The notes under the pieces: generated by a model
Databases searched by the model: none
What the model was told of the DNA's origin: nothing
Seen by the model: the letters and a program-made list of their open reading frames with translations, nothing else
Made by a program: the position numbers and the translations under genes
Shown: one piece after another, positions 1 through 54,686 of the stretch
Position numbering within the stretch: the first letter of the stretch is position 1
Layout of the letters: each line of letters starts with the position of its first letter
NCBI GenBank assembly: GCA_021323595.1
Contig: JAJPKR010000019.1
Location: 1-54,686, forward strand
From: Terriglobia bacterium
Lineage (GTDB): Bacteria; Acidobacteriota; Terriglobia; Terriglobales; SCQP01
Reading direction: 5' to 3'
DNA: 54,686 bases

Positions 1-368
1 GCGCGCGCCACATCCTGAAATGGAATGTCCTTGTCGCCCTTGACGAACATCACCTTTTCGGCGCGGGTCTTGTAAATGTTCTCGAGCTCCGGCCCCAGTT
101 GATCCCAGCTCACCTGCGTCTGGTTGATCTTGACGATGGGACCTGCCGGGCCGCCGCCGTCGAGCACCTGCACGACGATCGTGCGGCTGTTGTCCTGCGG
201 CTGTTCCTTCTTCTTCGGCGGCTGCGGCACGAGCGCGTTGAGCCCGTGGGGCGTCATCGGCGTGATCACCATGAAGATGATGATCAGCACCAGCATGATG
301 TCGATCATGGGCGTAATGTTGATGTCCGAGGTGGGCCCGCTCCTGCCTCCACCGACGTTCATGGCCAT
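1..368 (-). CDS. exbD: ExbD/TolR-family biopolymer transport protein (3' end outside window)
   Basis: ExbD-type subunit of the proton-driven motor that energises TonB-dependent outer-membrane transport. The N-terminus has the family signature TSDINITPIMDVMLVLIIIF, a short cytoplasmic segment with the conserved Asp leading into one transmembrane helix, followed by a lysine- and proline-rich linker and the start of the periplasmic domain. The ATG at 368 follows a GGAGAA ribosome site. About 122 residues are visible; the C-terminus lies beyond the left edge. It is the second of two adjacent exbD genes downstream of tonB and exbB, so the two may form a heteromeric ExbD. Family assignment is firm; the transported substrate cannot be read from the sequence. 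Confidence 0.93.
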   Translation of the reverse strand, partial: MAMNVGGGRSGPTSDINITPMIDIMLVLIIIFMVITPMTPHGLNALVPQPPKKKEQPQDNSRTIVVQVLDGGGPAGPIVKINQTQVSWDQLGPELENIYKTRAEKVMFVKGDKDIPFQDVAR

Positions 369-405
369 GGCGAATTCTCCTTGGCGACGGCGCGCGCGAT
401 CGGCT

Positions 406-849
406 CTAGCCGCCGCCGGTCATGGGAACGCCTTGGGCGTTCACCTGTTGCGTGATCATCCCGACCTTGTCACAGCCCGCCGAGCGCACCGCATCCACGA
501 CATTGGCGACGTCGCCGTACTGGGCGCGGCCGTCGGCGCGGATATAAACGGTCTTGTCGAGCCGATCTTGCAGCAAGTCCTTGACCTGATCGGGGACCTG
601 ATCCAAGTCGATCATTTTGTTGTTGAGAAAGACGCGGCCGTCGTGACTGATGCCGACGATGATCGCGTCGGTCTTGTTGGCCGCTTCCATCGGCACCGGA
701 TGCTGCGTGCGGGCGAGATCGACTTGCAAGCCCTTCTGCAACATGGGCGTGATCACCATGAAGATGATCAGCAGCACCAGCATCACGTCGCAGAGGGGCG
801 TGACGTTGATGTCCGAGGTTACGTTGACGCTTGCGCGTGGCAAAGGCAT
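406..849 (-). CDS. exbD: ExbD/TolR-family biopolymer transport protein
   Basis: Complete 147-residue ExbD. Residues 11-35 hold the hallmark SDINVTPLCDVMLVLLIIFM with the motor Asp at the membrane edge, followed by one membrane helix. The rest is the periplasmic domain (IYIRADG-type strand followed by the DVANVVDAVRSAG helix) that contacts TonB and peptidoglycan. It ends in a short glycine-rich tail. It lies 37 bp upstream of a second exbD and 88 bp downstream of exbB, all on one strand, so the four Ton genes are probably one transcript. The length is normal for the family. Confidence 0.95.
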   Translation of the reverse strand: MPLPRASVNVTSDINVTPLCDVMLVLLIIFMVITPMLQKGLQVDLARTQHPVPMEAANKTDAIIVGISHDGRVFLNNKMIDLDQVPDQVKDLLQDRLDKTVYIRADGRAQYGDVANVVDAVRSAGCDKVGMITQQVNAQGVPMTGGG

Positions 850-937
850 TGCAAACTCCTCCGGGGCGGCCGGCCCGCGTCCAGCCCGCGCTCTGACGCG
901 GGCCGGAGAGGCGACGGGACGCGAGCCGGCACCCGAG

Positions 938-1666
938 TTACTTGCCGCGGGCGGCGGTGCGGCCGCTGCGCTTCAGGAAATAGTCGATCAACTCGCTCGA
1001 CGAGTTGTCCATCTCGACGTCGAAGGCTTCGACCTTGCCCGTGAAGTAATTGTAGGCCCACACCGCCGGGATGGCGACGAACAGGCCGATGGCGGTGGTG
1101 ACCAGGGCTTCGGAAATGCCGCCCGCGACCGCGCCCAGGCCCGAGGTGTGCTCGGAGCTGATGTTCTGGAACGCGTGGATGATGCCCAGCACGGTGCCGA
1201 GCAGGCCGACGAACGGGCCGGTGGCGCCGATGGTGGCCAGCGATCCCAGGCCGCGCTTCAGCTCCGCGTGCTCAATGGCTTCGGCGCGATCCAGAGCGCG
1301 GCGCGAGGCCTCGATCTCGTCGCCGGAAAGATCCGGCGACTGCTGGTGCGCCTGAAACTCCGCCAGCCCCGCCGTCACCACCTTCGCCAGGTGGCTCTTC
1401 TTATTGCGCTCGGCGATCTTGATGGCCTCGTCCAAGCGGCCCTCTTTCAGCGCGCCCGCCACCGCCGGCGCGAACGAGCGCGATTGCTTGCGCGCGCCGC
1501 CGTACACCAGCCAGCGATCCACCATCACGCCGATCGAGATGACCGACATGATGAACAGGATGATGACGATGGCCTTGGCTTCCCAGCCCATCTGCTGCCA
1601 TAGCGCCACCACGCCGAAGCTGGGCGCCCCGCCCTCTTGCAACAACGTCAGAAATGCGAAAAGCAT
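938..1666 (-). CDS. exbB: ExbB/TolQ/MotA proton channel family protein
   Basis: 242-residue ExbB, the pentameric channel subunit of the TonB-ExbB-ExbD motor. The first hydrophobic helix is near residues 30-48. Two more helices form the MotA/TolQ/ExbB domain (residues about 130-215), which contains the family-typical stretches ATIGATGPFVGLLGTVLGI and EALVTTAIGLFVAIPAVWAY; the conserved threonine and proline of the channel are there. The soluble loop has the usual EAIEHAELKRGL segment. It sits between tonB and the two exbD genes. Confidence 0.95.
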   Translation of the reverse strand: MLFAFLTLLQEGGAPSFGVVALWQQMGWEAKAIVIILFIMSVISIGVMVDRWLVYGGARKQSRSFAPAVAGALKEGRLDEAIKIAERNKKSHLAKVVTAGLAEFQAHQQSPDLSGDEIEASRRALDRAEAIEHAELKRGLGSLATIGATGPFVGLLGTVLGIIHAFQNISSEHTSGLGAVAGGISEALVTTAIGLFVAIPAVWAYNYFTGKVEAFDVEMDNSSSELIDYFLKRSGRTAARGK

Positions 1667-1762
1667 TGTCCCTTCCTCTCCAAAAAGGTCGTTTGAAATT
1701 TTCCCTCGCGGGAGTCTTGATTCCCTTCTCGCTCGCTCGTGCTTTACCTCAGCTCAGCCGCA

Positions 1763-2491
1763 TCAGCCGCTGAGCGTGAAATTCACCGTGATCTCCGTGT
1801 CCACTTCCACCGGCTGGCCGTTCAGCAGGGTCGGCCGGTAGCGCCAGTTGCGCACCGCCTGCATGGCCGCGCCGACCAGCATCGGGTGGCCGCGCACCAG
1901 CGACAGGTTCTTGATGGTGCCGTCCTTGGCGATGATGGCGTGCAGGACCACCGACCCTTGAATGCGCGCTTGCCGCGCCAAGGGCGGATACTGCGGCGGC
2001 GGGCACGAGATGCAATTCGCCGCTTGCACGTCGCCGCCGACGCGAATCGGGGCCGTGGGTACCGGCGGAGGCGGAGGCGGCGGCGCCGCCGCGCTGATGA
2101 TGCCGCCCAACACGCCCCCGGCGCTGCCGCCCGCTACGCCGCCCACCACGCCGCCGGTCGAAGGCGGCGGCGGCGGCGCCGTATCTTTCACGATCGCAAT
2201 CTTTTTGGGAATCACCTTCGGGGCCAGCAATTGGTTGTTCTGGAACTCGCTGACCATGCGGTGCACCACCACCTTGGGCGTGGGCGGCGCCGGCGGCGGA
2301 GGCGGCGGCGGCGGCGGCGGCGCGGTCAAGAACGCGCTCATCGCCGAGGCCGGCAGGACTTCGTAATAGAGCAACGGAATGACGACCAAGATCGCGATCA
2401 CGCCCACCTGCAACAGTAGGGAGATGATCATGGTCAGCGGCTTTTTCGTCTTGCCCCGATTGCCCGATATGACTACGCTTTGCTCAAACAT
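1763..2491 (-). CDS. tonB: Energy transducer TonB
   Basis: 242-residue TonB-family protein that links the ExbBD motor to outer-membrane receptors. A single N-terminal membrane helix lies at about residues 18-45. The spanner is extremely proline-rich, with a run of ten prolines near residues 60-70 and two shorter runs near 107-112 and 140-147. The C-terminal TonB domain occupies the last 80 residues (QYPPLARQARIQGSVVLHAI, then the NWRYRP and TEITVNF strands). It is the first of four Ton genes and starts 35 bp after secF. The polyproline repeats make this stretch prone to length variation. The family call is firm. Confidence 0.93.
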   Translation of the reverse strand: MFEQSVVISGNRGKTKKPLTMIISLLLQVGVIAILVVIPLLYYEVLPASAMSAFLTAPPPPPPPPPPAPPTPKVVVHRMVSEFQNNQLLAPKVIPKKIAIVKDTAPPPPPSTGGVVGGVAGGSAGGVLGGIISAAAPPPPPPPVPTAPIRVGGDVQAANCISCPPPQYPPLARQARIQGSVVLHAIIAKDGTIKNLSLVRGHPMLVGAAMQAVRNWRYRPTLLNGQPVEVDTEITVNFTLSG

Positions 2492-2526
2492 CGTTCCCGC
2501 GTCCCCCTGAGCCGGTTCTTAGCTAG

Positions 2527-3771
2527 CTAGCCACGGCTGCGCACCACGCTCTTCTCCGCGACCCGGCTGGCAGCACCGCCGGCTGCCCGCGCCGGCCGCT
2601 GCCGCCGGTTGCGCCACTCGATATAGGCGACCATCATCGGCGCCGCCACGGCAATGGACGAATACGTGCCCACCAAAATTCCGAACGTCATGCAAAACGA
2701 GAAGCCGCGCAAGACGTCGCCGCCCAGCACCAGCAGGGACAGGACCGACAAAAATGTCAGCCCCGAAGTCAGAATCGTCCGGCTCAGCGTCTGGTTGATG
2801 CTCAGATTCACCAAGTCGGGCAGCTTCTCGCGGCGCAGGATCTTCAAGTTTTCCCGCACCCGGTCGAACACCACGATCGTGTCGTTCATCGAGTAGCCGA
2901 TCAGCGTCAAGAAGGCCGCGATCACGGTCAGCGTGATGGGCAGCTTGGCGATCGAAAACATGCCCAGCGTGATGAGCACGTCGTGAAACACCGCCACCAC
3001 CGCCGCCAGGCCGTAAATCCACTCGAAACGGAATGCAATATACACCAACATGCCCACCAGCGCATAGAGAATTGCGCGGATGGCCTGCCCCCGCAGTTGT
3101 GAACCGACTTGCGCACCGATGATCTGCGCGCTGCGGATATTGAACGAGCCAATGAAAAAGTCCTGCTGCATCTGGCTGACCAGCGCCGGGCTCACGCCGG
3201 GAATTTGGTTCAGCGCCGCGAACGACGGCACCAGCCCGCCCCATTTGGTGTCGCGGTATTGGTGCAGGATCGTTTCCGCCAGCGCGTGATAGCGCGTCTC
3301 GGCCTCTTGTCCGCCCAAAACGCCCCAATGGTTGGGATCCTTTTGCAGCAGCCATTGCGTCAGCGCCTGCGGGCTGACGTTGTTCAGATCGGTCTTTTGG
3401 CTCTGTTCGCCCAGCGTCCGGTAGAGAGCGGCGAGAATCTCGTCGCGGCTGCGCTCGAGTTGGGCTTCGTTGAGCGCCGAAAGCGGCATCGAGATCAGCA
3501 CCTCGTCGCCATTTCGCCCGCCCACCGGCTGCAGCGTGGTCTCCTTGAGGTTGGCCGCGTCCAGCCCGCGGCGCAACTGTTCGATCGGCGCCGCATGGCT
3601 GAATTTGACGTCCACGACCGTGCCGCCGGTGAAATCGATGCCCATCTGCGGACCATGGTGCAGGGCCAGCGACACCATGCCGACCACGAACAGGACCATG
3701 GTTAAAGTGAGGAAGTACCATTTCTTCCCGAGAAAATCGATGTTGGTGTCTTTAAAAAATTCCATGCTCAC
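2527..3771 (-). CDS. secF: Protein translocase subunit SecF (with periplasmic insertion)
   Basis: SecF works with SecD to pull secreted proteins through SecYEG using proton motive force. The N-terminus has the expected FLGKKWYF start and first helix, then the GIDFTGGTVVDVKF signature. The C-terminal five helices contain FHDVLITLGMFS and MNDTIVVFDRVREN. At 414 residues it is longer than the about 320 of E. coli. The extra length is an insertion at about residues 105-185, between the periplasmic strands and helix 2, and it includes a helix-hairpin-helix-like segment (QIPGVSPALVSQM). A basic tail follows the last helix. It is separated from secD by 144 bp with no clear terminator. Confidence 0.96.
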   Translation of the reverse strand: MSMEFFKDTNIDFLGKKWYFLTLTMVLFVVGMVSLALHHGPQMGIDFTGGTVVDVKFSHAAPIEQLRRGLDAANLKETTLQPVGGRNGDEVLISMPLSALNEAQLERSRDEILAALYRTLGEQSQKTDLNNVSPQALTQWLLQKDPNHWGVLGGQEAETRYHALAETILHQYRDTKWGGLVPSFAALNQIPGVSPALVSQMQQDFFIGSFNIRSAQIIGAQVGSQLRGQAIRAILYALVGMLVYIAFRFEWIYGLAAVVAVFHDVLITLGMFSIAKLPITLTVIAAFLTLIGYSMNDTIVVFDRVRENLKILRREKLPDLVNLSINQTLSRTILTSGLTFLSVLSLLVLGGDVLRGFSFCMTFGILVGTYSSIAVAAPMMVAYIEWRNRRQRPARAAGGAASRVAEKSVVRSRG

Positions 3772-3915
3772 CGGCCTTGGCGCCCAAATCCCTTGCCATC
3801 CTCAAACCAGTTCTCGCCTGGGGCGCGGCCGGCCAGTGCCGCTTTCCCCATAGACCCCGCTCCCGGCCCATTTGTTCCGTCCCTCGCAGGCCATTGATCC
3901 CCAGTACGTTAGCGG

Positions 3916-5535
3916 CTAGATGCTGAGCGCAGCGCCGCGCGGCATGCGCTCCAGAACGTAATCGAAAATGACGCGCGAGACGAACACGGCCGTGAACAGG
4001 TTGGCGATCAGACCCACCGTCAACGTCACCGCGAAACCCTTGATCGGTCCGGTGCCGAACAGGAACAAGATCACGGCGGAAACGACAGTCGTAACGTGAG
4101 TATCGAGAATGGTGATGAACGCTTGCCGGAAGCCGATATCCACGGCCGCCGGCACGCTCTTCCCGTGGCGCAACTCCTCCCGTATTCGTTCGAAGATCAG
4201 CACGTTGGAATCCACCGCCATGCCGATGGTCAAGATAATGCCGGCGATGCCGGGCAGCGTCAGCGTCGCCGAAACCCACGCCATGTAGGCCATCAGAATG
4301 ATCAAATTCAGAATCAGCGCCAGCACGGCGTTGATGCCGGCGCCGCGGTAGTACACCAACATGCAAAAAGCGACGACCAGAAATCCGGTGATGGCGGCGA
4401 CGATGCCGTCATGGATCGAATCGGCGCCCAGCGAGGGGCCGACCACCTCTTCGTCGAGATAGCTGAACGACGCCGGCAGGGCGCCGGAACGCAGCACCAG
4501 CGCCAGATCGTGCGCCGATTGCGGCGTGAAGTTGCCGGTGATTTGCCCTTGCTCATCGATCCGGCTCTGAATGACCGCCGCTTCCTTCACGCGATTGTCC
4601 AGCACCACCGCCAGCTGCTTGCCGATGTTGCGGGCGGTGAAGCTGCCGAAGCGCCGGCCGGCGGCGCGCGTCAGCGTGAAGCCCACGGCCATGGCGCCGC
4701 CGCGCGACATATCGGTTTGCGGCTGCGCGTCGCGCAAATCGTTGCCGGTGACCACGGCGGTGCGCTGCAAAACGTACCACTGCTCGCCGCTGCTCTCGCC
4801 CACGTTGCCGCCCGGCACCAGAATCGAATCCGCCGGCAGCACGCCGCCGTATTGGGCTAGCGCCGAGGCTTGATCGGGAAACGGCCCGCCCTCCACGAGG
4901 TGGATCGAGAGCTGGCCCGACTGCTGCATCACGTTGCGCACGCGCGCGGGATCGTCAATGCCCGGCAACTGCACCAGGATTTGATAGGCGCCCAAGCCGT
5001 GCTGCTGCACCGTCGGCTCGGTGACTCCGAGCTGGTTGATGCGATTGCTGATGGTCTCGATAGTTTGCTGCAAGGCCCGATCCTTGATCGCCGCTACCGC
5101 CGTGGGCTTGAGATCCAGCTCGTAGCCGGTGGCGCTGCCCGGGATCGGACGCAGTTCGTAATTGCTGCCGAGATCGTTGTCCACGATCGAGCGGAGATCG
5201 CCTGCCTTGTCGGGCGGCAGGTTTTGCACCAGGATGCGCTCCGGATGGTTCTGCGGGTCGGGCTTGGTGACGGTGGCGGCGATGCCCTGCTTGCTGAAGG
5301 CGTCTTGCAAGTGGCCCATCGCCTGATCGGTCTCGGCGTTCACGGCGTCGTTGACGTGCACGCCCAAAATCAGGTGCGTGCCGCCTTGCAGATCGAGGCC
5401 GAGATGGATGCGCTGGATGGTGGAGGCGAGAATCGCCTTGCCGCTGAGGCCGTTGGGAATCCCGGTGATGCCGAGGATGCACACCAGCACCACGACCACG
5501 ATAAAAATCGTCTTCCAGCGCAAATTTCGCTTCAT
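3916..5535 (-). CDS. secD: Protein translocase subunit SecD
   Basis: 539-residue SecD. The start chosen is the ATG giving MKRNLRWKTIFIVVVVLV, which begins with a basic segment and the first helix; the frame is open further upstream but that part is not SecD-like. Visible landmarks are the LGLDLQGGTHL signature at about residue 45, the large periplasmic P1 domain, and five C-terminal helices with GIIAAITGFLVV-like and GMAVDSNVLIFERIREEL motifs, the latter carrying the conserved Asp of helix 4. Gene order yajC-secD-secF is the standard one, and the length is close to the usual 530-620. Confidence 0.96.
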   Translation of the reverse strand: MKRNLRWKTIFIVVVVLVCILGITGIPNGLSGKAILASTIQRIHLGLDLQGGTHLILGVHVNDAVNAETDQAMGHLQDAFSKQGIAATVTKPDPQNHPERILVQNLPPDKAGDLRSIVDNDLGSNYELRPIPGSATGYELDLKPTAVAAIKDRALQQTIETISNRINQLGVTEPTVQQHGLGAYQILVQLPGIDDPARVRNVMQQSGQLSIHLVEGGPFPDQASALAQYGGVLPADSILVPGGNVGESSGEQWYVLQRTAVVTGNDLRDAQPQTDMSRGGAMAVGFTLTRAAGRRFGSFTARNIGKQLAVVLDNRVKEAAVIQSRIDEQGQITGNFTPQSAHDLALVLRSGALPASFSYLDEEVVGPSLGADSIHDGIVAAITGFLVVAFCMLVYYRGAGINAVLALILNLIILMAYMAWVSATLTLPGIAGIILTIGMAVDSNVLIFERIREELRHGKSVPAAVDIGFRQAFITILDTHVTTVVSAVILFLFGTGPIKGFAVTLTVGLIANLFTAVFVSRVIFDYVLERMPRGAALSI

Positions 5536-5608
5536 CTCGAAATCCTTCCCGATCCGGCCGCCCTCCGGACGATCGCGCCGGCCCGCGAGCCGGTGCGCAA
5601 TGCGGCGC

Positions 5609-5926
5609 CTACTTCTCTTCCCCCTCCACGTGCGCGACGGCGCTGCGCAGGACCTCCATTTTGAGCTGGTCGGGGGGCACGCGCAGGTGAATCGAATCGT
5701 TCTTGATGCTGACGATGGTGCCGCGAATGCCGCCGGTGGTGACCACGCGGTCGCCGTTCTTGAGCGCCGCATGCATTTTCTGAACGCGGCGCTGGCGGCG
5801 CTGCGCCGGCAGGATCAGCAGGAAATAGAAGATCGCGAAGACGGCAACGATCATCAACAAGCCGATCGAGTTGCCGGCCGCGGGAGCGGGCTCCGCTGCC
5901 ACAAGACTGATAAGAGCGGTGAACAA
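5609..5926 (-). CDS. yajC: Preprotein translocase subunit YajC
   Basis: 105-residue YajC, the small partner of SecDF. It has one membrane helix at about residues 18-42 (IGLLMIVAVFAIFYFLLILP) followed by the diagnostic RQRRVQKMHAALKNGDRVVTTGG-type segment and a short beta-rich cytoplasmic tail. It lies between tgt and secD, the conserved location in many bacteria. Length is normal. Confidence 0.95.
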   Translation of the reverse strand: MFTALISLVAAEPAPAAGNSIGLLMIVAVFAIFYFLLILPAQRRQRRVQKMHAALKNGDRVVTTGGIRGTIVSIKNDSIHLRVPPDQLKMEVLRSAVAHVEGEEK

Positions 5927-6022
5927 CTGCTTCGATCCTAAACTGCCGAAGATGACTGCACCGTTGCCGCGGACGAGCTCGCCAGGAATGCGAAAGATCG
6001 AGAGTGCGCGACCCTCCGCCGC

Positions 6023-7195
6023 TCAAGGCTGGAGGCCCGCGGACCCGGGCGCCGGCAGGCGCGCGGCAGCATGCATGGGGAGAAACTCCCCAAGTTCGAT
6101 AGCATGACGGACTTGCCGCATCGTGTCAAGGTAGTGATGCAGGTTGTGGTAGGTATGCAGCATGGCCGCCAGCACTTCCCCGCTCTGGAATAGATGCCGC
6201 AGGTAGGCGCGGCTGTAACGGCGGCAGACGGCGCAGGCGCATTGCGGATCGAGCGGTCCGGGATCGCGGGCGTGGCGGGCGTTCTTGATGGAGATGGTGC
6301 CCTCGGACGTGAAGGCCTCGCCGTTGCGGCCGTTGCGCGTGGGCAGGACGCAGTCGAAAAGGTCGATGCCCATTCCGGCGTAGCGGATCAGCTCTTCCGG
6401 GCGGCCGACGCCCATGAGATAGCGCGGGCGGTCCGCGGGCAACTCCGGCGCGGTCGCGGCCACCACCGCGGCGGTGAGCGCGCGCGGCTCGCCCACCGAA
6501 AGCCCGCCGATCGCGTATCCCGGCAGATCGAGCGCGCGCAAGCGCGCGGCGCATTCCCGCCGCAAAGTCTCGTGCATCCCGCCCTGCACGATGCCGAAGA
6601 GCGCCTGCTCGGCCGGCGGCGCGGCGCCGCGGCGGATCGCGGCGCCGCGCCCGGCTTCCTCCCAGGCGCGGCGGCAGCGCTCGGCCCACCGCAACGTGCG
6701 CTCCATCGAACGCCGCGCAGCGGCCTCGCCGGCGGGATAGGCGGTGCACTCGTCGAAGGCCATGATGATGTCGGCGCCCAGCTCCATTTGCACCTGGGTC
6801 GCCAGCTCGGGCGTGAGCCGGTGCGCGGCGCCGTCGAGATGGGAGCGAAAGGTGACGCCCTCGTCATCCACTTTGGCCAGCGCCGCCAGGCTGAAGATTT
6901 GATAGCCGCCGCTGTCGGTGAGCATCGGCCGCGGCCAGGCCATGAAGCCGTGCAGGCCGCCGAGCTCGCGAATCAGCTCCGCGCCGGGGCGCAGAAACAG
7001 ATGATAGGTGTTGGCGAGGATGATCTCCGCGCCCAGCGCCTCGAGGTCGGCTTGGCTGGCGGCCTTGACGCTCGCGCGCGTGCCCACCGGCATGAAGGCG
7101 GGCGTCTCGATCGTGCCGTGCGGGGTGTGCAGCCGGCCGCGGCGCGCGCCGGTCGCCGCATCCTGCGCCAGAACCTCGAAGCGAAACCCCGCCAT
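6023..7195 (-). CDS. tgt: tRNA-guanine(34) transglycosylase
   Basis: Exchanges guanine at the wobble position of GUN anticodons for preQ1 in queuosine synthesis. The 390-residue protein shows the TGT core: nucleophile region TDSGGYQIFSL, the GADIIMAFDEC motif with its catalytic Asp, GIVQGG, the substrate loop GGLSVGEP, and the C-terminal zinc site CACAVCRRYSRAYLRHL with the trailing His in MLHTYHNLHHY. The frame is open upstream but the conserved N-terminus begins at MAGFRFEVL. This ATG overlaps the folE stop by one base (TGATG), suggesting translational coupling. The C-terminal tail after the family end is about 20 residues. Confidence 0.97.
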   Translation of the reverse strand: MAGFRFEVLAQDAATGARRGRLHTPHGTIETPAFMPVGTRASVKAASQADLEALGAEIILANTYHLFLRPGAELIRELGGLHGFMAWPRPMLTDSGGYQIFSLAALAKVDDEGVTFRSHLDGAAHRLTPELATQVQMELGADIIMAFDECTAYPAGEAAARRSMERTLRWAERCRRAWEEAGRGAAIRRGAAPPAEQALFGIVQGGMHETLRRECAARLRALDLPGYAIGGLSVGEPRALTAAVVAATAPELPADRPRYLMGVGRPEELIRYAGMGIDLFDCVLPTRNGRNGEAFTSEGTISIKNARHARDPGPLDPQCACAVCRRYSRAYLRHLFQSGEVLAAMLHTYHNLHHYLDTMRQVRHAIELGEFLPMHAAARLPAPGSAGLQP

Positions 7196-7803
7196 CAGCC
7201 GTGATTGCCGGCGCGGATCAGCGAAAGGAACTCGTTGCGCGTGTCGGTGCAGGTGCGGAACAGGCCCAGCATGGACGAGGTCACGGCGGCGGAATGCTGC
7301 TTCTCGACCCCGCGCATCATCATGCACAGGTGCCGGCACTCGATCACCACGCCCACGCCTTGCGGCTGAATCAAGTTCTGGATGGTCTCCGCGATCTGCG
7401 TCGTCAGCCGCTCCTGAATCTGCAAGCGGCGGGCGAAGACGTCCACGATGCGCGGCAGCTTGCTCAGGCCGATGACCTTGCCCTTCGGCAAATACGCGAT
7501 ATGGCAGCGGCCGAAGAAGGGCAGCATGTGGTGTTCGCAAAGGCTGAACACTTCGATATCCTTCACGATCACCATGGCGTCATAAGCGACCGGAAAGAGC
7601 GCGCCGTGCAGCAGTTGCTGGAGATCGGCGCGATAGCCGCTGGTGAGAAAGTCCAGGGCCTTGGCCACGCGCTCGGGCGTGCGCGCCAGGCCTTCGCGTT
7701 GCGGGTCTTCGCCCATGCGCAGCAGCAACTCGCGCACGAGCTCAAACGCCGAGGGATCGCTCAGACCCCCGCTCGGGGCGAGAACCAATTCCTCTTTAGC
7801 CAT
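7195..7803 (-). CDS. folE: GTP cyclohydrolase I
   Basis: Converts GTP to dihydroneopterin triphosphate, the first step to folate and also to queuosine precursors. Of about 202 residues, the core shows [23 protein letters not shown] with the zinc Cys and His, the RLQIQERLT helix, and [12 protein letters not shown] with the second zinc Cys. Pairing with tgt fits a shared pteridine/deazapurine role. Start codon is ambiguous: ATG at 7803 gives MAKEEL, ATG at 7809 gives MRMAKEEL; neither has a clear ribosome site and both overlap the 3' end of the upstream glycosyltransferase, so translation is probably coupled. Confidence 0.96.
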
Positions 7804-8809
7804 CCTCATATGGTAGCGCCCGCGGCTGCGGCGCGACCCGGCCTTTCCACTGCGCCGGCCGGCGCGCGCGCCACCAGATGGCCGCGACCAAGGCATTGGC
7901 CGGCAGCAGCCACGCCGCGCCATCGCGTCCGGCACGCCGCTGGCGGCGCGCGTAACGCACGTGCTCGAACGCCACATAGGCCGCCGCCAGGGCCGCCAGC
8001 CGCGGCCGCCGCATCACCCAGGCCCCCAGGGCGAGGCCGGCGCCGGCCAGCGGCGCGACGAGCGGCGCCAGCCCGGCTGCGGTCGGCGGCCCGAACAAGC
8101 CGACGAAATTCTTGCTCCAGCCCGCCGCCAGTTCGTCCCACCCGCGATACATGCGTGTCGCGACGCAATCGCGCCCGTCGCCGAAACGGTAGCGCAGGCC
8201 GGCGGCCTTGATCCGCCGCGCCAAGGCCACGTCTTCCAGCCATTCCCCCGCGATCGCGGCGTGGCCGCCCAGCGCGAAATAATCGGCGCGGCGGATCAAG
8301 ATGAACTGGCCGTTGGCGGCGGCGCAGGGATCGGCGGGATCGTTGACGCGCGCCGGCGGGAACCGGCGATCGAGCAGATCGAAGACGCGCGCCTGCACCG
8401 CCCGCTCCACCCAGCCTTCGGCCCTTTGCCGCGGCGAGAGCGAAAGTGAGGCCAGGCCGTCGCGCTCGATTTCGCGCCAGGCGCGCTCCAAACCGCCGGG
8501 CAGCAAACACGCGTCGGCATCGAGAAACAGCAGCCACGGCTGCGTCGCGTGCTGCGCCGCTTGCCACAACGCGTAGTTCTTGCCCGCCCAGCCCGGCGGC
8601 GGCCCGGCGATCGCCAGGGCGCGAACCCGCGCGTCGGCGGCCTGCCAGCGCGCGGCGATCGCGCCGGTCTGGTCGGTGGAACCGTCGTCGGCGACCCAAA
8701 TTTCCGCCGCGCCGCTGGCCGTGGCCGCTGCCAGGCAGGCATTGAGATTGGCCTGTTCGTTGCGCGCGGGAATCAGGATCGCCAGCGGGAACTGCGGCGG
8801 CGCGGCCAT
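7796..8809 (-). CDS. Family 2 glycosyltransferase (membrane-anchored)
   Basis: 337 residues. The GT-A domain occupies roughly residues 1-240, with [11 protein letters not shown] at the N-terminus, the nucleotide-binding [10 protein letters not shown], the metal site LFLDADACL, and the acceptor-side motif [25 protein letters not shown] segment resembles glycosyltransferases acting on lipid acceptors such as carotenoids or hopanoids, but the acceptor cannot be decided here. Two hydrophobic helices near residues 245-275 and one near 310 suggest membrane association. Its ATG overlaps the stop of the thioredoxin-like gene by one base (TGATG) and its 3' end overlaps folE, so it is in a tight operon. 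Confidence 0.85.
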
Positions 8810-9348
8810 CAGCGCAGTGCCGTCAGCGGCCCGTTGATGCGGCCGGCGGCCAAGTCTTTGAGATAGGCGACCATGCCCGGCGCGCTCCAATCCATGGCGC
8901 CCACGATCTTGCGCGCCAGCCTGCCCTGCTGATCGATGATGTAGGTCTCGGGGATCTGCACCGTGCCGTAGCGGTGCATGAGCGCGGCGCTGGGATCGCG
9001 GGCCGTGGCGAAGCGGATGTGATATTGCTGCAGGAAGCGGCGATAGGCCGCCGGGTCGGTGTCGATCGAGACGGCCAGGATCCGCACCGGCCGGCCGGCG
9101 AGCTGCTGCGCCAGCGCATTCAGCGCCGGCGCTTCTTCGACGCAGGGCGGGCACCAGGAAGCCCAGAAGTCCAGCACCAGCACTTGCCCGCGGAAGCTGG
9201 CGAGCGTCACCGGCCGCCCGTCGGCCGTGACCAGGGAAAAGTCAGGAACCGGACGGCCGGGCCGGACGCGGCCCGAGCAGCCTGCCAGCGCGCACGCCAG
9301 CAGCGCCGTCAGAACTGCTCCGCTCACGCTCGCTCGCCTGCCGCCCAT
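8809..9348 (-). CDS. TlpA/ResA-type thiol-disulfide oxidoreductase, lipoprotein
   Basis: 179 residues. The N-terminal signal ends in a lipobox (LAGC, Cys at about residue 23), so it is predicted to be anchored outside the inner membrane. The remainder is a thioredoxin fold of the TlpA/ResA/AhpC-TSA type: PDFSLVTADGRPVTL, the active site FWASWCPPCVEE, and the cis-proline loop at QIPETYIID. The WCPPC motif indicates a reductant, for example in cytochrome c maturation or envelope disulfide control. It is the first gene of the overlapping run to tgt; no promoter is obvious upstream. Confidence 0.9.
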   Translation of the reverse strand: MGGRRASVSGAVLTALLACALAGCSGRVRPGRPVPDFSLVTADGRPVTLASFRGQVLVLDFWASWCPPCVEEAPALNALAQQLAGRPVRILAVSIDTDPAAYRRFLQQYHIRFATARDPSAALMHRYGTVQIPETYIIDQQGRLARKIVGAMDWSAPGMVAYLKDLAAGRINGPLTALR

Positions 9349-9418
9349 AACTGAATTTCAGTTTAGGACGTTTCGCGCCTGCGGACTTTGCGGCCGTCCC
9401 GCGCCGCCTTGCAGCGCG

Positions 9419-9503
9419 TCCGGCGCGCGGCCGTCGCGGGTGCGCCAGGCCGCTGCGCCCACCCGCGCCGCCCAGCAACTCCGGCGCACGGCCGTCACGG
9501 GTG
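9419..9503. repeat. Pair of near-identical 24-bp direct repeats
   Basis: Copies at 9419-9442 and 9480-9503 share the pattern TCCGGCGC-R-CGGCCGTC-R-CGGGTG and differ at only two positions. They lie 61 bp apart in the 146-bp non-coding stretch downstream of the decayed small gene; the second copy covers that gene's stop codon. No other feature is seen in this gap. Confidence 0.6.
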
Positions 9504-9742
9504 GCACCCACCGACGCGTACGCACGGAGGCGGCTGCTTCGCCCTGGCCCAAACGATCAGCCCGGTCGCGCCTGCGGCGACTCCGGACAGAATGATCGTC
9601 TTCATCAGCGAAACGCGCCGTGGCAAGCGGCAGCAGCCGGCCGCCGGCTCCGCCGCTTGCCCGGCGCCCGCGCGCCGGGCGGGTAGCGGCGCGCAAGGCG
9701 CGGCTGCCGCCACGCCCGGCGCCAGCACCGGCCCGAGGCACC
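9441..9742. repeat. Direct repeat of about 300 bp, copy A
   Basis: This segment and 10999-11300 are clearly alignable over their full length and in the same orientation, with scattered substitutions and small indels. The similarity includes the 3' flank of the small gene (the GCGCCAGGC-type stretch), so it is a DNA duplication and not only gene homology. The reductase gene and the IS110 remnant lie between the copies. Confidence 0.65.
9495..9742 (-). pseudogene. Truncated copy of the small secreted/membrane protein at 11051-11419
   Basis: The frame ending at the TGA at 9497-9495 aligns along its whole C-terminal part with the intact gene about 1.5 kb away: both contain the CLGP-LAPG start of homology, an arginine/alanine-rich middle, a membrane helix (here KTIILSGVAAGATGLIVWAR) and the ending GGCHP. 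The N-terminal signal peptide present in the other copy is missing; the homology stops a few dozen bases from the end of the reductase gene, and the frame runs on into that gene without a start of its own. A GTG at 9728 could serve as a start for a 77-residue protein, so expression as a truncated protein is not excluded. Confidence 0.55.
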
Positions 9743-9768
9743 GGCGGGCGCAACGGCGCTGCTCTGAG

Positions 9769-10326
9769 TCAGCGCGCGCGCCGATAGTGCACGGCGACCG
9801 CGCCGCTGCGGAGCGGCGCCGCCGAGACCAGCTCGAGCCGTCGCGTCCTGGGCAAACTGCCCTGATATAGGGTCGGGCCGTGGCCGGCGATCCTGGGGTT
9901 GACGAGGAACTTGTACTCGTCGATCAGATCCAGCCGCTCCAGTTCGATCGCGAGCTTGTTGCCACCGAGGAGCACGCCGGCCGGGGTCGCGTCCTTGAGC
10001 TTCTGCATCCCCGTGCGCAGGTCGCCGGTGATGCGGTGGCTGTTGTTCCATGAGAAATCCTTTCGCGTCGACGACACCACGTATTTCGGCTTGGCCTCCA
10101 GCTTGATCGCCCACTCGCGCATCGCCGGCGGCGCCGCCACGTCGCCGCGGGCGACTGCGGGCCAGTGGCTCTCCATTAGTTCGTAGGTGACGCGGCCCCA
10201 TAGCATCGCCCCGCTCTCGTCCATGAGGCGCGTGAAGAAGGCGTGGGTCTGGTCGTCGGCGACTGCTTCCCGGTGGTCGATGCAGCCGTCCAGGGTGACG
10301 TTGATACAGAAGGTTAACAGCCCCAT
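9769..10326 (-). CDS. RibD C-terminal/dihydrofolate reductase-like domain protein
   Basis: 185 residues of the stand-alone DHFR-like reductase family that resembles the C-terminal domain of RibD. It starts with MGLLTFCINVTLDGCIDH, typical of the family, followed by the MLWGRVTYELM helix, KYVVSST strand, the nucleotide-binding GVLLGGNKLA and the substrate-side FLVNPRIAGHGPTL. The family reduces pyrimidine or similar heterocycles with NAD(P)H; the true substrate is unknown. It lies alone within an accessory patch bounded by the two copies of a duplicated segment, which hints at acquisition together with the surrounding DNA. Length is normal. Confidence 0.88.
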   Translation of the reverse strand: MGLLTFCINVTLDGCIDHREAVADDQTHAFFTRLMDESGAMLWGRVTYELMESHWPAVARGDVAAPPAMREWAIKLEAKPKYVVSSTRKDFSWNNSHRITGDLRTGMQKLKDATPAGVLLGGNKLAIELERLDLIDEYKFLVNPRIAGHGPTLYQGSLPRTRRLELVSAAPLRSGAVAVHYRRAR

Positions 10327-10451
10327 CCGGCGAGTCTAAGCCACGCATCCCTGGTCATGGGACGACAGGCCGCCGCGGAGCTTGCCGCTGCGGAAGTGCG
10401 CCAGGGGCGAAGCTGACACGCGCGTGCGGAGAGATGCCGCGGCGGGCAGCG

Positions 10452-10637
10452 GCGCGCCCAGTAGTGCGTGCCTCCGCAGGCCTCCAGCCCAACCCTGCAC
10501 GATGGAGGGTTGCCGAAAATCGGAGTCGCGTCACGGCGGGGCGGCTTTCGGTCGAGCACGATCATTCCGTGGGCCTCGGTCCCGTGCAGCGGAAAGACGT
10601 CCTTGACGATGTCCAACGCAACGACTGCCATCTGCAT
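10452..10637 (-). pseudogene. IS110-family transposase, N-terminal remnant
   Basis: The 62 residues from the ATG at 10637 match the beginning of IS110 transposases: AVVALDIVKDVFPLHG carries the first catalytic Asp (residue 9), and GLEACGGTHYWAR carries the conserved Glu (residue 52) of the DEDD RuvC-like site. After WAR the family similarity stops abruptly, and the remaining DEDD residues, the middle and the C-terminal serine domain are absent. It is therefore a fragment that cannot transpose. It marks a past insertion in the 9.4-13.4 kb accessory patch. Confidence 0.8.
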
Positions 10638-10998
10638 GAATGGTGGGCGGGGCGATAAGCTTCGCAGAGCTTCGTTCTCCCACCCCAAGGCGCGCCGCTG
10701 CGCCTTGGGGTCCCCGGCTCGGCTGCTCGGGGCGGATCGGATACATCCGTGTATTCCTCCTGCCCCTCCCAGCCTGCGACCTCGCCCCACTTGCTGCTCG
10801 CCCCGCTCCGGCGTAATTAGCTGGCAGAGACCCGCCCTGTGGAATTTCGCGGGCCTCCCCCTCGATCTCGGCGTGCTGGGTTTTCAGTGGCGGACTCGGG
10901 GGCTGTCGCTAATGGCTCTCCTCTGATGTCAGCCGATGTGCAGCTCCGCTGCTGCCCACATTCCTTCATCGAGATGGGTCCATTCCATTAGGTCGCTT
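10638..10998. other. Non-coding stretch upstream of the IS110 remnant, with a perfect 11-bp hairpin
   Basis: No supported gene lies here. At 10683-10710 there is a perfect inverted repeat: arms CCCCAAGGCGC and GCGCCTTGGGG around a 6-base loop. It lies 46-73 bp upstream of the remnant's ATG, on the side where IS110 elements carry their left end and its structured bridge RNA, so it could be a relic of that RNA. This reading is inference; the hairpin is not followed by a T run that would make it an obvious terminator. The rest of the stretch shows nothing recognisable. Confidence 0.35.
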
Positions 10999-11300
10999 GC
11001 GCCAGGCTGCCGCGCCCACGCGCGCCGCCTTTAAATATTTGTCGCGGGCGTCAGGGATGGCATCCGCCGCGGCTTACACACGGAGGCGGTTGCTTCGCCC
11101 TTGCCCAGACGATCAGCCCGGTCACACCGGCCGCGATCCCGGCCAAGATGATCGTTTTCACCAGAGAAACCCGCCGCGGCAAGCGGCAACAGCCGGGCGC
11201 CGGCTCCGCCGCTCGCCGCGCGCCCGCGCGCCGGGCGGGCAGCGGCGCGCAGGGCGCGTCCGCCGCTGCGCCTGGCGCCAACAGCGGCCCGAGGCACGCC
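10999..11300. repeat. Direct repeat of about 300 bp, copy B
   Basis: Partner of the segment at 9441-9742, same orientation. This copy holds the C-terminal two thirds of the intact small gene at 11051-11419 plus about 50 bp of its downstream flank. Similarity fades at the point where the small gene's N-terminal part begins. Confidence 0.65.
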
Positions 11301-11419
11301 CGCGACTCAAGCGCCGATATAATGGGCCCCGGCCTTACCAGCACCGGCCGGGATACGGGCTGCTGCGCCCACGCGCACGCCGCCCCACAAACGAAAACGA
11401 CCGCCAGCGCGGCCCTCAC
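11051..11419 (-). CDS. Small secreted or membrane protein of unknown function
   Basis: I do not recognise the family. The 122-residue product begins with a signal peptide (MRAALAVVFVCGAACAWAQ), continues with a segment rich in alanine, arginine, proline and cysteine (including PGCC), and has one membrane helix near residues 87-105 (KTIILAGIAAGVTGLIVW) followed by a short Cys-containing tail ending GGCHP. The GTG start overlaps the stop of the kelch gene by four bases (GTGA), so the two are probably co-translated. The C-terminal portion is duplicated at 9495-9742, and amino acids are conserved between the copies where DNA differs, which supports a real coding sequence. Confidence 0.55.
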   Translation of the reverse strand: MRAALAVVFVCGAACAWAQQPVSRPVLVRPGPIISALESRACLGPLLAPGAAADAPCAPLPARRAGARRAAEPAPGCCRLPRRVSLVKTIILAGIAAGVTGLIVWARAKQPPPCVSRGGCHP

Positions 11420-13227
11420 CGCGCACCGCCTCTCGGCAGGGCTTGCGGGCTTTGCGGCAGCCGGTTGACGATGAGCGTCGCGTGGGCGCTCTCCTTGGTG
11501 CCGTTCATCGTGTCGGTGACCGTGAGCGTGTAGCTGCCGTAATGGTCAGACTCCGCGTCCAGCGTCGCCGAGCCCGTGCCGCTGATCGTCGTGGGGCTTA
11601 TCGAGCAATTGACCGTTCCGCAACTAGAGCTGAGGTCTACGGTTCCTCCCGACGAGACGTTAACGGTGAAATAGGCATCGTTGTACTGGTAAACCTGCTG
11701 GGAGCCAGGAGTGACCGAGATTGAGAACGGCGCCGCAACGGTTACGGCCACAGGGGTCGACGGGATGCCGTTGGCCACGACCACCAACTGGCTCGGACCC
11801 GCCTCGATGCCCGCAGGAACATCGAACTGAGCGGTTACGGGCGCCGCCCCCGTAGCCACGCCCATCGTGCTAAAGCTGTGAGTTCGGCAGTAAAAGACGT
11901 GGCCGCTGGCGTCGTTGGTGATGCGCACGAGGAGGAAATTCGTGGCCATCTGCCAGTCGTCTCCGTACATGGACGACTGCGAAAGCCCGTTAAATTGAGT
12001 TCCGGAGATTTGATTGTCAACGCTTCCCGGCTCGAGGGTCGTCGACACCGAGGTGATGGTCGGCTGCCAGGACGCCTGGTAGTTCCCAGCGTGCGTGTAA
12101 ATCTCGATATCCGTGCCCTCATCCGTGAAGAGCACCTGGCCGGTCGGGAGCAACAGCATCTCGCCTTGATAAGAGGCGTCGTTATCCCCGTTCGGCGGCG
12201 GGGGCTCCTCGATGAACTGTGAGCTACCGTCATACTCAAGAAATATGCTCGGCGGATTATAACACGCCCCATTTGGCCCACCCAATGCCCACGAGGCCTG
12301 CAAGAAAACATTACCATCTGGTAATGAGACGCCCGGACCGTCAGCATCGATCTCTGGGTTGATCGTCAGTCCTGCGGCCCAGGCGCCTGAGGCCGGATCG
12401 TAGATGGCCGTGCTGGTCGTGCCGCCGATCGCCAGCACCTTGCCGTCGGGCCGCAAGACCATTGGGCCCATCCCGGCCGCATAGCCCGCTGGCATGCCGC
12501 AAGGGTTGCCGAGCTGAACCGGGATAGCTCCCGACGCCGACCACGTTTCACTGTTGGGATCGAATAGGTCTGAAAGCGTTCCGGGCACCGCGGAAAGCTC
12601 CACCGTAAGGACCTTCCCGCCCGGAAGGAGGACCCAGCCCTCTTCGCTGCCAAAGTCTCCGTCAGGTTTCTCAGCCGTGCTCACCGTCCAGGTCAGAGTC
12701 TGCGCATCGAGGAAAGCCTGGTCCCGGTTTCCAGGAGACCCGGAGCCGCTCATCATAAAGGTGCCGTTCGGGAGGACTACGCTGACTGCGTCTCCGATGT
12801 TCGTCCATAGCGCGGGCTGTGTTGGTGGATTCACTGAAGTCCACGTATTCGCCACTGGGTCATAGATCGCGCCCAGATTTGTCTCCACCACTGTGGTGGA
12901 ACCGTTGTACTCACCACCCTCGATGATGAGGCGCCCGTCGGGCAATACCGCACTAGCATAGGCGTCGGGCGCATAGCCGCTCGGCAAGCTTGCCACCTGG
13001 GTCCAGCTGCCGTCGGCATAGTTGCCATTGGCATCAGGGGCAAGTCGGAACCAGTTGCCCGTTAAATACTCCTGGACCAAAACGGTCCCATCGGTGAGCA
13101 GCACATGGTGCGAGGCCTGGATGTTAAATGGATTGCTTACAGCGGTCCAGGTTTGCGCTGCCGCTGGAACAACCACCGCGAGAATCAGCAGGGCAAAAAG
13201 GGATGCGCCTGCCTGCCTGCCTGGCAT
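11416..13227 (-). CDS. Secreted kelch-repeat/galactose oxidase-like protein
   Basis: 603 residues. A signal peptide (LFALLILAVVVPAAAQ) is followed by a beta-propeller of repeated D-G-x-hydrophobic kelch-like blades (for example LPDGRLIIEGGEYN, RPDGKVLAIGGTTS, LPTGQVLFTDEGTD). Near residues 410-500 lies the galactose-oxidase-like C-terminal domain (GTQFNGLSQSSMYGDDWQMA, then HSFSTMGVATG), and an Ig-like C-terminal domain closes the protein. I did not find the full copper and Tyr-Cys active site of true galactose oxidase, so oxidase activity is not claimed. Codon usage and base composition are visibly less GC-rich than in the neighbours, suggesting transfer. It leads a two-gene unit with the small protein downstream. 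Confidence 0.8.
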   Translation of the reverse strand: MPGRQAGASLFALLILAVVVPAAAQTWTAVSNPFNIQASHHVLLTDGTVLVQEYLTGNWFRLAPDANGNYADGSWTQVASLPSGYAPDAYASAVLPDGRLIIEGGEYNGSTTVVETNLGAIYDPVANTWTSVNPPTQPALWTNIGDAVSVVLPNGTFMMSGSGSPGNRDQAFLDAQTLTWTVSTAEKPDGDFGSEEGWVLLPGGKVLTVELSAVPGTLSDLFDPNSETWSASGAIPVQLGNPCGMPAGYAAGMGPMVLRPDGKVLAIGGTTSTAIYDPASGAWAAGLTINPEIDADGPGVSLPDGNVFLQASWALGGPNGACYNPPSIFLEYDGSSQFIEEPPPPNGDNDASYQGEMLLLPTGQVLFTDEGTDIEIYTHAGNYQASWQPTITSVSTTLEPGSVDNQISGTQFNGLSQSSMYGDDWQMATNFLLVRITNDASGHVFYCRTHSFSTMGVATGAAPVTAQFDVPAGIEAGPSQLVVVANGIPSTPVAVTVAAPFSISVTPGSQQVYQYNDAYFTVNVSSGGTVDLSSSCGTVNCSISPTTISGTGSATLDAESDHYGSYTLTVTDTMNGTKESAHATLIVNRLPQSPQALPRGGAR

Positions 13228-13429
13228 CCTGGGGAACCTTTTCTCGCAACTGACACGACCTACCTCCTTCCGAAGCGGATGCGCGGATCATACCACAACT
13301 AACCCGTCCCCAAATACTGATCGTTGCCCCACATAGCGGGCGGCCGCACGGCCGCGGCCATCACCTTCGCTGGCTCCCAGATCCTAGCCGCGAAGCGCGG
13401 CGCTCACAAGCGCCTACCCGGCCCCGGGG

Positions 13430-15832
13430 CTAGGTGATGGCCATGGCGAAGTCGCGGCCTTCCCAGCGATGGTCGGCGGTCCAATAGAAGGTGAAGCGCA
13501 GGGTGCCCTTGCCGCCCGGCGGGACGTTGATGTGCGCCGCATACAGGCCGAGCGCGGTGGCGACGGCGGTGGTGTCATGGACCGTGCGCCACTCGTCGGC
13601 GCTCCAGTGCACCAAAAAGGGCGCGCGGGCGGGAATGCAGACTGTGCCCCCTGCGGGAACGCGGGGATTGGGATAGTTGAAGGTCCAAAACTCGACCGGC
13701 TGCTTCGGCGCCAGACCGGCGCCGTAGCGCGCCGCGGCGCTGGGCAAGCGGTCGAACACCTGGCTGTCGCGGCGCGAGCGCAGCAGCTTGATGTACTCCG
13801 AATGCGCCCACAGCAGCGGCATCGCCGAGCCGGTGGGGCGGCCGAAGAACATGAATTTTTCCGGCAAGTCGGGCCGGTCCCAGACCTGCTCGGGCAAGAG
13901 CTCGGCCCCGCTCGCGAAGCGCTCCATGGCGCGAATGTAGGGTTCGGGCGAGCGCCCGCGCGCCAGCTCGTAATGGCCGCGCTCGCCGGTGAGCAAGGGC
14001 CAACTGCGGCCTTGCCCCCAGCCCTGATAGGCGCTGCCATCATTGCGCTGCCCGTAACCGTCGTGGTTGTAGCGCCGCCACACCGGTCCATACGGCATGT
14101 CGAAGCGCAGCACCGCGTCAATGACACGCACCGAGTCCACGATGATGGGATCGTCGGCGCGGCGAATGCCATACCGGACCAACTCCAAAAATCCCGCATC
14201 CACGACCTCGCGCGCCGGAAAGAAGCGCTGTTCGTTGGGGCCGCGGTTCATCAGCTCGACCTGCGCCTCTTCATACGGCCCCTCGGGCTCGGCGGCGCCG
14301 GGCTTGACGGGCAAGATGCGGATGAAGTGCCGGGCAATCCCGGGGACCAGCGTCCCGTGGTGGGTCACCGTCCAGCCCTCGAGATGGGCATTGATGAAGT
14401 CGGCGTAGTTCTGGATCAGCGCGGCGGTGGCGGCGTCGCCGCGCGCGCGCGCCATGTCGGCGGCCGAGGCGAGCGCGGCAATCAGGGCCGCGAGCGTCGA
14501 AGGCGAATAGCCCGAACATTCTTCCCAGCGCTCCTGCGGCGTGACCGGCCCGAAGGCCATGAGAAAGCCGGCGGCGCGCAGCACCATGGGATAGGGATCG
14601 AAGTCGCCCAGCGCCTGCAGCCGCTCCAGCCGCGACGCCAGGATGATGGGGAAGGCGGCTTCATCGAGCTGCTCGCCGCGCCAGTAAGGGCGGCCGTCAA
14701 TCCAAAAATTCTGGAAGAAGCCGCCATCCTCGCGCTGCGACGTCGCCAGGTAAATCAGCGCCCGGCGCGGCGTCTCGGTGAAGCCGGCGGCGAGCAGCCC
14801 CGTCGCGCTCTTGACCATGTCGCGGGTCCAGACGAGGTGATAGCCGCCGAGGTCGTCGTCGCTTTTGGTTTCGCCCCAGGGAATGCTCATCGAGGCGATG
14901 ATGGCGCCGGGGTAGCTTTTGTCTTCGTGCGCTTGGATCAATTGCACGCTGCGGCGGAAGAGCGCGCCGCCGTCGCCGCTTTCCTCGCTCAAATCGAGGC
15001 GATGCGCGGCCGCCCGCTCCCATTGCGCCGCGAAGCGGCTGCGCTGCTCGGCGAACGGCAGGTCGAGCGCCTGCAGCAGCGTATTGACCGCGCTGTGCAT
15101 CGAATCGCCGAAGGCCAAGCCCAGCGTGAAGTCGCGGCGCTGGCTCAGGTCCATCTCGGCGATGGCGGCGACATTGCCGTCGAGGGCGCAGTCGAACTGC
15201 CAATCCATGCGGAAGTCCTCGGCGAGGTCGGTCCAGCCGTCGCTTGTGCCCACATAGCCGCACGAGCAGCGCAGAAAGGGCACGGTCGCGCCCAGCGCCA
15301 GCCAGGTGTCGTTTTTGTACGCGATCAGCATCTTGCGGCCGGCCAGCTCCGCCACCCGCAAATTGTTATGCCAGCCGCCGACATCAAGATGCGGGGCCAG
15401 CAGCGCGAACAGGCGCAGGCGATCGGCGGGCACGCCCAGCGCCTCGAATTCGGTCGCGATCAGCAAGCAGGATTGGTGCGGGTCGGCGATGATCTGTTTG
15501 GTGATCTGGTACGCGCCCCCCAAATCGCGGTTGGCCACGCGATACCCCAGCGCCTCGGGAGCGATCGGGCTGATCTCCGAAGCCGTGTTTCGCCGTTCGT
15601 CATGGAACAGCGAATGGCCGTCGCTGACGAGATATTGCAAGTCGCGTATCTGCGGATGATCGATGGTGGGGAAATAAACTTCAGTGATGACGCCGCGCGC
15701 GATCGTGAACCAGAGGCGGCTGGCCGCGGAGTAAGCAGTGCCGACAGCGTCCTTCGCGCCGCGGGTCCAGCGCGGCTCGATGCCCGGCGCGCCAAAGGCC
15801 GGGCGGCGGCAGACAGGAAGATTGTTGGTCAC
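13430..15832 (-). CDS. Glycoside hydrolase family 15 protein (glucoamylase/glucodextranase type)
   Basis: About 800 residues, the length of bacterial GH15 enzymes with an N-terminal beta super-sandwich domain. The N-terminus reads RRPAFGAPGIEPRW, then AKDAVGTAYSAASRLWFTIA, typical of glucan 1,4-alpha-glucosidase. The catalytic (alpha/alpha)6 barrel includes YHLVWTRDMVKSATGLLAAG, the presumed general acid in WEECSGYSPST, and the presumed base Glu in LLPEQVWDRPDLPEKF. It would release glucose from alpha-glucans. The frame stays open far upstream, but that part is antisense to the neighbouring synthase. GTG at 15832 is my best start; GTG at 15859 is possible. No signal peptide is seen. Confidence 0.9.
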   Translation of the reverse strand: MTNNLPVCRRPAFGAPGIEPRWTRGAKDAVGTAYSAASRLWFTIARGVITEVYFPTIDHPQIRDLQYLVSDGHSLFHDERRNTASEISPIAPEALGYRVANRDLGGAYQITKQIIADPHQSCLLIATEFEALGVPADRLRLFALLAPHLDVGGWHNNLRVAELAGRKMLIAYKNDTWLALGATVPFLRCSCGYVGTSDGWTDLAEDFRMDWQFDCALDGNVAAIAEMDLSQRRDFTLGLAFGDSMHSAVNTLLQALDLPFAEQRSRFAAQWERAAAHRLDLSEESGDGGALFRRSVQLIQAHEDKSYPGAIIASMSIPWGETKSDDDLGGYHLVWTRDMVKSATGLLAAGFTETPRRALIYLATSQREDGGFFQNFWIDGRPYWRGEQLDEAAFPIILASRLERLQALGDFDPYPMVLRAAGFLMAFGPVTPQERWEECSGYSPSTLAALIAALASAADMARARGDAATAALIQNYADFINAHLEGWTVTHHGTLVPGIARHFIRILPVKPGAAEPEGPYEEAQVELMNRGPNEQRFFPAREVVDAGFLELVRYGIRRADDPIIVDSVRVIDAVLRFDMPYGPVWRRYNHDGYGQRNDGSAYQGWGQGRSWPLLTGERGHYELARGRSPEPYIRAMERFASGAELLPEQVWDRPDLPEKFMFFGRPTGSAMPLLWAHSEYIKLLRSRRDSQVFDRLPSAAARYGAGLAPKQPVEFWTFNYPNPRVPAGGTVCIPARAPFLVHWSADEWRTVHDTTAVATALGLYAAHINVPPGGKGTLRFTFYWTADHRWEGRDFAMAIT

Positions 15833-15972
15833 GTACCAGAGTACGTCAACCAGTGACACAAATCGGGCGAACGTCGGGCCGCGGCCAGGATCGGGTAAGG
15901 AGACTTCCAGGTCGGCCCGGCCCTGCCCGGCCCCGGGCCGGGGGCGGAGCGCCGGATTCGAAAACGGCGGGG

Positions 15973-17628
15973 CTAGGCGCCCAGCGGCATGGCGGCCGGC
16001 GGCTCGGCTTCGGCGACGCGCGCCGCACGGCGAGCGCGCAAGGCCTGCCAGCGCCCTTGGAAGATCGAGGCGAGGCCGGTGGTCCAGAAGCCGAGCACGA
16101 AGAGCAGGATGAACGGGATGGTGATCCAGTTTTGGCTCTGCCAGGCGTACCAGGCCACCCAGGCGAATACGCTCCCGAGCGCCAGTTCGATCAGCGGCGC
16201 CCAGCCGGTCTTGCGCCGGTACTGGGCCGCTTGCACGCGGTCCCGCCGCGATTCGATGCGGAACTTCGGCGTGCGCTTGAACGAGCTCTGGATGCCGAGC
16301 AGCGCCTCGATCACCGCGCGGCTGTTGGTCACCGTCAGCCCGATGCCGACCGCCATCACCATCGGCATATAGAGCAACGTCTTCGGCCAGGAGCGGGGGA
16401 ACAACTCGCGCTGCGAGGCCAGGTAGAACGAAGAGATCGAAAAACTGGCGGCGATGAACAAGGGAAGGTCGATGTACAGCATCTGGAACCAGCCCTGATA
16501 AAACCGTACGATCATCGCCGGCAGCAGGAGGGCGCACAGCACGATCATCAGCGGATAGGAGATGTTCGCGGTGAGATGGCACCAGGCCTCGACCTTGCGA
16601 TGCAGGCTGACGTCGCGGCGGCGCAGCAGGCGCGGCAGAATCTTGCGCGAGGTTTGGATCAGGCCCTTGGCCCAGCGCGCTTGCTGCACCTTGAAGGCGT
16701 TCATTTCCACCGGCAGCTCCGACGGGCACTCGAGCTCGGGCAAATAGAGGAAATGCCAGCCTCTCAACTGCGCGCGGTAGGAGAGATCGGTGTCTTCGGT
16801 GAGCGTGTCCTGCTGCCAGCCGCCGGCATCCTCGATCGCCGCCCGGCGCCAAATGCCGGCCGTGCCGTTGAAGTTGAAGAACAGGCCGGTGCGGTAGCGG
16901 GCGCCGTGCTCCAGCACGAAATGGCCGTCGAGCAAGATCGCCTCGATGCGCGTCAGCCAGGAGTATTCGCGGTTGATGTAGCCCCAGCGCGTCTGCACCA
17001 TCGCCAGCTTGGGATCGGTGAAGTAGTCGATGGTGCGGCGCAGGAAATCGCTCGGCGGGACGAAATCGGCGTCGAAGATGGCGATGAATTCGCCGCGCGC
17101 CTCAACCATGCCCGCGTGCAGCGCGCCGGCCTTGAAGCCCTCGCGGTTGGTGCGGTGGCGCAAGACGATGGGCTCGCCGCGCGCGGCGTAGCGCTCGACC
17201 ACCGCGGCCGCGACGGCGGCCGTTTCGTCGGTGGAGTCGTCGAGAACCTGAATCTCCAGGCGGTCGCGCGGATAATCGAGGCGGCACACCGCCTCGATCA
17301 GCCGCTCGATCACGTAGCGCTCGTTGTAAAGCGGCAACTGCACGGTCACGCGCGGCAGCTCGGTGAAGCGCTGCGCCGGCTCCTTCGCGCGGCGCTTGCG
17401 GTTCTTGTAATAGAGATACACGAGCACGTAGCGATGGAAGCCGTAGAACGCCAAGATGATCAGCACGCCGAAATAGGGAATCAGCAGCGCCAGATCGAAG
17501 GCGTTGGGCACGTAAAGCGGCCGGCCGGCGGCGCCGATCGTGAACGTCGTGTCGAACCACTCGCGGCGCGCGTGTTGCAGCCAGCCGCCATGCGGCGTCC
17601 ATGCGGCCAAGCTTGCCAGCGCTGTCAT
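15973..17628 (-). CDS. Processive family 2 glycosyltransferase (cellulose synthase-like membrane protein)
   Basis: 551 residues. An N-terminal helix near 47-70 precedes the GT-A domain with [39 protein letters not shown] and QQARWAKG, that is the full D, D, D, QxxRW set of processive synthases. Four or five C-terminal helices follow (about residues 365-545). This architecture is shared by CslA-type mannan/glucomannan and curdlan/cellulose-like synthases; the polymer made cannot be named from sequence. It precedes the GH15 gene on the same strand with a 140-bp gap, so synthesis and hydrolysis of a glucan may be linked. ATG start at 17628 faces maf. Confidence 0.9.
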
Positions 17629-17696
17629 TGAAGGCGATCCCGGGGCAGCTTTATTGTAATGGATTGGCCCGGTCCTCCGCCTCCGCTCCCTCCCGC

Positions 17697-18290
17697 ATGC
17701 TGGTGCTGGCTTCGGCCTCGCCGCGGCGCCGTGAACTGCTCGCCGCCGCCGGCATTCCGGTGATCGTGCACGCCGCCGAAGTGGACGAAACCCCGCATCC
17801 GGGCGAGGAGGCGCGCGCCTACGTCCTGCGCCTCGCCGAGGCCAAGGCGCGGGCGGCCGCCGCCGGCGCGCCCCGCGCCGACTTGCCCCTGTTGGCCGCC
17901 GACACCACGGTCGTGCTCGACGGCGAACTGCTGGGCAAACCGGCCGATGACGCGGAAGCCGCGTCCATGCTGCGGCGCCTCTCCGGACGCATCCACGAGG
18001 TCTGGACCGGCCTTTGCCTGCTCTGGCCGGCGGCGGCGCAGGGCGAACGGCCGCTGGTGCTGGCGGCCGATTGCACGCGCGTTTGGTTCGTGCCGCTCGA
18101 GGAAGCGGAGATCGCCGCCTATGTCGCCAGCGGCGAGCCGCAGGGCAAGGCCGGCGCTTACGCTATTCAAGGGCGGGCCGGGCAGTTCATTCCCAGAATC
18201 GAGGGCAGCTATAGCAACGTCGTGGGCCTGCCGCTGGCGCTCCTCCGCGATCTCTTGCGGGCGCGTCCCGCCGCCGAGCGCCGGCCCTAG
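17697..18290 (+). CDS. maf: Maf-type nucleoside triphosphate pyrophosphatase
   Basis: 197 residues hydrolysing non-canonical or pyrimidine NTPs to NMP and pyrophosphate. It begins LVLASASPRRRELLAAAG, the family hallmark, with VDET at about 31, the catalytic Asp in LLAADTTVVLDGELLGKP, the RLSGRIHEVWTGL segment and the C-terminal GKAGAYAIQGRAG and GSYSNVVGLPL motifs. The open frame extends upstream, but the conserved N-terminus fixes the ATG at 17697. It converges on the yihY-like gene with a 4-bp overlap of 3' ends. Confidence 0.95.
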   Translation: MLVLASASPRRRELLAAAGIPVIVHAAEVDETPHPGEEARAYVLRLAEAKARAAAAGAPRADLPLLAADTTVVLDGELLGKPADDAEAASMLRRLSGRIHEVWTGLCLLWPAAAQGERPLVLAADCTRVWFVPLEEAEIAAYVASGEPQGKAGAYAIQGRAGQFIPRIEGSYSNVVGLPLALLRDLLRARPAAERRP

Positions 18291-19150
18291 GCAGCCCGCG
18301 GCGGCCGCGCCGGCCCGCTGCTTCGGTCTCGCGCGGCGCGGGACTTCGCCAGCTGGCTGTCGAGTTCCGCGCCGAGCAGCAGCGCAAACGCCAAAAAGTA
18401 AAACCACAGCATGAGCGCGATGACCGCGCCCAGCGATCCATACAGGGCCGGGTAATCTCCCAAGTGCGCGACATAGGAAGCCAGCAGCGCGGAGATTACG
18501 ATCCAGACCGCGAAGGCGAAAAGCGCGCCGGGCCAGAGCGGTCGGCGCTCGCGCGGCAAATTCGGCGCCCAACGGTACAAAAGCATGATCGCGACGATGA
18601 AGAACCCGGCGACGGCGGTCCAGCGGAGGACCGGCCAGGTCACCGTCAGCACCGGGCTCAGCCGCGCCTTGCCCGCCAGCACCAGCAGCACGTGTTCGCT
18701 CAGCGCCAGCGAGAAGAGTCCCAACGCCATCAAAACGCCGGAAGTCAGCGTCATCAGCAGCGCCAGGCCGGTCACGTGCAGGTACGAGCGCGTCTCGCTG
18801 ATTTCGTAGGCGCGGTTGAGGCCCGAGATGACGCCCGAAAAACCCATGGAAGCGGAATAGATCGTGAGCACGAGCCCGAGGCTGAACAGGCCGACATGGC
18901 GCGTCGCCAAAACCGCGGTCAACTGCTCGCGCACGAGTTGGGCCGCCCCCGCCGGCAAGCTGCGGCCGAGCGCCGCGATGATGCCGCCGATAAACCCCGA
19001 CATGCGGGCGAGGTTGAGCAGCGTGGCCAGAAACACCACCAGGGGAAAGAGAGCGAAGAGAAAGTAGTAGGCGAGAGCGGCGGCGACATCCACCATGCCG
19101 TCGCGCAGCGCGGCTTGCACCGCTCCGCCCAGGATCCGCAACTGACCCAC
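18287..19150 (-). CDS. YihY/virulence factor BrkB family membrane protein
   Basis: About 287 residues with six predicted membrane helices. The family signature AAALAYYFLFALFPLVVFLA is near the N-terminus, followed by GFSGVISGLNRAYE and, late, SYVAHLGDYPALYGSLGAVIALMLWFYF (split here as YVAHLGDYPALYGSLGAVI). The function of the family is not settled; some members are suggested to be transporters. The start is uncertain: GTG at 19150 or TTG at 19168, neither with a clear ribosome site. It is the last gene of the purA-to-mogA run, about 100 bp after mogA. Confidence 0.88.
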   Translation of the reverse strand: MGQLRILGGAVQAALRDGMVDVAAALAYYFLFALFPLVVFLATLLNLARMSGFIGGIIAALGRSLPAGAAQLVREQLTAVLATRHVGLFSLGLVLTIYSASMGFSGVISGLNRAYEISETRSYLHVTGLALLMTLTSGVLMALGLFSLALSEHVLLVLAGKARLSPVLTVTWPVLRWTAVAGFFIVAIMLLYRWAPNLPRERRPLWPGALFAFAVWIVISALLASYVAHLGDYPALYGSLGAVIALMLWFYFLAFALLLGAELDSQLAKSRAARDRSSGPARPPRAA

Positions 19151-19254
19151 GTGCAAACAGATGCTCAAGCCCGCGCGGCGGTGCCGGCGCCCGCGCGCCG
19201 ATCAGCGCCGGGGGAGAAAACAGCGCCGGCGGGCTCGCGCCGCCGCAGGTCCGA

Positions 19255-19752
19255 TCAGTGCTCGGTTTGGCCGCGCAAGAGGGCCAGCGCGTGCGGCAGC
19301 AGCGGCAGCACCAGCCGCAGGCTCTCGTCCGCGCCGCGCGGGCTGCCCGGCAGGTTCAGGTAGAGCGTGGCGCCGCGCAGCCCGGCAACGCCGCGCGAAA
19401 GCCAGGCGAAGGGCGCGGCCTGTGCCCCCTGCTGGCGCATCAGCTCGGCCAGCCCCGGCGCCAGCCGCTCGCTCGCCGCCAGCGTCGCCTCGGGCGTGAC
19501 GTCGCGCGGTCCGAAGCCGGTGCCGCCGGTGGTGACGACCAGCGCGACTTCCTGCGCCAGTTCCTTGAGCCGCGCGGTAATCGCGCTCTGCTCATCGGGT
19601 AAAACTTCCCGCACCGTGACCTGAAAACCGGCCTCCGCCAGCGCCGCCGCCACCAGCGGTCCCGAGCGATCCTCGCGCCGGCCCGCCGCGCACCCGTCGC
19701 TGATGGTCAGGACGGCGGCGCGCAGGCGCTCAGCGCCGGAAGTTGGTTTCAT
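19255..19752 (-). CDS. mogA: MogA/MoaB-family molybdenum cofactor biosynthesis protein
   Basis: 165 residues of the MPT-binding family that adenylylates molybdopterin before metal insertion. Visible motifs are AVLTISDGCAAGRREDRSGP, LVVTTGGTGFGPRDVTPEAT with the family's GGTG loop, and the C-terminal NLPGSPRGADES. Length is normal. The start overlaps the 3' end of the upstream receiver/DUF4388 gene by 23 bp. Together with moaC and moeA upstream it provides three steps of Moco synthesis. Confidence 0.93.
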   Translation of the reverse strand: MKPTSGAERLRAAVLTISDGCAAGRREDRSGPLVAAALAEAGFQVTVREVLPDEQSAITARLKELAQEVALVVTTGGTGFGPRDVTPEATLAASERLAPGLAELMRQQGAQAAPFAWLSRGVAGLRGATLYLNLPGSPRGADESLRLVLPLLPHALALLRGQTEH

Positions 19753-20467
19753 CGAGGCGCCGCAGGCCTTCCATCAGCAGGCCCTGGGTGCTGTTCTTGA
19801 CCGTGGTGGCGTCGGGGCGGCGATTGAAGTCGATGGAGAATTCGCCTTCGCCCCAGCCCAGCGCGGTATAGACCACCTCGTCGCCGGTGGCCTCGCCGAG
19901 TTGCGCGTCCTTGACCTGCCCGTCCACCAGCAGCAGCAGCGCCGACTGCGGCGGCGCGGTCGCGCCCAGCGGACGGCCGGTGACGGCGACGCCGCAGCTC
20001 TTGCGGCTCAAATCGAGGGCTTGCAGCAGATCCACGACGCTGAGGTCCTCCAGCCGCCCGCGCAGCGGCCCGGCATCCGGCGAGCCGGTGGCGCGGCGCA
20101 GGCTGGTGCGCCCCAGGGCGCGTTTGATGCGCTCGCGCAGATCGGTGGCGAAGAACGGCTTCTGGACGATCTCCTCGAACAACGCCACGTGCGGCCCCAG
20201 CCGGTCCACGGCGTCGGCGCGCGACGCGATCATGACCACCGGCGGCGCGGCGTCGCCGAGCGGGCGCAGCTTTTCCAGCAGCTCCAATCCCGTGGCGTCG
20301 GCCAAGCGAAATTCCGCCAGGATCAGGTCCGGCGGCCAGGTGCTGAGAATCTTTTCCGCCTCGACGATGCCGCCGGCATGGCGCATTTCGACGATGTCGG
20401 AGACGCCGTTATGGATCACCTCCAACATCCGCGAATTCGGTTCGAGCACCAGCAGCTTCTGCGCCAT
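19730..20467 (-). CDS. Atypical receiver-domain protein with C-terminal DUF4388 (PatA-like)
   Basis: 245 residues. Residues 1-120 fold like a CheY receiver (KLLVLEPNSRMLEVI at the start, conserved lysine in VQKPFF). At the phosphoacceptor position the sequence is PDLILAEFRLAD, with Glu52 where Asp is expected, and the usual first acidic pair is reduced to EP. It may therefore be locked or phosphate-independent. Residues 130-240 are a DUF4388/PATAN-like domain (LRGRLEDLSVVDLLQAL, GEGEFSIDF), found in gliding and social bacteria as protein-interaction modules. It sits between moaC and mogA with 7 bp and -23 bp spacing, an unexpected place for a signalling protein. Confidence 0.8.
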   Translation of the reverse strand: MAQKLLVLEPNSRMLEVIHNGVSDIVEMRHAGGIVEAEKILSTWPPDLILAEFRLADATGLELLEKLRPLGDAAPPVVMIASRADAVDRLGPHVALFEEIVQKPFFATDLRERIKRALGRTSLRRATGSPDAGPLRGRLEDLSVVDLLQALDLSRKSCGVAVTGRPLGATAPPQSALLLLVDGQVKDAQLGEATGDEVVYTALGWGEGEFSIDFNRRPDATTVKNSTQGLLMEGLRRLDETNFRR

Positions 20468-20474
20468 GATTTCC

Positions 20475-21029
20475 CTAGCGCCTCCCGGCGCGGCGATAAA
20501 CGCCGCTCTTGCCGCCGGCCTTGCGCGTCAGCGCGATCTCGGCGATGGTCATGCCTTTGTCGAGCGCTTTGCACATATCATAAACGGTCAGCGCCGCCAC
20601 GCTCACCGCCGTCAGCGCTTCCATCTCGACGCCCGTCGCGGCGGTGGTGGCGACGCGGCTGCGCAGTTCGACGCCCTCGCGCGTGCGCCGCGCCTCGACC
20701 TCGATCGCCGTCAGCGGCAGCGGATGGCAGAGCGGCACGAGTTCGGCGGTGCGCTTGGCGGCGGCGATGCCCGCAATGCGGGCGATTTCGAGCGGGTTGC
20801 CCTTGGGATTGCGCCCCAGTTGCCGCAGCACCGCCGCCGCCATGCGCACGCGCGCGCGCGCCTCGGCTTCCCGGTAGCTGGCGGGTTTGCCGCTGATATC
20901 CACCATCTGCACGCCGCCGTCGTCGCGATAATGCGAAAGGCCGGGACGCGCCGCAGCCGCCTGCGCAGGCGCTTGCGCGCGCCGTCGCGGCGCGCGCGCA
21001 CGCTCGCCCTGGACTCCCGCTCCCGTCAT
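20475..21029 (-). CDS. moaC: Cyclic pyranopterin monophosphate synthase
   Basis: Converts the MoaA product to cyclic pyranopterin monophosphate, the first stage of Moco synthesis. The core has GLSHYRDDGGVQMVDIS, KGNPLEIARIAGI, KRTAELVPLCHPLPL with the active-site His, GVEMEALTAVSVAALTVYDM and KALDKGMTI. The ATG at 21029 overlaps the moeA stop (ATGA). This start adds an unusual 30-residue Arg/Ala-rich leader before the conserved region; family members usually begin nearer SHYRDD, but no other start lies between except an internal ATG at MVDIS, which would lose conserved residues. Confidence 0.93.
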   Translation of the reverse strand: MTGAGVQGERARAPRRRAQAPAQAAAARPGLSHYRDDGGVQMVDISGKPASYREAEARARVRMAAAVLRQLGRNPKGNPLEIARIAGIAAAKRTAELVPLCHPLPLTAIEVEARRTREGVELRSRVATTAATGVEMEALTAVSVAALTVYDMCKALDKGMTIAEIALTRKAGGKSGVYRRAGRR

Positions 21030-22240
21030 TTCGGCAACACGCTCACCGCGCTGCCCGCGGCGAGCTCGCTCGTCCCTTCCGGCACGGCCAAATAGCCGTC
21101 CGCCGCCGCCCACGCCACCACGTCGGCCGAGCCGTGATAGCTCACGCGGGCGACGCGGGCTCGCCGCAAGTCGCCCTCGAAGCGCACCGGCAAAAACAGC
21201 TCCAGCGGCAGCGCCCGGCCGCGATATTCGAAGCCCATCTCGGCGGTGAAATACGGCCGGCTCACGCTCGCCATGGCGGCCCCGGCCAGCAGCGCCAGCG
21301 CGGGGCGCACGAACAACTCAAAGGTGAGCATGGCGCTTAATGGATTGCCCGGCAGGCCGAAAAACAACCGCTCCCGTACCTTTCCGAATACCACGGGACG
21401 GCCGGGCCGGATGCGCACCCCATGAAAGAAGACCGCGCCCCCGCGCTCGGCCAGGACCTCCGGCACGAAATCGAATCTGCCTTTGGAAACCCCGCCCGAC
21501 AGCACCAGCACATCGCCGGCGGCGAGCGCTTCCTCCACCCGTTGGCCGAGCGCACTGGGCTCGTCCGCCGCCGTGCCGGTCCAGGCGACTTCGGCGCCCG
21601 CGAGCGCGCACATCGCCGCCAGGGCCGGCGCGTTGCAATTGCGGATTTGCGCGGGGCCCAAGGCCGCGCCCGAGAATGCCTCCGCCAATTCGTCGCCCGT
21701 CGCCAGCAGCGCGACCCGGGGCGCGGGATAAACCCTCGGCTCGGCCAGACCGACGGAAGCGAGCACCGCCAGCGCCGCGGCATCGAGACGGCGCCCGGCC
21801 GGCAACAGTTCGTCGCCGGCGCCATACTCGGCGCCGGGGGCGGCGATATTGTCGCCCGGCGCCGCGGCCCGCTCGAAGCTCACCGTTTCGCCCTGCCGCT
21901 GCGCGTGCTCGACCATGATGATGCTGTCGGCGCCCTCGGGCACGATGGCGCCGGTCATGATCTCGGCGCATTCACCCGGCGCGATGCGCACCGTGGGCGC
22001 CTCGCCCGCGCGCGCCATTCCGGTCACGCGCCGCGGCGCGAGCCCGTCCGCGGCGCGCACCGCATAGCCATCGCGCATGGCGCGCGGCCAGGGCGGCGCG
22101 GCGCGGTCGGCATGCACCGGCTCGGCCAGCCAGCGGCCCAGCGCCCGGGCGGCGGCCACGCGCACCGGCGCGCCGCAGGGACCGCGCCGGCCGGCCTCCG
22201 CCAGCACCCGCGCGCGCGCCTCTTCCAGCGAAAGGTCCAC
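21026..22240 (-). CDS. moeA: Molybdopterin molybdenumtransferase
   Basis: 404 residues. MoeA inserts molybdate into adenylylated molybdopterin. Motifs seen: an N-terminal SLEEARARVLAEA helix, the conserved DRAAPPWPRAMRDGYAVRA block, ECAEIMTGAIVPEGAD, the MPT-binding-fold loops RVALLATGDEL and VLVLSGGVSKGRFD, and the FGLPGNPLSAM signature, with the domain IV beta-barrel at the C-terminus. GTG start, only 2 bp after the purA stop. Length is typical. Confidence 0.95.
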   Translation of the reverse strand: MDLSLEEARARVLAEAGRRGPCGAPVRVAAARALGRWLAEPVHADRAAPPWPRAMRDGYAVRAADGLAPRRVTGMARAGEAPTVRIAPGECAEIMTGAIVPEGADSIIMVEHAQRQGETVSFERAAAPGDNIAAPGAEYGAGDELLPAGRRLDAAALAVLASVGLAEPRVYPAPRVALLATGDELAEAFSGAALGPAQIRNCNAPALAAMCALAGAEVAWTGTAADEPSALGQRVEEALAAGDVLVLSGGVSKGRFDFVPEVLAERGGAVFFHGVRIRPGRPVVFGKVRERLFFGLPGNPLSAMLTFELFVRPALALLAGAAMASVSRPYFTAEMGFEYRGRALPLELFLPVRFEGDLRRARVARVSYHGSADVVAWAAADGYLAVPEGTSELAAGSAVSVLPK

Positions 22241-22242
22241 GG

Positions 22243-23631
<1,389 letters not shown>

Positions 23632-23694
23632 TCAACAGCGGCGCGGGCCTAGCGCCGCGCCGCGACCTCACCGCGCTTAATGGTACCTGGGGAA

Positions 23695-23725
23695 GAAAAA
23701 GGCGGCAACTCGAAACGTTGCCGCC
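23695..23725 (-). terminator. Rho-independent terminator of trxA
   Basis: On the minus strand a perfect 9-bp stem (GGCGGCAAC / GTTGCCGCC) with a 7-base loop is followed directly by TTTTTC. It begins 31 bp after the trxA stop codon and lies upstream of purA, so it should isolate the two genes. Confidence 0.88.
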
Positions 23726-23756
23726 CTCGCTTGCGCTTGCGGATGGAACCGCGGAA

Positions 23757-24092
23757 TTAGCGATGGTTCAGGTGCCGGTCCACCGAACGCCGGATGGCGT
23801 CTTTGTTGACATAGCCGACGATTTGCTCTTGCACCGTTCCGTTCTTGAACAACAGCAGCGTCGGAATCCCTTGCACGTGGTACTGGAACGGAGTGGCTTG
23901 ATTGTCATCCACGTTCAGCTTGCCGACCTTCAACTGACCGGCCAACTCGTTGGCCACCGCCTCGACATGAGGCGCGATCTGCCGGCAAGGCCCGCACCAT
24001 GTGGCCCAAAAGTCAACCAGCACCGGCTGGTCGGATTGCAAGACTTCTTGCTTAAAATTCGCGTCGGTCAGCTCCACGATGTTGCCTGCCAT
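23757..24092 (-). CDS. trxA: Thioredoxin
   Basis: 111-residue cytoplasmic thioredoxin. The sequence has VELTDANFKQEV, the active site DFWATWCGPCRQIAP, the KLNVDDN strand, and the cis-proline loop GIPTLLLFKNG, all diagnostic. Length is typical. It is transcribed alone, with its own terminator downstream and a likely promoter in the 117-bp divergent gap shared with the rRNA dimethyltransferase gene. Confidence 0.97.
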   Translation of the reverse strand: MAGNIVELTDANFKQEVLQSDQPVLVDFWATWCGPCRQIAPHVEAVANELAGQLKVGKLNVDDNQATPFQYHVQGIPTLLLFKNGTVQEQIVGYVNKDAIRRSVDRHLNHR

Positions 24093-24127
24093 GGTCCTCG
24101 TCCTTCGTGAAATTCCCTGCTGCAAAC

Positions 24128-24155
24128 ATTTTATTGGATGTTGTCCGCCCAAAAA
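24128..24155 (-). promoter_or_regulatory. Possible sigma70-type promoter of trxA
   Basis: On the minus strand TTTTTG and TAAAAT are spaced by 16 bases and end 36 bp before the trxA start. The -10 matches well; the -35 is weak. Confidence 0.35.
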
Positions 24156-24209
24156 GGTCGCAGCCGTCTCCGCCCGCCCCAAGCTGCTGCAGCCTGTAGG
24201 CTTGGAGGC

Positions 24210-25013
24210 ATGCGCGCTCGGCTGGGACAAAACCTGCTCGTCGCGCCGGCCTGGCAGCGGCGCGTCGCGGAGGCGGTCGCGGCCCAGCCGGACGATCTCA
24301 TCCTGGAGATCGGCGGCGGCCGCGGCGACGTCTCGGCGCGGCTGGCCGCGGCCGGCTGCCGCCTCGTCATCGTCGAACTCGACCCCGCGCTGGCGGCGGC
24401 GCTGCGGCGCCGCTTCGCGGGCCAGGCCCGGGTCGAGGTCGTCGCGCAGGACATTCTGGAGTTCGATTTCGCCGCCCTGGGCGAGGGCGGGCGGCGGCGC
24501 GTTTTCGGCAATCTGCCCTACTACATCACCTCGCCGATCTTGTTCCGCCTTTTCGCCGCCGCCGCGCTGTTTTCCGACGCCACGCTGATGATGCAAAAAG
24601 AGGTCGCCGCGCGCGTCGCCGCCCCCCCGGGCAGCCGCGACTTCGGCCTGCTCTCGGCGATGGCGCAGTTGCACGCGCGCGCGCGCAAGTTGTTCGACGT
24701 GCCGCCGGGCGCGTTTCGCCCGGTTCCCCAAGTGACCTCGACGCTGCTGCGGCTGGAGTTCACCGCGCCCCTGGCCGCGCCTGGCGCGGAGACGGCGGCG
24801 TTCCACGGCTTCTTGCGCGCCGCCTTCGCCCACAAGCGCAAGCGCCTGAGCGCGAACCTGCGCGCGCTCGCGCCGCCGCCGGCCATCGCCGCCGCGTTCG
24901 AGCGCCTGGGGCTGGCGCCGGAGACGCGCGCCGAACAGTGCGGCGTGGAGGCGCTGCTGGCGCTGTTTCGCGCCCTGGCTGCGGCGGGCGAAACGGTGCA
25001 TCCGCTAGAATGA
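24210..25013 (+). CDS. rsmA: Ribosomal RNA small subunit adenine dimethyltransferase (KsgA/RsmA/Dim1 family)
   Basis: 267 residues; dimethylates two adjacent adenines in helix 45 of 16S rRNA. ATG at 24210 follows GGAGG at 24204. Motifs: RLGQNLLVAPAW, the SAM-binding LEIGGGRGDVS, VELDPALA, the catalytic FGNLPYYITSPI, and the C-terminal PVPQVTSTLLRLE plus AFAHKRKRLSANL. The family often reads GAGxG in the SAM loop; here GGGRG is a mild variant. The stop is 4 bp before the RNase J start. Confidence 0.94.
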   Translation: MRARLGQNLLVAPAWQRRVAEAVAAQPDDLILEIGGGRGDVSARLAAAGCRLVIVELDPALAAALRRRFAGQARVEVVAQDILEFDFAALGEGGRRRVFGNLPYYITSPILFRLFAAAALFSDATLMMQKEVAARVAAPPGSRDFGLLSAMAQLHARARKLFDVPPGAFRPVPQVTSTLLRLEFTAPLAAPGAETAAFHGFLRAAFAHKRKRLSANLRALAPPPAIAAAFERLGLAPETRAEQCGVEALLALFRALAAAGETVHPLE

Positions 25014-25017
25014 AAAG

Positions 25018-26685
25018 GTGCCGGCGAAGCTGGAACTGATTCCGTTGGGGGGCTTGGGGGAGTTCGGCCTGAACATGATGGCCGTGCGCTACGGCCAGGA
25101 CATGGTCGTCATTGACGCCGGCCTGATGTTCCCGGAACCCGAGCTTCTCGGCATTGACATCGTCATCCCCGACATTTCTTTCTTGGTCGAAAATCGGCCG
25201 CAGCTCCGCGCCATCTTGCTGACGCATGCCCACGAGGACCACATCGGCGCCCTGCCCTACGTCCTCGACGACCTGCCGGTGCCGGTCTATGGCACCGAGT
25301 TCACGCTGGCGATGGTCGAGGCGCGCCTGGAAGAGCACGACATGCTGGAGGAGACCCAGCGCATCGCCGTGCGCCCGGGCGAGCCCTTCCAGCTCGGCCC
25401 GTTTTCCGTCGAATACATTCACGTCACCCATAGCATCGTCGGCGCCTGCGCCATCGCCTTGACCACGCCCGGCGGCATCGTCCTCCACACCGGCGACTTC
25501 AAGATCGATCCCACGCCCACCGACAACACGCCCTTCGACTTGCACAAGTTCGCCGATTACGGCCGGCGCGGCGTGCTGGCGCTGCTCTCCGACAGCACCA
25601 ACGTCGAGCGCCGCGGCTATACCGGCAGCGAACTCGCCGTGCGGCCGCGCTTCGAGGAGGTCTTCGCGCGCGCGGCCGGCCGGATCTTCGTCTGCTGCTT
25701 CACCAGCTCGATTCACCGCATTCAACTGGCGCTGGATTTGGCCCTCGAGACCGGGCGCAAAGTGTGCTTCCTCGGCCGCAGCATGGAGCGCAACACCGAA
25801 ATCGCCCACAGCCTCGGCTTCCTGCACATTCCCGACGGCCTGCTGCTGCGCCAGCAAGACCTCCGCGATGCGCCGCGCGAGCGGGTCGTGGTGGTGATCT
25901 CGGGCAGCCAGGCCGAGCCGGCATCGGCGCTGGCGCGCGTCGCGGTCAACTCTCATCGCGCGGTGGAAGTCAGCCCCGGCGACACCGTGGTGCTCAGCTC
26001 ACGCATCATTCCCGGCAACGAGAAGGCGATCTTTCGCATGATCGACCACCTCTATCGCCGCGGCGCGCAAGTGGTTTACGACACCGGCGAAGGCCCGCCC
26101 GTCCACGTCTCCGGCCATGCCAGCCAGGAGGAGCTCAAGCTGCTGATCAGCCTGGTGCGCCCGCGCCACTTTATTCCGATCCATGGCGAATTTCGCCAGC
26201 TTTACCAGCATGCCGAGCTTGCCCGCAGCCTGCGCCTTCCCCACCTCCAAGCGCATCAGGTCGAAGACGGCGAGGTGCTCGAGCTCGCCCCGCAGGAGCT
26301 GGCGCGCACCGGCACCGTGCCCGTCGGGCGCGTGCTCATCGACGGCGGCAGCCTCGACGAGCTGGCCGAAGACGTAGTCATTCGCGACCGCCGCCACATC
26401 GCCGAAGACGGCATCGTGCTGCCGATCGTCGCCATCAGCAAGGCCACCGGCAAGCTGCAAAACGACCCCGAGATCGTCACCAGCGGCTTCGTCAGCCCCG
26501 AGATGGCCAACGGCTTGCTCGCCCGCGCGCGCGACATGGTGCGCGAATCCATGGCCGCCGCCAACGTCGAGGAGCGCGGCGACTGGTCGCTCATCAAAGA
26601 GACGATTCGCCACGACCTCAAGCGATTCCTGCAGAAACAGACGAACAAGCGCCCGCTCATTTTGCCGGTGATTCTGGAGGTCTAG
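25018..26685 (+). CDS. rnj: Ribonuclease J
   Basis: 555-residue metallo-beta-lactamase/beta-CASP RNase acting as endo- and 5'-exonuclease in RNA turnover. The N-terminus LELIPLGGLGEFGLNMMAV is characteristic; zinc ligands appear in LLTHAHEDHIGALP, HVTHSIVGACAIAL and LHTGDFKID. The beta-CASP part has SDSTNVERRGYTGSE, and the late motif HVSGHASQEELKLLI plus FIPIHGEFRQL completes the site. The C-terminal domain ends IRHDLKRFLQKQTNKRPLILP (last part). GTG start, preceded at 6 bp by a TAGAAT box, so it may have its own leaderless transcript in addition to read-through from rsmA. Confidence 0.96.
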   Translation: MPAKLELIPLGGLGEFGLNMMAVRYGQDMVVIDAGLMFPEPELLGIDIVIPDISFLVENRPQLRAILLTHAHEDHIGALPYVLDDLPVPVYGTEFTLAMVEARLEEHDMLEETQRIAVRPGEPFQLGPFSVEYIHVTHSIVGACAIALTTPGGIVLHTGDFKIDPTPTDNTPFDLHKFADYGRRGVLALLSDSTNVERRGYTGSELAVRPRFEEVFARAAGRIFVCCFTSSIHRIQLALDLALETGRKVCFLGRSMERNTEIAHSLGFLHIPDGLLLRQQDLRDAPRERVVVVISGSQAEPASALARVAVNSHRAVEVSPGDTVVLSSRIIPGNEKAIFRMIDHLYRRGAQVVYDTGEGPPVHVSGHASQEELKLLISLVRPRHFIPIHGEFRQLYQHAELARSLRLPHLQAHQVEDGEVLELAPQELARTGTVPVGRVLIDGGSLDELAEDVVIRDRRHIAEDGIVLPIVAISKATGKLQNDPEIVTSGFVSPEMANGLLARARDMVRESMAAANVEERGDWSLIKETIRHDLKRFLQKQTNKRPLILPVILEV

Positions 26686-26687
26686 CC

Positions 26688-27650
26688 ATGCGCCGGCCAC
26701 TTCTCGCACAGTCCTTGCATCGCCCTCGCGGCGCGGCGGGCGCGGCGGCTGCGGCCGCGGTGCTGCTCTGGGCCGCCAGCCTGTTGGCCGCGCAAGCGCC
26801 GGCCGTGCCCACGCCGGAATCGCCGGTGCGCGCGGTCGCCGTCGAGCCCGCGACGCTGCGCGTCGATCCCGACCCGTCCTCGGCGGTGGTGGGCCAAGTG
26901 CTGCCCGGCCAGAACCTCGCCGTGCTTAATCTCGCCCACGGCTTCGCCCAGGTCTTCGCCGGGCGCTCGGGCTGGATGCTCGACAAGGGACTGGTGCGGC
27001 TGACGCAGCCCGGCGGCGGGGAAATCCTCTTCGGCGCCGCCTCGCAGTTCGAGCAGCGCGCCGAAGATGCCAGCGGCCAGCGCGTGGCCGCGCAAAACGC
27101 CGCCCGGCTCTACTACAGCGTCTACGACAATTTCCCTTCCAGCCCGCTCGCCGGCGAGGCCTTGTATCGCGCCGCCGAGATCCGCTGGCAGCTCGGCCTG
27201 AACGACATGCCCGTCGTCGCCGATCCCAGCCAGCGGCGCTTTCCCGACGACTCCCTGCTGAAGCGCGTGCGCTCAAAGTATCCCGGCACGCCCTGGGCGG
27301 CGCGGGCCGACTTCCTGCTGCTGCAAGAGAAACTCACCTGCGGCATTTGGGACTCCAAGCCGAGTTGCATCGGCAAAGAAATAGACCATTACCGCGACTA
27401 CTTGAAGAAATACCCGCGCGGCCCGCGCAGCGCCGAAGCCGCCTACGACATCGTCTATCGCGACGGCGCGGCCTGGTCGCTGTACCGCGCCGGCGATCAT
27501 GCCGACGCCGGCAAAGCCGCGCATTATCGCGCCGCCGCCCTCGCTGACGCCGCCGCCGTGGAGCGCGATTTTCCCGGCACCGACTGGGCGGCGCAGGCGG
27601 CGCTGATCGCCTTCAAGATCGAGCAGGATATCGCGGTCTATCCCGGCTAG
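26688..27650 (+). CDS. Secreted protein with SH3-like domain and helical repeats
   Basis: 320 residues, 2 bp after the RNase J stop. A signal peptide or N-terminal anchor at about residues 15-38 (AAAAAAVLLWAASLLAAQ) is followed by a bacterial SH3-like segment (VEPATLRVDPDPSSAVVGQV to GRSGWMLDKGLV, residues about 50-105). The remainder is alpha-helical with tetratricopeptide/outer-membrane-assembly-like features (AAQNAARLYYSVYDNFPSSP, HYRDYLKKYPRGPRSAEAAY). It is likely periplasmic and perhaps cell-wall associated. I do not recognise a named family. One Cys pair (TCGIWDSKPSC) could form a disulfide. Confidence 0.75.
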   Translation: MRRPLLAQSLHRPRGAAGAAAAAAVLLWAASLLAAQAPAVPTPESPVRAVAVEPATLRVDPDPSSAVVGQVLPGQNLAVLNLAHGFAQVFAGRSGWMLDKGLVRLTQPGGGEILFGAASQFEQRAEDASGQRVAAQNAARLYYSVYDNFPSSPLAGEALYRAAEIRWQLGLNDMPVVADPSQRRFPDDSLLKRVRSKYPGTPWAARADFLLLQEKLTCGIWDSKPSCIGKEIDHYRDYLKKYPRGPRSAEAAYDIVYRDGAAWSLYRAGDHADAGKAAHYRAAALADAAAVERDFPGTDWAAQAALIAFKIEQDIAVYPG

Positions 27651-27674
27651 AACGCTACACTAGAGGCAGCGGCC

Positions 27675-27932
27675 ATGGTCCTGACCTTGGACGAATATTT
27701 GCGCGCCCGGCCGGCGCCGGCCGCCGAAGAAGCCGAGTCCAGCGAGATCTTGGTGGCGCGCTCCACCCTGGCGATCGTCGCCGCGCGCCTGTGCTGGTCG
27801 GCGGTATTGCACCGCAAGGTCGCCTATCTTCCCGACCAGCTGCTCGCATGCGCGCCGGGCTCGTGCGTGACCGCCGTGCGCGCGTATTACGGCACCGACG
27901 TGCTGGTCGTGCCCGAGTCCGTCCGCTTCTGA
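27675..27932 (+). CDS. Small protein of unknown function
   Basis: 85 residues, family not recognised. The product starts MVLTLDEYLRARP, has an acidic Ala/Glu stretch (PAAEEAESSE), then a hydrophobic amphipathic region with Cys residues (ARLCWSAVLHRKVAYLP, LLACAPGSCV) and ends in a short strand-like tail. No signal peptide or clear membrane helix. A TACACT box lies 13 bp upstream of the ATG, and codon use is like that of the neighbours. It sits between the SH3 protein and kdsB on the same strand. Coding status is likely but not certain. Confidence 0.55.
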   Translation: MVLTLDEYLRARPAPAAEEAESSEILVARSTLAIVAARLCWSAVLHRKVAYLPDQLLACAPGSCVTAVRAYYGTDVLVVPESVRF

Positions 27933-28046
27933 ACTGCGCCGTTGCTCTTGCCGGCTCGGCCTCCGCCGCTCGGCCCGCCTCGCCGCGCGGCGCGCTGCCC
28001 TCTTTCACCCGCTGCTTCCCGCCTCCGCCCCATTTACAATGACCCG

Positions 28047-28781
28047 GTGCGGACCACCGACGCCATTGTCGGAATTATCCCGGCGCGGCTGGAATCCGTG
28101 CGGCTGCCGCGCAAGGCGCTGCGCCCGATTGCCGGCGTCCCCATGATCGGCCGCGTCTATGCCGGCGCGCGCGCCTGCCGGCGGCTGCGCGAACTGCTGG
28201 TCGCCACCGATAGCGAGGAAATCGCGGCCTACTGCCGCGCGGCGGCGATTCCGGTGGCGATGACCTCGCCGGCGCACGCCTCCGGCACCGATCGCGTCGG
28301 CGAAGCCTTCGATCGCCTCGCCGGCGCCGACGCCGTCGTCAACATTCAAGGCGACGAGCCGATGGTGCGCGGCGAACAGCTCGATGCGCTCCTCGCCGCC
28401 CTCTTCGCCGATCCCGACGTCGAGGTGGCGACGCTGTGCACGCCGCTGGCGGCCGCCGAAGCCGAGCAGCCGAGCGCCACCAAGGTCGTGCTCGACCGCC
28501 GGGGGCGGGCGCTCTATTTCTCCCGCGCCGCCATTCCCTTCCCCCGCTCCGGCCCGCCGCGCTTCTTGAAGCACCTGGGTCTCTACGCCTATTCGCGGCG
28601 CGCGCTTGAGGCGTTTCGCTCCTGGCCCGTCGGCCGCCTGGAAGCGTCGGAGAAACTCGAGCAGCTCCGGTTCCTCGAGAACGGCTGGGCCATCGCCGTC
28701 GCCGAAACGCCCTTCGATTCGATCGGCGTGGATACCGCCGAAGACCTCGAGCGCGCCGAGCGCCACTTCTCCGGCCGTTGA
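28047..28781 (+). CDS. kdsB: 3-deoxy-manno-octulosonate cytidylyltransferase
   Basis: Activates KDO as CMP-KDO for lipopolysaccharide inner core. 244 residues with GIIPARLESVRLPRKAL, the dinucleotide loop LLVATDSEEI, TSPAHASGTDRVGEAF, VVNIQGDEPMV, YFSRAAIPFPR, HLGLYAYSRRALEAF and EKLEQLRFLENGW, all family motifs. GTG start; a TACAAT box ends only 6 bp upstream, so the message could be leaderless. Presence of kdsB supports a Gram-negative envelope with KDO-containing LPS. Confidence 0.95.
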   Translation: MRTTDAIVGIIPARLESVRLPRKALRPIAGVPMIGRVYAGARACRRLRELLVATDSEEIAAYCRAAAIPVAMTSPAHASGTDRVGEAFDRLAGADAVVNIQGDEPMVRGEQLDALLAALFADPDVEVATLCTPLAAAEAEQPSATKVVLDRRGRALYFSRAAIPFPRSGPPRFLKHLGLYAYSRRALEAFRSWPVGRLEASEKLEQLRFLENGWAIAVAETPFDSIGVDTAEDLERAERHFSGR

Positions 28782-28829
28782 CGCGTGCGCCGGCCGCGGG
28801 ACGCCAGCCCCGGCCGCCGGAGCTCGTCC

Positions 28830-31331
28830 TTATTCGTAGCGCAGCGCGGTCATGGGGTCGAGCCGCGCCGCTCGCCGCGCCGGCGCCAGGCTCGCCGCCA
28901 GCGCGATCGCGGCCAAGATCGCGCCCGCCAGCGCCAGCGTCAGCGGATCGCGCGGCTTCAGTTGGTACAGCAGCGATGCTGCCGCCGGTCCCGCCGCCAG
29001 CGTGATCGCCGCGCCGATCGCCAGCCCGATCGCCACCAGCCCGCTCACTTCCCCCAGAATCATGGCCAGGATGCGCCGCCGCTCGGCGCCGAGCGCCACG
29101 CGGATGCCGATCTCGTTCGTGCGCCGCGCCACCGTGTAGGCCAGCAGCCCGTAAAGCCCCAGGGCCGCGAGCAGCACCGCCAGCGCGCCGAAAAATCCGC
29201 AGAGCGTGGCCATGAGCTCGTCGGGCATCAGGTTGGCGCGAATCTGCTCCGGCATGCTCTTGTACTCCACGCCGATCTCGGGACTCACCGCCGCCAGCGC
29301 TTGCGTGACCGCGCGCATCAGGCCCGCCGGCGCCGCGCTCCCCGGCTGCGCGCCGCCCCAGCGCATCAAAAACGTGTCGGCGACGTCCGGATGCTGCCGC
29401 TGCGTCTCGGGAAAATAGGCGATCGGCTCCGCCGCGCGCCGCGGATCCTGATAGATGCTGTCGCGCACGACCCCCACCACCGTATAAAACGGCCGCGCCT
29501 GGCCGGGCGGCTCCCACAGCCGGAAGCGCCGCCCCACGGCGTTCATGCCGCCCAAGAACTTGCGCGCGAATGCGGCGCTGACGACCGCCACCTTGTCGGA
29601 GGTCGCCGTGTCGGCGTCGTTGAAATCCCGGCCGGCGATCAGCGGCATGCTCATCGTGCGGAAGTATCCGGGGCTGTCGTAGGTAATCCAGGTGACGCCC
29701 TTAACCGCCTCGCCCGTGTCGGCCAGTACCATGTCATTCCAATTCGAGCCGCTGATCGGCGAGCGATTGGCCACCGCCGCCGCGGCGACCCCCGGAATCG
29801 CGCGGATACGCTGCAGCAAGTCCTGCTCGAACCCGGCGCGTCGCGCTTCCGGCACGTGCAGGCGCGAGAACTCGACGTTGGCCACCAGCACCCCGGCGGG
29901 CCTGAACCCCAAGTCCTCGTGCAGCAAATTGGTCAGGCTGCGTGCGAACAGCAAAGCGCTGGCGAGCAGCACCAGCGACAGCGCCACCTCCCCGGCCACC
30001 AGCATGCGCTGCAGCCGGAAGCGCTCGCCGCCGGCCGTGGCGCCGCGTCCGCCGCTCTTGAGCACCGTGCCCGGCGCCGCGCCGCTCGCCCGGAACGCCG
30101 CCGCCGAACCGAAGAGCAGCGTGGTCACCACCGCCAATCCGGCGGCGAAGCCGAGCATGCGCCAATCCGTGCCCAAATTCAGCCAGATGCGCGTGTCGCC
30201 GGTGTTGATCATCGCCACGATCGCCTTCGTCAGTCCCGCCGCCAGCAGCCAGCCGCCCACCGTGCCCGCGATCGCCAGCAACCCGCTCTCGACCAGCAAC
30301 TGCCGCGCGATCTGCGCCCGTGACGCGCCCAGCGCCAGCCGCACCCCGATCTCCTGCTCGCGCGCGCTCGCCCGCGCCAGCATCAGGCTCGCCAGATTGG
30401 CGCAAGCGATCAGCAGCACCATGCCGGAAAGCCCTAACAGCAGCCAGAGCGAGTTGGAGGAGTCCTCCCGCAGTTGCGAAAAGCCATGCGCGGCGGGAAA
30501 CGCCGCCAGTTGATAGGCGAGGTAGTGCTTGACGCCCTCGGCGTCGTATTGCGGCGGGATCGTCGCCTGCAGCGCCCCCGGGCCCACCGCCGCGATTTGC
30601 GCGCTGGCGCGCGCCAGGCTCCAGCCCGGCTTCAGCCGCCCCACCAGCGCCAGCCACCAGCTCTGGCGATCTTGCAGACGGCTCTCCTCGCCATAGATGA
30701 GCGGCTCGGCGCAGATCGGCAGTGCGATATCGAAGCGATCGCCGACCGCGAGGCCAAAAAAGCCCGGCGGCGTCACCCCGATCACCGCGAACGGATGCCC
30801 TTCGACCAGCAGCGTTTTGCCCAGCGCGTCGGCGCCGCCGAAGCGCTGCTGCCAAAAGCCGTAACTGAGCACCACGCCGGGCGAGCCGCACCCGGGCTGA
30901 TCGTCGGCGGGGCCGACCAGACGTCCCACCCAGGGCTGCACCCCCAGCACCGGAAACAACTCGCCGCTCACCCACATCGCCTGCGCCATCTGCGTCGGTC
31001 CGCCCGGCGCCAGGTTCAGCCGGTCGGCCCCCCATGCCCCCAGCGCGGCGAACGCTTGCTGCCGCTCTCGGATCGCGCGATAGAGCGGATAGGTGAAGTC
31101 GGCATACGGGCCGTTGAAGCTCCCTTGGCCCCAATGACGATGCGCGATGTTTACGATCGCCAGCGTTTGCGGTTCCCGCACCGGCAAAATTCGCAGCCGG
31201 ATGGCGTCAATGAGCTGAAAGATTGCCGTATTGGCGCCGATGCCCAGCGCCAGCGTCAGCACCGCGACCGCCGCGAACGCCGGCGACTTCGCCAGCACTC
31301 GCAGCGCATACCGCGCATCCTGTTTCAGCAT
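28830..31331 (-). CDS. ADOP-type ABC transporter permease (MacB/FtsX family)
   Basis: 833 residues with the double-permease layout of acidobacterial duplicated orphan permeases. The N-terminus is MLKQDARYALRVLAKSPAF, then helix 1 (LTLALGIGANTAIFQLI). A MacB periplasmic core domain runs from about 60 to 240, an FtsX domain with three helices from about 285 to 400, then a second periplasmic domain and a second FtsX domain (about 710-820, NEIGIRVALGAERRRILAMI, ending DPMTALRYE). No ATPase partner is encoded nearby, which is usual for this group. The exported substrate is unknown. Inverted repeats upstream may be operators. Confidence 0.92.
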   Translation of the reverse strand: MLKQDARYALRVLAKSPAFAAVAVLTLALGIGANTAIFQLIDAIRLRILPVREPQTLAIVNIAHRHWGQGSFNGPYADFTYPLYRAIRERQQAFAALGAWGADRLNLAPGGPTQMAQAMWVSGELFPVLGVQPWVGRLVGPADDQPGCGSPGVVLSYGFWQQRFGGADALGKTLLVEGHPFAVIGVTPPGFFGLAVGDRFDIALPICAEPLIYGEESRLQDRQSWWLALVGRLKPGWSLARASAQIAAVGPGALQATIPPQYDAEGVKHYLAYQLAAFPAAHGFSQLREDSSNSLWLLLGLSGMVLLIACANLASLMLARASAREQEIGVRLALGASRAQIARQLLVESGLLAIAGTVGGWLLAAGLTKAIVAMINTGDTRIWLNLGTDWRMLGFAAGLAVVTTLLFGSAAAFRASGAAPGTVLKSGGRGATAGGERFRLQRMLVAGEVALSLVLLASALLFARSLTNLLHEDLGFRPAGVLVANVEFSRLHVPEARRAGFEQDLLQRIRAIPGVAAAAVANRSPISGSNWNDMVLADTGEAVKGVTWITYDSPGYFRTMSMPLIAGRDFNDADTATSDKVAVVSAAFARKFLGGMNAVGRRFRLWEPPGQARPFYTVVGVVRDSIYQDPRRAAEPIAYFPETQRQHPDVADTFLMRWGGAQPGSAAPAGLMRAVTQALAAVSPEIGVEYKSMPEQIRANLMPDELMATLCGFFGALAVLLAALGLYGLLAYTVARRTNEIGIRVALGAERRRILAMILGEVSGLVAIGLAIGAAITLAAGPAAASLLYQLKPRDPLTLALAGAILAAIALAASLAPARRAARLDPMTALRYE

Positions 31332-31360
31332 TCTCAGCCCTTGCCGCTTGGACGCTGGTA

Positions 31361-31375
31361 CTTACGTTCCGTAAG
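31361..31375. promoter_or_regulatory. Inverted repeat upstream of ADOP permease
   Basis: Palindromic arms CTTAC and GTAAG flank a 5-base centre, 30 bp upstream of the permease start. Size and position fit a dimeric repressor operator; no regulator gene is adjacent, so the role is inferred. Confidence 0.35.
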
Positions 31376-31400
31376 CCGCCTTTGTTCCCGGGATCGCATA

Positions 31401-31420
31401 CAGCCGAACGACTTCGGCTG
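31401..31420. promoter_or_regulatory. Perfect 8-bp-arm inverted repeat between DinB and ADOP genes
   Basis: CAGCCGAA and TTCGGCTG around CGAC form a perfect 20-bp inverted repeat in the 119-bp gap downstream of dinB-like and upstream of the permease. There is no T run on either side, so it is either a factor-dependent terminator hairpin or an operator. Confidence 0.35.
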
Positions 31421-31450
31421 CTTCGAAACCCGGCGTGCCGGGGGCGCCGG

Positions 31451-31948
31451 TTACGCGTTCCAATTCCCGAGCAGGCGGCGCAAGAGAACCAGCTGGCCGA
31501 GATGATAGGCGTTATGGTCGGCGAGCAGCAGCGCCTCGCGCAGGAGGGTCTGGCCGTTGCCATGGGGAAAGGGGGTCCAAAGATCGCCCTTGGTGACGAG
31601 CGCCACCATCGCCGCGAGATCCGCTTGGAATTGGCGCCGCGAACGCGTCCAGGCGGCGGCGCTCGGCGGCGCGGCGGTGGCCGGCCAATAGCCGTCGGGA
31701 AAGGACGGCGAGACATGCGCCGGATCGCGGCTGAACTCCAAAATGTCCCACTGCGCGATGCGCAGGTGCTCGAGCAGTTCCCAGGCGCTGTGCGGCAAAC
31801 CGCGCGGGCGCCGCCCGCGATCCCCCGGCGGAATGCCCCGCGCCACCTCCTCGAAGCGCGCATGCGCCTGCCCGCCGCGCAGCAGCCGCGTTAACTGTTC
31901 TCGAAGTGCGCCTTCCGCGATGCGAATCGCGTCCTGAGCCTTGGCCAT
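31451..31948 (-). CDS. DinB-family metal-binding protein
   Basis: 165-residue four-helix-bundle protein of the DinB/YfiT superfamily. The first metal-ligand His lies in WELLEHLRIAQWDILEF, and the other two in LLLADHNAYHLGQLVLLRR, the expected H...HxxxH pattern. Members are often thiol-dependent transferases or stress proteins; the specific role is unknown. ATG at 31948 fits the family N-terminus (MAKAQDAIRIAEGAL). It lies upstream of the ADOP gene on the same strand. Confidence 0.85.
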   Translation of the reverse strand: MAKAQDAIRIAEGALREQLTRLLRGGQAHARFEEVARGIPPGDRGRRPRGLPHSAWELLEHLRIAQWDILEFSRDPAHVSPSFPDGYWPATAAPPSAAAWTRSRRQFQADLAAMVALVTKGDLWTPFPHGNGQTLLREALLLADHNAYHLGQLVLLRRLLGNWNA

Positions 31949-32142
31949 GAGCCGCCTCCCGCGCCAGGTCCTTTCGCGATTCTCGCACCGATATCCGGTC
32001 CTGCGAGCTCGGGTCGCCGGCGATGGCGGCGTCTGGCGTCCCAAGCCGATGCCCGTGGCGCGCAACGACCAAGGCTCAAGGGGCATTGCTCATGGCGCCT
32101 CTCGTGGCGCTACGGGCCCAATTGCCCTCCGTCCGCAACTTC

Positions 32143-32334
32143 TTACTTGCTCTCGTCAAGCGCCGGCCGCCGCCGCCGATACGCGAACCAGCCGACGAGT
32201 GCCAGCCCGAGAATCGTCAAGTAGAACGCGCTCGGCTCGGGAGTGTTCACGATAGGGGTCGGAGCCGGCCGGCCCGCAATCGCGGTCCCGGCGAAAGCTA
32301 AAGGAGCGAGGCAACTGAACAGCACCTTCTTCAT
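32143..32334 (-). CDS. Very short PEP-CTERM sorting-domain protein
   Basis: 63 residues. An N-terminal signal peptide (MKKVLFSCLAPLAFAGTAIA) is followed by only about ten residues, then the PEP-CTERM anchor: TPEPSAFYLTILGLALVGW, a membrane helix, and a basic tail (YRRRRPALDESK). Such C-termini are processed by exosortase (EpsH/XrtA) in biofilm-forming Gram-negatives; no exosortase is in this window. Almost no mature domain remains after processing, which is odd. A purine-rich AGGAcc site precedes the ATG. It stands alone between the DinB gene and selC. Confidence 0.75.
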   Translation of the reverse strand: MKKVLFSCLAPLAFAGTAIAGRPAPTPIVNTPEPSAFYLTILGLALVGWFAYRRRRPALDESK

Positions 32335-32612
32335 AAGGGTCCTCCACGCCTTCTCCGAACCGCACGTTTCGCGCCACGCCCGCCGCCATGGCTTGACGCG
32401 ACTTAGCGCGGCCGCGCCCGAGCGATGCGCAACCGATCTTCATGCCGGCACGGACTTTTCCGTCCCGCTCCCCGCCCGGTCCCGGGTCGCGGATGCCCGG
32501 CCTGCCCGTCGCCGCAACGCGATCCCTCGCTCGCGGCCCCGCTCTGCGAAGCGCCCGCAACCGCCCTCAGCGCGCTCGTTCGCCCCGATCCCCGCCTGCT
32601 AAAATTCGACCT
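32335..32612. other. Intergenic stretch with a -10-like box ahead of selC
   Basis: No gene is supported here. The only recognisable element is TAAAAT at 32600-32605, ending 7 bp before the first base of the selenocysteine tRNA, a good position for its -10 box. No convincing -35 is seen. Confidence 0.4.
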
Positions 32613-32708
32613 GGAAGCGCATGCGGCCCGGTGGCTGTCCTGGTCTTCAAAACCAGTGGTCCCGTCCAAAGGCGGGACGGTCGGTTCGACCCCGACACGC
32701 TTCCGCCA
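32613..32708 (+). tRNA. selC: tRNA-Sec (anticodon TCA)
   Basis: The 96-nt sequence folds as a bacterial selenocysteine tRNA. The acceptor is GGAAGCG with CGCTTCC, followed by G73 and an encoded CCA. The D stem has 6 bp (GCGGCC/GGCTGT) with a 4-base loop, the anticodon stem CTGGT/ACCAG encloses CTTCAAA with TCA at 32647-32649, a long variable arm has a GTCCCG/CGGGAC stem, and the T arm is GTCGG TTCGACC CCGAC. The eighth acceptor pair expected for this tRNA would be C-A, so one mismatch is present. It implies that the organism decodes some UGA codons as selenocysteine. selA and selB are not in the window. Confidence 0.95.
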
Positions 32709-32722
32709 AATAGCGCCCGCCC

Positions 32723-32914
32723 ATGGCCGAAATCATCCAAGCGTCACAATCCGCGCGCTGCGGCCGCGAACGCAGCCCCGATGGCGTTTGGGTCTGCAAG
32801 CTGCATGGCCAGCCGCTGCGCGAAATCACCCTCCCCGCGAGCATTGATCCGCGCGGGCTTGGGCATCTTTCCGCTTGGGTCTGCCCCGTCAGCGGCGAAC
32901 CGATCCTTGACTGA
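32723..32914 (+). CDS. Small Cys-containing protein of unknown function
   Basis: 63 residues starting 15 bp after selC. The product has three separated Cys residues (SARCGRE, GVWVCKLHGQ, SAWVCPVSGEP) and alternating polar/hydrophobic strands, suggesting a compact beta-rich or metal-binding fold. No family is recognised. It could be a chance frame, but the codon usage is ordinary for this genome, and the position immediately after a tRNA gene and before a convergent gene leaves room for it. Confidence 0.45.
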   Translation: MAEIIQASQSARCGRERSPDGVWVCKLHGQPLREITLPASIDPRGLGHLSAWVCPVSGEPILD

Positions 32915-32953
32915 ATCCACCGGCGGTCAACCCGGCGCAGGCCGATCCCGCCG

Positions 32954-33430
32954 TCAGGCCTTCTGCTGGATGTCGCGACCGGCGGTGGGGAAGCCGGCGC
33001 GCACCCAATCCTGCGCAAAGCTGGTGCGCAGGTAGAGCAGTTCCACGTCGCGCATGCCGAGGCGCCGCACCTCGGCGGCGGCGGGATGAATGTTCGGGCA
33101 CTTCACCCACGGGCAGCAGCCGCAATAGAGCACGACGGCGCGATCGCGCGGCAACTTCTGGAGCGCTTGCCGCAGCATCGCCAAGCCTTCGGGGCGCGAG
33201 GCCGGACCGGCGTACTCGGCGCCGGGAATGTGCGCCGCGCGAAAGAGCACGTCAAAGCCGACCTGAAAAATCGCCGGCCTGTCGCCGCGCTTCAGCCGCG
33301 CCGCGAGCTGCGCCGGGCGCACCAGCGCGGCGCCGTCGCTGGCGGCCGCCCAGCCCGCGAGCGGCGCCGCGGCCGCCAGGCCGCCGGCCCGCGCGAGAAA
33401 CTGCCGTCGCGTAAGCGTCATGCCGTTCAT
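32954..33430 (-). CDS. Rhodanese-like protein with Tat-type signal
   Basis: 158 residues. The N-terminus carries a twin-arginine signal (LTRRQFLARAGGLAAAAPLAG), so export folded through Tat is predicted. The remainder is a rhodanese domain: GDRPAIFQVGFDVLFRAAHI with HIPGAEYAG, then the active loop VVLYCGCCPWVKCPNIHPA, where the first Cys is at the rhodanese catalytic position and three more follow. The clustered cysteines distinguish it from classical single-Cys rhodaneses and suggest redox or metal binding. ATG at 33430 is chosen with GGGAAG upstream; ATG at 33421 is an alternative. Divergent from the VPS10-like gene. Confidence 0.85.
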   Translation of the reverse strand: MNGMTLTRRQFLARAGGLAAAAPLAGWAAASDGAALVRPAQLAARLKRGDRPAIFQVGFDVLFRAAHIPGAEYAGPASRPEGLAMLRQALQKLPRDRAVVLYCGCCPWVKCPNIHPAAAEVRRLGMRDVELLYLRTSFAQDWVRAGFPTAGRDIQQKA

Positions 33431-33494
33431 CTTCCCATGCCGCTCCCCGCCGGCGCAAGAACGCGCTACACTGCAACGTTCCGGAGGCCCACCC

Positions 33495-36400
33495 GTGCGC
33501 CGCTTTCCCTCGCTGCTCGCCGCCGCCGCCCTGCTCTCGCTCGGCCTCGCCGCGCAAACGCTCTCTCCCAGCCTGTTCGCCGGCATGCGCTGGCGCTCGA
33601 TCGGCCCCTATCGCGGCGGGCGCACGCGCGCCGCCAGCGGTGTCGCCGGCCAGCCCAACGTCTTCTACATCGGCGCGGTGGATGGCGGCGTCTGGAAGTC
33701 CACCGACTACGGCCGCACCTGGCAGCCGATCTTCGATAGCGAGCCGACCGGCTCGATCGGCGCCCTCGCCGTCGCGCCCTCGGATCCCAATGTGATCTAC
33801 GTCGGCAGCGGCGAAGGCCTGCATCGCCCCGACCTCTCCGTGGGCGACGGCATGTACAAATCCACCGATGCCGGCCGCACCTGGACTCACCTCGGCCTGC
33901 GCAACGGCCAGCAGATCGCGAAAATCGCGGTCGATCCGCGCGACGCCAACCGCCTCTTTGCCGCCGTGCTCGGCCACCCCTACGGCCCCAATCCCGAGCG
34001 CGGCATCTATCGCTCCACCGACGGCGGCCAAACCTTCGAGCGCGTCCTTTACAAGAACGAATACACCGGCGGCTCCGATGTCGCCGTCGATCCGGCCGAC
34101 CCCTCCATCGTGTACGCCGCGCTCTGGCAGGCGCAGGAAGGGCCGTGGGAGAACGGCGAGTTCGGCGGCGCCGACGGCGGGCTCTTCAAGTCCACCGACG
34201 GCGGCGCGACCTGGCAGCCGCTCACCGACGGCCTGCCCGCCGGCGTCGACCAGGTCAACATCGCGATCGCGCCCAGCGAGCCGGCGCGTCTCTACGCCTC
34301 CGTGGCCTACGGCGAGCGCAAAGTCGGCTTGTTCCGCTCCGATGACGGCGGCGCTTCCTGGCGGCGGATCACCGACGATCCGCGGCCGAACGCCCGCATC
34401 GGCGGCGGCGATTTGCCGGTGCCGGTCGTGGACCCGCGCAATCCCGACGTCGTGTACGTTTGCACGCCGGTGCTCTGGAAATCGAGCGATGGCGGCAAGA
34501 CCTGGATGGGCCTGCGCGGCGCTCCCGGCGGCGACGACTATCAAAGCGTCTGGATCAACCCCAACGATCCCGCCATCATGCTGGTCGGCAGCGACCAAGG
34601 CGCGATCATCACCGAAAACGGCGGCCGGACTTGGAGTTCGTGGTACAACCAGCCCACCGCCCAGGTCTATCACGTCGCCACCGACAACGCCTTCCCCTAC
34701 CGCGTCTGCAGCGGCCAGCAGGATAGCGGCTCGGTCTGCATCTCCAGCCGCGGCAATTGGGGCGAGATCACCGAACGCGACTGGCTGCCCGTCGGCGCGG
34801 AGGAATACGCCGCCATCGCCCCCGATCCGCTCGATCCCAACATCGTCTTCGGCGGCAAGCTCAGCCGTTTCGATCGCCGCACCGGCCAGACCGCCGAGGT
34901 TTCGCCCCAGCCGCTGCGCTCGTCGGCGTTCCGCGCGCTGCGCACGGCGCCGCTGATCTTTTCGCCGCTCGATCCGCACCTGCTCTATTTCGCCGGCAAC
35001 ACCTTGTGGGTCACCGGCGATGCTGGCGACCATTGGCGGCAAATCAGTCCCGATTTGACCCGCAAGACTTGGCAAGACCCGCCCAACCTCGGCGAATACG
35101 CCGCCACCCCCGCCGCCCGCCCCACCGACCGCGGCGTGATCTACGCCGTGGCGCCCTCGCCGCTCCAGCGCGGCCTCATCTGGGCGGGCACCGACGACGG
35201 CCTGATTTGGCTCACCCGCGACGGCGGCCAGCATTGGAGCAACGTCACTCCGCCTCAGCTCACCGCCTGGGCGAAGGTCTCGATCCTCGATGCCGGCCAT
35301 TTCGACGCCAACACCGCCTACGCGGCGATCAACACCTTCCGCCTCGACGATTTGCGCCCGCACATCTACCGCACGCACGATGGCGGCAAGACCTGGACGG
35401 AGATCGTCAACGGCATTCCCGACGGCGCCGCCATCAATGTCGTGCGCGAGGACCCCAAGCATAAGGGCCTGCTCTTCGCCGGCAGCGAAAATCAGGTCTA
35501 TGTCTCCTTCGACGACGGCGATCACTGGCAATCGCTGCGCCTCAATATGCCGGCCACCTCGATCCGCGATTTGCAGATTAAAGGCGCCGATCTGATCGCC
35601 GGCACGCATGGGCGCGGCTTCTGGATTCTCGACGACATCACGCCCTTGCGCCAGGCCGCCGCCGCCGCGGCCGCGGGCCGCCCCTATCTCTATCGCCCTG
35701 CAACCGCCTATCGCGTCCGCTGGGACGTCAACACCGACACGCCCCTGCCGCCCGATGTCCCTGCCGGGCAAAATCCGCCCGACGGGGCGATTCTCGACTA
35801 CTATTTGCCCGCGCCGGCCTCCGGACCAGTGGCGCTGGCCGTTTATGCCCCCGACGGCAAGCTCGTGCGCCGCTACTCGAGCGAGCAAGCGGCGCCGGCG
35901 GTGAATCCCCGTCTCGACATCCCAACCTATTGGGTCGCGCCGCCCCGCCGGCTCAGCACCGCCGCCGGCGAGCACCGCTTCGTCTGGGACCTGCACGAGA
36001 CTCCGGCGCCGGGCTTCCCCGCCAATTACCCGATGCAAGCCGTCGTCCACGAGACGCAACCGGCGCCGACCTCGCCCTGGGTGCTGCCGGGTTCCTACAC
36101 GGTCAAGCTGACCGTGGATGGCCATACCTACTCGCAGCCGCTGGTCGTGCGCATGGATCCGCGCGTGCGCACGCCGCTCGCGGGCCTCGCGGCCCAATAC
36201 CGGCTTTCCGAGCAAATGTACCGCGCGGTCGTCGCCTCCGGCCAGGCGCTCGAGCAACTGAACGCCTTGCGCCGCCAGATTCGGGAACGGCAAAGCTCCG
36301 CCTCGGGCGCCGCCGCGGCGGCGCTGGCCGCCTTCGACCGCCAAGCGCAGGCACTCGCGGGCGGCGGCTCCAACTCGCGCTTCTTCATGTTTTTCGCCGC

Positions 36401-36644
36401 CGCCGCCGGCCCGCCCACCATCGCTGCCACGCGCATCCGCTGCTTCGCGTTGATGAATCTGCTGCAAGGGGCCGACGTTGCGCCGACCAGCCAAGCCGCC
36501 GCTGCGGTCCAGCGCGAGCAGGCAAGCTGGAATAAGCTCGCCGCGCGCTGGCGCACGTTGCGCACGCAGGACTTGGCGCAGCTCAATGCCAGCTTGAAGG
36601 CCGCCGGGCTCGATCCCATCGCTCTCGCGAACGCCGGCCAATGA
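33495..36644 (+). CDS. Secreted VPS10/sortilin-like BNR-repeat protein
   Basis: 1049 residues. A signal peptide ends near LGLAAQ, then FAGMRWRSIGPYRGGRTRA, the usual start of this bacterial group. Two linked beta-propellers carry at least nine BNR/Asp-box motifs, among them STDYGRTW, STDAGRTW, STDGGATW, SDDGGASW, SSDGGKTW, TENGGRTW, TRDGGQHW and THDGGKTW. A beta-sandwich follows the propellers (about residues 740-900), and the C-terminal 150 residues are helical. Many acidobacteria have several such proteins, often annotated as glycosyl hydrolases, but no catalytic site is evident and the function is unknown. GTG start with GGAGG 8 bp upstream and a TACACT box at 33477. Confidence 0.9.
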   Translation: MRRFPSLLAAAALLSLGLAAQTLSPSLFAGMRWRSIGPYRGGRTRAASGVAGQPNVFYIGAVDGGVWKSTDYGRTWQPIFDSEPTGSIGALAVAPSDPNVIYVGSGEGLHRPDLSVGDGMYKSTDAGRTWTHLGLRNGQQIAKIAVDPRDANRLFAAVLGHPYGPNPERGIYRSTDGGQTFERVLYKNEYTGGSDVAVDPADPSIVYAALWQAQEGPWENGEFGGADGGLFKSTDGGATWQPLTDGLPAGVDQVNIAIAPSEPARLYASVAYGERKVGLFRSDDGGASWRRITDDPRPNARIGGGDLPVPVVDPRNPDVVYVCTPVLWKSSDGGKTWMGLRGAPGGDDYQSVWINPNDPAIMLVGSDQGAIITENGGRTWSSWYNQPTAQVYHVATDNAFPYRVCSGQQDSGSVCISSRGNWGEITERDWLPVGAEEYAAIAPDPLDPNIVFGGKLSRFDRRTGQTAEVSPQPLRSSAFRALRTAPLIFSPLDPHLLYFAGNTLWVTGDAGDHWRQISPDLTRKTWQDPPNLGEYAATPAARPTDRGVIYAVAPSPLQRGLIWAGTDDGLIWLTRDGGQHWSNVTPPQLTAWAKVSILDAGHFDANTAYAAINTFRLDDLRPHIYRTHDGGKTWTEIVNGIPDGAAINVVREDPKHKGLLFAGSENQVYVSFDDGDHWQSLRLNMPATSIRDLQIKGADLIAGTHGRGFWILDDITPLRQAAAAAAAGRPYLYRPATAYRVRWDVNTDTPLPPDVPAGQNPPDGAILDYYLPAPASGPVALAVYAPDGKLVRRYSSEQAAPAVNPRLDIPTYWVAPPRRLSTAAGEHRFVWDLHETPAPGFPANYPMQAVVHETQPAPTSPWVLPGSYTVKLTVDGHTYSQPLVVRMDPRVRTPLAGLAAQYRLSEQMYRAVVASGQALEQLNALRRQIRERQSSASGAAAAALAAFDRQAQALAGGGSNSRFFMFFAAAAGPPTIAATRIRCFALMNLLQGADVAPTSQAAAAVQREQASWNKLAARWRTLRTQDLAQLNASLKAAGLDPIALANAGQ

Positions 36645-36726
36645 CATGCACACGCTTGCACAAGTTACGGGTTGGTGACGATTGCATTGAACGCGCGGTT
36701 GTGATCTGATTCAAATCCGCGACTGC

Positions 36727-37446
36727 ATGCCGCCCAGCACTCCAGAAGACGACACTGCTTCTCCTCTCGCCGCGCTGATCGTGGATGCCAATCGCCTCGC
36801 CGGCCGCCTGCTCGCCGAAAAGATGCAGCACGCCGGCATCGCCGCCGAGGTCCTGCCCGGCTTCGGGGCCGCGAGCGAAACGGCGTCCAGCCCCGAGAGC
36901 GTCATCCTTTGGTCGTTCAACTGGCAATACCAAGCCTCGGAATTGGCCGAGCTGCGGCGGTGGTCGCCGAAGTTGCGCGTGCTGGTGCTCGGCGCCGCCT
37001 GCTCGCGCGCCGCGCAGGCGCAGCTTTTGCTGGCCGGCGCGCGCGGCTTCGTGGACCAGGCCGAGCCGTTCGATCGTCTGCTCGCCGCTCTCGCCCGCGT
37101 GGCGCGCGGCTTGCGCCATTTCAGCGATGACGTGCTCTCCGACGCCATCGACCAGCTTCGCCAAAGCCCGCAACTGGCCAGTAGCAAGCCGCTCACCGAG
37201 CGCGAGCGGCAGATCGTCGCGCAAATCGTGCGCGGGCGCTCCAACCGCGAGATCGCCGCCGTCCTGAACGTCACCGAAAGCACGATCAAGAGCCATTTGC
37301 AGGCGATCTTTGCCAAAATGGGCGTGAGCAACCGGCTGGCGCTGGCGATGCAAGTTCTCCACGATCCCGCCTCCTTGCAAGGGCAGGCGCGCCGCCGTCC
37401 CTCCGCTGCCACTCCCCCCGCCGCACGCTCCCGCGTCGCGCCCTAG
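36727..37446 (+). CDS. LuxR/NarL-type transcription regulator with degenerate receiver
   Basis: 239 residues. The C-terminal HTH is canonical: LTERERQIVAQIVRGRSNRE, then IAAVLNVTESTIKSHLQAIF and KMGVSNRLAL (about residues 155-215). The N-terminal 115 residues align with a response-regulator receiver (AALIVDANRLAGRLLAEKM) but the strand-3 phosphoacceptor is replaced (SVILWSFNWQY has no Asp) and the switch Lys region reads FVDQAEPFD. It therefore probably works without phosphorylation. A proline/arginine-rich tail follows the HTH. No histidine kinase is adjacent. Downstream rmuC has its own promoter-like box. Confidence 0.85.
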   Translation: MPPSTPEDDTASPLAALIVDANRLAGRLLAEKMQHAGIAAEVLPGFGAASETASSPESVILWSFNWQYQASELAELRRWSPKLRVLVLGAACSRAAQAQLLLAGARGFVDQAEPFDRLLAALARVARGLRHFSDDVLSDAIDQLRQSPQLASSKPLTERERQIVAQIVRGRSNREIAAVLNVTESTIKSHLQAIFAKMGVSNRLALAMQVLHDPASLQGQARRRPSAATPPAARSRVAP

Positions 37447-37525
37447 CCCCGCGCCGGCTTCCTCCGCCGCTCCGCCGCCCTCTACCCTCCGCCCGCTTCC
37501 GGCGCCTACAATCGAGCCAACGGCC

Positions 37526-38986
37526 ATGCCGGGTGGGTCCGACGGCCGGGGAGGCGTTCGCATGCCCGTCGCGCTTGCCTATTTCGTGCTCGCCTTGCTG
37601 CTCGTGGTCGTTGCGCTCGAGGTCTTCGCGCTCGCGCGCAGCGGCAACTCGCGGCTGCTCGCGCACCTCGCCGACTTGTTCAAGCAAGAAGGGCGCTTGC
37701 TGCGCGAAGAGAATGACAGCGCCGCCCGCCGCGGCCGCGAAGAGGTCTCGGCCGCGATCGTCCAGCTCGACGGCCGCCTGCAAACGCAACTCGACGCCTT
37801 GCGTACCGGCCACGCCGATGCCGGCGCCAAACTGCGCACCGAGGTGACCGCCAACCTGAACGAAATCCGCGCCACCCTCGATCAACGCCTCCAGCGGCTG
37901 CAAGCCGAAATCGCCACCAGCCTCAACCTGATCGCCGATCGCGGCGCTGCCGCGCAAGACAGCCTGCGCAAGACCGTGGAGCAAAAACTGGAGGCGCTGC
38001 GCGACAGCGTGGAAACCAAGCTGGAGACGATCCGGCAGGATAACGCCATGCGCTTGGAGCAGATGCGCGCCACCGTTGAGGAAAAACTTCAAGGTACGCT
38101 CGAGGCCCGCCTGGGTGAATCCTTCCGCCAGGTCAGCCAGCAGTTGGAAGTCGTGCACCAAGGCCTGGGCGAGATGCGGCAATTGGCCGAAGGCGTCGGC
38201 GACCTGAAACGCGTGATGAGCAACGTCAAGGCGCGCGGGACTTGGGGCGAGGTGCAACTCGGCGCTTTGCTCGAGGAGATGCTGGCGCCGTCCCAGTTCC
38301 AGCGCAACGTCTCCCTCGGTCCTCGCGACGGTCAGGTCGAATTCGCGGTCAAGCTGCCGGGCCGCGGCGGCGAGGGTGATGCGCCCGTTTGGCTTCCCCT
38401 GGACTCGAAGTTCCCCATCGAGGACTATCGCCGCCTCTCCGAGGCCCTCGACCGCAACGACGCCGCCGCCGCCGACGCGGCCGCGAAGGCCCTCGAAGCG
38501 CGCGTCGCCGAATGCGCCAAGACGATCTGCGAAAAGTACATTCATCCGCCGCAAACCACCGACTTCGCCATCCTCTTCTTGCCGAGCGAAGGCTTATTCG
38601 CCGAAATCATCCGCAAGCCGGATCTGCCCGAAATGGTGCAGCGCAAATTCCACGTGATGATCGCCGGTCCCGCCACGCTCAGCGCGCTCTTGCTCAGCCT
38701 GCAGGCGGGCTTCCGCAGCTTGGCCGTGCAGCAGCGCTCGGCCGAAGTCTGGAAGATTCTCGGCGCGGTCAAGACCCAATTCAGCGAATTCGGCGCCCTG
38801 CTCGATGGGGTCAAGAAAAAACTCGAGCAGGCCGGCAACAAGATTGACGATGCCGCCCGGCAATCGCGCAAGATCTCGCGCGCGCTCTCCGAAGTCGAGT
38901 CGCTGCCCGCCGCCGAAGCCGCGCCCTTGCTCGATGAGGCCGACGCGCCGCGCGCGCTCGCCGCCGCCGCCGGCGACGCCGAATGA
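37526..38986 (+). CDS. rmuC: DNA recombination protein RmuC
   Basis: 486 residues. An N-terminal membrane helix (LAYFVLALLLVVVALEVFAL, residues about 16-35) is followed by a long coiled coil to about residue 215 and the RmuC nuclease-like domain: NVKARGTWGEVQLGALLEEM, WLPLDSKFPIEDYRRL, and DFAILFLPSEGLFAEI. RmuC limits recombination at inverted repeats in E. coli, which is of interest near the repeat-rich DNA of this window. ATG at 37526 or the internal ATG at 37562 may be used; a TACAAT box lies 13 bp before the first. Confidence 0.93.
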   Translation: MPGGSDGRGGVRMPVALAYFVLALLLVVVALEVFALARSGNSRLLAHLADLFKQEGRLLREENDSAARRGREEVSAAIVQLDGRLQTQLDALRTGHADAGAKLRTEVTANLNEIRATLDQRLQRLQAEIATSLNLIADRGAAAQDSLRKTVEQKLEALRDSVETKLETIRQDNAMRLEQMRATVEEKLQGTLEARLGESFRQVSQQLEVVHQGLGEMRQLAEGVGDLKRVMSNVKARGTWGEVQLGALLEEMLAPSQFQRNVSLGPRDGQVEFAVKLPGRGGEGDAPVWLPLDSKFPIEDYRRLSEALDRNDAAAADAAAKALEARVAECAKTICEKYIHPPQTTDFAILFLPSEGLFAEIIRKPDLPEMVQRKFHVMIAGPATLSALLLSLQAGFRSLAVQQRSAEVWKILGAVKTQFSEFGALLDGVKKKLEQAGNKIDDAARQSRKISRALSEVESLPAAEAAPLLDEADAPRALAAAAGDAE

Positions 38987-39029
38987 AAACGCGGCAGCGC
39001 CGCTGCGCCCCTGATCCCGATCCCGGCGG

Positions 39030-40034
39030 TTATTTCGCCTGGAGTTCCCGGTTGAACATCGCCGCCAGCCCCGGCTTGGCCTCCCCGCGCGGCGCCTCGG
39101 CGGCGACTTTGAGCAGGTTCATGAGGTAGCGCCGCATATAGGCGTCGCTGGCGCGCTCGAGCACGGGCACGGCGGAAACCGTCACCAAGCCCTCGCCGAA
39201 CCGGAAGCGAAACCAGGCATGGCAGCCGCTCACGCCGTCGCCGGCTCGCACCAGCAGCCGTTGTCCCAGGCTCTCGAGGCCGATCAGGCCGGCGTCCGCG
39301 AGATCATAGGCATAATCGGGCCGCAAGACCTCCGCCGCCGCCGCCGGCAGTCCCTCCACGAGTTGTTCCGAGCCTTGATCCCAAGCCGTGCCGCAAGCCG
39401 TGGAATAGGGCGCCAGCCGCGCCTGAAACGGCCAGAACTTCATGGTGTCGGGCGCGGGCGGCGTCAGCAAAACCAGGTTCGCCCCATCCGCGACGGCGCG
39501 CCAGATGGCGCGATACTTCGCTCCTTGGCTCGCGCCGCCGCCGAGAGAGGGGTCGGCGATGGCGATGACGCGTGGCGTGCCTTGCGTCAGCCCCTCTTGC
39601 ACCGCGAAGCCATGCTCGCGCAGCGCCTCCTGCAAGGCGTCCGGCAAGCCGAATTCCCCCACCGACAGGACGCCGCCATAGTACGAGGGCGGCGGCGCGA
39701 TCGCCGTCAGCTCCGCCGTCGCCGCCGCGCCGTGCGCGCCGGCCAGGCTCGCGGAAATGCGATAGGCGCCGGGCGCCGGCAGCGCCGCCAGCAGCAGCCA
39801 TTCGCCGCCGCGCGCCGGCACGGCGCGCCGCCACAGCCGCCGCCCCTGCGCGTCGCGCAGCGCGACTTCCAGCACCTGGCCATCCGGGACCGGCCCGGGC
39901 CCGCGCGCCTCGATCTCGAACGTCTGCCCGGCGGCGACATGGCGCGCGAGCAAATGCAGCCGCACCCGCGGGGCGCCTCCCAGCAGGCCGAAAAGCGCAA
40001 TCAGAACGGAACAGCCCAGCCAACGCGCAAGCAT
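39030..40034 (-). CDS. Exported protein with GATase-like (class I) fold region
   Basis: 334 residues. The N-terminus is a membrane anchor or signal (ARWLGCSVLIALFGLLGG), followed by a beta-sandwich of about 90 residues (FEIEARGPGPVPDGQVLEVA). The C-terminal 210 residues resemble the glutamine-amidotransferase-like trimerisation domains attached to GH42/GH2 enzymes (VIAIADPSLGGG, WRAVADGANLVLLTPPAP, EGLVTVSAVPVLE), but no Cys-His-Glu triad is apparent, so catalysis is doubtful. It is divergent from a GH50-like gene with a 35-bp gap, and may be functionally tied to it. Family not named with certainty. Confidence 0.65.
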   Translation of the reverse strand: MLARWLGCSVLIALFGLLGGAPRVRLHLLARHVAAGQTFEIEARGPGPVPDGQVLEVALRDAQGRRLWRRAVPARGGEWLLLAALPAPGAYRISASLAGAHGAAATAELTAIAPPPSYYGGVLSVGEFGLPDALQEALREHGFAVQEGLTQGTPRVIAIADPSLGGGASQGAKYRAIWRAVADGANLVLLTPPAPDTMKFWPFQARLAPYSTACGTAWDQGSEQLVEGLPAAAAEVLRPDYAYDLADAGLIGLESLGQRLLVRAGDGVSGCHAWFRFRFGEGLVTVSAVPVLERASDAYMRRYLMNLLKVAAEAPRGEAKPGLAAMFNRELQAK

Positions 40035-40069
40035 CGCTGATTGAGAGTATATTCCGCTAAGAACCACCG

Positions 40070-41239
40070 ATGCCTGCCTCCCGGTGCAGCCCGCGGCCAT
40101 GGGTGCTTCGCGTCTGGGTCACGGCGTTGCTGCCGTTCGTGCTGCTCGCCGCCGCCGCGGCGCAGATCGGGTATTTCCGCCTGCAAGCCGAGGACGGCAC
40201 CTGGTGGCTGATTGATCCCAACGGCCAAAACGCGCTGCTGATCGGCGCCAATGGCATGCGCTTCCCCGCCGCCGCCGCCAAGACCCTCTACCCCGACGAA
40301 GACGCCTGGCAGTTCGAGGCCCTGGCGCGGCTCAAGCGGTGGCGCTTCAATACCATCGGCCTCGAAAGCGATGCCCGGCTCTGGAACTACCGCGTCCCCT
40401 ACGTGATGGACCTGCACATTGCCGCGCATGCCGGCGCCGGCTGGAAGGCGGGCCGCCCGCTCGACGTCTTCGATCCCAGCTTCGCCCAGCAGGCGCAAAC
40501 CATCGCCAACGAAGGAGCGCTGCCGCGCACCCCCGACCATGGGCTGGTCGGCTACCTCAGCGATGACGACATTCCGTGGGCGGCGCCGGGCGGCGCCGGC
40601 GAGACCATGCTCGCGCTCTATCTGCGGCTGCCGGAGGAAGCGCCGGGGCGCCAGGCGGCCGTTCATTTTCTGCGCCTCCGCTACCATGACAACATCCGCC
40701 GCTGGAGCCAGGCTTGGGGCCGGAAGCGGTTGAAGGATTTTGACGAGATTCGCGCGCCCGGCACGACCGCCGCGTACCGCGCCGATGCCGAGGCGTTCCT
40801 CTCCGAAGTCGCCGCGCGCTATTTTCAAACCTGCGCCGATGCGATTCACCAGGCCGATCCCAACCACCTCTATTTGGGCGCGGTACTGGCGCCGGATGCG
40901 CCGGAGCCGGTCTGGATCGCGGCGCGCATCGCCGATGCCGTCGCGCTCGAATTGACCGCGGCGGATCCGCGGCCCGCGCTGGCGCGCGCCTACCGCCTGA
41001 CCGGCAAGCCGATTTGGGTCGCCGCCTTCGGCCTCGACGCCGCCGCCGACCGCGGCGCGGCTTACAGCCGGTTCGTCCGCGCCCTCGCCGCCACGCCCGC
41101 GGTCTTCGGCTTCGACTGGAACGAATGGAGCGGACCGCAAGGGCTGGTCAATGCCGCCGGCGAGCCGAATGCCGCCTTCGCCGCCGCCGTGGCCCAGGCG
41201 AATGCCGCGGTTTCGCAACTGCACGCGCAGGCGCACTAG
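40070..41239 (+). CDS. GH50/agarase-like protein, probably catalytically inactive
   Basis: 389 residues. After an N-terminal signal (LRVWVTALLPFVLLAAAAAQ) a (beta/alpha)8-like domain follows with features of GH50 and related agarases: GTWWLIDPNGQNALLIGANG, LARLKRWRFNTIGLESD, and ARYFQTCADAIHQADPNHLY. The acid/base motif normally reading D-N-E is SDDDIPWA here (Asp167 in place of Glu), and the nucleophile strand, normally G-E-F, is PIWVAAFGLD (Ala319 in place of Glu). It is thus likely a binding or scaffold protein, or uses other residues. It is divergent from the GATase-like exported protein. Confidence 0.7.
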   Translation: MPASRCSPRPWVLRVWVTALLPFVLLAAAAAQIGYFRLQAEDGTWWLIDPNGQNALLIGANGMRFPAAAAKTLYPDEDAWQFEALARLKRWRFNTIGLESDARLWNYRVPYVMDLHIAAHAGAGWKAGRPLDVFDPSFAQQAQTIANEGALPRTPDHGLVGYLSDDDIPWAAPGGAGETMLALYLRLPEEAPGRQAAVHFLRLRYHDNIRRWSQAWGRKRLKDFDEIRAPGTTAAYRADAEAFLSEVAARYFQTCADAIHQADPNHLYLGAVLAPDAPEPVWIAARIADAVALELTAADPRPALARAYRLTGKPIWVAAFGLDAAADRGAAYSRFVRALAATPAVFGFDWNEWSGPQGLVNAAGEPNAAFAAAVAQANAAVSQLHAQAH

Positions 41240-41270
41240 CCGCCGCGGCTCCGAGCGGCGCTTCCCCCGG

Positions 41271-41978
41271 TCAGCGCGCCAGAGCGGCCAGGCTGTCTTG
41301 CGCCGTCCGCGCCAGATCGGAATCCGGGAACTGCTGTTGGATTTGCTCGTAGAGCTTGCGCGCCGCGCCGGGATCGTTCACCGCTTCCAGATCGGCGAGC
41401 TCGATCATCGCCAGCGATCTCGGCACGACGACCGAGGGATTGGCGATCAGCTTTTGGTAAAGAGCGCGCGCTTCATTGGTCTTGCCTTGCGTCGCGTATA
41501 GGTTCGCCAGCGCGTTCTCCGCCAAGCTCGCCACGCGCGCGTCCTTGCCCGCGGCGACCGCCTTCAGCACCGCTTCCCCTTTCGCCGTATCGCCGCGCTC
41601 GATGGCGATCAGGCCGAGGTAGTATTTCGCTTCCCGCCCGCTTTCGGTGCTCGCGTAGGAGTCGGCCGCTTGCTGGAAGAACTTCTCCGCCGCCTGCGCC
41701 CGCGCTTGCGCATTGGCGTAAGTGGTGACGCCGGGCGCGGCCGTCGCCGCCCCGGCTAACGGCGCGTGCAGGGTGGCGAGGCCTTGCGAGAACAGCGCTT
41801 CCGCGCGCGCGTCGCGGTTGCGCACCCAGGCCGTGAGCCCCACGCCCGCCGCGATCGCCACCGCCACCACGATCGCCGCGGTCTGGATCTGCTTTTGGTA
41901 ATTGAGGTAAAACTCGTACCAGTTGTCGAGCGTGCTGACGAATTGGTCCGATTTGAGTTCCTGCCGGCTGATCGCCAC
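41271..41978 (-). CDS. Membrane-anchored tetratricopeptide-repeat protein (YfgM-like)
   Basis: 235 residues. A cytoplasmic N-terminus (ISRQELKSDQFVSTLDNWYE) leads to one membrane helix (IQTAAIVVAVAIAAGVGLTAW, residues about 30-52) and a C-terminal TPR array (YYLGLIAIERGDTAKGEAVL, ALANLYATQGKTNEARALYQ, ELADLEAVNDPGAARKLYEQ). This matches the YfgM/tetratricopeptide_21 architecture, whose member YfgM binds periplasmic chaperones at SecYEG in E. coli. GTG at 41978 is preceded by GGAGG at 9 bp; the frame is open beyond, but that part is not family-like. It is divergent from the dksA-like gene. Confidence 0.85.
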   Translation of the reverse strand: MAISRQELKSDQFVSTLDNWYEFYLNYQKQIQTAAIVVAVAIAAGVGLTAWVRNRDARAEALFSQGLATLHAPLAGAATAAPGVTTYANAQARAQAAEKFFQQAADSYASTESGREAKYYLGLIAIERGDTAKGEAVLKAVAAGKDARVASLAENALANLYATQGKTNEARALYQKLIANPSVVVPRSLAMIELADLEAVNDPGAARKLYEQIQQQFPDSDLARTAQDSLAALAR

Positions 41979-42162
41979 GTTGGCGGGCCTCCAAAGTTCG
42001 CCCCGAAACTCGATGCTAGCACGCCGTTCGCGCGCGGGCCGGGGAGCGCGGCCCCGCCGCCCTCGCCTCCCGCGAGGCGGTCTCGCCCGGCGGTTCCTCT
42101 CGCAAAAATTTGTACCCTGCGGCCCGGTAGCCTGCATCCAATCGTTATGCGAGACCGGCGGT

Positions 42163-42191
42163 TTGACTCTCCGGAGGTCGTCGGCTAGAAT
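42163..42191 (+). promoter_or_regulatory. Sigma70-type promoter of dksA-like gene
   Basis: TTGACT and TAGAAT are separated by exactly 17 bp, each one mismatch from consensus. The -10 ends 37 bp before the ATG. It is the clearest vegetative promoter in the window. Confidence 0.75.
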
Positions 42192-42228
42192 CAGAGGTTT
42201 ATCTGTGATCGGAACAAGAAGCGCTACG

Positions 42229-42582
42229 ATGGATAAGAAGCGGCTGGAGCATTTCAAAAAGCGGCTCATGCAAAAGCAATCCGAACTGCTGCAAGCGGTT
42301 TCGCGCAACGAGCAGGATGGCCGCGCCGCCGACGAAGAGGCGACCCAGGATGTCGCCGACAAAGCGATCAACTCCTACACCAAGGAGTTCCTGTTCCATC
42401 TCAGCAACTCGGACCGCAACTTGCTGCAAATGGTGGCGGAGGCGCTGCAGCGCATCAAGGAAGGCAGCTACGGCCAATGCGTCACCTGCGGCAATGAAAT
42501 GAATCCCAAGCGGCTCGAAGCCGTCCCCTGGGCCCGCTTCTGCCTCAACTGCCAAGAGAAGGTCGAACAGGGCATGCGTTAG
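42229..42582 (+). CDS. dksA: DksA/TraR-family zinc-finger regulator
   Basis: 117 residues. A coiled coil (LEHFKKRLMQKQSELLQAV) precedes the tip with DVADKA, which matches the DxxDxA motif DksA inserts into the RNA polymerase secondary channel. The C4 zinc finger is CVTCGNEM followed by CLNC. With ppGpp, such proteins adjust rRNA and amino-acid promoters. It is shorter than E. coli DksA (151) mainly at the N-terminus. ATG at 42229 follows a good promoter. Followed by a 274-bp gap with an operator-like repeat. Confidence 0.9.
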   Translation: MDKKRLEHFKKRLMQKQSELLQAVSRNEQDGRAADEEATQDVADKAINSYTKEFLFHLSNSDRNLLQMVAEALQRIKEGSYGQCVTCGNEMNPKRLEAVPWARFCLNCQEKVEQGMR

Positions 42583-42748
42583 GTCCGGCGGCGCGCCGTG
42601 CATCTTCGGCGCTCCGTGAGCGCCGGGCGCGAGCATCGCGGCGGTTCCTCTGGCAACGTTGTCCTCGAGCGCCGGCGGCCGGCGCGCCGTCGCAGGCCGA
42701 CGCGGTCTGCCCTTCCGCGATTCCCGAGCTCGGAATCCTCGCGCGGCC

Positions 42749-42787
42749 GTGTCCGCCCCCGGACACCCCGGTCCGCTTTCGGACACC
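42749..42787. promoter_or_regulatory. Tandem inverted repeats, probable operator upstream of ADOP permease
   Basis: Site 1 is GTGTCCG-CCCC-CGGACAC at 42749-42766, a perfect palindrome with 7-bp arms. Site 2 is GTCCG-CTTT-CGGAC at 42771-42784 with the same core. The centres are 20 bp apart, two helical turns, which suits two dimers bound on one face. It lies 70-108 bp upstream of the permease start. No regulator gene is adjacent; a PadR-like regulator would fit this gene class but is not shown. Confidence 0.55.
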
Positions 42788-42856
42788 ACGCTTCCGGCTA
42801 AACGCCGTGCTAGCAAGCGCCCGGTCTGGCCTTTCAAATGCTAGGTCAACCGCGTC

Positions 42857-45286
42857 ATGTGGGCGGACTTGCGGTCAGCACTGCGGCTGTTAAGGAAGAA
42901 TCCGCTGCTCTCCTTGACGGCTATTCTTTCTCTGGCGCTGGGCATCGGCGCCAACGCCACGATTTTCACCTATGCGGAAACGCTCGTCCTCCGCACCCCG
43001 CCCGTGCGGGAGCCGCGGCAAATGGTGGAGCTCTGGAGCTTTTCGCGGCTGCCCGCTCTGCCCTTCGGCGGCTACTTGCCGCTCAGTTATCCCGAGTACA
43101 AAGACTACGCGCGGCAGAACCGCTCGCTCAGCGGCATCGCCATCTACTCGCCCTATGTGATCGCCAATTGGAACCGCAGCGGCGTCCTGCGCTCGCTGCA
43201 AGGCCAAGTGGTTTCAGCGGATTATTTTGCCGTGCTGGGCGTGAACCCGGTCTTGGGGCGCGGCTTCACCGCGGCGGAGGGCGTGGTTGGTGCGCGGCCC
43301 GTGGCGGTGCTCGGCTACTCCACCTGGCAGCAGCAGTTTGGCGGCGCCCGCGACATCCTGGGGCAAACCCTGCGCCTCAACGGCCATGACTTCACCATCG
43401 TGGGCGTCGCGCCGCGCGGCTTCAACGGCTTGTTCGCCGGCCTTTCGGCGGCGTTTTACGTGCCGGCATCGCAAAGCGGCGGGATGGGGCTGGCCGGCGC
43501 CTTGACCAGCCGCGGCAACCACAGTTGGCTGGCGGTCGGCCGTCTCAAGCCCGGCGTCTCCCGCGCCGCCGCCGTCGCCGATCTCGATCTCATCGCGCAG
43601 CAAATGCGCACGGAATATCCCCAGGACGAGCTGAAGGATCTGGCCGTGCGCGCGACCCCGCTTGGCGCCGTTCCCTACGCCTTTCGCCAGCCCGTCAATG
43701 GCGTGGTGGCGCTGCTCGCGATCATCGTCGCGCTGGTGCTGCTCATCGCCTGCGCCAATGCCGCCAACCTGCTGCTGGTGCAAGCGCAGGGACGGCAGCG
43801 CGAGCTGGCGATTCGCGGCGCGCTCGGCGCCGGCCGCTGGCGGCTGGCGCGCCAGGCGCTCACCGAGAGCGTCCTGCTGGCGGTCCTGGCCGGCGTCGCC
43901 GGCCTCTGGATCGCCGGCTGGCTGGCGCCGCTGCTGTTGAAGCTGGCGCCCAGCGGCGCGCCCGCGGCCACGCTGCAGGTGGGCTGGCCGATCGCGCTCT
44001 TCACCTTCGCGCTGGCGTTGGCCACTGGGCTGGTCACCGGCCTTGCACCCGCCTGGCGGGGCGCCCGCGCCTCGGTGGCGGCGGCGCTGCGTCAGGGCTC
44101 GCCAGGCAGCGGCGCGAGTCGCGCCCGCCTGCGCAACCTGCTCGTGGCCGGTGAAATTGCGGTCTCCATGATCGTGCTCGCCGGCGCCGGGCTGTGCCTG
44201 CGCAGCCTGAATCGCGCCCGCCGCATCAACCCCGGCTTCGATGTCGCGCACGTGCTGTTGGCGCAAGACGTGGATCCCAGCCTGCTCGGCTACCAAGGCG
44301 CGCGCGCCGCGTCGTTCCTGGATGCGATGGCCCAGCGCGCGCGGCAGCTTCCGGGCATCGCCGCCGTTTCCCGGATCAACTATCTGCCCCTGCAGGGCAG
44401 CGAGTCCGACACCTCGATGAACATTCCCGGCCTGCCGCCCCCACCGGGGCAAGACGGCTTCGACGTGCAATATTTCGAGGTCGGTCCCGGCTTCTTCGCC
44501 GCCATGGGCACGCCGCTCGACGCCGGCCGCGATTTCAACCCGCAAGATCTGCCCCGCGCGGGTCACTTGATCGTGGTCAACCAAGCTTTCGCCGCGCGCT
44601 TCTGGCCCGGCCAGGACGCGATCGGCAAGGAAATAGACCTGCAATCGCAAGGCAAGGCGACGGTGATCGGCGTCGTGCCCACGGGGAGATACCGCACCCT
44701 CGGCGAAGCGCCGCGGCCGGTATTTTTCCAGCTCCATCGCTTCGACAGCCGCGCCACCCTGGTCGCGCGCGCGGCGGCGCCGCCCGCCGCCCTCCTGCCC
44801 GGCTTCCGCCGCGCGCTGACCGATCTGGACCCCGATCTGCCCGCCGACGGCATCCTGACCGGCGCGCAGTTCATGAGGGTGCCGTTGTTGCTCTCGCGGC
44901 TGACGGCGATTCTTCTCGCCGCCTTCGCGCTCCTGGCGCTGGCGCTGGCGACGGTGGGGCTCTACGGCGTGGTGGCGTTTTCCGCCAGCCAGCGCACGCG
45001 CGAGTTCGGCATCCGCCTGGCGCTGGGCGCGCGCGCGGGCAGCGTCGCCGGCTTGGTCGTGGGCCAGGGCCTGCGCCTGGCGCTGGCGGGCGTGGCCGCC
45101 GGAGCGGTGATCTCGCTGCTGGCGCTGCGGGGCCTGGCGGCGCTGCTCTACGGCATCAGCGCCTCCGATCCGCTGACGCTCACCGCCGTCGCCCTCCTCC
45201 TGCTGGCCGTGGCGGCGGCGGCCAGCTATTGGCCCGCCTGGCGCGCCACCCGCGTGGACCCGCTCGTCGCCCTCCGCTGCGAATAA
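42857..45286 (+). CDS. ADOP-type ABC transporter permease (MacB/FtsX family)
   Basis: 809 residues, the same layout as the permease at 28830-31331 but clearly divergent in sequence: MWADLRSALRLLRKNPLLSL, helix 1 with LSLALGIGANATIFTYA, MacB periplasmic core, first FtsX domain (ANLLLVQAQGRQRELAIRGA, three helices at about 275-400), second periplasmic part, and second FtsX domain ending DPLVALRCE. The orphan state without an ATPase gene is typical. Substrate unknown; the group is linked to export of peptides, lipids or small molecules. The start is ATG at 42857; tandem inverted repeats upstream probably control it. Confidence 0.92.
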   Translation: MWADLRSALRLLRKNPLLSLTAILSLALGIGANATIFTYAETLVLRTPPVREPRQMVELWSFSRLPALPFGGYLPLSYPEYKDYARQNRSLSGIAIYSPYVIANWNRSGVLRSLQGQVVSADYFAVLGVNPVLGRGFTAAEGVVGARPVAVLGYSTWQQQFGGARDILGQTLRLNGHDFTIVGVAPRGFNGLFAGLSAAFYVPASQSGGMGLAGALTSRGNHSWLAVGRLKPGVSRAAAVADLDLIAQQMRTEYPQDELKDLAVRATPLGAVPYAFRQPVNGVVALLAIIVALVLLIACANAANLLLVQAQGRQRELAIRGALGAGRWRLARQALTESVLLAVLAGVAGLWIAGWLAPLLLKLAPSGAPAATLQVGWPIALFTFALALATGLVTGLAPAWRGARASVAAALRQGSPGSGASRARLRNLLVAGEIAVSMIVLAGAGLCLRSLNRARRINPGFDVAHVLLAQDVDPSLLGYQGARAASFLDAMAQRARQLPGIAAVSRINYLPLQGSESDTSMNIPGLPPPPGQDGFDVQYFEVGPGFFAAMGTPLDAGRDFNPQDLPRAGHLIVVNQAFAARFWPGQDAIGKEIDLQSQGKATVIGVVPTGRYRTLGEAPRPVFFQLHRFDSRATLVARAAAPPAALLPGFRRALTDLDPDLPADGILTGAQFMRVPLLLSRLTAILLAAFALLALALATVGLYGVVAFSASQRTREFGIRLALGARAGSVAGLVVGQGLRLALAGVAAGAVISLLALRGLAALLYGISASDPLTLTAVALLLLAVAAAASYWPAWRATRVDPLVALRCE

Positions 45287-45329
45287 TCCCCCCGCCCGGC
45301 CGCCGTCCCGCCGGCGGTAGCCTGAGAAG

Positions 45330-46550
45330 ATGCGCGCCGGGTGGAACCGCAATGGGCCGCTGTGGATCACCGCCGCTTGTGCGGCGCCGGGGGCGCTGCT
45401 GCGGTTCGCGCCGCATGCTTGGCCGGCGCCCGGGGCGGCGCTCGCCTTCGGCGCCACCGTCGCGGCGGCGGCGTTCGTGCTCGCTTGGGCCGCGGAGGCC
45501 GCCGAACAAGACCTGTCGCGCGGCGTCGCGCTGGCGCTGCTCGCATTGGTGGCGGTGCTGCCGGAGTTCGCCGTGGACGGCACGTTTGCCTGGCTCGCCG
45601 GCCGCCATCCCGGCTACCTCGCCTTTCCCCTCGCCAACATGACCGGCGCGAACCGGATCTTGATCGGCTGGGGATGGCCGCTCGTCGTCGCGGTGGTCTG
45701 GAAGCGGCACGGCGCGCGCCGGGTATCCCTCGATCGGGCGCAGCTCAAGAAGGTGGCGGTCTTGCTCGCCGCCACCGCGTTTTCGTTCTGGATCGCTGCC
45801 CGCCGCAGCCTGACGCTGTTCGATGCCATCGTGCTGCTGGGGCTCTTCGCTCTCTACGTCTGGCGGCTGCCCACGGCGGCCGGCGCGCCCTCGCACGCGG
45901 TCGGCATGGCCCGCCGCCTGGCGGAGCGGCCGCGCCGCCGCCGCCGCTGGCTGCTGGCCGCGCTGGTGAGCGCGGCCGCTGCGGCCATCCTGCTGGTCAG
46001 CGAGCCCTTCGCCCGCGCGCTCGTGGCCGCCGGCAGCCTCTTCGGCGTCAGCCAGTTCTATTTGGTGCAATGGCTGGCGCCGCTGGCCTCCGAGCTGCCG
46101 GAGTTTGTCGTCGTGTCCATCTTCGCCTGGCATGCCGCCGGCGGCCGCGCGCTCGAAGCGCTGATCTCCTCGAAAGTCAGCCAGTGGACCTTGCTCGTGA
46201 GCCTGTTGCCGGTGATCTACTCCCTCAGCCGCGGGCATTGGACGGCGCTGCCGCTCACCCAGCTCGAAAGCCGCGAATTGCTGCTCACCGGCGCGCAATC
46301 GCTCTTCGCCGCGCTGATTCTCCTGGACCTGGCGCTCGACCGGCGCGATGCGGCGGCGCTGTGGGTGCTCTTCACCGTCCAACTGGCCGTGCCGGAATGG
46401 CGCCTTCCCGTGACCGCTATTTATTTCGCGCTCGCCGCGCTCGCCCTCGTTCGCCACCGGCGCGGCGTGGCGCGCGCCGCGCGCGCGTTGTGGCGCTCCG
46501 AGCCGGCCGCCGGCCCGCCGCCCGCCGCCGCCCGCGATCGCCGCCGCTGA
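45330..46550 (+). CDS. CaCA-family (sodium/calcium exchanger-like) membrane protein
   Basis: 406 residues, about ten to eleven membrane helices. Two internal repeats show the CaCA alpha-repeat pattern: LALVAVLPEFAVDGTFAW with NMTGANRILIGWGWPLV in the first half, and WLAPLASELPEFVVVSIFAW with ISSKVSQWTLLVSLLPVIY in the second. The paired LPE(F) motifs carry the acidic cation ligands. A basic cytoplasmic loop (ERPRRRRRW) separates the halves, and the C-terminus is Arg/Pro-rich. The ion exchanged is not known. It follows the ADOP gene by 43 bp. Confidence 0.8.
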   Translation: MRAGWNRNGPLWITAACAAPGALLRFAPHAWPAPGAALAFGATVAAAAFVLAWAAEAAEQDLSRGVALALLALVAVLPEFAVDGTFAWLAGRHPGYLAFPLANMTGANRILIGWGWPLVVAVVWKRHGARRVSLDRAQLKKVAVLLAATAFSFWIAARRSLTLFDAIVLLGLFALYVWRLPTAAGAPSHAVGMARRLAERPRRRRRWLLAALVSAAAAAILLVSEPFARALVAAGSLFGVSQFYLVQWLAPLASELPEFVVVSIFAWHAAGGRALEALISSKVSQWTLLVSLLPVIYSLSRGHWTALPLTQLESRELLLTGAQSLFAALILLDLALDRRDAAALWVLFTVQLAVPEWRLPVTAIYFALAALALVRHRRGVARAARALWRSEPAAGPPPAAARDRRR

Positions 46551-46635
46551 CCGCCGGATGCGCCCCGCACGGCGGTCTTCCCGCCGCAGCCATGCTGTAT
46601 GATGGGGGTTTACTCAGCACCCAAGGACTGAAGGA

Positions 46636-46878
46636 ATGGCCGAAAATATTGAAGAGCGCGTCAAGCAAATCGTCGTCGAGAAGCTCAGCGTGGAGCCCAG
46701 CGAAGTGACCCCGCAAGCATCTTTCGTCGAGGATCTGGGCGCTGATTCGCTGGACTTGGTGGAACTGGTGATGGAATTCGAAGAAGCTTTCGGCATCGAG
46801 ATTCCCGACGAAGACGCGGAAAAGATCCGGCGCGTGCAAGAGGCGGTCGACTACATCAAGGCGCACGTCAAGGCTTAG
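46636..46878 (+). CDS. acpP: Acyl carrier protein
   Basis: 80 residues, acidic. The phosphopantetheine site is [20 protein letters not shown] (Ser in DSL), preceded by [12 protein letters not shown], and followed by [13 protein letters not shown]. It carries growing fatty acyl chains. A TATGAT box lies at 46598-46603, 32 bp before the ATG, and an AAGGA site is just upstream of the start. Immediately followed by fabF (6 bp), the standard arrangement. Confidence 0.97.
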
Positions 46879-46884
46879 GGCACC

Positions 46885-48129
46885 GTGCCGCGCCGCGTTG
46901 TCGCAACTGGAGTCGGGCTCATCTGCGCCGTCGGCCTGACCGCGCCGGAAACTTGGGAAGGGCTGTTGGCGGCGCGTTCCGGCGTCGCCCCCATCACCCA
47001 TTTCGACGCCTCGCAGTTCGCCTGCCGTTTCGCCGCCGAGGTCAAGGGCTTCGATCCGCTGGCGTTCGTCGAGAAAAAAGAGCTGAAGAAAATGGGCCGG
47101 TTCATCCAGCTGGCCCTGGCCGCGGCGGCGGAGGCGGTGGCGGCGGCGCGCCTCGGCGATCCTGTCGCCGAGCCGGACCGCACCGGCGTCCACATCGGCA
47201 GCGGCATCGGCGGCTTCGACGTCATCGAGCGCGAGCACCGCAATCTCCTGGAAGGCGGGCCGCGCCGCATCTCGCCCTTCTTCATTCCCGCCAGCATCGT
47301 CAACCTCGCCGCCGGGCATGTCTCCATCCGCTATCGCGCGCGCGGCCCCAACTCCGCCACCTGCACCGCCTGTACCTCCAGCGCGCACGCGGTGGGCGAC
47401 GCCTATCGCATCATCCAGCACGGCGACGCCGACGCGATGATCTGCGGCGGCACCGAGGCGGCCATCACCCCCATGGGCATCGGCGGCTTCGCCGCCATGC
47501 GCGCGCTCTCCACGCGCAACGACGATCCCGCCCGCGCCAGCCGCCCCTTCGACAAGGAGCGCGACGGCTTCGTCGTCGGCGAAGGCGCCGGCATCCTGGT
47601 GCTCGAGGAGTTGGAGCACGCGCGGCGGCGCGGCGCGCCGATTCTGGCCGAGATCGTCGGCTACGGCATGTCCGGCGACGCCTACCACATCACCATGCCC
47701 GCCGAAGACGGCGCCGGCGCCTATCACGCCATGGCCAATACCCTCCGCGACGCCGGCCTTGAGCCCGCCGCCGTGGATTACATCAACGCCCACGGCACCT
47801 CCACGGCCTATAACGACAAGTTCGAGACCATGGCCATCAAGCGTCTCTTCGGCGAGCATGCGCGCCGGCTGGCGATCAGCTCGACCAAATCCATGACCGG
47901 CCATCTGCTCGGCGGCGCCGGCGGCCTCGAAGCCGGCATCTCGATCCTCGCCCTCCGCCATCAGCTCGTGCCGCCCACCGCCAACTACGAGGTGCCCGAT
48001 CCCGATTGCGATCTCGACTACACGCCCAATCGCCCGCAAGCGCGCGAGCTGCGTTACGTCCTGTCCAATTCCTTCGGCTTCGGGGGCACCAACGCCGCCC
48101 TGCTCTTCAAGCGCTGGGACGGCGCCTAG
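46885..48129 (+). CDS. fabF: Beta-ketoacyl-ACP synthase II
   Basis: 414 residues; elongates acyl-ACP by condensation with malonyl-ACP. The Cys-His-His triad is visible: nucleophile in ATCTACTSSAHAVGDAYR, His in YINAHGTSTAYND, and His in STKSMTGHLLGGAGG. It starts VPRRVVATGVGLICAVG with a GTG and ends NSFGFGGTNAALLFKRW, as expected. Cotranscribed with acpP. Confidence 0.97.
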   Translation: MPRRVVATGVGLICAVGLTAPETWEGLLAARSGVAPITHFDASQFACRFAAEVKGFDPLAFVEKKELKKMGRFIQLALAAAAEAVAAARLGDPVAEPDRTGVHIGSGIGGFDVIEREHRNLLEGGPRRISPFFIPASIVNLAAGHVSIRYRARGPNSATCTACTSSAHAVGDAYRIIQHGDADAMICGGTEAAITPMGIGGFAAMRALSTRNDDPARASRPFDKERDGFVVGEGAGILVLEELEHARRRGAPILAEIVGYGMSGDAYHITMPAEDGAGAYHAMANTLRDAGLEPAAVDYINAHGTSTAYNDKFETMAIKRLFGEHARRLAISSTKSMTGHLLGGAGGLEAGISILALRHQLVPPTANYEVPDPDCDLDYTPNRPQARELRYVLSNSFGFGGTNAALLFKRWDGA

Positions 48130-48144
48130 GCGCCGCGCTTCCCC

Positions 48145-48621
48145 TCAGAAATATTGCCGCAGCCGGCGATACGTGTCCGCCAGCGCCTCCGGCAACACCC
48201 GCGTCTCGGCCACCACGCTCATGAAGTTGGCATCGGCCATCCAGCGCGGCAGCAGGTGCAAGTGGAGATGACCGGCGATGCCGGCGCCGGCGGCGGCGCC
48301 GAGATTCATGCCCAGGTTGATGCCGTCGGGCCGGTACTCGGCTTCCAGCGCCCGTTCGCCCCGCGCCGCCAGCTCGATCATCTCGGCGCGCGTTTCGGCG
48401 TCGCAATCCGCGAGATGGGCGACGTGAGCGAACGGCAGGATCATCATGTGGCCGGAGGTGTAGGGGTAAAGATTCAGCATCACGGCGTTGTGGCGCCCGC
48501 GGTGCACGATCAGATTGGCGGCGTCGTCCTGCGCCGCCAGCTTCAGGCAGAGCACGCACTCGCCGCCCGCACGTGCTTCGCTGACATACCGGTACCGCCA
48601 GGGGGAAAAAATGTAATCCAC
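48145..48621 (-). CDS. HIT-family (histidine triad) nucleotide hydrolase
   Basis: 158 residues. The histidine triad HLHLHLLPRW is at about residues 117-126, with the family N-terminal features CVLCLKLAAQ, LIVHRGRHNAVMLNLYPYTS and GHMMILPFAHV. The catalytic pocket of FHIT/HIT branches is complete. It probably hydrolyses adenylated nucleotides such as ApnA. It converges on fabF with a 15-bp gap and lies 18 bp downstream of the HNH gene. Confidence 0.92.
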   Translation of the reverse strand: MDYIFSPWRYRYVSEARAGGECVLCLKLAAQDDAANLIVHRGRHNAVMLNLYPYTSGHMMILPFAHVAHLADCDAETRAEMIELAARGERALEAEYRPDGINLGMNLGAAAGAGIAGHLHLHLLPRWMADANFMSVVAETRVLPEALADTYRRLRQYF

Positions 48622-48639
48622 CGCCGCCTCGCGCGCGCC

Positions 48640-49164
48640 TCAAAAGAAGAGGTACTTGCGCCACTTTTCGTCGCCGTGTCCCATCATACGCATCAAATGA
48701 CGGCTGGTGTGCAAGTTGAAGGGACGCGGCTCGCGCAGCAGCCGCATGCCGGCTTCTTCCGGCAGGCGGTCGCCCTTGCGATGGTTGCAGCGGTGGCAGC
48801 AGGCGACCAGGTTCTCCCACGAGCTGCGGCCGCCGCGCGAGCGCGGTACGACGTGATCGAGCGTCAGCTCCGGCGCGCTGCAGGTGCGCCCGCAATATTG
48901 GCAGCTATGGCGGTCGCGCAGCAGGATGTTCTTGCGCGACAAGGCGCGTGTGCGGTGGGGAATGCGCCGGTAGTCGAGCAGGCGGATCACCGACGGCACC
49001 GGGAACGCCACCCGCGCCGAGTGCAGGCAATGGCCGTTGATCTCTTCCGCGTGCGCCACCCCCTTGAGCACCAGCACCAAGGCGCGGCGCGCGGCGCACA
49101 CGTTGATCGGCTCGTAGCTGGCGTTGAGCACCAGCACCGGCTGGAACAGGGCCGCGGCGCTCAT
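48640..49164 (-). CDS. HNH endonuclease family protein
   Basis: 174 residues. The HNH domain is [20 protein letters not shown], then [20 protein letters not shown] and HRKG, with both CxxC zinc pairs and the catalytic His. The N-terminal 90 residues ([20 protein letters not shown]) are typical for the widespread chromosomal HNH family found outside restriction systems; its role is not established. The ATG overlaps the comF stop by four bases (ATGA). Confidence 0.9.
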
Positions 49165-49790
49165 GCGCCTTCCTCCCCGCCGCCGGGCGTGGCGGCCGCG
49201 ACCCAGCGCAGGTCGGCGCGGGCGTAGGTCAGCACGTGCACCGCGGCCGCTCCCGCCCGCTTCAGCGCCGTCGCGCAGGCGCCGGCGGTCGCGCCCGTGG
49301 TCAGCACGTCGTCCACCAGCAAAATGCGCCGGCCGACGGCTTCCTTGGCGCGCGCGCGGAACGCGCCCTCGACGTTGCGCCGCCGCGCTTCCGCATCCAG
49401 CCCGGATTGCGGCGCGGTCTCGCGCCGCCGCGCCAGCGCCGCCGGCGCCAGGCGCAGTCGCCGCCGCCGCGCCAAGGCGCGCGCGATCGCCTCGCTTTGG
49501 TTGAAACCGCGCCGCCGCCGCCGGCCCGGCCCTAGCGGCACCGGCACGATGACGTCCACCGCCGGCAGCGGCGCCGCCGCGAGCGCCGCCGCGATCCAAG
49601 GCGCCGCCGTTCGCACCTGCTCATATTTCAGCAAATGCACCAGCGCCCGCGCCGTCCCGCGATAGTGAACGCAACTGCGCGCGCCGTCGTAGGCGGGCGC
49701 CGCGGCGCGGCAGCTCAAGCATCGGCCTTCCTGCCCGGCCATGCCGCGCCCGCAGCTCGGGCAAAGATCGTCTTCAGCGATGGTTTCCAC
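49161..49790 (-). CDS. comF: ComF-family phosphoribosyltransferase (N-terminus uncertain)
   Basis: 209 residues from GTG at 49790. The phosphoribosyltransferase domain has [20 protein letters not shown], the PRPP loop [14 protein letters not shown] and the usual comF spacing. One zinc finger (DLCPSCGRG, then GRCLSCR) is inside. The same frame continues upstream without a stop to 49979 and encodes another typical finger: ALFPSPCRICSQPL (Cys codons at 49857-49859 and 49848-49850) and PVCEGC. No usual start codon exists in that extension, so the gene probably has a frameshift, or a sequence error, near a T/C-rich run at about 49866-49880, or uses a rare start. ComF aids DNA uptake in competent bacteria. 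Confidence 0.82.
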
Positions 49791-50044
49791 GGCAGCCAGG
49801 CAGCCTTCGCAGACCGGAAGGCGCCGCCAGTGGGCAAGCGGCTGGGAGCAGATGCGGCAGGGAGAGGGGAAAAGAGCGCAAAAGCTCCGCCCTGCGAGTT
49901 GTGACCAAACAACCGAGAGCCCGCTTTGGCCGGTGCTACTGCTGAAAACAACCTCCGCTGCCTGAAAAAATCGGCCTTCTCAGCAGGATTCTAGCACGCT
50001 GCCTCCCGCCGCTCGTGCCGCTGGCCTTTCTTGCCCGCTAACGC

Positions 50045-50410
50045 AGAGCCATAGCGCAGGCATTCACCAACCGTCGGGCGGGCATTCTTGCCCGCCGACC
50101 CAGAGCCGTAGCGCAGCAGTCTTGCCTGCCAACCCAACGCTCGTAGGGCAGGCATTCCTGCCTGCCCTACGGTTTGCAGCTAGCCGCCATCGCAACCGGC
50201 AGCCGTAGGGCAGGCATTCTTTCCTGCCAACCCGACGCTCCCTCAGCGCCCGCGGGGCAGGCATTCTCGCCTGCCATCCCGCCTTTTGCAAATCGTCCGC
50301 CCCGCCTGCCCGCCCGAAGCTGCAGGGCAGGCGTTCCTGCCTGCGAACTTCCCTCAGCTAACCACCACCCCAACTGGCAGCCGTGGGGCTGGCATTCCTG
50401 CCTGCCAGCC
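50045..50410. repeat. Cluster of short palindromic repeats with ATTCYT-type loop
   Basis: At least seven related hairpins lie at about 50077-50096, 50113-50130, 50142-50171, 50203-50228, 50254-50275, 50324-50345 and 50381-50410, with a decayed one near 50057. The common core is GGGCAGGCATTCCTGCCTGCC: arms of 7-12 bp around ATTCCT or ATTCTT. The unit at 50142-50171 has perfect 12-bp arms. Spacing is irregular (about 30-70 bp) and the sequence between units is partly similar (for example CAACCCGACGCTC-like). Open frames across it translate to repetitive, low-information sequence and are not genes. Confidence 0.8.
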
Positions 50411-50575
50411 AACCTCAATAAAGCGCCCATCCAGGGATCCCGGCCAACTCCGCAGGCCCAAACCGAATCCTACTTACGAGGCCCCCCAGGGGTAGCCTCC
50501 GCGGATCGCGCCTCGGCGCCTCCGCCGCTGTTTGACAACTGAATAATGTGGCCGCGCCTTGCTCGGGCGTTAGAC

Positions 50576-50608
50576 AAGGAGGGAATCGCGTGCGTCGATT
50601 CCCTCCTT
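50576..50608. terminator. Perfect 13-bp hairpin, possible terminator
   Basis: Arms AAGGAGGGAATCG (50576-50588) and CGATTCCCTCCTT (50596-50608) flank a 7-base loop. On the plus strand it is followed only by TC then G residues, so it is a weak candidate for an intrinsic terminator; no gene ends close by. It could also be the end of a decayed mobile element. Confidence 0.4.
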
Positions 50609-50971
50609 TCGGGGGGCCTACTTTTGGGTTCCGCCCGTTGGGAAGCTCAACACTGCAAGCAGCCCACGCGAGCCCGTGTGCCACCTGCAAACCCAAGCGC
50701 CGCAATCGCTTAGCCGCCAGCACGCGTTCGCCGCGCCGCAGGGGGCGTTGACCTGTACTTCCGACCAGGAGACCATTTTTTCGGCCGCAGCCACGCCGTG
50801 TTCTTCCGTGTAACCGATTGACTGTACGGCACTTGCACAGCATCCCGCGCATTGCGGCGAATCTGCCCTGGTCTCTCCCCCCGCATCGGTGTAAAGAATG
50901 TCCCGGAAGGCCGGCGAAGCCCCCTGCACCTCGGCGACTCAAGACCCCGTCGCTAAGACTTGCTCGCGCCC

Positions 50972-51020
50972 GGCAGGCAAGAATATCTTCCCCACGCCTG
51001 CCAGGCAGGAATACCTGCCC
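50972..51020. repeat. Two palindromic repeat units in inverted orientation
   Basis: Units at about 50972-50991 (GGCAGGCAAGAATATCTTCC) and 51001-51020 (core AGGCAGGAATACCTGCC) belong to the family clustered at 50045-50410, as reverse complements. Their loops read AAT-A/TATC instead of ATTCCT. Confidence 0.65.
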
Positions 51021-51161
51021 CACTGAAGAAACAGCCGAGCGGCACAACCATTCCACTCCGGCCCGCATCTTCTCCCGTTGGGGGACTTCTTAGGTCTGAG
51101 AAGCCTTTGACGCACGGCCGTTGCGCACGGCCTCGTCCGGGACTGTTCTAGAGTGCTAACC

Positions 51162-52139
51162 ATGCCTCGCGCGATCAACGTCCTGGCTCTCGACGGCGGC
51201 GGCATTCGCGGCATCATCGCCGCGCATCTCTTGCAGGCGCTATCGCAGCGGGCGGGTGCGCCGCCGCACCAACTGTTCGATCTCATCGCCGGCACCTCGA
51301 CCGGCGGCATCATCGCGCTGGGCGTCGGCGCGGCGGTGCGCGACGGCGCGCCGGCGGAAACATCGGAGCTGCTGGACCTTTACATGAGCGAGGGCCCGCG
51401 CATTTTCGCCCGCCATTGGTACACGGGCATGACGCAATATCTGCGTCCGAAATATTCGCCGCGTCCGCTGGAGGCGGTGCTGGCAAAATTCTTCGGCGAG
51501 GCGCGCTTGGCCGGCGCGCTCACGCCGCTGCTGATCGCCAGTTACGATCTGCGCTCGCAGCAGCCTTTCTTTTTCAAGAGCCACCGCATCGCCGCCGACG
51601 CCAGCTACGACTGGCCGCTGCGGCTGGTGGCCCGCGCCACCTCCGCCGCGCCCACGTATTTTCCCCCGCTGCTGGCCGCGCGCGGCCCGGCGCAGTATGC
51701 CTTCGTGGATGGCGGCATCCTCGCCAACAACCCCGCGATGGCCGCCTACGCCGAAGCGCGCCGGCTCTATCCCGGCGCCGCCGCCATCAACCTGATCGCC
51801 ATCGGCACCGGCGACCGCTTCGATGCGCTGCCGGTGCGCCCGGCGCGCCGCTGGGGCCTGCTGCAATGGGCGCGCCAGATCGTGCCGGTCATGATGGATA
51901 GCGTCTCCGAAGGCGTGGATTACGAGCTGCGCGAGGTGCTGCGCCCGCCGCTCGCCGGCGCCTTCTTTCGCCTCCAGCCGCAACTCCAGCGGGCATCACC
52001 GGCCATGGATGACGTCTCCCCCGCCAACTTGCGCCATCTCGCCGACGACGCGCGGCGCTTCTTGGAGGAGCAGGCGCCGCTCGTCGCGCAAGCCGCGGCC
52101 GCGCTCGCCCCGCGCGGCGCCGGCGCCGCTGGCGGCTAG
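51162..52139 (+). CDS. Patatin-like phospholipase
   Basis: 325 residues. The Ser-Asp dyad and oxyanion loop are clear: INVLALDGGGIRGIIAAHLL, nucleophile in LIAGTSTGGIIALGVG, and Asp in AFVDGGILANNPAMAAY. A RATSAAPTYFPP segment and the C-terminal helical region resemble the CapV/cGAS-associated branch of patatins, but no cyclase, sensor or other defence gene is adjacent, so a housekeeping lipid acyl hydrolase is equally possible. ATG at 51162 is preferred; GTG at 51153 would add three residues. A TAGAGT box ends 7 bp before the ATG, suggesting a leaderless message. Confidence 0.9.
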   Translation: MPRAINVLALDGGGIRGIIAAHLLQALSQRAGAPPHQLFDLIAGTSTGGIIALGVGAAVRDGAPAETSELLDLYMSEGPRIFARHWYTGMTQYLRPKYSPRPLEAVLAKFFGEARLAGALTPLLIASYDLRSQQPFFFKSHRIAADASYDWPLRLVARATSAAPTYFPPLLAARGPAQYAFVDGGILANNPAMAAYAEARRLYPGAAAINLIAIGTGDRFDALPVRPARRWGLLQWARQIVPVMMDSVSEGVDYELREVLRPPLAGAFFRLQPQLQRASPAMDDVSPANLRHLADDARRFLEEQAPLVAQAAAALAPRGAGAAGG

Positions 52140-52152
52140 CCGCGAACGCCCC

Positions 52153-52263
52153 GCGCCGCCGTCTGTCGGGTTTCGTGCGACGCGATGGGTCGCCAGGCAC
52201 GCTGGCGCGCCGCACCCGCGGCGCTTGTGCCGTCGCCAGAACGGGGCGATGATGGCGCTCATG
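52153..52263. repeat. Duplicated leader element, copy 1
   Basis: This 111-bp segment and 52779-52891 align along the whole length in the same orientation, with roughly 17 differences. Each copy contains TTTCGTG-GACGCGATGGGTCGC, a GC-rich hairpin-capable middle, GCGCTTGTGCCGTC-CCAGAACGGGGCG and finally ATGATGGCG-TCATG, so both the upstream region and the start codons of the following gene are part of the repeat. Confidence 0.8.
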
Positions 52264-52665
52264 GCAGCCGGCGGGAACCTCGCGAACTTCGACATCGTCG
52301 CCTTCGTTCCGATCGTGGACGTGGCGTCTGCCAAGCGCTTCTACATGGAAGCGCTCGGCTTACAGTTGGTCGCCGAAGAGCCTCCGTTCGCAATCGTCTT
52401 CAACGCCCATGGAATCACGCTGCGCCTGGTCATGGCCAAGGAGCTGCCGCCGCGATTCGGCACGGCCTTGGGCTGGCGCGTTACCGGCATCGCCTCCGTG
52501 GTGGCGCAACTATCGCAAGCAGGCGTGAACTTCGAACGCTATCCCGGCATGGCGCAGGATCAGCTTGGGATATGGACCTCGCCCTCGGGAGCGACGGTCG
52601 CCTGGTTCAAAGACCCGGACGGCAACCTTCTCAGCGTCTCCGAGGACCCCCAGCCGGCGCGGTAA
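52249..52665 (+). CDS. VOC-family (glyoxalase/bleomycin-resistance-like) protein
   Basis: 138 residues from the first ATG. One VOC domain: FDIVAFVPIVDVASAKRFYM, EALGLQLVAEEPPFAIVF, then the second half with GIWTSPSGATVAWFKDPDGN and LLSVSED. DPDGN is the usual final motif with its metal-site region. Enzymatic role unknown (possible dioxygenase, isomerase or binding protein). The start region (ATGATGGCGCTCATG) lies inside a repeated leader, and any of three in-frame ATGs (52249, 52252, 52261) may be used; family similarity begins after the third. Confidence 0.85.
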   Translation: MMALMAAGGNLANFDIVAFVPIVDVASAKRFYMEALGLQLVAEEPPFAIVFNAHGITLRLVMAKELPPRFGTALGWRVTGIASVVAQLSQAGVNFERYPGMAQDQLGIWTSPSGATVAWFKDPDGNLLSVSEDPQPAR

Positions 52666-52778
52666 TGCTTGGGCGCGCTGATGCCCCGGCGCGGCGAGGC
52701 TCCGGCGCCGCGAATGCAGTAGGCGGACCGTCGTAGACGCGCCGGCAGCCGCCATTCCCGCGCTCTCACTCGCGGCTC

Positions 52779-52891
52779 GCGCCGCCATTTGCCGGATTTC
52801 GTGAGACGCGATGGGTCGCGAGGCATGCCGGCGCGCGGTACGCGCGCGGCGCTTGTGCCGTCACCAGAACGGGGCGATGATGGCGGTCATG
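52779..52891. repeat. Duplicated leader element, copy 2
   Basis: Partner of 52153-52263; it precedes and overlaps the start of the SnoaL-like gene. The middle part can form a hairpin (GCGCGC-GTAC-GCGCGC type) and CGCGA-TGGG-TCGCG forms another. Confidence 0.8.
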
Positions 52892-53368
52892 CGCACGCCC
52901 GCCTTTTTGTCCGCCGTGCTGATCGCATTCGTCCCGCTGCTGGGGCCGCCGGCGCAGGGCCGGCAAGCCCGCGGCGCCTCCTCATCCGCGCCCGCCATCG
53001 AAGCCGTGCTGGTCGCGCAAGCGGAGGCGTGGAACCGCGGCGACCTGATCGCCTACATGCGCGGGTATTGGCGCTCGCCCGACACCGTCTTCATCGGCGC
53101 GGACGGCGAAACGCGCGGCTGGCAGACGCTGCTCGAGCGCTATCGTCGCGTCTATCCCGATCGCGCCGCCATGGGCCACCTCAGCTTCGATCACTTGCGC
53201 GTGCTGCCGCTGGCGGCCGGCGTCGCGCTCAGCGACGGCCGCTTCCATTGGGATCGCGGCGGGCAGCGCGTCAGCGGCATCTTCACGCTGGTTTGGCGCC
53301 GCTTCCCGCAGGGCTGGCGCATCATCCACGAGCACACCACCGCGCTGGCGCATGCTAGGCTGAATTGA
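52877..53368 (+). CDS. SnoaL-like/DUF4440 family secreted protein
   Basis: 163 residues from ATG 52877, or 159 from the ATG at 52889, which directly begins a signal peptide (MRTPAFLSAVLIAFVPLLG). The mature part is a single nuclear-transport-factor-2-like domain of the DUF4440/SnoaL type: AIEAVLVAQAEAWNRGDLIA, YMRGYWRSPDTVFIGADGE, then GIFTLVWRRFPQGWRIIHEH. Such proteins bind small ligands or act as isomerases; the function is unknown. The leader and start are inside a repeated segment shared with the VOC gene upstream, although the proteins are unrelated. Confidence 0.85.
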   Translation: MMAVMRTPAFLSAVLIAFVPLLGPPAQGRQARGASSSAPAIEAVLVAQAEAWNRGDLIAYMRGYWRSPDTVFIGADGETRGWQTLLERYRRVYPDRAAMGHLSFDHLRVLPLAAGVALSDGRFHWDRGGQRVSGIFTLVWRRFPQGWRIIHEHTTALAHARLN

Positions 53369-53385
53369 GGCCGCCCGTGCTGCGT

Positions 53386-53462
53386 GGCGCCATCGTCTAG
53401 CGGCCCAGGACGTCGCCCTCTCAAGGCGAAGATCGCGGGTTCGAATCCCGCTGGCGCTACCA
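53386..53462 (+). tRNA. tRNA-Glu (anticodon CTC)
   Basis: Cloverleaf with acceptor GGCGCCA/TGGCGCT (first pair G-T), D arm CGTCTAGCGGCCCAGGACG, anticodon stem TCGCC/GGCGA with loop CTCTCAA (CTC at 53420-53422), T arm GCGGG TTCGAAT CCCGC, discriminator A and encoded CCA at 53460-53462. It lies 17 bp after the SnoaL-like gene. Confidence 0.96.
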
Positions 53463-53593
53463 TCTGACCTCAGGCTCATGCGCTCTTCCTGTGCGCGGTC
53501 GAGCCCAGGCGATCAAAGAATCAATCCGTGATCGCGCCGCCTTTCCGGAGCCCGGGGCGTGCACCGGCCCGAGCTTCGGCGAGCGTTTCAGCC
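53463..53593. other. Gap downstream of tRNA-Glu
   Basis: Nothing recognisable is seen in these bases; no integrase or tRNA 3' duplicate (attachment-site signature) is present within the window. Confidence 0.4.
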
Positions 53594-54108
53594 CTACTCC
53601 AGCCTGATGGAAATGCCGGCCCGCGGGCGGCGCCCCTGGTGAAATACCGGGAGGCAGCCAGCCGATATCTTTGAGCCAGCCGCCGAGCTGACTTCGCCGA
53701 TACACAGCTCGCGCGTGGTAACCTTGCCGTCCGCGACAGCGGTGATCACGACGCTTCCCTTCTCTACTTCCGGTCGATGGCTGCCGCCCACAAGGTCACG
53801 CGCAGGTGAATACTTCGCGACTGGACCCAAACCTCTTCGACCGCCGCGGGCTGAAAGTTGCCGGCTTCGTCCTTACCGTACCAGCCATCGTACGGATAGA
53901 GAACGACAAGCTGGTATAGCCCGGGCCGCACTGCCACGGCGGGGCCGTGGCCGCCTTCGCGGTGGCGCCGCGCGCGATCAAAAGGGGACCGCTCAGGGGC
54001 TTGAATGTCGTATTCTCGGTTGAACGGAAAATGGGGGCAGGTCACAAGGTCGGGAATCTGGGTCGGGTTGCTGGCGGCGTCGGTCGCATAGCCGCAGCCG
54101 CTTCGCGC
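53594..54108 (-). pseudogene. Decayed lipoprotein-like gene, frameshifted and without start
   Basis: A minus-strand frame from about 54108 begins without a start codon as a lipobox-like SGCGYATDAASNPTQIPDL, then LVTCPHFPFNREYDIQAPER and PGLYQLVVLYPYDGWYGKDE, ending at 53764. A second frame, 53594-53830, continues with EKGSVVITAVADGKVTTREL and SSAAGSKISAGCLPVFHQGR. The two look like halves of one exported protein joined by a frameshift around 53780-53830. A GTG at 54045 could still start the first half. Function unknown. Confidence 0.4.
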
Positions 54109-54119
54109 TCACGGCGGAT

Positions 54120-54536
54120 TCAAATTTTGAGAATCAGCGGCGCGTACCGCCAAGCAGCCACAAACCCCGCGGCCCAGGCGGCGACGAAAGCCGCGTCCAC
54201 GCAAAGCCGCCGCCCGGTGGTCTCGAGCCCCATCTTCCATTTTGCGTAAAGCTCGTACAAAAAGATAATGGGGCAGGTACCGCCGACTGCTAGGAGCGCT
54301 ACCGCCGTTTTGGTCGCGAGCAACCCAAATGAGCGGGGGAGAAGCATGCCCACCGAGTGGCCGGTGACCGCGTAGACGGCCAGCGACGCCGTCAGCGTGG
54401 CCCATGTCTCGACGGCCAACAGCCTGACCGTGGCCGAAAACCAGTCGTCGTGGGAATAGATCCAGCGCAGCCCGCAATAGCTGATTAGGCCGGCCACCGC
54501 AAAGCCGAGCACCCGGTTAAGCAGCTCATGAAACAT
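54120..54536 (-). CDS. Small polytopic membrane protein of unknown function
   Basis: 138 residues from ATG 54536. Four hydrophobic segments are visible: VLGFAVAGLISYCGLRW, VETWATLTASLAVYAVTG, SFGLLATKTAVALLAVGG, and VDAAFVAAWAAGFVAAW. A basic stretch (YAKWKMGLETTGRR) lies before the last helix. No family is recognised. It follows, with an 16-bp gap, the gene entering from the right edge, so they may be cotranscribed. Confidence 0.65.
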   Translation of the reverse strand: MFHELLNRVLGFAVAGLISYCGLRWIYSHDDWFSATVRLLAVETWATLTASLAVYAVTGHSVGMLLPRSFGLLATKTAVALLAVGGTCPIIFLYELYAKWKMGLETTGRRLCVDAAFVAAWAAGFVAAWRYAPLILKI

Positions 54537-54552
54537 GATCGCCGCCTGCAGC

Positions 54553-54686
54553 CTAGTTAACCTTGGCCGTGCCGCCGGTCGAGGACCCGGAGGCCGCACC
54601 GTCGGTGGATTCGCTCTGCCATGAGCGCTCCACGAACTGCTGGAGCAGATCGGCGAAATACTCGAGCGTCTTGCGAATCCCGTTCC
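54553..54686 (-). CDS. Partial CDS entering from the right edge
   Basis: The last 44 codons of a minus-strand gene: NGIRKTLEYFADLLQQFVER, then SWQSESTDGAASGSSTGGTA and KVN before TAG. An amphipathic helix is followed by a Ser/Gly-rich low-complexity tail. Too little remains to name the family. Confidence 0.6.
   Translation of the reverse strand, partial: NGIRKTLEYFADLLQQFVERSWQSESTDGAASGSSTGGTAKVN

What the first reader, a model, noticed from the sequence alone, without database searches (positions are those of the whole stretch)
9441..11300. Duplicated small secreted/membrane gene flanking a reductase and an IS110 remnant
Two direct copies of about 300 bp, one in an intact gene coupled to the kelch gene, the other fused just after the reductase gene and lacking its signal peptide. 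Amino-acid conservation in the membrane helix exceeds that of the DNA, indicating selection on a protein of unknown function. The arrangement suggests recombination or transposition built this patch.
Basis: partly seen in the sequence, partly recalled or inferred. Interest (0 to 1): 0.58.

Follow-up and report, generated by a model that had tools for sequence, protein, structure and literature searches.

The report
Kelch partner gene, duplicated and decaying
The repeated stretch is a real, protein-coding small membrane-protein gene that travels as the second gene behind a secreted propeller-protein gene in a few related bacteria, and the second copy here is one of several worn-down leftovers of that gene pair.

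Summary
The duplication is real: 9489-9741 vs 11045-11297, 84%. It codes: A/B dN/dS 0.16, only in the stated sense frame. A third copy lies elsewhere in the genome. Copy A (11051-11419) is a 122-residue protein with a signal-like N-terminal helix, a Pro/Ala/Cys-rich linker and one C-terminal membrane helix. Its start overlaps the kelch stop by 4 nt.

Kelch linkage recurs. Of 14 genomes of the family, three have this kelch gene, and each is followed, with the same 4-nt overlap, by a small gene of the same architecture. 0 of 25 scorable kelch loci outside the family have one. Small genes also survive behind kelch stumps: copy C here, others in G009 and G010. G010 holds a tandem array: kelch-small, stump-small, stump-small. 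Copy B is best read as such a leftover, with a RibD-type reductase gene where its kelch and signal peptide would be.

Proposed role (inferred): membrane partner of a galactose-oxidase-fold secreted propeller. A-type and G009/G010-type small proteins are barely alike in sequence. The spacer holds a mosaic hairpin repeat found at about 30 loci.

The parts
11051..11419 (-). small gene copy A, 122 codons: signal-like N-terminal helix, Pro/Ala/Cys-rich linker, C-terminal membrane helix (residues ~82-108), Cys-containing tail
11416..13227 (-). kelch gene K0, 603 aa, secreted galactose-oxidase-fold propeller plus ~100-residue C-terminal extension
   Evidence: Pfam Kelch_6 above cut-off; fold match to galactose oxidases Z 30.8
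11416..11419 (-). 4-nt stop/start overlap GTGA; SD-like GAGAGGCGG just upstream lies inside the last kelch codons
9495..9749 (-). small gene copy B: 5'-truncated orphan copy without signal peptide and without kelch
9441..9472 (-). block after the stop of copy B, 91% like the block after copy A; also resembles signal-peptide codons of copy A (possible tandem remnant)
10998..11029 (-). matching block after the stop of copy A
9769..10326 (-). RibD_C-type reductase gene sitting where copy B's kelch partner and signal peptide would be
   Evidence: PF01872 49.5 bits, cut-off 24.1
10533..10637 (-). N-terminal fragment (~34 aa) of an IS110-family transposase
   Evidence: 44-56% identity in the listed plasmid matches, three of eight annotated IS110; no Pfam hit
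10640..10916 (+). copy of a dispersed modular hairpin repeat (about 30 loci in this genome)
9349..13429 (.). whole patch between the thioredoxin-like gene (8809-9348 -) and the GH15-type gene (stop at 13430 -); absent from G005 and G006

Best explanation
The repeated gene is the downstream half of a two-gene unit: a secreted kelch (galactose-oxidase-fold) propeller and a small exported, single-pass membrane protein whose translation is probably coupled to it by a 4-nt overlap, with a Shine-Dalgarno-like sequence in the last kelch codons. Shown: gene order, overlap, architecture, coding selection between A and B, and recurrence in a second genus, including stumps. Inferred: the small protein is the membrane partner (anchor or assembly factor) of the propeller, its Pro/Ala-rich stretch lying outside the inner membrane and its helix holding the complex there. 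The unit duplicates, at least once in tandem; the long kelch gene is then lost by deletion while its 3' tail and the small gene linger and often decay. Copy B is such a leftover, further cut by arrival of a reductase gene, an IS110 fragment and a dispersed repeat.
For: Three of three kelch genes of this type in the family (K0; G009:C14; G010:C257) are followed at -4 nt by a 118-136 aa ORF with N-terminal and C-terminal hydrophobic helices; 0 of 25 scorable kelch loci outside the family. Kelch tails plus overlapping small genes without the kelch body: G010 s2 and s3, own C28 copy C (kelch fragment 15/23 identical to G009 kelch, E 2.6e-5, and a GGDR-stop tail as in G010), G009:C16 s4 (read by eye). 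dN/dS 0.16 for A/B. Two-helix prediction for A. Independent profile hits: C16 s4 4.6e-11 and s5 1.7e-8; a profile of A, B and C ranks G010 s1 first among ORFs outside its own members, E 9e-4.
Against: A has no detectable pairwise similarity to the G009 small protein (E 4.4), and a G009/G010-only profile did not list A, B or C among the 25 best rows shown, so common descent of the two types rests on position, overlap, architecture and one weak profile hit. Several orphans are damaged (B, s3, s5, and C with ATA at the start position), so much of the rest may be junk. No physical interaction was tested. The G009 kelch ORF is split by a frameshift and the G010 kelch is cut by the contig end. G009:C12 has a similar small gene with no kelch beside it.
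Confidence: 0.55

Rival explanations
1. The two genes are only neighbours: the small protein is an independent, fast-evolving envelope protein of one lineage, and its place behind kelch is accidental or ancestral.
For: Solitary relative at G009:C12 (profile E 5e-4); intact orphan ORFs s2 and s4; A-type and G009/G010-type sequences hardly alike.
Against: Exact -4 nt overlap at three of three kelch genes and at stumps (G010 s2, s3; C as ATAA; s4 by eye); absent at 25 of 25 scorable outside loci.
Confidence: 0.25
2. Cassette system working like CDI or Rhs orphan modules: the kelch 3' tail plus the small gene is an exchangeable module, and displaced copies are kept as immunity-like or silent cassettes.
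For: G010 tandem array of stump-small modules behind a kelch-small pair; tail type goes with small type (s1/s3 vs s2). The published description of orphan cdiA-CT/cdiI modules as displaced 3' ends in tandem arrays with transposase genes nearby (PMC4927057, passages read) matches this anatomy.
Against: No toxin domain recognised in the kelch 3' part (0 Pfam families for the 295-residue G010 C-terminal part); no PADLOC match; tails are short and low-complexity and carry the SD-like sequence of the next gene, which by itself explains part of their conservation; many copies are broken.
Confidence: 0.12
3. The repeat is non-coding and the ORFs are chance in GC-rich DNA.
For: GC-rich region with long spurious ORFs on both strands; one antisense frame that shares third positions also gives 0.22.
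Against: dN/dS 0.16 in the sense frame against 1.62 and 1.85 in the other sense frames; hydrophobic helices, overlap and recurrence in another genus in the same frame.
Confidence: 0.04

Closest known systems
Galactose-oxidase / AA5 fold (for example Streptomyces GlxA, 5lxz; Pseudoarthrobacter enzyme 9g8h)
   Same: Kelch model aligns to 9g8h over residues 24-492, Z 30.8, rmsd 3.7, 356 residues
   Different: 17% identity; copper ligands not tested; extra ~100-residue C-terminal part of low model confidence; a separate small membrane gene behind it
CDI / Rhs orphan toxin-immunity modules (PMC4927057, passages read)
   Same: Large secreted protein, small gene behind it, displaced 3' ends with small genes in tandem, mobile-element debris nearby
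   Different: No toxin domain or secretion machinery recognised; tail is tens of residues; the small protein has its own signal-like peptide
RibD C-terminal domain reductases (PF01872)
   Same: Gene at 9769-10326 passes the cut-off
   Different: It is a neighbour of copy B, not part of the pair

Membership tests
Galactose oxidase-like fold (kelch gene) | kelch propeller followed by an all-beta domain, superposable on galactose oxidase | tested here: met
   Foldseek E 4.1e-16, VIA Z 30.8; Kelch_6 30.4 bits, cut-off 25.3
AA5 copper radical oxidases | copper ligands and Tyr-Cys cofactor (recalled definition) | not tested
   no residue-level structural alignment was available; the profile alignments are local and out of register
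CDI/Rhs polymorphic toxin systems | toxin domain in the C-terminal part of the large protein | tested here: inconclusive
   0 Pfam families for the G010 C-terminal 295 residues; no PADLOC hit for K0, A, G009 or G010 small protein
CDI/Rhs polymorphic toxin systems | displaced 3' end plus small gene as orphan modules downstream | tested here: met
   G010:C257 array
CDI/Rhs polymorphic toxin systems | small protein neutralises the large one | not testable with these tools
   needs expression tests
T2SS-T3SS_pil_N (PF13629) | score above Pfam cut-off | tested here: not met
   13.7 and 16.7 bits, cut-off 23
IS110 transposase (fragment) | similarity to IS110 N-terminus | tested here: met
   24 plasmid records, best E 1e-3; three of the eight listed annotated IS110 family transposase; no Pfam hit

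The most novel reading that the evidence does not exclude
A lineage-specific cassette system in which the 3' tail of a secreted propeller gene and its coupled small membrane gene form an exchangeable module, displaced copies being kept downstream, as with CDI and Rhs orphan modules but without a recognised toxin.
Probability: 0.12. Interest if true: 0.7.

Novelty: new variant of a known kind. Interest (0 to 1): 0.4.

Why it matters
It gives an orphan membrane-protein family a partner that can be tested and shows how a translationally coupled pair breaks down: the small gene outlasts its large neighbour. If the displaced modules are functional, they would be a new kind of cassette behind a propeller protein.

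Tried and rejected
Profile searches with the three own-genome copies only: in 14 family genomes nothing beyond the own genome below E 0.1; of 399 class genomes 31 besides the own one had matches at E <= 0.01, best 2.5e-4, judged compositional noise because they cover parts of Ala/Arg-rich frames, many with stops. The wider 8-row profile gave the same kind of noise outside the family, best 1.8e-5 with an internal stop. The genome-contig scan returned one Paracoccus locus covering 30 residues, dropped as chance. No match in plasmids or phages at 1e-5. NCBIfam, PHROGs and PADLOC: nothing for the small protein. Rfam: nothing on the dispersed repeat; its predicted RNA fold is only mildly better than shuffles (z -1.75, 10 of 200 shuffles as good), so an RNA role is not claimed. 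Two searches of held papers for such a pair showed nothing relevant in the listings; this is no proof that none exists. The antisense ORF reading was considered and rejected in favour of the sense frame. The first scan of kelch neighbours was loose; one search repeats it with stated limits and drops 3 of 28 loci for lack of downstream sequence; the kelch matches that had no locus were not examined. In some searches my GH15 reading frame was wrong near the end; the GH15 stop in G005 was read by eye from the printed sequence (about 106 bp before the first aligned thioredoxin codon). The P of about 0.06 for copy B was worked out by hand.

Full report
Observation. The direct repeat is 253 nt at 84% (9489-9741 / 11045-11297) with a further 32-nt block at 91% just past the stop codons. 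Against 538 other stretches of the window the best score to copy A is 55; copy B scores 306. Copy A is a 122-codon ORF starting with GTG at 11419; the last 4 nt of the kelch gene and the first 4 of A are shared (GTGA). Copy B's homology starts 20 nt after the stop of a RibD_C-type gene (49.5 bits, cut-off 24.1).

Coding test. Over 82 codons A and B differ by 26 synonymous and 13 nonsynonymous changes, dN/dS 0.16; the other sense frames give 1.85 and 1.62. The C-terminal part is stricter (0.09) than the N-terminal part (0.36). One antisense frame with shared third positions gives 0.22, as expected from the sense signal. A third copy, C, was found at G000:C28:48200-48499 (E 1.9e-11). With C as outgroup on 41 codons, the A branch has 5 synonymous and 0 nonsynonymous changes, the B branch 4 and 5, with 5 synonymous unassigned. 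B has probably lost constraint, though the numbers are small.

What the protein looks like. All eight aligned members have a hydrophobic N-terminal segment, a linker of 45-75 residues that is 27-52% Pro+Ala, one C-terminal hydrophobic segment, and a short tail, mostly with Cys. These are hydropathy calls, not a signal-peptide predictor. AlphaFold gives two helices (2-18 and 82-108) and a middle of low confidence, mean pLDDT 64.

Linkage to kelch. A search with the kelch protein found it in 3 of 14 family genomes (G000, G009, G010). In G009:C14 the gene behind it is a 118-codon ORF with the same architecture and an ATGA overlap; the G009 kelch ORF is broken by a frameshift before its tail. In G010:C257 the kelch gene, cut by the contig end, is followed by s1 (GTGA), then a kelch tail of about 57 residues with s2 (ATGA), then a shorter tail with s3 (GTGA), whose C-terminal helix is lost. 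A profile search then found two more in G009:C16, s4 (4.6e-11) and s5 (1.7e-8): there the first ~65 residues of a kelch protein run directly into a kelch-type tail and s4; s5 has a disturbed start and no stop before the next gene (the junctions read by eye). Copy C has directly upstream a kelch fragment (15 of 23 residues identical to G009 kelch, E 2.6e-5) and a tail ending GGDR like that of G010, with the same GGAGGTGACAG; its overlap reads ATAA, so its start would be ATA or a later TTG or ATG. G009:C12 has a solitary, weaker relative (E 0.10, 5e-4). Outside the family, of 28 kelch loci 25 could be scored and 0 had such a gene between -70 and +300 nt of the stop. The kelch tails carry the Shine-Dalgarno-like sequence of the next gene, which explains at least part of why tails are retained.

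Limits of the homology. A and the G009 small protein show no pairwise similarity (E 4.4). The A/B/C profile ranks G010 s1 first after its own members against 2,029 background ORFs, at E 9e-4; the G009/G010 profile shows none of A, B, C in its 25 best rows. The link between the two types is therefore mainly positional and architectural. The kelch extensions are also hardly alike (E 0.07), while the propellers are 55% identical. Both genera lie in one family; the organism's name was not given by any search.

History of the patch. G005 and G006 have the GH15-type and thioredoxin-like genes next to each other; here 4,081 bp separate them. The simplest reading is arrival of a kelch-small pair, tandem duplication, loss of the second kelch, and debris: a reductase gene, about 34 residues of an IS110 transposase and a dispersed repeat. 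The order of events is inferred. The 27-nt match between the block after each copy and the signal-peptide codons of A (score 38; 1 of 4,560 background scores reached it) fits further tandem remnants but is weak.

The dispersed repeat. 10640-10916 recurs in 55 matches that I group by eye into about 30 loci in this genome (59 matches with the longer query), with sharp ends (ATGGTGGGCGGGGCGATAAGC ... GGGGGCTGCCGCC) and interchangeable hairpin modules. Parts of it, above all one hairpin module, also recur in G004, G005 and G006 (44, 9 and 18 matches), and hardly in other family members (0 or 1 match each).

Kelch fold. The model (21 sequences, pTM 0.78) matches galactose oxidases over residues 24-492, Z 30.8. 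Whether it is a copper enzyme was not tested.

Judgement. A real, coding, lineage-restricted small membrane protein, most likely the translationally coupled partner of a secreted propeller (0.55). The displaced stump-small modules resemble orphan modules of CDI systems (passages of PMC4927057 read), but no toxin was recognised, so this stays a minority reading (0.12).

Noticed in passing
window 10640-10916; about 30 loci in the genome (for example L008-L014, L016, L026): Dispersed mosaic repeat with fixed ends and interchangeable, duplicated hairpin modules; one module is abundant in G004, G005 and G006 as well. No Rfam match; nature unknown.
   Followed up: partly
L003 about 1399-1453 and 2313-2370 (G000:C28): A second, ~50-bp direct repeat (92%) flanks copy C and overlaps the end of its ORF; one diverged 33-bp match near window 50440-50472.
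   Followed up: no
L187 7200-7580 (G009:C16): Small-gene copy s5 runs without a stop in frame into a downstream NAD-dependent epimerase-like gene.
   Followed up: no
L096 about 8774-8860 (G009:C14): A frameshift splits the kelch gene of G009 before its tail; sequencing error or real was not tested.
   Followed up: no
window 32613-32704: Selenocysteine tRNA gene.
   Followed up: no
G004 contigs C290, C96, C303: Hairpin-module copies occur in pairs about 114 bp apart (C290, C96; 141 in C303), some near contig ends.
   Followed up: no

Follow-up and report, generated by a model that had tools for sequence, protein, structure and literature searches.

A GTRG-tagged REP element family in an acidobacterial genome, probably orphaned from its RAYT transposase

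The hairpins described here occupy positions 50045-51023 of the window, by which we mean the whole 54,686-nt stretch of Terriglobia bacterium DNA that was analyzed. They sit in a 1.36-kb divergent gap between two genes identified by coding-potential prediction. One is a ComF-like phosphoribosyltransferase gene (49161..49790, minus strand), whose Pfam Pribosyltran match is weak and below the curated cut-off (E 1.7e-5), and the other is a patatin-like phospholipase gene (51153..52139, plus strand; Pfam Patatin, E 2e-26). On the plus strand, the cluster has six well-formed units, a degenerate one and a half unit; the minus strand carries two more units. Searching the window with a 20-nt core returned seven matches at up to three mismatches, all inside this cluster, versus 0.02 expected from shuffled sequences. 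An Rfam search of 49700-51300 at E ≤ 1 gave zero matches. Between the two groups of units lies a second dispersed repeat of ~330 nt (50440-50785, plus strand), of which the genome holds about 20 copies.

Inspection of the units reveals a shared anatomy of 24 nt, in which a GTRG tag is followed by an 8-bp stem (GGCAGGCA/TGCCTGCC) closed by a TTCC tetraloop. The tag consensus directly 5′ of the stem is GTGG or GTAG, and the tag is degenerate in several copies from this genome. A preliminary description of the window had reported a conserved ATTCCT-type loop; the conservation holds, but the A and T of that motif pair with each other, leaving a TTCC or TTCT tetraloop on a stem of 8 bp. A covariance model trained on copies from this genome identifies eight strong units in the window and one degenerate unit (50108), along with a mirror-image hit at the unit that is fully symmetric. 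On the plus strand, the array opens with a half unit at 50050..50065, read directly and aligned, of which only a degenerate ATAG tag, the 5′ arm and a portion of the loop remain. The unit at 50073..50096 (GTCG GGCGGGCA TTCT TGCCCGCC; 35.2 bits, E 7e-6 in the window) has a stem A-T pair changed to G-C, and the degenerate unit at 50108..50130 (GTAGCGCA-GCAGTCTTGCCTGCC; 14.2 bits, E 0.5) is also recovered as a repeat-finder family. The consensus unit, GTAG GGCAGGCA TTCC TGCCTGCC, lies at 50143..50166 and scores 41.4 bits. With its flanks it forms the perfect palindrome noted earlier, at 13 bp (50142-50171) rather than the 12 bp then given, and its DNA fold reaches -17.3 kcal/mol (z -8.5). Four more plus-strand units follow at 50205..50228 (GTAGGGCAGGCATTCTTTCCTGCC, 35.4 bits), 50252..50275 (GCGGGGCAGGCATTCTCGCCTGCC, 36.5 bits), 50322..50345 (GCAGGGCAGGCGTTCCTGCCTGCG, 32.2 bits) and 50383..50406 (GTGGGGCTGGCATTCCTGCCTGCC, 38.2 bits), while the inverted units occupy 50972..50995 (GTGGGGAAGATATTCTTGCCTGCC, 31.1 bits) and 51000..51023 (GTGGGGCAGGTATTCCTGCCTGGC, 35.3 bits) on the minus strand. 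The original estimate of about nine hairpins, seven or eight in one direction and two inverted, is reached when the broken units at 50108 and 50050 are counted; eight are strong.

Spacing between window units is irregular (70, 62, 47, 70 and 61 nt), and a tandem repeat of unit plus spacer, 56 nt long at 82% identity, recurs at 50177 and 50355. As had been proposed from the letters alone, the array is neither a CRISPR, which is ruled out by the irregular spacing, the palindromic units and the genome-wide dispersal of copies, nor a series of intrinsic terminators, since a T run follows none of the window units.

A core restricted to the window would have spoken against a mobile or structured family. 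Instead, the tagged pattern occurs in 31 copies at up to three mismatches in the 3.55-Mb assembly (20 at up to two), versus 0 for a reversed-pattern control. The covariance model, which the preliminary description had suggested for counting and placing copies, finds 36 copies with E < 0.005, rising to 42 when the cut-off is relaxed to E < 0.1, in mixed orientation, and four copies are still exactly consensus. With genes placed by a home-made codon-usage gene caller on stretches fetched around the copies, 36 of the 42 are intergenic, though coding regions make up 84% of the sequence examined (binomial p 1e-22). Neighboring genes are tandem, divergent or convergent; units often lie within 100 nt downstream of a stop codon, and many are found between divergent genes, like those of the window. 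The viral contigs searched contain zero exact copies of the unit or of the 3′ end of the second repeat.

These properties identify the hairpins as REP elements of the GTRG-tagged superfamily, an assignment that is well supported because the tag adjoins a short palindrome, the copies are dispersed and ~86% intergenic, and Y1/RAYT genes lie alongside in relatives. The 24-nt palindromic unit falls within the 20-40 nt of the class and is present in many dispersed, mainly extragenic copies, with the tag 5′ of the stem and with stem changes that are strongly compensated across genomes. The resemblance first drawn to REP/BIME-type elements is borne out for REPs, through tag, dispersal, intergenic bias and the RAYTs of relatives. 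The BIME part of the comparison fails: most window units follow one another in the same orientation every 47-70 nt, the only inverted ones being more than 560 nt distant, and BIME or REPIN pairs are absent from the array.

The GTAG-tagged REP superfamily was described by Di Nocera et al. 2013 (PMC3733652), and the present family has in common with it a palindrome that directly follows a GTAG/GTGG tag, stems that change in complementary fashion, mostly intergenic dispersal and a RAYT link. Acidobacteriota are absent from the phyla for which that article lists GTAG repeats, and only TIR-flanked transposases are reported in it for Acidobacteriota. The kind of element is known, and this member appears to be new for Acidobacteriota relative to that account. 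It may equal one of the listed families, for example the GTGG-rich GTAG-20 of Opitutus terrae. A literature search for the literal core sequence returned no paper. Among Group 3 REPtrons, Stenotrophomonas REP-Sm (PMC8266576) is similar in that GTAG directly precedes a perfect 8-bp palindrome with a tiny loop, in that case of 3 nt, whose bases matter for cleavage. In contrast, the acidobacterial unit, known here from sequence alone, has a 4-nt TTCC loop, another stem and mostly a GTGG tag.

Within the phylum, the number of copies varies sharply from genome to genome. Only six of 60 relatives scanned carry any copy at up to three mismatches, with 11 in a genome of the same family (G007). Among 396 other genomes of the phylum, only eight have any copy at up to two mismatches, three of which hold 77, 57 and 51. 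Exact matches to the 24-mer, among those listed from all species genomes, fall in Lentisphaerae, Planctomycetota, Verrucomicrobia, Hydrogenedentes, Latescibacterota, Kiritimatiellae and Acidobacteria; most of these genomes are metagenome bins, and single odd matches may be binning errors. Hairpin copies are very numerous in the planctomycete Isosphaera sp. PR.3.33 (PNKH01; L050, L058, L059, L064 and others), where exact ones form close inverted pairs ~30-60 nt apart, the true BIME/REPIN layout.

To the extent that the preliminary description invoked RAYT transposases, relatives confirm the link. REPtrons, in which tagged hairpins flank Y1/RAYT genes, are present in four other Acidobacteriota: G007 (L209), G237 (L268), G086 (L276) and G287 (L284), the last with both copies downstream of the gene. 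The same hairpin flanks Y1/RAYT genes in Planctomycetota (L096), Verrucomicrobiota (L086), Kiritimatiellota (L123) and one unclassified bin (L120). The two sides of a gene carry one and the same hairpin variant, as with GACAGGCT-TTCC-AGCCTGTC around that of G086. On the Kiritimatiellota contig (L123, 77-146), two inverted REPs lie within the RAYT frame and leave it unbroken, so that the REP is read as protein. A tree of 93 Y1 domains places the REP-flanked proteins mainly in one 22-row group with modest support (84/80; inner group 95/78), and the single Y1 protein of the window's own genome in an 18-row group whose members lack these REPs. The residues by which E. coli TnpA-REP reads GTAG are W94, Q95, E/D100, H/R101 and R104 (PMC6006769). 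The corresponding motif, WQ-x4-[DE][HRS]-x2-[RH], matched to TnpA-REP numbering by residue spacing rather than by structure, is present in 16 of 22 members of the REP-flanked group versus 0 of 18 in the other. RAYTs of relatives conserve HVH, Y..NP and WQ-x4-[DE][HR]-x2-R.

In the own genome, the transposase side of the link falls away: the RAYT clade is absent from the assembly. A profile of REP-clade RAYTs matched only the already known Y1 gene, and the assembly contains no RAYT flanked by the same REPs and none with the GTAG-reading residues. The assembly consists of 65 contigs at 97.6% completeness, and a RAYT could be missing from it rather than lost. Contig ends of C54 and C26 (L296, L297) and of C43 and C46 (L310, L309) fall inside copies of the second repeat, often near REPs; contigs that end in repeat copies leave assembly gaps at places where a RAYT could hide.

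Paired changes between the arms, noted from the window, are weak evidence within the own genome and strong across genomes. In other genomes, 128 of 179 changes in the 5′ arm are compensated, versus 2-5 when the partner is shifted by 1-3 columns, and the loop is TTCC in 191 of 240 perfectly paired tagged hairpins. Such paired stem changes alongside a constant tag and loop suit recognition by a RAYT. In the own genome, most double changes concern one stem position (A-T to G-C), and 78 of 500 shuffles reach the observed score. Changed sites are compensated in 6 of 64 cases among own copies versus 57 of 121 in other genomes (p 9e-8), a contrast that is indicative only, as the other-genome loci were partly picked by exact match and copies are related. 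The low own-genome compensation is suggestive of a REP family that may no longer be renewed here.

Taken jointly with the class assignment, our preferred reading, to which we give a probability of roughly 0.8, is that the ~40 copies are an orphaned and decaying set of REPs, left behind by a RAYT that formerly spread them and is now lost or unassembled. TnpA-REP binds its hairpin as single-stranded DNA, using the GTAG tag and, in group 3 proteins, bases of the loop as well, and cuts at a nearby C|T (PMC8266576). By analogy, each 24-nt unit would be a putative single-strand hairpin substrate (GTGGGGCAGGCATTCCTGCCTGCC). A RAYT from the clade represented in the same-family genomes G007 and G002 would have bound tag and loop on exposed single-stranded DNA, cut, and rejoined nearby, seeding copies in intergenic DNA; part of the growth of the window array may be due to tandem copying of a REP together with its spacer. 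The cognate RAYT would later have been lost from the window's lineage, or may lie inside an assembly gap, and the remaining copies would lose stem pairing by drift. Given the four copies exactly at consensus, the amplification need not be old.

These results place a GTRG-tagged REP family in Acidobacteriota, with the same hairpin code beside RAYT genes in several distant phyla. Relatives with a RAYT and the own genome without one offer a natural comparison for asking whether transposase recognition or a host function keeps the hairpins intact. A bolder extension, for which we would put the odds a little short of even, is that horizontally moving RAYTs have made the GTRG...TTCC code common to at least four phyla, with stems that compensate while a RAYT is present and decay uncompensated after its loss. 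If true, lost selection on REP stems would be measurable by comparing RAYT-bearing with RAYT-less genomes.

Two other accounts dispense with a lost RAYT. The only Y1 transposase of the genome (C63:29811-30131, minus strand; locus L008 1156-1944) encodes an intact 262-aa protein with HUH and catalytic Tyr and, sharing the genome with the REPs, might mobilize them in trans today. We regard this as very unlikely: the gene is flanked on both sides by its own 21-bp terminal inverted repeats (CGTAAAAGGGGACAGCCTGAT), which are unrelated to the REPs, no REP of the GTRG family lies near it, and the protein both groups with Y1 proteins not flanked by these REPs and lacks the GTAG-reading motif, with WQNRFFSCPLE in the equivalent stretch. 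It fits instead the TIR-flanked 'TIRYT' type (PMC3733652), its terminal inverted repeats bearing GGGGACAG, with no link to the hairpins. Alternatively, selection might keep the hairpins as RNA or DNA regulatory parts (transcript-end stabilizers, attenuators, gyrase or IHF sites) with no role in transposition. Regulatory roles have been suggested for REPs of other bacteria (PMC3733652), and the intergenic bias and frequent position within 100 nt past a stop codon would suit them. Units nonetheless occur in both orientations relative to genes and often in divergent gaps, their stems are poorly maintained in this genome, and most close relatives are without them, which makes this account unlikely as well.

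The second repeat raises a further alternative, namely that the ~330-bp element at 50440-50785 is the real unit of a single composite repeat that makes up the interval, with REPs as incidental ends. At four places (C64, C55, C54 and C26) a REP does lie the same short distance upstream of the element, but these four cases look like segmental duplication. REPs are missing from the vicinity of at least 11 element copies, and most REPs in turn lack a neighboring element, such that the composite account is largely refuted and retains only a minimal probability. Since most of its copies stand apart from REPs, the second repeat is not part of the orphaned REP family favored here. Where both ends are present it measures 310-345 nt, with sharp ends (GGCCAAC ... 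GTTGACCTGTACTTCCGRCCAGG) and copies 70-94% identical. It was not found in 40 relatives or in 297 genomes of the phylum, in the latter with few candidates scored per genome. All 17 copies examined are intergenic, and the repeat may represent either a MITE or a non-coding RNA present in multiple copies. It is well structured (z -4.1), and its hairpin GGAGGGAATCG/CGATTCCCTCC carries compensated changes, with a total covariation term near zero.
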